DNA of 33,279 nucleotides, taken from assembly GCA_945228905.1 (NCBI GenBank), contig CALYOH010000006.1:1-33279 (forward strand), given 5' to 3'. The position numbers and the translations under genes were made by a program. The notes below the pieces were generated by a model. The model saw nothing but the letters and a program-made list of their open reading frames with translations. It was not told the DNA's origin and did not search any database. Positions 1 through 33,279 of this stretch are shown here, one piece after another. Every line of letters starts with the position of its first letter. Within the stretch, counting starts at the first letter, position 1. The DNA is from an uncultured Caryophanales bacterium. Its GTDB lineage: Bacteria; Bacillota_I; Bacilli_A; RF39; UBA660.

Positions 1-2862
1 AACATGGTCAATTCCATTATAACCAATATCATATGCCCCACCATCTCCACCTATCATCCATACAGATTTAGGTAAGATATAATCTTTATAATTAACAAGT
101 CCAGGTATCTTAGTTTCATCAATTACTTCAAGTAATGCTTTTCCTGTCTCATCATTAATATTTTCTAAATAAGCTTTATAAATATCTTTTTCACTATTCT
201 TAATCTTATCTTTATTATTATTAATTAAACTAATAATTTGAGCCTTCTTAGCTTCATCAGCAATCTTCATACCAAATCCAAATTCAGCATTATCTTCAAA
301 TAATGAGTTAGCCCATGGAATTGTATAAGGCATAGATGGAGTACTTGCTCCATAGATAGAAGAACATCCAGTTGCATTAGCAACAATCATCTTATCTCCA
401 AATAATTGAGTTAATAACTTAAGATATGGAGTTTCTCCACAACCAGCACAAGCTCCAGGAAATTCAAATTTAGGTTTAACAAATTGACTTCCTTTTACTG
501 TATTAGTTGGCATAACATTTTCTTTAGTCTTAACTTCATTAAATAAGTATTTATATTCTTCCTCTTTATTATCATCACGTAATTCTTGTTTCATCTTCAT
601 TACTATTGCTTTAGCACCATTCTTACCAGGACATACTGATTCACATAATCCACAACCAGTACAATCAGGTAAACTAACTCCAATAGTAAATTTATAATCT
701 TTATCCTTAATATTTGCAGGACTTAAGTTTCTCTTAACTGATTCAGGAGCATCTAACTCTTCTTTTTCATCTAATAAGAAAGGTCTAATAACAGCATGTG
801 GACAAACTAATGCACATTGGTTACATCCAATACAATTTCCACCACAATAGCTTGGAGCCATCTCACTACTATCTCTCTTATCTAATTTAGAAGTACCAGC
901 TTCAAATTCACCATTTGGTATCTTTAAGAAACTACTTACTGGTAAAGAATCCCCTTCCATAGAATCAATTACTTCAAATAAACTTCTCTTACCAACAATA
1001 TCATTATCAAAATCAACATAAGGTATCTTAACGATAGTTAAACATTCAAGTGAAGAATCAATAGCTTTAATATTCTTTTCAACTATTCCTCCACCCTTAT
1101 TAGCAAACTTAGTAGTTAAATTCTCTTTAATCTTTTCAATTGCAAAATTAAAGTCAAGAATCTTGCCTAACTTAAATATAATAGTTTCCATAATTGTACT
1201 AATCTTACCAGAAAGACCAGCTTCATCAGCAATCTTATTAGCATCTACTATATACATCTTAACTTTCTTATTTTGAAGTATCTTCTTATCATGATTTGTC
1301 ATAGAAGCAAGTACTTCATCAGCATTCTTACTAGTATTAAGAACAAATATCCCTTGATCTTTAATCTTCTCTAACATTTTTAATCTATGTAAGTAACTAT
1401 CTTTAGTACATACAACAATACTAGCTTTTTCAACATAATATGTAGAAGTAATAGGCTTTTTACCAAATCTTAAATTAGAAATAGTAACTCCACCACTCTT
1501 CTTAGAGTCATATTGATAATATCCTTGTACATAAGCATTAGTATAAGTACCTGTAATCTTCATGATATCTTTAGAAGCAGATACCATTCCATCACTACCA
1601 TATCCATATATTAAGAATTCTACATTATCATTAGGAATCATAAATTTAGGATCATATGGAACACTTAAATTAGTTACATCATCTTCAATACCCAAAGTAA
1701 AGTTACTATGAACTTCTCTAGTGTCTAAGAAATCAAATAATCCCTTAATCATTGCTGGAGTAGTATTCTTACTAGATAATCCATATCTACCACCAAATAC
1801 ACTTACTCTAGCATCAATTTCTTTAATAGTTTTAATAACATCTAAATATAATGGTTCTCCATTACTTCCAGCTTCTTTAGTTCTATCAAGAACAGCAATC
1901 TTCTTAACTGTTTTAGGAAGTACTTTTAAGAAATATTTAGTACTGAATGGTCTATATAGATGAACTTCTACTAAACCAACATTTTCATTCTTTTCTTTAT
2001 ATAGATATTCAACTGTTTCTTTTACAGCCTCACATACAGATCCCATTGCTACAATAACCTTATTAGCAGTAGGACTACCATAATAATTAAATGGTTTATA
2101 ATCTTTTCCTGTAATCTTATTAACTTCTTCCATATATTTATTAACAATATCAAGAATAGCATCATAATATTTATTTCTTACTTCAGATGCTTGGAAATAA
2201 ATATCTTCATTTTGAGCAGTACCTCTAATTGTAGGTTTATTTGGATTCATTGCTCTATCTCTAAACTCATTTAACTTCTTTTCATCAATTAACTTTTCTA
2301 ATTTTTCAGTATCAATTAATTCTACTTTTTGTAGTTCATGACTTGTTCTAAATCCATCAAAGAAGTTCATAAAAGGAACACTACCTTTAATAGCACTTAG
2401 ATGAGCTACTCCAGTTAAATCCATAACTTGTTGTACTGAACTAGATGCAAGCATTGCAAATCCAGTAGCACGGCAAGCATAAATATCTTGATGATCTCCA
2501 AATATAGAAAGTGCATGTGTAGCTAAACTTCTAGCCGCAACATTTATAACACAAGGAAGCATCTCTCCTGCAATTTTATACATATTAGGAATCATTAATA
2601 ATAGACCTTGACTTGCAGTATAAGTTGTAGTCAAGCATCCTGCTTGTAATGAACCATGAACCATACCAGCAGCTCCTGCTTCTGATTCCATTTCTACTAC
2701 TTTAACAGGTGTCCCAAAATAATTTAATTTACCCTCACTGCTCCATTTATCAGTAAGTTCTGCCATAGGAGAAGCAGGTGTAATTGGATAGATTCCAGCT
2801 ACTTCAGTAAATCCATATGAGACATAAGCAGCAGCTTCATTACCATCCATTATTTTCATCAT
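1..2862 (-). CDS. nifJ: pyruvate:ferredoxin (flavodoxin) oxidoreductase, partial (3' end beyond left edge)
   Basis: Open frame from ATG at 2862 to base 1 with no stop; missing from the ORF track because it is truncated. N-terminus translates as MMKIMDGNEAAAYVSYGFTEVAGIYPITPASPMAELTDKWS (PFOR domain I). The left edge translates as WMIGGDGGAYDIGYNGIDHV (TPP-binding GDG motif). RBS GGTGAT lies just upstream. Confidence 0.95.
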   Translation of the reverse strand, partial: MMKIMDGNEAAAYVSYGFTEVAGIYPITPASPMAELTDKWSSEGKLNYFGTPVKVVEMESEAGAAGMVHGSLQAGCLTTTYTASQGLLLMIPNMYKIAGEMLPCVINVAARSLATHALSIFGDHQDIYACRATGFAMLASSSVQQVMDLTGVAHLSAIKGSVPFMNFFDGFRTSHELQKVELIDTEKLEKLIDEKKLNEFRDRAMNPNKPTIRGTAQNEDIYFQASEVRNKYYDAILDIVNKYMEEVNKITGKDYKPFNYYGSPTANKVIVAMGSVCEAVKETVEYLYKEKNENVGLVEVHLYRPFSTKYFLKVLPKTVKKIAVLDRTKEAGSNGEPLYLDVIKTIKEIDARVSVFGGRYGLSSKNTTPAMIKGLFDFLDTREVHSNFTLGIEDDVTNLSVPYDPKFMIPNDNVEFLIYGYGSDGMVSASKDIMKITGTYTNAYVQGYYQYDSKKSGGVTISNLRFGKKPITSTYYVEKASIVVCTKDSYLHRLKMLEKIKDQGIFVLNTSKNADEVLASMTNHDKKILQNKKVKMYIVDANKIADEAGLSGKISTIMETIIFKLGKILDFNFAIEKIKENLTTKFANKGGGIVEKNIKAIDSSLECLTIVKIPYVDFDNDIVGKRSLFEVIDSMEGDSLPVSSFLKIPNGEFEAGTSKLDKRDSSEMAPSYCGGNCIGCNQCALVCPHAVIRPFLLDEKEELDAPESVKRNLSPANIKDKDYKFTIGVSLPDCTGCGLCESVCPGKNGAKAIVMKMKQELRDDNKEEEYKYLFNEVKTKENVMPTNTVKGSQFVKPKFEFPGACAGCGETPYLKLLTQLFGDKMIVANATGCSSIYGASTPSMPYTIPWANSLFEDNAEFGFGMKIADEAKKAQIISLINNNKDKIKNSEKDIYKAYLENINDETGKALLEVIDETKIPGLVNYKDYILPKSVWMIGGDGGAYDIGYNGIDHV

Positions 2863-2888
2863 TAAAATCACCATCCCATTATGTAATA

Positions 2889-2897
2889 ATTATATCA
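2889..2897 (-). promoter_or_regulatory. extended -10 (TGATATAAT) upstream of nifJ
   Basis: attatatca on + = TGATATAAT on -, 27 nt upstream of the nifJ ATG. Confidence 0.5.
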
Positions 2898-2900
2898 TAA

Positions 2901-2923
2901 AAAAAGTAGGATTAAACCTACTA
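2901..2923 (-). terminator. intrinsic terminator after the 117-aa ORF
   Basis: On -: TAGTAGG-TTTAAT-CCTACTTTTTTT, overlapping the stop codon and followed by a T-run. Confidence 0.6.
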
Positions 2924-3274
2924 TTTTTCATCTTTGTTCTGACTACTAAAATCTTTATTGATCATAGCTTCATAAAAATCATCTTGATCAATAATTCCAT
3001 GACATAAATTGTTATAAAGTTTTACGAAACGATTTAATTCTTCATCATTATATTCGAATGATTTAACATCATCTATATTTTTAAACATAAATTTTACGAT
3101 ATTAATATTTTTATCCTTAGAAATATAATCATACTGATATAATTTATCAAGTATTCGTATTCGTCCTATTACATGAGTTGAAAGATCATTAAAAGAAGTA
3201 GGACCATTAAATTGTTTTAAGAATTCTTCTTCATCTGTTAATAAAGACTTATTCATTAAGCTTTTAACCGCCAT
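2921..3274 (-). CDS. hypothetical protein (117 aa)
   Basis: ORF with RBS GAGGTGAT and an upstream TGATATAAT; charged, no recognised domain. Confidence 0.7.
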   Translation of the reverse strand: MAVKSLMNKSLLTDEEEFLKQFNGPTSFNDLSTHVIGRIRILDKLYQYDYISKDKNINIVKFMFKNIDDVKSFEYNDEELNRFVKLYNNLCHGIIDQDDFYEAMINKDFSSQNKDEK

Positions 3275-3292
3275 AACATCACCTCTATCTAA

Positions 3293-3301
3293 ATTATATC
3301 A
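3293..3301 (-). promoter_or_regulatory. extended -10 (TGATATAAT) upstream of the 117-aa ORF
   Basis: attatatca on +, 19 nt upstream of the ATG at 3274. Confidence 0.45.
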
Positions 3302-3329
3302 AAGTAAATATCCAAATTTCTACTATTTG

Positions 3330-3424
3330 TTTAAAAAAAAATAAAAAAAAAGCAGTATTAATAAAGCTGTAAGATAAAAGTGTACACTTTTATCTTACAA
3401 CTTCAATTACTCTACTTTTATTAA
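3330..3424 (-). terminator. terminator region with a 32-bp perfect palindrome nested in outer inverted repeats
   Basis: 3368-3399 TGTAAGATAAAAGTGTACACTTTTATCTTACA is perfectly self-complementary. Outer arms TTAATAAA (3358-3365) and TTTATTAA (3417-3424). On - it is followed by TTTTTTTTTATTTTTTTTT. Confidence 0.75.
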
Positions 3425-3443
3425 TCATTTTTACTTTCTTTGT

Positions 3444-4556
3444 CTAATAATCATTTTTGTTAGGATGAGATATAGCTTTTCCACTATTATTTTTAACAAT
3501 CCAAGCATTTGAAACAGTTCTTCCACCATATTCAGCACCTGCTGATGGTCTATTCCAAAGTTTACCTTCAATACTCATAGTACTAGAAGCTCCACCATCC
3601 ATATTAGCAGCATTATATGCTTTATATCTTAATAATATTTCAATAACATCATTCATAGTAGCACCAGTACTATATCCAGGAAGTCTTCCTTCAATAATTA
3701 AGAATAGAACAACTCCATCTTTTCTTTGAGCAATAACAGTTCTTGGAGCAGTACCCCAACCACCATCTCCATGGATTTTACTAACATTACCATTAACAAT
3801 TAAGTTAGGACCAAACTCAACAGCATCCCACATACCATTAGCAATAGCAGTAGCAGGATCATCATTAGTTAAATACATTTTATGATCTTTAGTAAATCCA
3901 ACTAATTGTCCAGATCCACCAGAATGTTGCCAAATATGTTGACCATCCTGAATAATAGCTCCATAAGGAATAGAACCATTACCCCAACCATCTAAGTCTT
4001 CGAATCCTCCACCATTAATACCAACAAATGCATCATTATTCTTAACCATAGTATTAACAGATTGTCCTACTCTTCCCAACTTAGCAGATACAGCAAGTTC
4101 TACATCAGCAGGATCATATATAACAGTAAGCCATCCTTTATACTTAGATTCATTAATTCTAATTAACTTATAAACATCATTTCCAGGATCTTTAGTAAAC
4201 ATTTCCTTTTCATATTTATTTGTATATCTTCTAGTAGTTGTATCTCCACTAATAACAATATCATCTAAGTTTACTTTTTCAGTATTTTGTTCAATATAGT
4301 TTTCACTCATAATCTTATTAACAGTTTCTTCATCATATAAAGTATATGCTAAATACTTATGAGACATTGTAGTCATTGCAGTAGGAATCCAAAAAGTCTT
4401 AAAACTATTACTATTAATAACAATTAATCCAACAATAACACATATATCCATTAACGCAACTAATATTGTGAATTTCTTAATCTTAAGTCTAGTTATTTTC
4501 TCAACTCTCTTCTTAGTACCCATTTGAGTATAAGGAGAATGAACTTTATCACTCAT
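3444..4556 (-). CDS. phosphodiester glycosidase (NAGPA) family protein, membrane-anchored
   Basis: N-terminal TM then VGINGGGFEDLDGWGNGSIPYGAIIQDG ... APRTVIAQRKDGVVLFLIIEGR ... AANMDGGASSTM, typical of the NAGPA/DUF2233 fold. Confidence 0.85.
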   Translation of the reverse strand: MSDKVHSPYTQMGTKKRVEKITRLKIKKFTILVALMDICVIVGLIVINSNSFKTFWIPTAMTTMSHKYLAYTLYDEETVNKIMSENYIEQNTEKVNLDDIVISGDTTTRRYTNKYEKEMFTKDPGNDVYKLIRINESKYKGWLTVIYDPADVELAVSAKLGRVGQSVNTMVKNNDAFVGINGGGFEDLDGWGNGSIPYGAIIQDGQHIWQHSGGSGQLVGFTKDHKMYLTNDDPATAIANGMWDAVEFGPNLIVNGNVSKIHGDGGWGTAPRTVIAQRKDGVVLFLIIEGRLPGYSTGATMNDVIEILLRYKAYNAANMDGGASSTMSIEGKLWNRPSAGAEYGGRTVSNAWIVKNNSGKAISHPNKNDY

Positions 4557-4560
4557 TTAA

Positions 4561-5940
4561 TCACCCCACAGTATAAGGATCATCTATTCTACCAGATCCA
4601 CCTTTAACAGCAGATACATTTATTGAAATAGCTGGTACAATATGTTTAACTTCATTAATATCATCTTCAAATAATAAACCATTACTATATGTACTATAAG
4701 CCATAGTACTTTCATCACTAATAGTATTAATATGATAATAATCATTTAATTCATTAGTAGAATTATAATCAAATATATTAACAAGAGCAACTCTACATGT
4801 AACACTATCAGAATAATTATTTAAAAATTTATAATCCGTTTCTTCATTAATATATCCAGTATAATATACATTATCAACAATATAATCTTTATAACTTAAA
4901 CTATTTAAATAACTACTATTTAAGTAATAAGCAATACTATTTCTATCATATGGATTAAATCTACTTCCATCATTATTATTAAATCCACTTAATACTTCCT
5001 CTCCATTAGAAGTAATATAAGTAGTCTTATACATTTTTAATTTATTATCTTGATTCTCATATACTTTATAAGTATCTTCACCTAATTTTACATAACTATC
5101 TATATAGTTATTATTACCTAACATATCAATCATAAATGGATTATCTTTAGATCCATCACCTTGACTAACAGTAACTTTACTATTCAATGTAATAACAGGT
5201 CTAACACCATATCCAGATAACGAATCAGTACCAACAACACTACCATCTTCTTCAACATATAAGTTCTCATCATCACTATTATGACCAATTAGATAGAATA
5301 ATTTACCATTTTTTAAGAAACTATTCTTTCCACCAGCATTAGTATAGTCACTTATTGTTAATGTAGTAACAAAATCATTATATTTATTCTTACCTTCAAT
5401 TACTTTATCATTATCAAGTTTATCTTCTGTATAAGATGTCTTAACAAGAAAAGTACTTTGAGATGGAATACTACTATAATATACTCCATTAGCAGAATCA
5501 GTCTTAGTTAACCAATATCTAAGATTAGATTCTTTATAGTTAGAATCTTCTCCCCACATAAAAGTTGCCCCATAGTTTTCACCAACTAATTTTACTGATT
5601 CATCTTCATTAATCTTTAAAATTCTAAATAATCTATTCGCAAACCAAACATAGTTATTATCAACATTACCTTTAAAACAATATCCTGCATCTATTTGATG
5701 AAATCCATCACCTTCATTAACTATTTTATTGTTTGCTAAAACAAGGCCACTTAAAGTCTTGGCCTCAGTTTTGGCATTTTGTAAACTGTAATAGTATAGA
5801 CTTCTACCACCAAAGTATAGTGCAATTCCTAAAGCTATCACTAGACTTAGAAGGTCAAAAATAAATTCTTTTTTTCCTATTAACTTAGTCTCTTTTTTTG
5901 CCTTTTTACGAACTTTTTTTACTTCTTTCTTTTTTGCCAT
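4561..5940 (-). CDS. membrane-anchored protein with two copies of a DUF6273-like module
   Basis: ORF track starts at 5955, but ATG at 5940 (MAKKKEVKK) has an upstream GGAG. N-terminal TM. Module ends GYGVRPVITLNSKVTVSQGDGSKDNPFMI and VKHIVPAISINVSAVKGGSGRIDDPYTVG. Confidence 0.6.
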   Translation of the reverse strand: MAKKKEVKKVRKKAKKETKLIGKKEFIFDLLSLVIALGIALYFGGRSLYYYSLQNAKTEAKTLSGLVLANNKIVNEGDGFHQIDAGYCFKGNVDNNYVWFANRLFRILKINEDESVKLVGENYGATFMWGEDSNYKESNLRYWLTKTDSANGVYYSSIPSQSTFLVKTSYTEDKLDNDKVIEGKNKYNDFVTTLTISDYTNAGGKNSFLKNGKLFYLIGHNSDDENLYVEEDGSVVGTDSLSGYGVRPVITLNSKVTVSQGDGSKDNPFMIDMLGNNNYIDSYVKLGEDTYKVYENQDNKLKMYKTTYITSNGEEVLSGFNNNDGSRFNPYDRNSIAYYLNSSYLNSLSYKDYIVDNVYYTGYINEETDYKFLNNYSDSVTCRVALVNIFDYNSTNELNDYYHINTISDESTMAYSTYSNGLLFEDDINEVKHIVPAISINVSAVKGGSGRIDDPYTVG

Positions 5941-5963
5941 ACAATTACGCTCCATCTTAAAGA

Positions 5964-5972
5964 ATTATATCA
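5964..5972 (-). promoter_or_regulatory. extended -10 (TGATATAAT) upstream of the 464-aa ORF
   Basis: attatatca on +. Confidence 0.4.
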
Positions 5973-6001
5973 AAATAAAAGTGTAAGTACAAGACTTACA
6001 C
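5968..6001 (-). terminator. intrinsic terminator after the SGNH gene
   Basis: On -: GTGTAAGT-CTTGT-ACTTACAC-TTTTATTTTG, overlapping the end of the CDS. Confidence 0.55.
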
Positions 6002-6955
6002 ATTACTTTTTATTATATTATAAATGTTTTGATAAGTACCTTTATCATAGTGTAAACCATCTGTAGCAGTGAATCCACTACTCTTTAACTGACTTGCAGT
6101 TTCTATCCATCCAACAGTATTAGAAAGACTGGATTTCATAGTAGCATTAAATGAATCAATCTTACTATTTAAATGACTATAACTACCAGAACAAGGATTT
6201 GTAGAAACAAAATATAAACTACTACCACTGCTTTTCCAACTAGAAGCATTACTATTTATATAACTAATATAATTATTAACATTAAATAAATCATTTACCC
6301 CCATTAAAATAACAATAGCAGTTCCATTTCTAAAATAATTAGAAGCCGCTGGTATACCAGTCGACTTCATCCAATCAAGACCCATTCCACCTTGGGCTAC
6401 ATAGATGTCACTACCTACTACATGGACTCCTCCACTTGAGTAATTAGCGCCACCCCAATCATTATTTAAATAAGCATACATTTGCACTGTACGACTATCA
6501 CCAATAAATATTACTCTATTTGCATCACTATTTCCTACACCTTGAGTACCATCACCATCACTTTTAGGAGTACTCTTTTGATAATCTTTTGGATCAGTAT
6601 AAATAGTAGATTTACTACCACCATCATCATGTGGAGGAATATAAGTAGAAGTACCACCTCTTGTAGTAGAAGCGCTATTCCAACAACTTCCTATAGGAGT
6701 ATTCTCATCTACTAATCCAACTAATGCAAAAACTATTGTAGGAACAAAGAACAATACTGCAGTAGCAATTAAAGTATTCTTTATCTTCTTAGGATTCTTC
6801 TTTTCATCAGGATCCTGCATCATTCTAAATAAAGTTAGTGCTAAACTAATCATACATAGAATTGGTCCTAAAATACGAATTAAATTTAAAATATTTTTAG
6901 CAATCATAAAGAAGCTAGCAAGTCCAGGATCATTACAATTAATTGCTAATATCAT
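5996..6955 (-). CDS. two-TM (TrbC/VirB2-like) module fused to an SGNH/GDSL hydrolase domain
   Basis: N-term MILAINCNDPGLASFFMIAKNILNLIRILGPILCMISLALTLFRMMQDPDEKK...FFVPTIVFALVGLVDENTPIGSCW. C-term VIFIGDSRTVQMY ... ILMGVNDLFN ... ATDGLHYDKGTY (SGNH blocks I, III, V). Confidence 0.8.
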   Translation of the reverse strand: MILAINCNDPGLASFFMIAKNILNLIRILGPILCMISLALTLFRMMQDPDEKKNPKKIKNTLIATAVLFFVPTIVFALVGLVDENTPIGSCWNSASTTRGGTSTYIPPHDDGGSKSTIYTDPKDYQKSTPKSDGDGTQGVGNSDANRVIFIGDSRTVQMYAYLNNDWGGANYSSGGVHVVGSDIYVAQGGMGLDWMKSTGIPAASNYFRNGTAIVILMGVNDLFNVNNYISYINSNASSWKSSGSSLYFVSTNPCSGSYSHLNSKIDSFNATMKSSLSNTVGWIETASQLKSSGFTATDGLHYDKGTYQNIYNIIKSNV

Positions 6956-6959
6956 ATTA

Positions 6960-7478
6960 TCACCTCTCTGTAAAATATCCCACTTCTGTTAAAGCACGAT
7001 TATTTCCAATTATTGTTTCTATTGAATTAGAGTATTTACTCTTAAAAAGTAAAGCAATAGAACTTCCACCATCAAAATTAGTACCAGTAAAAGTTGTACT
7101 ACCATCAGGACTACTAGTAGGTTTAGGAACACCGTTCTCATAATCCTTTGAATTTGGTAATATTCCAGTCTTTTTCTTATCTTGAGTTTCTAAAAAAGTA
7201 ACTTCTCTAGAAATATTAATATTATTATTCCAACAACTACCTAAGTTAGTATTTTAATCAACTTATTCTCCTACCGTAAAAACTATTGTCGGTATAAAGA
7301 ATTCTTAATTCTTTTTGAATATTTTTTTCATCAGGATTAGATATCATTCTAAATAATGTTATCGCAAAACCAATTATACATAATATTGGTCCAATTATTT
7401 GAATAAGAATAATATATCCTTAGTAATCACAAAGAAACCGGCAAGCCCTGGATCATTATAGTAAACTGTTAATAACAT
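6960..7478 (-). pseudogene. degraded paralog of the two-TM (VirB2/TrbC-like) module
   Basis: Start MLLTVYYNDPGLAGFFVITKDIL then a -1 frameshift near 7414. Next frame reads ILIQIIGPILCIIGFAITLFRMISNPDEK; another shift/deletion, then FFIPTIVFTVGE*VD*NTNLGSCWNN with in-frame stops at 7263-7265 and 7254-7256. Confidence 0.85.
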
Positions 7479-7488
7479 AATATCACCT

Positions 7489-8526
7489 TTACTTAACTAC
7501 CCAGAATGTAGACATATCTCTTAACCCGTTATCTCCACCAGCAACAGGTGTATTTACTATTTTATTATTAATTACTAATTCAGATGAACTACCTCCATCT
7601 AAATTGGAAGCATTATATGCACCATAATTTTCCATTACATCACATAAATCTATCATATCAGCACCAATACTAGATGCCAATCTTCCATTAATAACTAAGA
7701 ATAAAACAATTCCGTCTTGTCTTTGTCCAATAGCACTCCTTGGAGCAATACCCCAACCACCATTACCTCTAACAAAACTTCTTTTTCCATTAACTATTAG
7801 ATATGGACCAAACTCAATAGCATCTCTATATCCCATATTAATAGCATCATCTTTACTCATATTGCCAAGAATAAATTTATCATCCTTAGTAAAACCAATA
7901 AATCCCCCACCTACATTAGCATCAATATAGTCGCTTACAACTTGACCATTACTTATAACAGTTCCATGAGGAAGAGCACCATTACTATTCCAATCAGGAT
8001 CATAAAAGCCACCTGCATTCATAGCAATAATAGCATTCTCTCTCTTACTAACAGTAAGAATAGATTCTCCCCTAACGCCTAAATATTGAGTAGTTGCTAT
8101 ATGTATTCTAGAAGGGTCATATATAGCAACCAAAAAACCTTGATAACCTTTTCCTGAAACATTAATTACTTTATATAACTCATCTTCATCTCTATCAAGG
8201 ATTTCCTTTTCATATTCATTTCTATATATAGTAGTTGTATACTTACGAAATACTATTTGATTTGGATCACTAACTTCACCAACTTCAATAATCTTATTAT
8301 TTTCAAGTACTTTATTAATATATTCTTCACTATAAATCCAAGTAGCTAAATACTTATGATTCATAGTAGTCATTGCACTAGTAATCCAAAATTCTTTAAA
8401 ACTATTTATAGGTCCATAGAAAAGAAATAAGAAAGATGAGAAACCTATAATATAAATAAGACATATACTTGTAATTATTTTTCTTTTTAAAGGCCACTTA
8501 TATTTATTAGATTTCCCTTTAAACAT
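7489..8526 (-). CDS. phosphodiester glycosidase (NAGPA) family protein, second paralog
   Basis: AMNAGGFYDPDWNSNGALPHGTVI ... APRSAIGQRQDGIVLFLVINGR ... ASNLDGGSSSEL. N-terminal FKEFWITSAMTTMNHKYLATWIYSEEYINKVLENN parallels the 3444-4556 protein. Confidence 0.85.
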   Translation of the reverse strand: MFKGKSNKYKWPLKRKIITSICLIYIIGFSSFLFLFYGPINSFKEFWITSAMTTMNHKYLATWIYSEEYINKVLENNKIIEVGEVSDPNQIVFRKYTTTIYRNEYEKEILDRDEDELYKVINVSGKGYQGFLVAIYDPSRIHIATTQYLGVRGESILTVSKRENAIIAMNAGGFYDPDWNSNGALPHGTVISNGQVVSDYIDANVGGGFIGFTKDDKFILGNMSKDDAINMGYRDAIEFGPYLIVNGKRSFVRGNGGWGIAPRSAIGQRQDGIVLFLVINGRLASSIGADMIDLCDVMENYGAYNASNLDGGSSSELVINNKIVNTPVAGGDNGLRDMSTFWVVK

Positions 8527-8529
8527 AAA

Positions 8530-9096
8530 CTATACCTCTTTACCATCAAATATCTTATCCCCATTATAATCAATATAATCTTTATCAGTTTTATAAAGAG
8601 CTAAGGTCTTATCAGAATTAATACTCTTTTGATATTCATTATATTTTTTAACATTATTATTATAATTATTAATATCAGTAACAAAATAATTTATTACTTG
8701 TTCATAAATAGATTTATAATTATTACATTTACTATTAATTGCCCCATCAGGATAATACATATCTTTACATAATCCATCTAAAGCATTTGTGTTTTTTCCT
8801 AATTCATCAACTAAGTTTTCATAATTTGATAGCTTATTTTTAATATTTACATCATTTGAATATAAGGTGTCAAAATAAACATTATCAAAGACTCCACCAT
8901 AAAGTTCTTCTCTAAATGATTCAAATACAGAAGTATTAGCACTAAAATCCTCAAATTTATCTCCTACAACAACCATTCTTTGTCTAGTAGCACTTTGATC
9001 TGCTCTTAAATTAATAACAAAAGTAGATACACTACCAGATACAATAAGAACAAAACTAAAAGTCATTATAAAGTATGCAATCTTTCTAATATTCAT
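8530..9096 (-). CDS. membrane-anchored hypothetical protein (188 aa)
   Basis: N-terminal TM (IAYFIMTFSFVLIVSGSVSTFVINL); RBS GGTGAT; stop is 4 nt from the next start. Confidence 0.7.
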   Translation of the reverse strand: MNIRKIAYFIMTFSFVLIVSGSVSTFVINLRADQSATRQRMVVVGDKFEDFSANTSVFESFREELYGGVFDNVYFDTLYSNDVNIKNKLSNYENLVDELGKNTNALDGLCKDMYYPDGAINSKCNNYKSIYEQVINYFVTDINNYNNNVKKYNEYQKSINSDKTLALYKTDKDYIDYNGDKIFDGKEV

Positions 9097-9158
9097 ATTA
9101 TCACCTTAATTTAATTTTATCAAAAATAGAAAGAATGTAAACATAATTGTCCAAAATA

Positions 9159-9190
9159 AAAGTAAAGAGTTGTAAACAACTCTTTACTTT
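9159..9190 (-). terminator. intrinsic terminator, 14-bp stem
   Basis: AAAGTAAAGAGTTG-TAAA-CAACTCTTTACTTT, overlapping the stop of the 162-aa CDS. Confidence 0.65.
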
Positions 9191-9663
9191 ACATTTTTAA
9201 GTTCTTTTTTTGTTAAGTTAACAAGTTTATAACTTGTAACATTATACATATTCATATCTTTATAATATGCTTCTCCGTTATATGTTTCTCCCTTTTTAAG
9301 TTTTTTAACATATACAAGAACTCTTTCATCATTTGACAGTTTTAAGTAATAGTAACCATCTCTAATAGTTTTCTTACTATTATTAACTAATTCATATTTA
9401 ACAACACCAAGAGTATCATTAAAGACTATTACTATACTATTAACACAAACATCATCAATACACTTATTAGCTTTTTCTTCGTTATCTAGAACTGCTTTAT
9501 AATATCCTTCTGGAACTTCTACACTTTCAGCAAATTCCCATTTATAAGGATTATCTACTTTTTTTTCACTTTTATTAGGAAGTAAAGTAATGATAATTAT
9601 TAATAGAAGTACTACCACTACTATTATTACTGAAATAATTGTTATTAATTTTTTATTCTTCAT
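9184..9663 (-). CDS. membrane-anchored hypothetical protein
   Basis: ORF track starts at a GTG (9672); ATG at 9663 (MKNKKLITIISVIIVVVVLLLIIIITLL) is more likely. Immediately downstream of the pseudopilin gene. Confidence 0.65.
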   Translation of the reverse strand: MKNKKLITIISVIIVVVVLLLIIIITLLPNKSEKKVDNPYKWEFAESVEVPEGYYKAVLDNEEKANKCIDDVCVNSIVIVFNDTLGVVKYELVNNSKKTIRDGYYYLKLSNDERVLVYVKKLKKGETYNGEAYYKDMNMYNVTSYKLVNLTKKELKNVK

Positions 9664-9668
9664 AATTA

Positions 9669-12600
9669 TCACCCATTATTTCCTTCAGTTTTTTCATCAT
9701 CACCAGCAAATCCCAAGTCACTAAATTCTAGATAAGAATTATCATTATTTTTATCAAATGGATATTCATCTCTATATTTGTAATCAGTATTTCCAATAAG
9801 ATTATCAGGTATTTTGATATTTTGACTAGCAAACTTATATGATCCATTATCATTAACAAGTTTATATAAAGTATGATATTCTTTAAATTTATAACTACTA
9901 TCACCATAATTATATGTATATTCTATTACATTACCATTGTCATCTTTATCTGTCTTTACAACTAATCCAATCAAATTATATGTTGGATTACCATCTTTAT
10001 TATAGAAACAAGCATCATATGAACAATACAATTTTTCGTTTTCACTAGTCAAATCAGTCTCACATTTATGTGTTGAATTATAAAAGTCATAGGTATCATA
10101 TTTCCTATTATAAATGAACGGTGTTGATATAATTTCATCTTTTTCATTATACTCAACATAACACTTTCCTTCGCACTCTATTGGGGTTATTATGTGATTC
10201 TTATCAACTGGAGTATAACTTATTGTCTGCTCATAAGTTTTAGAACAAACTTTATAAACATTATAATTAAAGTCAAATTTCTCTACTTTACCAGTACTTT
10301 TTTCTTTTATATATAAGTAAACTGGAGTTGGAGATTCTCCTGTATAATTACTATTATTTAGTTCATATAATTTTGTATCATGAGAAGTATATGGATCTCC
10401 TCCTGAATAATTTTTATTAGTATAATCAGAACATTCAGTATCACTTTCTGAAACACACATCTCATATGAGTCAAAATAATCTTTTATTTGTGCACTTATA
10501 AAGAATTTAGATGAATTAATTTCTAATTGTATACTACAAGAAGGGGTACCATCTTCACCTCTTATAACATATCCATCATTATCAACATTATATTCACAAT
10601 TACCAATTAAATCTGCCTTAATTAATTCTATTTTTTTATCATATACAGTATATGAAGTTTGAGCATACGTATCTGTGTATTTACCATAACTATCTTTTCC
10701 TTGAACAATTATATCATAAGTAGATCCATCATAAACAAATGACTCAGGATCTCCTATAGTAAAACTCATAATATCACTATAATTTACATCTTCACTATAT
10801 GTAAATTCGCTTTCTCCTCTCTTCTTATATCCAATTCTAACTTTAAGATTACTATCTTCATCAATATCATCTATAAAATTAGCAGAAACGTTAATCTTAT
10901 TAACAGGAATACTATCTAATTCAAGATTAATTTTTTCAGTAAAGCTTGAATAATCAGGAGTAATAATTGGTGTTGTAGAAGCATAAGGACCTTGGTTTTG
11001 ATATAAATCATAAACATAATCTTTCTTTTGTTCTTTTCCTAATAAATCTCTAACAGTTAAATATAAGATTCTACTATCAGCAGTTTCATACTCACGTTTT
11101 CCAGCAGGAGGTGTAAAAATATAATTTATTTCATCATTTGGATCATATAAAGAAAATTCTTCATCATCAGTACATCCACTAGCATTTTCACTAATACAAT
11201 ATTTTAATTCACCATCATCCCAAACATCTTGATCAGTGATATTTAAAATAACTCTAGATTCATAGCTTCCAGTTGTCATAGAAGAATTAATTGGATATTC
11301 AGGTCTCCATACATCACTAGTTCTCTCAACAACAAATGACTTAATTACTGGCGCATTATTTAAAGAAACTCTATAAGATCCTGATTTAGAAGATGAATCA
11401 CCATAAGAATCAGTAACAGTTACTGTTAGTTCTCTAGTTTTTCCATCAAATCTTTGATCTGCAAATTCAAAATCAGTAGTAGAATCAACAAACTCACTAT
11501 ACTTCTTTGTTACAGTATTAGTTCCATCAGTTAATGTAACTTCTAAGTCATTAACATCTTCCAAATCATCTGCTAATTCTAATCTAACATGCGTCTTATA
11601 AGAATTATAACCTTCTGCAGCAGAAGTAATTACTAAATCAGTAATTTCTGGTGCGACATTCTTATAAACAGTATAATTATTTTTAAATTCAGAACATGAA
11701 TTAATTCCTTTAGTTAAATAATACTTATCACACAATTTTATATTTAATGTTTTACTTGACCCATCATATGGTAATTCTATATTTGTAGGACTAAATGTAA
11801 ACTCATTCTCTTCTTGATATTTTTGGTATTTTCCTTTGAAATCACTTTCTGAACTATAATTACAATCTTCTTTATTTTCTTTCATACAAACCCAGAAATC
11901 AGTACCATCTAAATCATCAGTTGCAGTGAATTTAAATTTAACATTATAAGTACCAGTCTGAGGACTTTTTTGATCACCAAAACTATCAGTTCTAGGTAAA
12001 AATACAATTTTAAGTGCATCTTTATTAACTTTTGGAGGTAAATTCGTATAAGGCTCATAATTTACTACTTTTCCAATTAATTGAGCGCTAGGAGAATTTA
12101 ATCCATATTTATTAATATATACTTTAGCAACTATTCTTCTATTAATACCATCATATAATGGTAGTTGATTAGTACTATACATTTTATAATTACCTGATTT
12201 AGCTTCTGAATATTTTATAGGTGACGTTAAATATATTGGCGAATCACACGAACTTTCACTCTCACATACACCAACAGTATATGTAATATCATTTTCCGTA
12301 ATACCTGAATTTGGATCAAATGGAACTTTTATTGTATATCTAACATTTAATGATTTCTCACCTGTAGGTACATCTGATCCAGAAGATGTAACTGAAAATG
12401 TAGGTGTTAAAGCAGAAATATTCAAGTTATAAACAGGATAATCAAAAGTTGCTGATGAAACTTTTCCTAATGAATCCTTTACAAAAAGTTTAACTGATCT
12501 AGTAGAACCATCAGGCATACATTCAGCACTAAATACCTCGCCGGTACAAAAATCATATGAATATGAGTCTGTAGTTAAAACTTGGAACTTACCAGCACAA

Positions 12601-13766
12601 TCTTCTGCTTTTCCATCTTTATCATTTAAAATACACCATTGTAATGTACCATATCCATCAATATCATCATCTACATCAATAATAGCTTTAGCCTTTAAGA
12701 AGTTAGCTGGATCTGAATCTCTTCTAGTAATTTCAAATCTTCTAATCTTAGGAGCTTCATTAGTATGAATAGTATATTTCTTTTGCTTATTAGTATAATT
12801 TCCCTCATCATCAGCAACAATCAAATATACAATAACTTCATCACCATAATTAGCACAATAATCACTTGATGTATTACAACGATTAAGATTAATTGTTTGT
12901 GAAGTAAATGTAGAACTTCCTCCAGTAGAATAAGGTAAACTACTAACACTTGGATTAGTAATATCAGGATATTCACATTTAGGATTAGATTCTAACATTT
13001 TAGGAGTACAAATATTATAATAAACTCTTAAGTTAGAAGCAGGAGTATCAGAATCCTTAGCTTCTACTAATATCTTCATATCTAAAGAGTTAAAATCTTT
13101 TCCAGAAGCAGACATAGTAACAAAACTATTAATTCTTGGAACGCCTAAGTTTTCAACATCTTCATCTTGTTCAACTGTATCATTAACTAATCTATCATCA
13201 ATAGCTGAAACATAGTCATCACCTAAATATTTATTAATGAAATCAATATCAATTGTCTTATTAACACCATCAGTATATTTATTACTTATATCATCATTAA
13301 TATATACAAGACTATCTTTATCAAAAGGAGTAACATTCTTAGTAGCGTCACTCTTATTTAAATCAGATTCCTTAGTTAATTTAACTCCTTTATAACTATT
13401 GTCATATTCTTCTACTAATAATGCAGAATATTCTAATTTTCCTCCATCGTTTTTAACCACGACAAAAGATGCGTATCTTAAATACTCACCTTTATTAGGG
13501 GGATTATCAAAAGAATTATTATCTAAATAATTCAAACTAAAAACAATACATTCTCCTTCATCAGGTTTTTCAATAATAGTACTATTAGTTCTTAATTTAT
13601 ACTCAGCCTGAGATATCATTTTTAATGCATCACTAATATATACTTTGTCTCTATTTTTACCAATCAAATTAGTAATTTGTGGTAAAGAAAATACCATTAA
13701 TATACTTAATATTGCTATTGCAGCTAAAAGTTCTATTAATGTAAAACCTTTATTATTCTTTCTCAT
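9669..13766 (-). CDS. giant type IV pseudopilin-like surface protein with tandem Ig/cadherin-like repeats
   Basis: True start likely 13766: MRKNNKGFTLIELLAAIAILSILMVFSLPQITNLIGK (class III prepilin motif), preceded by AGGAGG. The rest is about 8 modules of ~100-120 aa with motifs such as APxIxxFxV...DDxDD...DGxxRxLxVxVxDxxGKxSxxxYxVY. Confidence 0.8.
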   Translation of the reverse strand: MRKNNKGFTLIELLAAIAILSILMVFSLPQITNLIGKNRDKVYISDALKMISQAEYKLRTNSTIIEKPDEGECIVFSLNYLDNNSFDNPPNKGEYLRYASFVVVKNDGGKLEYSALLVEEYDNSYKGVKLTKESDLNKSDATKNVTPFDKDSLVYINDDISNKYTDGVNKTIDIDFINKYLGDDYVSAIDDRLVNDTVEQDEDVENLGVPRINSFVTMSASGKDFNSLDMKILVEAKDSDTPASNLRVYYNICTPKMLESNPKCEYPDITNPSVSSLPYSTGGSSTFTSQTINLNRCNTSSDYCANYGDEVIVYLIVADDEGNYTNKQKKYTIHTNEAPKIRRFEITRRDSDPANFLKAKAIIDVDDDIDGYGTLQWCILNDKDGKAEDCAGKFQVLTTDSYSYDFCTGEVFSAECMPDGSTRSVKLFVKDSLGKVSSATFDYPVYNLNISALTPTFSVTSSGSDVPTGEKSLNVRYTIKVPFDPNSGITENDITYTVGVCESESSCDSPIYLTSPIKYSEAKSGNYKMYSTNQLPLYDGINRRIVAKVYINKYGLNSPSAQLIGKVVNYEPYTNLPPKVNKDALKIVFLPRTDSFGDQKSPQTGTYNVKFKFTATDDLDGTDFWVCMKENKEDCNYSSESDFKGKYQKYQEENEFTFSPTNIELPYDGSSKTLNIKLCDKYYLTKGINSCSEFKNNYTVYKNVAPEITDLVITSAAEGYNSYKTHVRLELADDLEDVNDLEVTLTDGTNTVTKKYSEFVDSTTDFEFADQRFDGKTRELTVTVTDSYGDSSSKSGSYRVSLNNAPVIKSFVVERTSDVWRPEYPINSSMTTGSYESRVILNITDQDVWDDGELKYCISENASGCTDDEEFSLYDPNDEINYIFTPPAGKREYETADSRILYLTVRDLLGKEQKKDYVYDLYQNQGPYASTTPIITPDYSSFTEKINLELDSIPVNKINVSANFIDDIDEDSNLKVRIGYKKRGESEFTYSEDVNYSDIMSFTIGDPESFVYDGSTYDIIVQGKDSYGKYTDTYAQTSYTVYDKKIELIKADLIGNCEYNVDNDGYVIRGEDGTPSCSIQLEINSSKFFISAQIKDYFDSYEMCVSESDTECSDYTNKNYSGGDPYTSHDTKLYELNNSNYTGESPTPVYLYIKEKSTGKVEKFDFNYNVYKVCSKTYEQTISYTPVDKNHIITPIECEGKCYVEYNEKDEIISTPFIYNRKYDTYDFYNSTHKCETDLTSENEKLYCSYDACFYNKDGNPTYNLIGLVVKTDKDDNGNVIEYTYNYGDSSYKFKEYHTLYKLVNDNGSYKFASQNIKIPDNLIGNTDYKYRDEYPFDKNNDNSYLEFSDLGFAGDDEKTEGNNG

Positions 13767-13780
13767 AGAATGCCTCCTAA

Positions 13781-14350
13781 TTAAAATATTACTAATAATA
13801 TTATCATTACTAATAATACTAAGATTATTGAACATATTAGTATTCCATATTTATTAATCCATGAAATATTATTACTATCTTCTATATAATTCTCTATTAA
13901 TTTTATCATATTATTAGTATTACTTACAAATTTTTTAGGCTTGAATTTTTTAATTTCTTTTATCATCTTACCCAAATCATTCATATCACTAAGTTCTAGA
14001 ATATATCCTTCTTTAGCAAACTCTCCAACAATTTGTTTTTGATGATCATTATGATGTTCTTTATATTTAGCAAGTCTTGGTGCAGCAATCGTCTTTTTAC
14101 CCTTTTTTATTGCTCCAAGTATTGATCCTGCTCCACCATGAGTAATAACTAAATCAGCTTCATCCATTAATTTATCAAATTCAGGTGCAGGAACCAAATC
14201 AAATATTTCCATATTCTTAGATTCATATTTAGTTTGCCCTGCTTGAACTATTACTTTATCTTTTATAGTACCTTTTTCTATTTCTTTATCAACAGCTTCA
14301 AGTAGTCTAGTAAATTGTTTATCTTGAGTACCTAACACAACTAATATCAT
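13781..14350 (-). CDS. pssE: Alg13/PssE-like glycosyltransferase subunit with C-terminal TM helix
   Basis: MILVVLGTQDKQFTRLLEAVDKEIEKG ... DLVITHGGAGSILGAIKKGKKTIAAPRLAKYKEHHNDHQ; ATG overlaps the pssD stop (TAATG). C-term ILICSIILVLLVMIILLVIF. Confidence 0.85.
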   Translation of the reverse strand: MILVVLGTQDKQFTRLLEAVDKEIEKGTIKDKVIVQAGQTKYESKNMEIFDLVPAPEFDKLMDEADLVITHGGAGSILGAIKKGKKTIAAPRLAKYKEHHNDHQKQIVGEFAKEGYILELSDMNDLGKMIKEIKKFKPKKFVSNTNNMIKLIENYIEDSNNISWINKYGILICSIILVLLVMIILLVIF

Positions 14351-14835
14351 TAGAAAATCCAACCTCCTACTTCAGCATCTGGATAAAGTTTTTTCATACT
14401 TTCCCATTGAACTATAAACTTATCACTAATAGGATATATTAATTTACCAGTAGCAGTCTTAGTAACCATATTAGCGAATGTCTCTATATAAATAATCTTA
14501 CTTCCAAATATTTTACCTATACAACACATTGGTCCAGCTGTATGAGTACCAGTTGTAATAATATAATCAGGTCTATATTTAAGATATAAAAATAAACTTT
14601 TAAAACAATTATAAGTAAGTTTAAATATATAACTAAACAAATGTAATTTAGTACCATATACTAAGTAATTAACTCTATCCTTATAATCTCTTTTTAAATA
14701 CTTATTAGATTTAGTCTTCTCTGTAATCAAATGAAAATCATAGTTATTAAACATAGGTGATAATTGTAATAATTCATTTAAATGTCCTCCAGTAGAAGCT
14801 ATAAAAAGAACTCTTCTCTTATTCATAAATACCAC
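14350..14835 (-). CDS. pssD: Alg14/PssD-like glycosyltransferase subunit
   Basis: RRVLFIASTGGHLNELLQL ... PDYIITTGTHTAGPMCCIGKIFGSKIIYIETFANM. Confidence 0.88.
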   Translation of the reverse strand: MVFMNKRRVLFIASTGGHLNELLQLSPMFNNYDFHLITEKTKSNKYLKRDYKDRVNYLVYGTKLHLFSYIFKLTYNCFKSLFLYLKYRPDYIITTGTHTAGPMCCIGKIFGSKIIYIETFANMVTKTATGKLIYPISDKFIVQWESMKKLYPDAEVGGWIF

Positions 14836-15964
14836 TCTCTTCTATTAAAGTAAACCATTCTTCGCTAACAACATCACTAGTGTATTTATTAACACTTTCT
14901 CTAGCATTTTTACCAACCGTTTTTCTTAACTTTTCACTCTCAATTAAATTCTTTATTTTTAATACCATAGCATCAATATTTCTATTCTTTATTAAGAAAC
15001 CATTATCTCCAGAAGAAATAATCTCTCTTGCTCCTTCAGCTGAATCATATGCAATACATGGAACTCCATGACTCATAGCTTCTAATAAAACTATACCAAA
15101 TGATTCAGTAAAAGAAGTCATTATGTAAATAGATGATTTATCTAAAAGATCATCAATATACTCTTTTCCTTGGAATCCATGTAATGTAACATTAGTGAGA
15201 GAATGTTTCTTTATATATTCTTCTAAGTTAGATTTTTCTACTCCATCTCCTACTATATCAAGACACCAATCAGGGCATTCATTTTGTAAAATATTATATA
15301 CTTTTAATAAATCAATAAATCCTTTTTCAGGAGATAATCTACCTACACTAACAAGCCTTTTTTCTTTTAAAGAAGAAACCTTCTTAGGAAGAGACTCTAT
15401 AGAATTAGGAATATGTATACACATAACATTACTATTAGCTAATTTTCTAGAATAAAACTTTTGTAAATTAGAAGAAACTAATACAAAATAATCTAAATTC
15501 TTTGCACTATTTATTATATTAGTAGCATACTTCATATTATCATGATAATGATTATGTTCCCATCCTATTTTAACTACTCCATCTTTTGCATAACTACATG
15601 TCCAATAATTAAATATATCTCTAGTAGAAATAATTACATCACTGTCACAATTTTTAATATAGTCACACATAGATTTTTTTCTTCTATGTAAAACCTTCAT
15701 AGAATAAGTTCCTTCTTTAAACACTTGTATTAAATCTTTTTTCTTTAATGCTTTTTTAAACTCTTCTCTATTTGGTTTAATATCATCATTTAAATAAATA
15801 ACCTTAACTCTTTCATTTATATGAAATGCAGGCTTTTCAAGCAACTTATAGCAAGTTGCAATTTCAACCTGATATCTAGAACATAACATATTAGCTAAAA
15901 TACAAATAGATTTCTCAATTCCTCCGTATCCTAAATGTAATGAAAGTATCGATACCTTTTTCAT
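14819..15964 (-). CDS. glycosyltransferase family 4 (GT-B) protein
   Basis: Likely start MKKVSILSLHLGYGGIEKSI at 15964 with upstream AGGTGG. LVSVGRLSPEKGFIDLLKVYNIL ... MTSFTESFGIVLLEAMSHGVPCIAYDSAEGAREII. Confidence 0.9.
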   Translation of the reverse strand: MKKVSILSLHLGYGGIEKSICILANMLCSRYQVEIATCYKLLEKPAFHINERVKVIYLNDDIKPNREEFKKALKKKDLIQVFKEGTYSMKVLHRRKKSMCDYIKNCDSDVIISTRDIFNYWTCSYAKDGVVKIGWEHNHYHDNMKYATNIINSAKNLDYFVLVSSNLQKFYSRKLANSNVMCIHIPNSIESLPKKVSSLKEKRLVSVGRLSPEKGFIDLLKVYNILQNECPDWCLDIVGDGVEKSNLEEYIKKHSLTNVTLHGFQGKEYIDDLLDKSSIYIMTSFTESFGIVLLEAMSHGVPCIAYDSAEGAREIISSGDNGFLIKNRNIDAMVLKIKNLIESEKLRKTVGKNARESVNKYTSDVVSEEWFTLIEESGIYE

Positions 15965-15980
15965 AAAACCACCTATTATA

Positions 15981-15989
15981 ATTATAGCA
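15981..15989 (-). promoter_or_regulatory. extended -10 (TGCTATAAT) upstream of the GT4 gene
   Basis: attatagca on +, 17 nt upstream of the ATG at 15964. Confidence 0.45.
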
Positions 15990-16017
15990 TTTTTTAAAGA
16001 GTACACCAATATTATTG

Positions 16018-16047
16018 CAAAAAAAAAGTATTATAAAATACTTTTTT
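16018..16047 (-). terminator. intrinsic terminator after the PVA-rich protein gene
   Basis: AAAAAAGTATT-ATAA-AATACTTTTTT hairpin flanked by A/T runs. Confidence 0.7.
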
Positions 16048-16055
16048 ATTTTTTA

Positions 16056-16955
16056 TTATTGTTGAATTGGAGCAACAGGTGCTACAGGTTGTGGAACAAC
16101 TGGTGCAACTGGTGCTACAGGAGCAACTTCTGGAGTAGCTACTGGTGCAACAGGTGCTACAGAAGCAACCATAACAGGTGCAGCTTCTACAACTGGTGCA
16201 GCAGGTGCTGGAGCAACAGGTGTTAAATTAGTTTGTGTATTTTCTAATGGATCAGCACCACCATATATTTGATGTGGTTGTTCTTGATTTAAATTAATAT
16301 CTGTAACAACAGGACTAGCTCCTCCATAAATTACAGGTGCAGCAGTCTCAGGTTGAGCTGGAGTTAAAACTTCTGGTGTAGGTGCAACTGGTGCAGGAAC
16401 TACAGCAGGTACAACTTCAGGTTGTACTGTAACTGGTGCTACAACTTCAGGTTGTACTGCAACTGGTGCAACAGCTTTAGGTGCTACAGGAGCAACTGGA
16501 GTTACTACTTCAGGTGTTGCAGGAACAACTGGTTCAGGTTGAACGGGTACTGGTTGAACAGCTACAGGTGCAACCTCTGGAGTAACAGGAACTGGTTCAG
16601 GCATAACAGGTGCTGGTGCAGCAGGTACTGCAGTAGCAGCAGCAACAGCCATTGGATCAACAGCAGGTGTTTTAACTTCAACTGGTTGAACAGCTACAGG
16701 TGCTGGTGCTGGTGCTGGTGTAACAGCAACAGGTGCTGGTACTGGTTGAACAGCAGCTTCTGGAACTGGTGCTCCAGGTACAGCCATAGTAGCATTAGGA
16801 TCTACTAAAGCAGCCTCTCCCTCTTTTTTAGCCTTTTCTTTTTTACCTTTCTTTCCTGTTACAATTAATATAATAATTGCAATGATTAATAATACTATAC
16901 CTCCAGTGATAAACAATCCAGGTATAGTTGTAAACCATGATACATCAAAATTCAT
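16056..16955 (-). CDS. single-pass membrane protein with a long Pro/Ala/Val-rich tail
   Basis: TM PGLFITGGIVLLIIAIIILIVTGKKGKKEKAKK followed by ~250 aa of PVAPVAPAP/TPEV/VQPEVV-type repeats. Confidence 0.8.
   Translation of the reverse strand: MNFDVSWFTTIPGLFITGGIVLLIIAIIILIVTGKKGKKEKAKKEGEAALVDPNATMAVPGAPVPEAAVQPVPAPVAVTPAPAPAPVAVQPVEVKTPAVDPMAVAAATAVPAAPAPVMPEPVPVTPEVAPVAVQPVPVQPEPVVPATPEVVTPVAPVAPKAVAPVAVQPEVVAPVTVQPEVVPAVVPAPVAPTPEVLTPAQPETAAPVIYGGASPVVTDINLNQEQPHQIYGGADPLENTQTNLTPVAPAPAAPVVEAAPVMVASVAPVAPVATPEVAPVAPVAPVVPQPVAPVAPIQQ
16062..16760 (-). repeat. low-complexity Pro/Ala/Val coding repeats
   Basis: Recurrent ggtgcaactggtgctacagg-type units on +, encoding PVAPVAP. Confidence 0.8.
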
Positions 16956-17084
16956 TTTATCTACTCCCTTTATTCTATAATCTAATAATATGATAGCAAA
17001 TTATAAACTCAATTGCAATAATTTATTTTTTAATACAAAATTTTTACACTGTAAAAAATGTCTATAAAAAAAAAGAGATTTACA

Positions 17085-17741
17085 CTAATATGTAAACCTC
17101 TTCCAATACCCTTCTTTTGGAGGATAATATTCAAATTTAAGTTCCTCCTTACTAACAGGATGAACAAATGATAAATAGTAAGCAAATAAACATATTTGAG
17201 TATTATCAAGTACCCCATATCTTTGATCTCCAAGTAAGTAATGTCCCCTACTTGAAAATTGTACTCTTATCTGATGATGTCTTCCAGTCTTTAAATTTAT
17301 TGATACCAAAGTACAATCATGTTCCTTATCATATGATAAAGCTTCATATTCTAAAACGGCTTTCTTACCATTCTCACTAATAATAGAATTACCATTATCA
17401 CTCTTTTCAATATAATCAACATATTCTCCAGTACCAGTAATTTTCCCATGTACTATTGCTAGATACTTTTTAGTAATAGAATGTTCATTAAAAGCCTTAG
17501 TAAGTCTAGCAGCAGCTTTACTACTTCTAGCAAATACCATAATTCCACCTACAGGTCTATCTAATCTATGAACAAGACCCAAATATACATTTCCAGGTTT
17601 ATTATATTTAACCTTAATATATTCTTTTACCATATCCATGATAGACTTATCTTTAGTACTATCTCCCTGACTAAGTATATTATATGGTTTAACTACTACA
17701 ATAATATGATTATCTTCGTATAAAACATTTAACTTACTCAT
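17085..17741 (-). CDS. RluA-family pseudouridine synthase
   Basis: MSKLNVLYEDNHIIVVVKPYNILSQGD ... LGLVHRLDRPVGGIMVFARSSKAA ... LKTGRHHQIRVQFSSRGHYLLGDQRYG. Start 17741 overlaps the upstream stop. Confidence 0.95.
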   Translation of the reverse strand: MSKLNVLYEDNHIIVVVKPYNILSQGDSTKDKSIMDMVKEYIKVKYNKPGNVYLGLVHRLDRPVGGIMVFARSSKAAARLTKAFNEHSITKKYLAIVHGKITGTGEYVDYIEKSDNGNSIISENGKKAVLEYEALSYDKEHDCTLVSINLKTGRHHQIRVQFSSRGHYLLGDQRYGVLDNTQICLFAYYLSFVHPVSKEELKFEYYPPKEGYWKRFTY

Positions 17742-18600
17742 TTTCTTCCCATCTTCCATATATACCACAAGGTAATATTAAATCACCATTACCTATAGGT
17801 AAACCAATTTCTCCACAAGTAATAGTTCCATTATGTTTAATATTTAATTTTAATAAATTACTTAAAACAGTACTAGAAAGACCAGTAGTATATGAATTAA
17901 TTAAAAAGAATAATGGTCTATCACTTAATATTTCACTACATATCTTAATTAAATAATTTAAGTTCTTTTCAATATCCCAAACTTCTCCATTAGAACCCCT
18001 ACCATAACTTGGAGGATCCATTATAATAGCATCATATTTATTTCCTCTTCTAATTTCTCTTTGTACAAATTTAATTACATCATCTACTAAATATCTAACC
18101 TTAGTAGTATCACAATTACTACTAGAAACATTTTCCTTACACCAATCAACCATTCCACGAGAAGAATCAACATGAGTAACATGAGCACCTGCTTTTAAAC
18201 AAGCAACTGTTGCTCCACCAGTATAAGCAAATAAATTAAGTACTTTAATTTCTCTATTAGAATTATTAATCTTATTCATCATATAATCCCAATTAACTGC
18301 TTGTTCTGGAAATAAACCAGTATGTTTAAAACCCATTTGTTTAATATTAAAAGTTAATTCTTTATAATTAATTGTCCAACTAGAAGGAATAGACCTTTTA
18401 TTTTCCCAATGTCCTCCTCCTTTACTACTTCTATAATAAACTGCATCAATCTTATCTTTATATTTTTCTTCTAAATCACCATTATCCCAAATAACTTGTG
18501 GATCTGGTCTTAATAAATAATATTTACCCCATCTTTCATATTTCATTCCATTAGAAGCATCTATTATTTCATAATCTTTAAATTCATTAGTTACTAGCAT
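17734..18600 (-). CDS. class I SAM-dependent methyltransferase (RlmI/YccW-like)
   Basis: VLNLFAYTGGATVACLKAGAHVTHVDSSRGMVDWCKEN ... YDAIIMDPPSYGRGSNGEVW; start at 18600 preceded by GGAGGAG. Confidence 0.9.
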   Translation of the reverse strand: MLVTNEFKDYEIIDASNGMKYERWGKYYLLRPDPQVIWDNGDLEEKYKDKIDAVYYRSSKGGGHWENKRSIPSSWTINYKELTFNIKQMGFKHTGLFPEQAVNWDYMMNKINNSNREIKVLNLFAYTGGATVACLKAGAHVTHVDSSRGMVDWCKENVSSSNCDTTKVRYLVDDVIKFVQREIRRGNKYDAIIMDPPSYGRGSNGEVWDIEKNLNYLIKICSEILSDRPLFFLINSYTTGLSSTVLSNLLKLNIKHNGTITCGEIGLPIGNGDLILPCGIYGRWEENE

Positions 18601-18621
18601 AAACTCCTCCAATTCCCACTT

Positions 18622-18630
18622 ATTATAACA
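18622..18630 (-). promoter_or_regulatory. extended -10 (TGTTATAAT) upstream of the methyltransferase gene
   Basis: attataaca on +. Confidence 0.4.
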
Positions 18631-18639
18631 TATTTAGAT

Positions 18640-18667
18640 AAAAAGAAAAAAGACTTTAAGTCTTTTA
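18640..18667 (-). terminator. intrinsic terminator after the lipoprotein gene
   Basis: On -: AAAAGACTTAAAGTCTTTTTTCTTTTT. Confidence 0.65.
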
Positions 18668-19498
18668 ACTTTGTACACTAAATACTTTTTTATAATCAGT
18701 TATTAAAGTAGAACCATTAAATGCAATAATTCTATCTTTCCAATTAGCAAATGATTCAGATTCAGCAATTGCATATGTACATTGAATATCCGCATATTTA
18801 GAACATTCTTCAGCATTAGTAACTCTAGTTCTAAATAATTTATCAGTAGTTCTAATAAATGTATTAACTGAATCTCCGGCATAATTAAAATCAATTATTG
18901 TATTACCATAATCATTCTTATTATAAATAACACTTGTACTAACTATAGTTGCAGGAGAATTTCTATCTGCTTTTTGAATAGTTATACTATAAACATTACC
19001 ATCAGTCTTTAAAACATAATAATTACCTGTATTACTATTAGCAGTTTGTGCTTTAACTACATCTTCACCTTTTAATAATAAATCATAAATATCATAACTA
19101 TTATCTCCAGAAGTAACTGCAGTATATGGACTAACACTATTTTCTCCAACTAAATAATAATATTTATTATCAGTACCTTTAATAATCTTATTATCAAAAA
19201 TAGCCTTTACTGTAATTTGAGTATCAGCAAGTTTACAATTCATCTTATTTGCATATGTTTGTCCTAAATTAATTTCATATAATTTACCTTCACTCGTAAC
19301 AATATGAGTACCAGTTAAATATTTAATTTTTTCATAACTAGTATCATCTTTATTTTCTGGAAAGAATGAACTACATATAAATTCTCCTCCTACAGTAAAT
19401 CCATCATGTCTTAAATCTCTAGTAACGTCTCCATCACATGCACTACAAAATAGTAATACAAAACTCATAATAATAGAAATTTTAAAAATTCTTTTCAT
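18665..19498 (-). CDS. putative lipoprotein (277 aa)
   Basis: Start at 19498: MKRIFKISIIMSFVLLFCSACDGDV, lipobox-like FCSAC; AAGGAAGG upstream. Confidence 0.75.
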   Translation of the reverse strand: MKRIFKISIIMSFVLLFCSACDGDVTRDLRHDGFTVGGEFICSSFFPENKDDTSYEKIKYLTGTHIVTSEGKLYEINLGQTYANKMNCKLADTQITVKAIFDNKIIKGTDNKYYYLVGENSVSPYTAVTSGDNSYDIYDLLLKGEDVVKAQTANSNTGNYYVLKTDGNVYSITIQKADRNSPATIVSTSVIYNKNDYGNTIIDFNYAGDSVNTFIRTTDKLFRTRVTNAEECSKYADIQCTYAIAESESFANWKDRIIAFNGSTLITDYKKVFSVQS

Positions 19499-19563
19499 AT
19501 CAATACCTTCCTTATAATAAGAATATATCATATTTTAAAAATAAATTAAATAGAAATGTGAAA

Positions 19564-19860
19564 TCATTTTCTATCCAATTTTTTTAATTTCTTTTTTATA
19601 AGAAAAACTAAATCCATTGGTCCATTAATCTTATTAAGTACTAGTAAAGCATCTTGTAATTTTACTCTTTCACTAACATTATCTTTAATATCATTAGCTT
19701 CTTTTTTATAATCATAATCTTTAATAGGATTAACTTCTATAAAATCAATAATATATTTCTTTATATCATCCATAACAAATTCTTTTAATGAATATTCATC
19801 CATTAAAGAAACTCCATAATATCCACCAACTAAATATCTAAATTGATTTTCAAGTTTCAT
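19564..19860 (-). CDS. hypothetical protein (98 aa)
   Basis: ATG at 19860 with AGGTGAT RBS and TGATATAAT at 19878-19886. Confidence 0.65.
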   Translation of the reverse strand: MKLENQFRYLVGGYYGVSLMDEYSLKEFVMDDIKKYIIDFIEVNPIKDYDYKKEANDIKDNVSERVKLQDALLVLNKINGPMDLVFLIKKKLKKLDRK

Positions 19861-19877
19861 GTAAATCACCTGAAATA

Positions 19878-19886
19878 ATTATATCA
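19878..19886 (-). promoter_or_regulatory. extended -10 (TGATATAAT) upstream of the 98-aa gene
   Basis: attatatca on +; divergent from the plus-strand gene at 19930 (TGTTAAAAT at 19902-19910). Confidence 0.45.
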
Positions 19887-19929
19887 AAAAAATATAAATT
19901 ATGTTAAAATTATCATAGAGGTATAGAAT

Positions 19930-20517
19930 ATGAAGAAAAGAAAAGATTTGACTTTTATAATGATCTTCTTTCTTACATTATGTTTATCTATAACATATTT
20001 ATTTCAAACATCATACGCTAAATATAGAAAACAATTAGAAGGAGAATTAAATGCTACTATAGCAAGTTGGCTAATCAAAGTTAATAATGAAGATATTACA
20101 CAATCTAGAACTTTAGAAAATGAGATAATACCAGTATTTGATACCAACCCATATGTAAAAGAAAATACAATAGCACCTGGAAGTACAGGATATTTTGATA
20201 TAATAATAGAAACAGTAAATGTAGATGTAGATTACAACGTAGAAATAGTTGATTCAAAAGAAGCTACAGATTTACAAGACTTTGTATTAAAACAATATGA
20301 ACTTAATGATTCAGGCACAAGAATAGATATAACAGATCATACATTTAGTAAAGATTTTACTAAGAATACAGAACAAACTAAAATAAGATTTTACTTTGTA
20401 TGGGATGATGATGAAGCAACACAAACAATGAATAATCAAGATGATACATCATATCAATTAGATAATGAAACAACAAAGATTTCTCTAGCAATTCAGTTCA
20501 AACAAAAAAACAGTTAA
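19930..20517 (+). CDS. TasA/camelysin (CalY)-like SipW-dependent surface protein
   Basis: Signal segment ending QTSYAKYRKQLEGELNATIASWLIKVNNEDIT, then ENTIAPGSTGYFDIIIETVNVDVDYNVEI. The only convincing plus-strand gene. Confidence 0.8.
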   Translation: MKKRKDLTFIMIFFLTLCLSITYLFQTSYAKYRKQLEGELNATIASWLIKVNNEDITQSRTLENEIIPVFDTNPYVKENTIAPGSTGYFDIIIETVNVDVDYNVEIVDSKEATDLQDFVLKQYELNDSGTRIDITDHTFSKDFTKNTEQTKIRFYFVWDDDEATQTMNNQDDTSYQLDNETTKISLAIQFKQKNS

Positions 20518-20530
20518 TAAACTGTTTTTT
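20505..20530. terminator. bidirectional intrinsic terminator between convergent TasA-like genes
   Basis: AAAAAACAGTT-AATA-AACTGTTTTTT. Confidence 0.75.
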
Positions 20531-20532
20531 TA

Positions 20533-21261
20533 TTATGAATTAACTTGTTGAACTACTACTTTGAATTTCATTTCTATACATGGAAGATTATTATCTTTTT
20601 CATATTTTCCACATGCTTCTCCAAAATAAGTATCAGCATCATCTTTATATAAATATAAATTATTTCTCATTGATGGAAATGTTATGTCAGTAACTGTTGC
20701 TTCTGTATAATTAGTTCCACTCTTATTATAATAAATAAATGATGGATTATAAGTATAAAGGTTATCTAATTGGTAATATTTAGAGGTATCTTCATATTTC
20801 CAAGATAAATTAATATTAAAATTAGCACTACTTCCTGAAGCTACAGTATCACTAGAAGTACTAACTAATAATGAAAATGGATATTTATTTTGAAAATCAC
20901 TAAGTACTTGTTCTGAATTGGTAACATTTATTTCATTACCTAACACTTTCACACTAGTAAGCCAATAACTAATATCAGCTGATACTTCACCATTATTATT
21001 AATTTGAACAGTATGATTATAATCTAACATACCAGGCATCATATCAGTAATTGCAACATTAACTGAATTAGTTACAACATCATTTTCAGTAAATTCAACA
21101 TCCCAGCTTGCAACACTCATATCAACATTTAATGTAGCTTGAGATATAAATGCAAACCAAGCATAAGCATTAATACTTAAAGTAAATAATATGAAAAGTA
21201 AAGGAAAAATTAACTTCTTACGTCTACTTTTTCTTTTATCTTTTAAATCATCTTGATTCAT
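20533..21261 (-). CDS. TasA/camelysin-like SipW-dependent surface protein
   Basis: LSINAYAWFAFISQATLNVDMSVASWDVEFTEN ... MMPGMLDYNHTVQINNNGEVSADISYWL. Confidence 0.8.
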   Translation of the reverse strand: MNQDDLKDKRKSRRKKLIFPLLFILFTLSINAYAWFAFISQATLNVDMSVASWDVEFTENDVVTNSVNVAITDMMPGMLDYNHTVQINNNGEVSADISYWLTSVKVLGNEINVTNSEQVLSDFQNKYPFSLLVSTSSDTVASGSSANFNINLSWKYEDTSKYYQLDNLYTYNPSFIYYNKSGTNYTEATVTDITFPSMRNNLYLYKDDADTYFGEACGKYEKDNNLPCIEMKFKVVVQQVNS

Positions 21262-21295
21262 ACATATACCTCCCTTCTACAATTAATATCTATTC

Positions 21296-22003
21296 TTAAT
21301 CATTTGAATCTTCAATTAAAAACTTATCTACTTTTAATTCTATATCATCTGAATTGTCTTCTTCTTTTTCCTCTTCCATTTCTAATATTTCAGTCTCTTC
21401 TTCTTTTTCTTCTTTATTATTATCAGTTTCTTTTTCATTAGCAATCTCTAACTTTTCTTCTTTCATTTCATTAAGAGTTGCAAAAACTTCTAAAGAAATA
21501 ATTATAACTATTGGACAAAATACACATAAGAAGAATCCTAACTGACTCTTAACAATATGATTAACTGGTGAAATAACAGGAACAATTCCAACTACTTTAC
21601 CTAAAACTTGATCATCATAGATAGCTGGATCTTCTATATCATTCTTAACACCCTTAGTAGTAAATACTCTTCCACCATCTTTTTCATTATTTTCTATAGC
21701 AATAATTCTATGGGTAACAAGTTTACCATCTAGTCCCGCTCTTTCTCCATTATAAACAATGTCATCTCCTACTTTTAATTTATTAGTATCAAAATCTTTT
21801 ACTAAGATAACATCATGTACTTCATATACTCCACTCATCGAACTAGAAGCTATATCAAACATTCTATATCCAAATACACTTCTATTTCCAGAGACATTTT
21901 GAATTATTATAAATGCTAAATATAAACAAATTGTTATAAAGAATACTGCCTTAACAATACCAAAAATGATTTTAAATATTTTATTATCTAAAATTTTTTC
22001 CAT
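21296..22003 (-). CDS. sipW: signal peptidase I, SipW (ER/archaeal) type
   Basis: FDIASSSMSGVYEVHDVILVKDFDTNKLKVGDDIVYNG...GKLVTHRIIAIENN...VFTTKGVKND...VLGKVVGIVPVI; catalytic Ser (SSSM) and His (THRI) present. Confidence 0.88.
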   Translation of the reverse strand: MEKILDNKIFKIIFGIVKAVFFITICLYLAFIIIQNVSGNRSVFGYRMFDIASSSMSGVYEVHDVILVKDFDTNKLKVGDDIVYNGERAGLDGKLVTHRIIAIENNEKDGGRVFTTKGVKNDIEDPAIYDDQVLGKVVGIVPVISPVNHIVKSQLGFFLCVFCPIVIIISLEVFATLNEMKEEKLEIANEKETDNNKEEKEEETEILEMEEEKEEDNSDDIELKVDKFLIEDSND

Positions 22004-22004
22004 T

Positions 22005-23144
22005 TTAAGCCTCTTTTCCTAACATTCTAATAATATCATTATAATTATTTAATTCCTTATCAAAACATCTATCAATAGTTTTTAATATACTATTACTTCT
22101 CTTTTCATTCTTCTCTTTAATTGTTTTTAATTGTTTACTAAATAAATAAGCAATTTTATCTTCATCTAACTCCTCAGAAGAATCTAATAAATTATCTATT
22201 AATCTCTTCATCATTTGATTAATAATAACTGTTTCACTAGCATCTTGACTAGAATTAATTAAATTTTTATTAGCAATAAAAGACATTAAGAATGCTTGAT
22301 CATATTCATTCTTTAATATACCTCTATCATAATAATCTCTTTTATCTTTTTCTTTTTTATCCTTACTTTCAAAACTTTGAATATAATTCCATAATTCTTC
22401 TGCTTTTCTAAAGTTAGGATTCTTTAAAATAACATTTGTTTTTCTAATTGGACTTCTAACTGGAGGTACGTGTAATCTATTAAGAGTTTGCCATAACTCA
22501 GTACCAGTAAATCCATCTAATTGTACTTTAATTTTATATAATCTATCTTTTAAACTCATGTGATTTCTTTCTCCACCAGTTTCTTTAACTATCTTAGAAA
22601 TGTCACTTAAGTCTATAGATATTTTTAAATCATCAGCATCTACTTTAGTAATTGCTTCATATCTCATAATATTTTTATCTAAACAATATGAATTTCCTGT
22701 AGTAGCATTAGTTCTATTTTCAAAGAACTGTCTTGTATTATTTATTAGAGTAAAGATAAATCTATTTTCATAAGTATCCATACTCTCTTCACGATTAATA
22801 TTTAATATTTTTGAAGGTTTAACATCACCATTATCTTCAATCTTTTGAATAAGATTAGTATGTTGAGATAGATGGATAACAGATTCAACAGTTACACGTT
22901 TTGCTAACTCAACTTTAACAATCTCTTCATCATTAATGATAAATCTCTTAGGGTTACGAAGAATATTATCTATATATGGAATAGTATCTTCTAATTTATC
23001 AACCCATTCATAATTAAATTCTTTCATATCATAATCTCTTTTTATGAATAACGTAGAACTTAAATTATTAAGGAATTTATCAGTTGGATCTAATTGTTCT
23101 TCTTCCTGAAGTTTTTCTTCTTCATCTAAAATTTCTATATCCAT
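22005..23144 (-). CDS. DUF2357-like McrBC-associated protein without an obvious nuclease domain
   Basis: REESMDTYENRFIFTLINNTRQFFENR and LHVPPVRSPIRKTNVILKNPNFRKAEELWNYI resemble DUF2357; immediately downstream of the McrB-like ATPase. Confidence 0.6.
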   Translation of the reverse strand: MDIEILDEEEKLQEEEQLDPTDKFLNNLSSTLFIKRDYDMKEFNYEWVDKLEDTIPYIDNILRNPKRFIINDEEIVKVELAKRVTVESVIHLSQHTNLIQKIEDNGDVKPSKILNINREESMDTYENRFIFTLINNTRQFFENRTNATTGNSYCLDKNIMRYEAITKVDADDLKISIDLSDISKIVKETGGERNHMSLKDRLYKIKVQLDGFTGTELWQTLNRLHVPPVRSPIRKTNVILKNPNFRKAEELWNYIQSFESKDKKEKDKRDYYDRGILKNEYDQAFLMSFIANKNLINSSQDASETVIINQMMKRLIDNLLDSSEELDEDKIAYLFSKQLKTIKEKNEKRSNSILKTIDRCFDKELNNYNDIIRMLGKEA

Positions 23145-23161
23145 CTAATCACCTCTAGTCA

Positions 23162-24748
23162 TTAAACCATTTTCTTAAGTCTATTTAAATAATCTTTACA
23201 TTCATTGAAATGATCTTTACCAAAAGTCTTATCTAAGAATTCAATATAAGGATCAATTTCATCTCTAATATATGCTAAGTTTAATTGTTCAAACTTACGT
23301 AAGATTTTACGAGCTATATAATAGTCAACTCCATCAACTTCTTGTCCACCACATTCAATATAAGTAGCAACAAAGTCTTTCATTTGCTTAACAATACGGT
23401 TACCGAAAGCAATACGGAAATGTTTAATTACATAGTCATCCATTTCTTCAATCTTTTGTTCCATCTCACTTGATAAAGGATGATTCTTTTTAGCTTCAGC
23501 AAATAATCCTTCTAAGTAAGAGTTATTAATATTCATTGAATCAGTTTCTACTGGTTCAAATACTTGTCCTTTATCATTAATATCTATTGGCATAGCACGG
23601 TCATACACTTTATCAGTAACTGCAAATGTAGAATCATCATTATTGATTGTACCAATATACCACATATTGCCAGGAATCTTTAATTTACCATTAGTTAATC
23701 TTTTAGGGTCAGTATCCCAAGAACTTGGAACTAACTCAATTATCCATTCATCTCTAGAAGGCATTTCTAGAATAGATAACATTTCTGCAAAGTAATACTC
23801 AACTCTGGCAATATTCATTTCATCTAGTACAGTTAAATAAACATCATCGGTATAACCAGCTAAATACATACCTTTTAATACATCAGTTTCATTAAACTTC
23901 TTAGTAAACTCGTTGAAATATCCAAATAACTCTGTTCTATCTCTCCAAGAAGGTTGAACAGAAGCCATAATAGCATCATTTCTAATAAACTTACCCCAAG
24001 CATATGCTAAGGAAGTTTTACCAGTACCAGAAATACCTTGAAGTATAACTAACTTAGTAGCACTTAAACTAGATATAAATAATCTAATCATTTCAGTTGT
24101 ATAGTATAGTCTTAATTTAGAAGCAGCAAAGTTTCTAAATAATTCAACTAATTCTTGTAAAGTAAATGTATTATTATAATTTTGAATCTTATAATCTTTA
24201 TATTCTAAATCAATAGCATGTAACTTAGTAAATCTAATATTATCTAAACTTACATCTTCTAAATTCTCATCATTAGAATCTTCCTCACTAGTATTAGCTT
24301 CTCCTACAGATCCACTAGATGTACTACTACCACCACTAGTAGCAATAGAAGCACTCTCTCCAGGTTTTAATCCTAACTGAGATACCTTCATAGCAAGTAT
24401 TTGCTCTTTCTCTTGTACTAAAGTAGCAACTTGTCTATTTAATGAACCTATCTCTTCTAACATAGATTCTTGTTCTACTAAAGTCTTTCTAAATTTAAAG
24501 TATCTTCTAAATACAAATCCTATAATTAAAACAATTAATCCTAGAATTACTATCATTATAATAACTGCTAAAATTACAAGTATCCACTCTAGTCCACCGA
24601 AATCTTTTCTATAAAAATCAATTACACTTAGATATTCGCTTATATTAAACATTTGAATAAATCCTTTAATAATTCCTCCAAATATCAAACCAACTCCAGA
24701 AAAGAAAACAGACATAAATTCAAATAAAAATCTTATATATGTACTCAT
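23162..24748 (-). CDS. membrane-anchored McrB-like AAA+ ATPase
   Basis: Two N-terminal hydrophobic segments and a coiled coil. Walker A LQGISGTGKTSLA, Walker B VYLTVLDEMNIARVEYYFAEMLSILE, sensor GTINNDDSTFAVTDKVYDRA. Confidence 0.85.
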   Translation of the reverse strand: MSTYIRFLFEFMSVFFSGVGLIFGGIIKGFIQMFNISEYLSVIDFYRKDFGGLEWILVILAVIIMIVILGLIVLIIGFVFRRYFKFRKTLVEQESMLEEIGSLNRQVATLVQEKEQILAMKVSQLGLKPGESASIATSGGSSTSSGSVGEANTSEEDSNDENLEDVSLDNIRFTKLHAIDLEYKDYKIQNYNNTFTLQELVELFRNFAASKLRLYYTTEMIRLFISSLSATKLVILQGISGTGKTSLAYAWGKFIRNDAIMASVQPSWRDRTELFGYFNEFTKKFNETDVLKGMYLAGYTDDVYLTVLDEMNIARVEYYFAEMLSILEMPSRDEWIIELVPSSWDTDPKRLTNGKLKIPGNMWYIGTINNDDSTFAVTDKVYDRAMPIDINDKGQVFEPVETDSMNINNSYLEGLFAEAKKNHPLSSEMEQKIEEMDDYVIKHFRIAFGNRIVKQMKDFVATYIECGGQEVDGVDYYIARKILRKFEQLNLAYIRDEIDPYIEFLDKTFGKDHFNECKDYLNRLKKMV

Positions 24749-24750
24749 TT

Positions 24751-25806
24751 CTATTCCTCCTCAAAAACTAATACTTCCATACCATCTGCTTCATATGTAG
24801 TAAAGTAATCTAAATCAGTATATTTACAATCTTTAACTATTAAGTAATTAAAGAATCCTTCTTTATAAATAGTATCTGTTTTAGTATATATATCATTTAT
24901 ATGACTAAAATCTTGTATACATGCAAAATTATAATCTTCATAGAATGCATCTCTATGATTAACATAATTATTATAAGTAATACCAAATACTACATATTTT
25001 CTAATAAGAGGATTATCCATTAATTGAAGTATTCTATTAATTAATTGTCCTCTCCATACAAATGAATCTTTTATTTCAACAAACATCATATCAATACTCT
25101 TTCTATTAATAATAGAATCTAGTATAAATAATGAAATTTTTTGCATAATACAATAGAACTTTTTTTCATCAAAACAACTATCTTTATATACTTTACTTAC
25201 TAAAGTTTTTCTATAGTTATTTAGTGCATCTATTTTAGGAGTAATTTCATAATAATTATATTTACTATTATCCCTAAACTTTCTAATTTTAAGTTCAAAA
25301 TTACTTTCAGAAGTATCAAATAATCTTTGTCTATTATTAAAATCTTCTGTCAAATAACTAATTAATTTATTAACTATCTCAGTATTTAATAAATCTTTAA
25401 TCAATCTAGTACCAACTAAATAATTCTTAATTCTTTCAGGTATCTCTTCTTTATTATTAAATTTCATCATATCAATTTGAACTAATTCATATGTAATATC
25501 TCTTAATTCATCAATAGTTTTATTATTATCATAAAACTCTATATTACTATCAAGTATCTCTCTATCTTTATATTCCATCTTCATATCAGTTCTAATACCA
25601 GTAAATTCTTTATAAAGATTATCTAAAGTAAATTTATTATCATCAATAGTATTAAATGTTTCATAATAGTAATTATCAATATAAGTTCTTATATATCCAG
25701 CAAATACTTTTCTAATAAATTTACTATCTCTACCATAAAGAAGAATACCACACTTAATAAGGTGATTAACTTTATAATTCATATATACATTTATTAAATT
25801 GTCCAT
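24751..25806 (-). CDS. hypothetical protein (351 aa) in the ATPase operon
   Basis: ORF ends 2 nt before the ATPase start; own TGATATAAT at 25836-25844; no family recognised. Confidence 0.75.
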   Translation of the reverse strand: MDNLINVYMNYKVNHLIKCGILLYGRDSKFIRKVFAGYIRTYIDNYYYETFNTIDDNKFTLDNLYKEFTGIRTDMKMEYKDREILDSNIEFYDNNKTIDELRDITYELVQIDMMKFNNKEEIPERIKNYLVGTRLIKDLLNTEIVNKLISYLTEDFNNRQRLFDTSESNFELKIRKFRDNSKYNYYEITPKIDALNNYRKTLVSKVYKDSCFDEKKFYCIMQKISLFILDSIINRKSIDMMFVEIKDSFVWRGQLINRILQLMDNPLIRKYVVFGITYNNYVNHRDAFYEDYNFACIQDFSHINDIYTKTDTIYKEGFFNYLIVKDCKYTDLDYFTTYEADGMEVLVFEEE

Positions 25807-25835
25807 TATCTCACCTTCCTATTCTAATCTATTAA

Positions 25836-25844
25836 ATTATATCA
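25836..25844 (-). promoter_or_regulatory. extended -10 (TGATATAAT) upstream of the ATPase module
   Basis: attatatca on +, 30 nt upstream of the ATG at 25806. Confidence 0.45.
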
Positions 25845-25866
25845 TAATAATAATAATATAAAACTA

Positions 25867-26799
25867 TTAACTTACTGTGTTTACATCAACTTGAATAATT
25901 GAATTATCATTAACAACTGGATATGTATAATTAGCAGTAATATCATCTTTATAAAATAATACTGTACTAGTCGAAGTAGCATTTACTTTAAAAGAAAATT
26001 TCTTAACATAATTATGTCCATTAATAGTCTGTTCCTGATAATTAGTACTTAATCTATTTAAATAATCATCATCAGTCATATCAAGGAATACAACGCTTGG
26101 ATCAAATGTTAAAGTAACAATAGCTGAATAACATTTAGCTTTATCAGTATCACTTAAATTAGCATAATCTTCTATCTTAATAACATCTCCTACATTATAA
26201 CTACCAAACGCAGTTTCTACTTCATAATAAGTAATTGCATTAGTAAGATTTAATTTTAAATACTTATCATAAGGAGCATCTACTATTTCATATGAGAATT
26301 TACTCTTTTCAACACCAATATTATATGTTGCACTTAATTTCTTTTTATATGGAGCAGTAGACTCAACATATGTCTTTATAGTTACCTCTTCTCCAGAACC
26401 AAATGAACTAACTGGAGTAACAATTAATTGATAACTATCAGTATGAGTATTCTCATAAATAATACCTTCATTTTTACTTAATACACATGTAACTGTACTT
26501 GGACAATCAGCATAAATATTATAATTAATATCTGCTTTAGTATATCTAGCATCACTCTTTCTATTATTAAGGTCTATTGTCAAAGTATAAGAATCTACAC
26601 CATTCCAGTTACTAATAGAATAACCCTTATCATTAACATTAAGTACTGTACTATTAAAGTAAAATCCTTTAGTCTCTAAAATATAATTATTAACAAGATT
26701 TAATATATATCTAGAAAATACTAAAGATATACTTAGTAATACAACTAATACTAGAAGAACAATTATACTAATTTTTTTATGTTTTCTTACAAAATTCAT
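25867..26799 (-). CDS. signal-anchored TasA-like surface protein (310 aa)
   Basis: N-terminal TM ending VFSRYILNLVNNYILETKGFYFNSTVLN, then SYTLTIDLNNRKSDARYTKADINYNI; beta-rich. Confidence 0.6.
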   Translation of the reverse strand: MNFVRKHKKISIIVLLVLVVLLSISLVFSRYILNLVNNYILETKGFYFNSTVLNVNDKGYSISNWNGVDSYTLTIDLNNRKSDARYTKADINYNIYADCPSTVTCVLSKNEGIIYENTHTDSYQLIVTPVSSFGSGEEVTIKTYVESTAPYKKKLSATYNIGVEKSKFSYEIVDAPYDKYLKLNLTNAITYYEVETAFGSYNVGDVIKIEDYANLSDTDKAKCYSAIVTLTFDPSVVFLDMTDDDYLNRLSTNYQEQTINGHNYVKKFSFKVNATSTSTVLFYKDDITANYTYPVVNDNSIIQVDVNTVS

Positions 26800-26808
26800 A
26801 TAATCCTC

Positions 26809-27417
26809 CTATACTATCTGTTTAGATTCTATATTTACTTCAATACTTTCTATATAATTTGCATAAGTAGTATCATTAGCATAAATTAATGGAAAATCAA
26901 TTACTAAAGTATATACATCAGTAGTAGTATTAGTATAATAAAAATCATAACTACTATTAGTTTTATATATCCTATACCAAGCACCATCTTCATCTTGTTT
27001 AGTTATTGGACTATTAAATATATTAGTAGCACCATTAGATGAATAATTTTGATTTCTATATAGTGATAATGTTATAGGTAAATTAGTAGTAGTACGAATA
27101 CTAATAGAATAATTAATATCTACATCACTTACACTAGTCTCATTAAAATTAGATACACTAAATTTATAAATATAAGGTTCATTAGATGGAATAATACCAT
27201 CAGTTTCAATATTAAAACTTAGTTTCTCTTCTCCAATTATATATAAAGCTCTATCAATATCAGCATTAATTTTAGCATCAACTTGATATCTAGCATATGC
27301 AGATCTTAATAGATAAAAAGATAAGAATAATAATAAAATTAATAAAAACGCAAAAAGAAGAAACTTCTTTTTTTCTTCTGCATAATTACCAAATAATTTA
27401 TTAATAATCTTATTCAT
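26809..27417 (-). CDS. TasA/camelysin-like SipW-dependent surface protein
   Basis: LLRSAYARYQVDAKINADIDRALYIIGEEKLSFN signal/N-terminal pattern. Confidence 0.7.
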   Translation of the reverse strand: MNKIINKLFGNYAEEKKKFLLFAFLLILLLFLSFYLLRSAYARYQVDAKINADIDRALYIIGEEKLSFNIETDGIIPSNEPYIYKFSVSNFNETSVSDVDINYSISIRTTTNLPITLSLYRNQNYSSNGATNIFNSPITKQDEDGAWYRIYKTNSSYDFYYTNTTTDVYTLVIDFPLIYANDTTYANYIESIEVNIESKQIV

Positions 27418-27425
27418 CTAATCAC

Positions 27426-28043
27426 CTATCCAGTATATGGTACTAAAGTTTCTCCATTATATTGTAATGCTTCAAAATTTATAGTAAAGAAATCATCTAA
27501 ATTTTCACTATCTTTAGTAAATGGTTCCATATCTTCTTCATCTACATACTCAAAATCAATATTAAGAGTAATAGTTTGTCCTCTATCAATATCTGCTAAA
27601 GAAATTATTCCAGAATATTTATTAGCAGCAGTTTTTATAACAGTACCATTACTTGCACGAATGTCTGTAAAAGTAAGAATCTTATCAGGATCAATACTCT
27701 TATCGACAAATGTAAATTCATATAAAATTGCTACTTCACTACCATAAGGGTCTAACTTTAAATTAAAAGTACCAGTAGCCCCAGGAGATATCTTTCCAGG
27801 TCTAGTATGAGCAACTCCAGTCCAAGAAATATCAGTAACAACTACTTCACTAATATCACTAGTATTATTAACTATATTAACATTGTTTATTTTAAGTTTA
27901 ATATCACTGACATCACCATCAACATCAGTATCTAATAAAGACTCATACAAACCAAAAGTAAATTTTGATCCAATATATGCTACACATAGTAATAAAATAA
28001 ACAAATATATGTTTTTAAAACTTAAAAATTTACTTTTTTTCAT
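27426..28043 (-). CDS. TasA/camelysin-like SipW-dependent surface protein
   Basis: TM then SKFTFGLYESLLDTDVDGDVSDIKLKINNV ... HTRPGKISPGATGTFNLKLDPYGSEVAILYEF. Confidence 0.7.
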   Translation of the reverse strand: MKKSKFLSFKNIYLFILLLCVAYIGSKFTFGLYESLLDTDVDGDVSDIKLKINNVNIVNNTSDISEVVVTDISWTGVAHTRPGKISPGATGTFNLKLDPYGSEVAILYEFTFVDKSIDPDKILTFTDIRASNGTVIKTAANKYSGIISLADIDRGQTITLNIDFEYVDEEDMEPFTKDSENLDDFFTINFEALQYNGETLVPYTG

Positions 28044-28062
28044 ATACTCTCCTATATTATCA

Positions 28063-28071
28063 ATTATAACA
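28063..28071 (-). promoter_or_regulatory. extended -10 (TGTTATAAT) upstream of the TasA-like trio
   Basis: attataaca on +, 20 nt upstream of the ATG at 28043. Confidence 0.45.
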
Positions 28072-28072
28072 T

Positions 28073-28103
28073 AAAAAAAGATTATTTTTACATAATCTTT
28101 TTT
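28073..28103. terminator. intrinsic terminator between the SipW-like gene and the TasA-like trio
   Basis: AAAAAAGATTAT-TTTTAC-ATAATCTTTTTT, perfect 12-bp stem with T-runs on both strands. Confidence 0.75.
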
Positions 28104-28107
28104 ATAT

Positions 28108-28689
28108 TTATAGTATTTCTACCTCTTTATCTTTATTTTCTTTTTTATCTTCCTTTTCAAGTTCTTCTTTTAAAGGATTTTCTTTAAGAATTAAGACAAA
28201 TTCATAGATTTGGTATATAAACACTACCATAATTGGTAAAAGTACTAAGAATAAGAATCCAAACTTAGATTCAAGAATAGATAAAACACTACCCCAAGTA
28301 TGATGAACAGAAGCATATTTACCTAAAACTCTTGTACTTGCAATTGTATTATTATCTCCATCATTTACAGTATATAAACTATTATAATTATCTGTTTTTA
28401 CTTCAAGTACTGGATTACTCTTAACAATATAGTTATCTTCTCTAACTGCATAGTAGTAGATTACATCTCCCTTTTCTATATCATTAGAATTTTTAACTAT
28501 AAGTAAATCTCCACTCTTAACATCTTTAATATTTTTCTCAGCTAATAAGTCTATATTAACTAAAGTATAATCACCAAATTGAGTATAATTATACTTATTT
28601 CTAGATAAGATAAATGAAGTAATTACAATTACATAAACAATAATTAATACTTCAATTACTCTCCATATCCCACTTAATACATTTTTCAT
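28108..28689 (-). CDS. SipW-family signal peptidase homolog, apparently lacking the catalytic Ser and His
   Basis: VKSGDLLIVKNSNDIEKGDVIYYY...YTVNDGDNNTIASTRVLGKYASVHHTWGSVLSILESKFGFLFLVLLPIMVVFI match S26B architecture. The SxSM block is replaced by DYTLVNIDLLAEKN and THRI by VKSNP. Confidence 0.75.
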   Translation of the reverse strand: MKNVLSGIWRVIEVLIIVYVIVITSFILSRNKYNYTQFGDYTLVNIDLLAEKNIKDVKSGDLLIVKNSNDIEKGDVIYYYAVREDNYIVKSNPVLEVKTDNYNSLYTVNDGDNNTIASTRVLGKYASVHHTWGSVLSILESKFGFLFLVLLPIMVVFIYQIYEFVLILKENPLKEELEKEDKKENKDKEVEIL

Positions 28690-28734
28690 ACTATCACCAT
28701 CCTAATATTAACATACTTATTTTATAAATTCAAA

Positions 28735-31700
28735 TTAATCTGATACTTTCTTCTTAACGATAACATATTTAACATCATCATCAATTAATTGATCATTATC
28801 ATATAGTTTAAATACCAATCTATAAGTACCAGAAGTTAAAGTATCTTTTAAAGTAAATTCAAACTCTTTAGTATTTAATCCACCCATATCTAAGTTATAT
28901 TCAGTACTATTAACTTGTACTAAAGAATTACTAAATAGAGAATTAAATGGTACTGTAGTATATTCAATAGAATCAATATCATCAGTTTTTCTCTTTAATA
29001 CTTCTAATCTTAGATTTGGATTATTTAAATCACTTGTATAAGTAACAGTATATTTATTAGTATTTAAATCGTTCATATTTAGAGCAGTATCACCATCTAC
29101 TACTTTTTCTTTATCAGCTACATCAACAACAATTGAATTATCAGAGTTAACTACAGTAACTATATATTCTACTACATGAGCACCATCTACATCTGAATTA
29201 TGTAATCCATCAGATGAAGCAAATAAAGTAAATCTAAGTAGATAATTACCTGTAGGTAAACCTTTATCAGCAACAATGCTTAATGTCTTAGAAAGATTAG
29301 ATACCTTACCAGCAAGTTTTATTCTAAATACACCATCACTATCAGCGAAATGTTTAACTCCATCAAGAGTAATAGATGTACCAGAAAGTAAACTTGAACT
29401 TACTATTTCATCTCCACTTTCATTATAGAAAGCAACATTTAATCCCATATTACTAGATTCATAGTTAGTATCAATTACTGATTGTAAATTATCAGTAACA
29501 TTATAATTAATTGATGTTTTATAAGAAATATTTTCAGGAATATTATAGTAAAGATAATTATTATTATCAGTAATTGTCTGAGTAAGTAAAGCATTAGAAT
29601 CATCATATTTATTATAAACCATTACTGGTTGTCTAATACCAAGAACATTCATAACATTAAAGTTATCTTCATTACGTAACTCAAACAATATAGTATTATC
29701 TAAACTAGTACCCGTAGTATTTGTTTCTTTAAAGTCAAATATAAATAAGAACTCCTCAAAAGCAAAATCAGCATCATTTGGATAATATCTTAAATTAGCT
29801 TCTGCATCATTATAAGTATTACCAGAACTTGTACTATCCATAACAATGAAATTACTTAGTCGATATGAACACTGATTATCATTACCAAACTCAATCAAAG
29901 ATTGATCATATACAGCTTGAGTAACTTTAAAGTAATAATAATTAGGTCTTACACTATTTGCACCTTCTTCCATCATTGTAATCATAGTGCCTACAGGTAA
30001 TGGACTATTAGTAACTAATGCATGATAATTAGTATTATTTTCTCCATATACATCTTTAAATTCAGAACCAGTAATCATAGAGAAATATGTAGTAAATTGA
30101 CTCTTATTAGTTATATTAACAGATGTAGATGAAGGCATTTCATATCTCTTATCATATGTAATTGCTGCATCATATGCATCAGCATCAGTAAATTTACGAG
30201 CTTCAATAGTAACAGTAATTGTAACTAATTGAATCCTAAAATCAATTTCACTTGTAGGTACTGCAGATTGCATCATAATAACAACAGTACCAATTTCATT
30301 TTCTCTTGTAATATTCTTTGCATGGTATAAGTAAAACATTAGTGAAGGAGCAGTTTTCTTACTATCAGTAACATACTGAGTATCGCCTTTACTATCTCCA
30401 CCACCAGCACTTAAAATCTTTGTAGTATTATAATCAGTCCACTCTTGAGTTTCACTCTTTAGAGATAAACCAAATACTTCATTAGCTTCCTCTTCTGTAG
30501 ATCCTATTTTAGGAACATTATTAGAATCAACTAATTCAACATCAGAAGCAAGTCCAGAAGCATTAACACCTACAATATCAAAGATTGTATTACCATCAGC
30601 AAAGTCAATCATTTGAAGAGTATTAGTACCGAAAGATGAATATTTAGCTGCTGTTAAAGTAACATTATAGTTAATAGCAGATAAACCAATTACCCATCTA
30701 TATCCGGTATCACCAACTCTTGTAGGATCAACATATCTAGTTTCAACTTTAGTAAAGTCATTACTTAGATAATTAGAATAGAATCCATCTACTTTAATAT
30801 TATGACCAACACTGTGTAATCCTAAAACATAACTACCACCAATAATAGCCATATTAGCATTAGCATTGTCTCCTGCACTTAAACTATCATCATAAACTCC
30901 ATAATTATATGTATCTCCTTCATGAGTATACATTCCAAAGAATGTCATACCTGTAACTTTACCATATGCAGTAGCATCTTGAGTAATTGTTACATTTAAG
31001 TTTTGATCAGGAATCATATAAAGTCTATTATCAACATTTCTTTGTACTGCACCAGTTTCTTCATTAACATTAGCAGTAGCAGGGACAAGACTTCCTCCAG
31101 AATCTACTCCGCTGTAGAATTCTTTAAGTAAGTTTGCATTATGTTGTAATAATAAAACTGTATTATTTTTAACAACTAATTTATCAATCATATTGAATGA
31201 ATATTTAATATCTGAATATTCATTAGTTCTATCTGTTGTTCCTTCTAGTTCAATAACAGATTCATCTATTGTAAGATTTGTTGCTCTTTGAATAGATATA
31301 TTTTCGTTAGGATTATCTCTTGTACCTAACTTCTTAATATAGATATTTGATGGTCCAGATGAACTAGAAGCATTACCTGAACCAAAGATACTTCCATTAA
31401 GTACGAAAGTATGATTATGATTTCTATATCCTTCACCATTAATATTTACATCAATACCATCAGTAACTGAGATGAAGTTCCAGTCATATGTTTCACTACC
31501 AGAAGCATTAGACTCACCACCACCAAATACAGTTCCTTTAATATATAAATTAGACTCAGTTAATGTACTATCATTAACTGCACTAGAACCTATATTAGTC
31601 TCAGTAGTACCATAAACAACTGCCATCTTTGGTCCACCATAAACGTTCCCATAAATAGAACCACCAACAATATTAACAGTTGCTTTAGAACCGCCTATTC

Positions 31701-33279
31701 CTTCACGACCTGTACTTGCGGCATTACCAGATCCAAATACACATCCAGCATTTGGAGCATCGGAAGTAACAGTACCAATAACAGTATTTCCATCTATTGT
31801 AATTGTTGAATTACCATGTACAACTGCAGTACTACCATTACCACCAGCATAAGTATTCTTTCCTATAGTAGTATCAGTAACAAATACATTTGTATTTCCA
31901 GCAACTAAACCTTCGTTTCCTCCACCATAGATATTGTTAGAAACAGTTGCTCCATCAATATCTAAAGTTGTTGAATAATTAACTCCAGCTGCATTACCAC
32001 CACCATAAATATCAGAAGCAGTAACTTCGCCAATAATTACATTAGTAGAATCAGTAGCAGCTTCATTTCCACCACCATAGATTGTAGTGTAATTTCCATT
32101 AAGAACAGTAACATTAGCTGCAGAAGTAACACCACCGGCATTATTTCCACCATATACTTCAGTTGCAGTAATATTAGAACCGTTTACTCCAATTCTAACA
32201 TTACTTGTAGTAACATTTCCGAGTTGATTAGATCCACCATAGATACTCTGGTAAGTTCCGCCATCTATATTAACATTAGTAGTTCCAACTCCAACTCGGT
32301 TTCCTCCACCATAGACATACATTATTAAACCATCGTCAATAAGTATATTAGTCTCATTAGTAGTTCCACCTAAATTGTTTCCACCATAGATATAACCAAT
32401 TTCACCAGTTGTAACTTCTACACTTGTAGATTCAACACTACCATTAGTATTACTTCCACCAAATACATTATTAATAGTTCCAGATACAATAGTTACATTA
32501 GCTGAACTATCTACTCCAGCGGAATATCCTCCACCATAGACAGAATTTAAAGTACCTTGCTCTATTGTTACATTTGTAGTTTCACAATCTGCTTGGTTTC
32601 CTCCGCCATATATATCTCCAGTAACAGTACCAGCAGAATAATGAACATTTGTATTTGTAGAATAACCACCTAAATTATTTCCACCAAATACACTAGTAAA
32701 ACTTCCACCAGTAACAGAAACATTTGTAGTAGTTATATTTCCTTTTTCATTAGAACCACCATAGATATTTCCTGTGACATTAGTTCCAATTAATCTAATA
32801 TCAGTAGTAGTTTGACCAGTTTCATTTCCGCCACCAAAAGCATTACCAACTGTGCCACCATATAAGTAAACAATATCAGATTTTGATGGAGAACCAGCTG
32901 CATCACAACCACCAAAAACTTTACTAATATTACCGCCTTTAATATTTACAGTAACATCACCAACAACTCTTGGAGTGAAGTCAACAGATCCTTTTCCTCC
33001 ACCAAATGCACTTCCAGTGATAACTCCACTATTTACAGTAACATTTGTAGTTGAAGTAGTATTTGTATTGTTTTGATTTAATGCATTGACAGTACCATAA
33101 GCACTTCCACCATAGACATTAGCAGCAATTGAAGGTGTACTTGTACCATTTCCAATTGTTACATTAACATTATCTCTAACATAAGTTCCAGGATTATTGT
33201 TATTAGTATAACCACCTTCTCCGCCACCATAGACAGAGTCAGTAACAGTTCCAGAAACTATATCCACATCACATGAACC
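28735..33279 (-). CDS. giant beta-helix-repeat surface protein/adhesin, partial (5' end beyond right edge)
   Basis: Frame stays open to the right edge (GSCDVDIVSGTVTDSVYGGGE); the ORF-track start at 33267 is an internal GTG. About 22 repeats of [VI][YF]GG[GSN]xxxGxxxTTNVxIxxGT, then a ~880-aa C-terminal region. Confidence 0.85.
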   Translation of the reverse strand, partial: GSCDVDIVSGTVTDSVYGGGEGGYTNNNNPGTYVRDNVNVTIGNGTSTPSIAANVYGGSAYGTVNALNQNNTNTTSTTNVTVNSGVITGSAFGGGKGSVDFTPRVVGDVTVNIKGGNISKVFGGCDAAGSPSKSDIVYLYGGTVGNAFGGGNETGQTTTDIRLIGTNVTGNIYGGSNEKGNITTTNVSVTGGSFTSVFGGNNLGGYSTNTNVHYSAGTVTGDIYGGGNQADCETTNVTIEQGTLNSVYGGGYSAGVDSSANVTIVSGTINNVFGGSNTNGSVESTSVEVTTGEIGYIYGGNNLGGTTNETNILIDDGLIMYVYGGGNRVGVGTTNVNIDGGTYQSIYGGSNQLGNVTTSNVRIGVNGSNITATEVYGGNNAGGVTSAANVTVLNGNYTTIYGGGNEAATDSTNVIIGEVTASDIYGGGNAAGVNYSTTLDIDGATVSNNIYGGGNEGLVAGNTNVFVTDTTIGKNTYAGGNGSTAVVHGNSTITIDGNTVIGTVTSDAPNAGCVFGSGNAASTGREGIGGSKATVNIVGGSIYGNVYGGPKMAVVYGTTETNIGSSAVNDSTLTESNLYIKGTVFGGGESNASGSETYDWNFISVTDGIDVNINGEGYRNHNHTFVLNGSIFGSGNASSSSGPSNIYIKKLGTRDNPNENISIQRATNLTIDESVIELEGTTDRTNEYSDIKYSFNMIDKLVVKNNTVLLLQHNANLLKEFYSGVDSGGSLVPATANVNEETGAVQRNVDNRLYMIPDQNLNVTITQDATAYGKVTGMTFFGMYTHEGDTYNYGVYDDSLSAGDNANANMAIIGGSYVLGLHSVGHNIKVDGFYSNYLSNDFTKVETRYVDPTRVGDTGYRWVIGLSAINYNVTLTAAKYSSFGTNTLQMIDFADGNTIFDIVGVNASGLASDVELVDSNNVPKIGSTEEEANEVFGLSLKSETQEWTDYNTTKILSAGGGDSKGDTQYVTDSKKTAPSLMFYLYHAKNITRENEIGTVVIMMQSAVPTSEIDFRIQLVTITVTIEARKFTDADAYDAAITYDKRYEMPSSTSVNITNKSQFTTYFSMITGSEFKDVYGENNTNYHALVTNSPLPVGTMITMMEEGANSVRPNYYYFKVTQAVYDQSLIEFGNDNQCSYRLSNFIVMDSTSSGNTYNDAEANLRYYPNDADFAFEEFLFIFDFKETNTTGTSLDNTILFELRNEDNFNVMNVLGIRQPVMVYNKYDDSNALLTQTITDNNNYLYYNIPENISYKTSINYNVTDNLQSVIDTNYESSNMGLNVAFYNESGDEIVSSSLLSGTSITLDGVKHFADSDGVFRIKLAGKVSNLSKTLSIVADKGLPTGNYLLRFTLFASSDGLHNSDVDGAHVVEYIVTVVNSDNSIVVDVADKEKVVDGDTALNMNDLNTNKYTVTYTSDLNNPNLRLEVLKRKTDDIDSIEYTTVPFNSLFSNSLVQVNSTEYNLDMGGLNTKEFEFTLKDTLTSGTYRLVFKLYDNDQLIDDDVKYVIVKKKVSD
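31340..33279 (-). repeat. coding tandem repeats (VYGGGN...TNVTI, about 22 copies, mostly 20-27 aa)
   Basis: Recurrent ccaccaccataga/t on the + strand; repeat unit read directly from the translation. Confidence 0.85.

What the first reader, a model, noticed from the sequence alone, without database searches (positions are those of the whole stretch)
28108..28689. Apparent catalytically dead SipW-family signal peptidase
Seen: aligning by eye with the intact paralog at 21296-22003, the Ser block (IASSSMSGVYEVHDVILVKD) corresponds to DYTLVNIDLLAEKNIKDVKSGDLLIVKN with no Ser-Met, and the His block (KLVTHRIIAIE) to YIVKSNPVLEV. TM topology and the later GD/GK blocks remain. Known: S26B peptidases use a Ser/His pair. 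Inference: a pseudo-enzyme kept as a substrate chaperone, adaptor or regulator for the adjacent TasA-like proteins or adhesin.
Basis: partly seen in the sequence, partly recalled or inferred. Interest (0 to 1): 0.72.

Follow-up and report, generated by a model that had tools for sequence, protein, structure and literature searches.

The report
Conserved dead signal peptidase, adhesin locus
Next to a giant surface-protein gene this uncultured gut bacterium carries a signal-peptide-cutting enzyme that has lost its cutting residues, and its relatives in at least 11 other genera keep the same dead version under strong selection, so it probably helps assemble surface proteins without cutting anything.

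Summary
Confirmed. The minus-strand ORF 28108-28689 (193 aa, "dSip") is a full-length SipW-type (S26B) signal peptidase homologue that lacks Ser-Met, His and the catalytic Asp. It is not recent decay. In 134 SipW-like cores, the 48 without Ser-Met form one branch (SH-aLRT 99). All 48 also lack the His, and all lie in 12 genera of one Bacilli family. dN/dS against the nearest relative is 0.098, lower than for the intact paralogue (0.159). No Ser/Thr/Cys plus His/Lys pair is conserved in the ectodomain, so substitute catalysis is unlikely.

The locus is a McrBC-linked secretion cluster: giant adhesin, dSip, three TasA-like proteins, a 351-aa protein, an NxD-type McrB GTPase, a DUF2357 protein, active SipW, TasA-like. 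It matches the "CoCoPALM" class named in 2024 and not yet described in detail. Outside this family the loci inspected carry active SipW only. In most loci dSip closes the adhesin transcription unit, before a terminator-like hairpin.

Most likely dSip is a non-catalytic membrane partner for adhesin or TasA-like precursors, working beside active SipW, as SipA does in streptococcal pili. That it is dead and kept is shown; the exact role is inferred. New variant of a known kind; interest about 0.5.

The parts
28108..28689 (-). dSip: catalytically dead SipW-type signal peptidase homologue (TM1 about 8-30, beta domain 31-129, TM2 about 142-170, acidic/lysine-rich cytoplasmic tail ending KEVEIL)
21296..22003 (-). 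aSip: SipW-type signal peptidase with intact Ser-Met, His and Asp blocks
28735..33279 (-). ADH: giant repeat-rich secreted surface protein or adhesin; 5' end cut off by the contig end
   Evidence: homologues of 2,400-2,850 aa with a signal sequence in relatives
28074..28103 (-). terminator-like hairpin plus T-run directly after the dSip stop codon, followed by TATAAT (28063-28068) and a ribosome-binding site before the next gene
   Evidence: fold -12.1 kcal/mol on 55 nt, comparable hairpins in most genus loci; sequence. The consensus scanner did not report it because it requires 3 G-C pairs
27426..28043 (-). Tas1: secreted TasA-like (SipW-substrate-like) protein
   Evidence: no Pfam/NCBIfam family above cut-off
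26809..27417 (-). Tas2: secreted TasA-like protein
25867..26799 (-). Tas3: secreted TasA-like protein
24751..25806 (-). HYP351: protein of unknown function; in several relatives its homologue is fused behind an active SipW domain
23162..24748 (-). McrB-like AAA+ GTPase with N-terminal membrane and coiled-coil region, NxD-type signature NNDD
22005..23144 (-). DUF2357 (McrC-like) partner of about 380 aa; no nuclease family detected
   Evidence: (PF09823 E 1.6e-10)
20533..21261 (-). Tas4: TasA-like protein with an AYAWF-type signal sequence
19930..20517 (+). Tas5: TasA-like protein, convergent

Best explanation
dSip is an old pseudo-signal-peptidase. It arose by one loss of catalytic residues in a SipW-type enzyme at the base of, or early in, one Bacilli family, and has since been kept as a non-catalytic membrane component of a McrBC-linked (CoCoPALM-type) surface-protein secretion system (shown: residues lost, single origin, conserved, syntenic). 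Most likely mechanism (inferred): the two transmembrane helices and the former substrate-binding beta domain hold or orient the signal-anchor regions of the adhesin and TasA-like precursors next to the active SipW of the same locus. This would delay, order or couple signal-peptide removal to surface assembly, a role like the one proposed for the inactive peptidase homologue SipA in sortase pili.
For: Ser-Met and His absent in all of 48 family members, one clade with support 99 and one change of state on the tree. dN/dS 0.098 against 0.159 for the intact paralogue and 0.095 for a housekeeping neighbour. Present in 11 of 11 good genomes of the genus. Locus order ADH-dSip-Tas1-Tas2-Tas3-HYP351-AAA-DUF2357-aSip-Tas4 kept in most genomes of the genus, with related orders in other genera. 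All 12 other-genus genomes with dSip also carry the McrB-like gene; none of at least 35 listed family genomes without it has a strong dSip hit. Constraint has moved to the membrane helices: clade-wide 2.68 bits (TM2) and 2.29 (TM1) against 2.14 (ectodomain), whereas in the intact genus paralogue the ectodomain is highest (3.41). dSip and aSip tails share a short acidic motif of the type DDIEIL: 14 of 28 and 6 of 18 against 0.05 and 0.16 expected in shuffled tails, suggesting a common cytoplasmic partner. Precedent: SipA, inactive and essential for pilus polymerisation (PMC4049620).
Against: No interaction or phenotype data. In G019, G006 and G030 the syntenic dSip stands alone without secreted-protein genes beside it, so it is not strictly tied to the cluster. 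The tail motif was found post hoc, is absent in some genomes, and its presence in dSip and aSip of one locus is not significantly linked (p 0.28). The dSip structure model is only moderately confident (pLDDT 71, pTM 0.54), and its match to SEC11A is weak (E 0.041, TMq 0.38) with spurious Tudor-domain hits ranked above it.
Confidence: 0.5

Rival explanations
1. Obligate non-catalytic subunit of a hetero-oligomeric signal peptidase: dSip pairs with aSip and is needed for aSip stability or activity, rather than acting on substrates itself.
For: dSip and aSip lie in the same cluster in most loci and are directly adjacent in G016 and G032. Shared tail motif. Transmembrane helices are the most conserved part of dSip.
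Against: Other Bacilli families run the same type of cluster with active SipW only. In the genus dSip is in the adhesin transcription unit rather than with aSip. In G016 and G032 the partner aSip has itself lost Ser or His.
Confidence: 0.25
2. Regulator: dSip senses secretion or surface state and signals through its cytoplasmic tail or transmembrane helices, like the reported second, regulatory role of Bacillus subtilis SipW.
For: B. subtilis SipW is reported to influence matrix-gene expression besides processing (PMC13082335, citing Terra 2012). Conserved tail motif and transmembrane helices. dSip persists alone in a few genomes.
Against: No regulator gene is evident beside it in the loci examined. 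The tail motif is not universal.
Confidence: 0.15
3. dSip is still a peptidase that uses other residues.
For: The family topology is retained, and some regions (GD, LGK) are conserved as in active enzymes.
Against: In the ectodomain only T36 (37 of 48) is conserved among S/T/C/H/K; it lies right after TM1, not at the nucleophile loop, and no His or Lys base is conserved.
Confidence: 0.04
4. Decaying pseudogene or annotation artefact.
For: Loss of active-site residues; one diverged match is reported with in-frame stops inside the matched stretch (G020:C8).
Against: Intact ORF in 28 genus loci, dN/dS 0.098, one old clade.
Confidence: 0.02

Closest known systems
SipA of Streptococcus pyogenes (inactive SPase I homologue of pilus loci; PDB 4n31; PMC4049620)
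   Same: Signal-peptidase homologue without catalytic residues, encoded with surface-polymer genes; shown essential for pilus polymerisation; proposed to bind a key component at the cell surface.
   Different: SipA derives from Ser/Lys SPase I and belongs to sortase pili; dSip derives from the Ser/His SipW/Sec11-like branch, has a C-terminal second transmembrane helix, sits with TasA-like proteins and McrBC genes, and no sortase was found among the neighbours scanned. Analogue, not orthologue.
SipW of Bacillus subtilis / S26B signal peptidases
   Same: Family of origin (NF046067 full-length match) and linkage with TasA-like substrates.
   Different: Catalytic Ser, His and Asp lost; a separate intact SipW is in the same locus.
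SpsA of Staphylococcus aureus (PMC12445088)
   Same: Inactive paralogue of an active signal peptidase (SpsB) in the same genome.
   Different: SpsA is described as dispensable and is a Ser/Lys-type homologue; dSip is in a dedicated secretion cluster across a family.
[quoted passage not shown] PMC11090510)
   Same: McrB-like GTPase with NxD motif and a membrane/coiled-coil region, DUF2357 partner and signal-peptidase genes in one cluster.
   Different: The 2024 paper names the class in a paragraph and leaves the description to later work; the dead SipW, giant adhesin and TasA-like set are not mentioned in the passages read.

Membership tests
SipW-type (S26B) signal peptidase, by descent | Sequence match to the family profile over the full domain | tested here: met
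   NF046067 E 7.7e-9, 25 of 28 orthologues match; groups with SipW-like sequences in the tree. Below the equivalog cut-off of 190 bits.
SipW-type (S26B) signal peptidase, by descent | N-terminal TM, extracytoplasmic beta domain, C-terminal TM | tested here: met
   AlphaFold2 model: helix 2-33, strands 35-129, helix 142-170, moderate confidence
Active S26B signal peptidase | Catalytic Ser (S-M) and His, plus Asp | tested here: not met
   K52/N53 and N92 in place of Ser-Met and His; 0 of 48 clade members have Ser-Met or His at those columns
Active S26B signal peptidase | Peptidase activity on signal peptides | not testable with these tools
   needs biochemistry
SipA-type inactive pilus peptidase | Signal-peptidase domain lacking catalytic dyad, encoded with surface-polymer genes | tested here: met
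   TasA-like and adhesin genes rather than sortase pilins
SipA-type inactive pilus peptidase | Linked sortase and LPXTG pilins | tested here: not met
   no sortase match among 10 neighbouring proteins
SipA-type inactive pilus peptidase | Required for polymer assembly | not testable with these tools
   needs gene removal
CoCoPALM cluster | McrB-like GTPase with NxD motif, usually followed by D or E | tested here: met
   NND[D/E] in 25 of 25 homologues; criterion from PMC11090510
CoCoPALM cluster | FtsB-like TM and coiled-coil fused to the GTPase | tested here: inconclusive
   hydrophobic N-terminal region by sequence; only a weak FtsL_Actino profile hit (E 0.024, residues 57-134)
CoCoPALM cluster | DUF2357 (McrC) partner | tested here: met
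   PF09823 E 1.6e-10, adjacent gene in relatives
CoCoPALM cluster | Associated signal peptidase family protein | tested here: met
   aSip and dSip; active SipW genes in other families

The most novel reading that the evidence does not exclude
A dedicated pseudo-signal-peptidase is a working part of a McrBC-derived, GTP-driven membrane machine that secretes and assembles giant adhesins and TasA-like fibres, so a restriction-enzyme motor has been re-used for surface assembly and one of its signal peptidases has been turned into a substrate-holding subunit.
Probability: 0.3. Interest if true: 0.75.

Novelty: new variant of a known kind. Interest (0 to 1): 0.5.

Why it matters
Inactive signal-peptidase homologues are known, but the best-studied case, SipA, is of the Ser/Lys type and how it works was left open by the paper that gave its crystal structure and binding assays. 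dSip is an independent, family-wide example from the SipW (Ser/His) branch, with 48 diverged sequences that show which residues matter once catalysis is gone (N31, Y80, G133 and P152 invariant; transmembrane helices most conserved). It also gives a concrete gene list for CoCoPALM clusters, which were named in 2024 without a worked-out function, and points to a surface-secretion role for them.

Tried and rejected
Sequence search of solved structures with dSip alone: nothing relevant. Pfam: no family above cut-off for dSip, the TasA-like proteins or HYP351. Fold search with the dSip model: SEC11A only at rank 6, E 0.041, Tudor-domain noise above it; the aSip model (pLDDT 58) matched SEC11A at 1.8e-4 and SipA at 0.025, so the fold search supports the intact paralogue better than dSip. 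Pseudogene idea: rejected on dN/dS and clade age. Alternative catalytic residues: none conserved. Idea that the tail motifs in dSip and aSip of one locus come and go together: not significant. Idea that the dead form is general to McrBC-linked clusters: rejected; in the loci of other families inspected the SipW genes are all intact. The Tas2 dN/dS row paired the wrong paralogues and is not used.

Full report
What was checked. The ORF at 28108-28689 (minus strand, 193 aa) exists as described. It matches the NCBIfam SipW model across its length (NF046067 E 7.7e-9; archaeal/S26B-type TIGR02228 E 1.8e-5), and 25 of 28 orthologues do too. The intact paralogue at 21296-22003 matches the same models more strongly (E 1.2e-20 and 9.9e-20) and has SSM, THR and EDP. 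dSip has K52-N53 where Ser-Met stands, N92 where His stands, and no matching acid block.

Orthologues. A search of 59 related genomes found the protein in most genomes of the genus, at 36-88% identity to the window's copy. In the genus 31 of 39 genomes have it, and 11 of 11 with at least 90% completeness and at most 5% contamination. In 397 genomes of the class, strong matches outside the genus were found only in the same family: 12 genomes of 11 other genera. The family-external matches that were inspected are all intact enzymes.

One old loss. I aligned 134 SipW-like cores from all loci. The 48 sequences without Ser-Met (grouped by that criterion) all also lack the His at its column. Of the other 86, two show a single loss: G016 (Ser to Glu) and G032 (His to Asn), both in genomes without the McrB-like gene. 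A tree built without the Ser and His columns puts the 48 on one side of a single branch (SH-aLRT 99, one change). It is a quick tree of 197 columns with many weak inner branches, but this branch is strong.

Selection. Against the nearest relative (G003), Nei-Gojobori dN/dS is 0.098 for dSip, 0.159 for aSip, 0.184 for the adhesin, 0.102 for the GTPase and 0.095 for a pseudouridine synthase gene about 11 kb away. dSip is therefore among the most constrained genes of the locus. Between more distant pairs dS is near saturation, so those ratios are not used.

What is conserved. No Ser/Thr/Cys/His/Lys column is conserved in at least 70% of the dead clade within the ectodomain except T36, next to TM1. 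N31, Y80, G133 and P152 are invariant in 48 of 48. Information content is highest in the C-terminal membrane segment (2.68 bits), then TM1 (2.29), then the ectodomain (2.14). In the intact paralogue of the genus the ectodomain is highest (3.41). This is what one expects if contacts in the membrane, and not catalysis, are being kept; that reading is inference.

Structure. With 8 aligned sequences (window plus three loci allowed by the tool), AlphaFold2 gave pLDDT 71, pTM 0.54: TM helix 2-33, beta domain 35-129, helices 130-140 and 142-170, disordered tail. Foldseek matched human SEC11A (7p2p_A) only weakly (E 0.041, prob 0.97, TMq 0.38), behind Tudor-domain noise. The aSip model was poorer (pLDDT 58) but matched SEC11A at 1.8e-4 and SipA (4n31) at 0.025. 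The fold is therefore supported mainly by sequence and topology.

Locus. In most genomes of the genus where the contig is long enough, the order is giant adhesin, dSip, Tas1, Tas2, Tas3, HYP351, GTPase, DUF2357, aSip, Tas4. Further upstream in relatives lies a second active SipW with a long cytoplasmic domain. In other genera the same parts recur in other orders, such as adhesin, a protein of about 500 aa, dSip, Tas1, aSip, Tas2. The adhesin-to-dSip gap is usually about 30-50 nt, and in most genus loci a hairpin with a T-run follows the dSip stop codon; the window and several others then show a TATAAT box before Tas1. The simple terminator scanner did not report the hairpin, since it wants three G-C pairs. 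I read this as dSip closing the adhesin transcription unit. In G019, G006 and G030 dSip sits at the same chromosomal place without the cluster. 'TasA-like' here rests on the signal-anchor type, size, linkage to SipW and mutual similarity; no Pfam or NCBIfam TasA model was passed.

McrBC link. The 528-aa AAA protein has a Walker A motif, LDEMN and GTINNDDSTF; the NND[D/E] form is present in all 25 homologues examined. The CoCoNuT paper states that NxD-type McrB GTPases carry NxD, usually followed by E or D, and names CoCoPALM as those with an FtsB-like membrane and coiled-coil domain linked to signal-peptidase proteins (PMC11090510). The partner is a DUF2357 (McrC) protein (PF09823 E 1.6e-10). 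The membrane/coiled-coil feature is only weakly supported by profile (FtsL_Actino E 0.024). The GTPase is found in 130 of 397 Bacilli genomes. In clusters of other families the SipW genes inspected, often two per locus, are intact, so the dead form looks like a local invention of this family.

Tail motif. dSip and aSip tails are otherwise hard to align, yet 14 of 28 and 6 of 18 carry [DEN][DEN][IV]E[IVL][LIF], mostly at the very end, against 0.05 and 0.16 expected from shuffled tails; 456 other ORFs have 4 in 172,100 residues. This was noticed after looking, and presence in the two paralogues of one locus is not significantly linked.

Interpretation. Shown: homologue of SipW, catalytic residues gone, single old origin, purifying selection, linkage to adhesin/TasA-like/McrBC genes. 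Inferred: that it acts as a membrane-embedded holder or adaptor for precursors or for aSip. The best precedent is SipA, an inactive signal-peptidase homologue essential for pilus polymerisation whose former catalytic positions can be mutated without effect (PMC4049620). SpsA is a second inactive example (PMC12445088). A regulatory role is the main alternative, given the bifunctional role reported for B. subtilis SipW (PMC13082335). I found no paper on an inactive SipW-branch protein in the held library, which covers open-licence papers only.

Limits. The organism is an uncultured member of Bacilli (nearest named record: UBA3789; other close records come from ruminant gut samples). All genomes are draft or metagenome-derived; the window's own assembly has 8.6% estimated contamination, but the locus recurs in many independent genomes. 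Absence counts in incomplete genomes are lower bounds on presence.

Noticed in passing
L060:9099-9680 (G016) and L062:5000-5770 (G032): In two genomes of the genus without the McrB-like gene, the normally active SipW next to dSip has lost its Ser (G016, E-M) or its His (G032, LNR), i.e. later, independent losses in the partner enzyme.
   Followed up: partly
window:24751-25806 and L196:9045-11072, L119:9797-11827, L063:8403-10355: HYP351 homologues are fused behind an active SipW domain in several relatives, suggesting HYP351 is a cytoplasmic partner domain of SipW.
   Followed up: partly
dSip and aSip C-termini, e.g. window 28108-28125 (KEVEIL): Short acidic C-terminal motif of DDIEIL type shared by dead and active SipW paralogues and nearly absent from other proteins.
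   Followed up: partly
window:9669-13835: 1388-aa protein with a type IV prepilin-like start (GFTLIELLAAIAI): an unusually large pilin-like protein.
   Followed up: no
window:16056-16955: Membrane protein with a long Pro/Val/Ala repeat tail.
   Followed up: no
L043 (G033), between dSip and Tas1: About nine unrelated genes (one resembling adenylosuccinate synthetase by eye) are inserted between dSip and Tas1, splitting the cluster just after dSip and its terminator-like hairpin.
   Followed up: no
L178 (G108), L179 (G153), L180 (G304): Family members whose McrB-like/DUF2357 pair has no SipW gene in the stretch read; either a different subtype or cut by contig ends.
   Followed up: no
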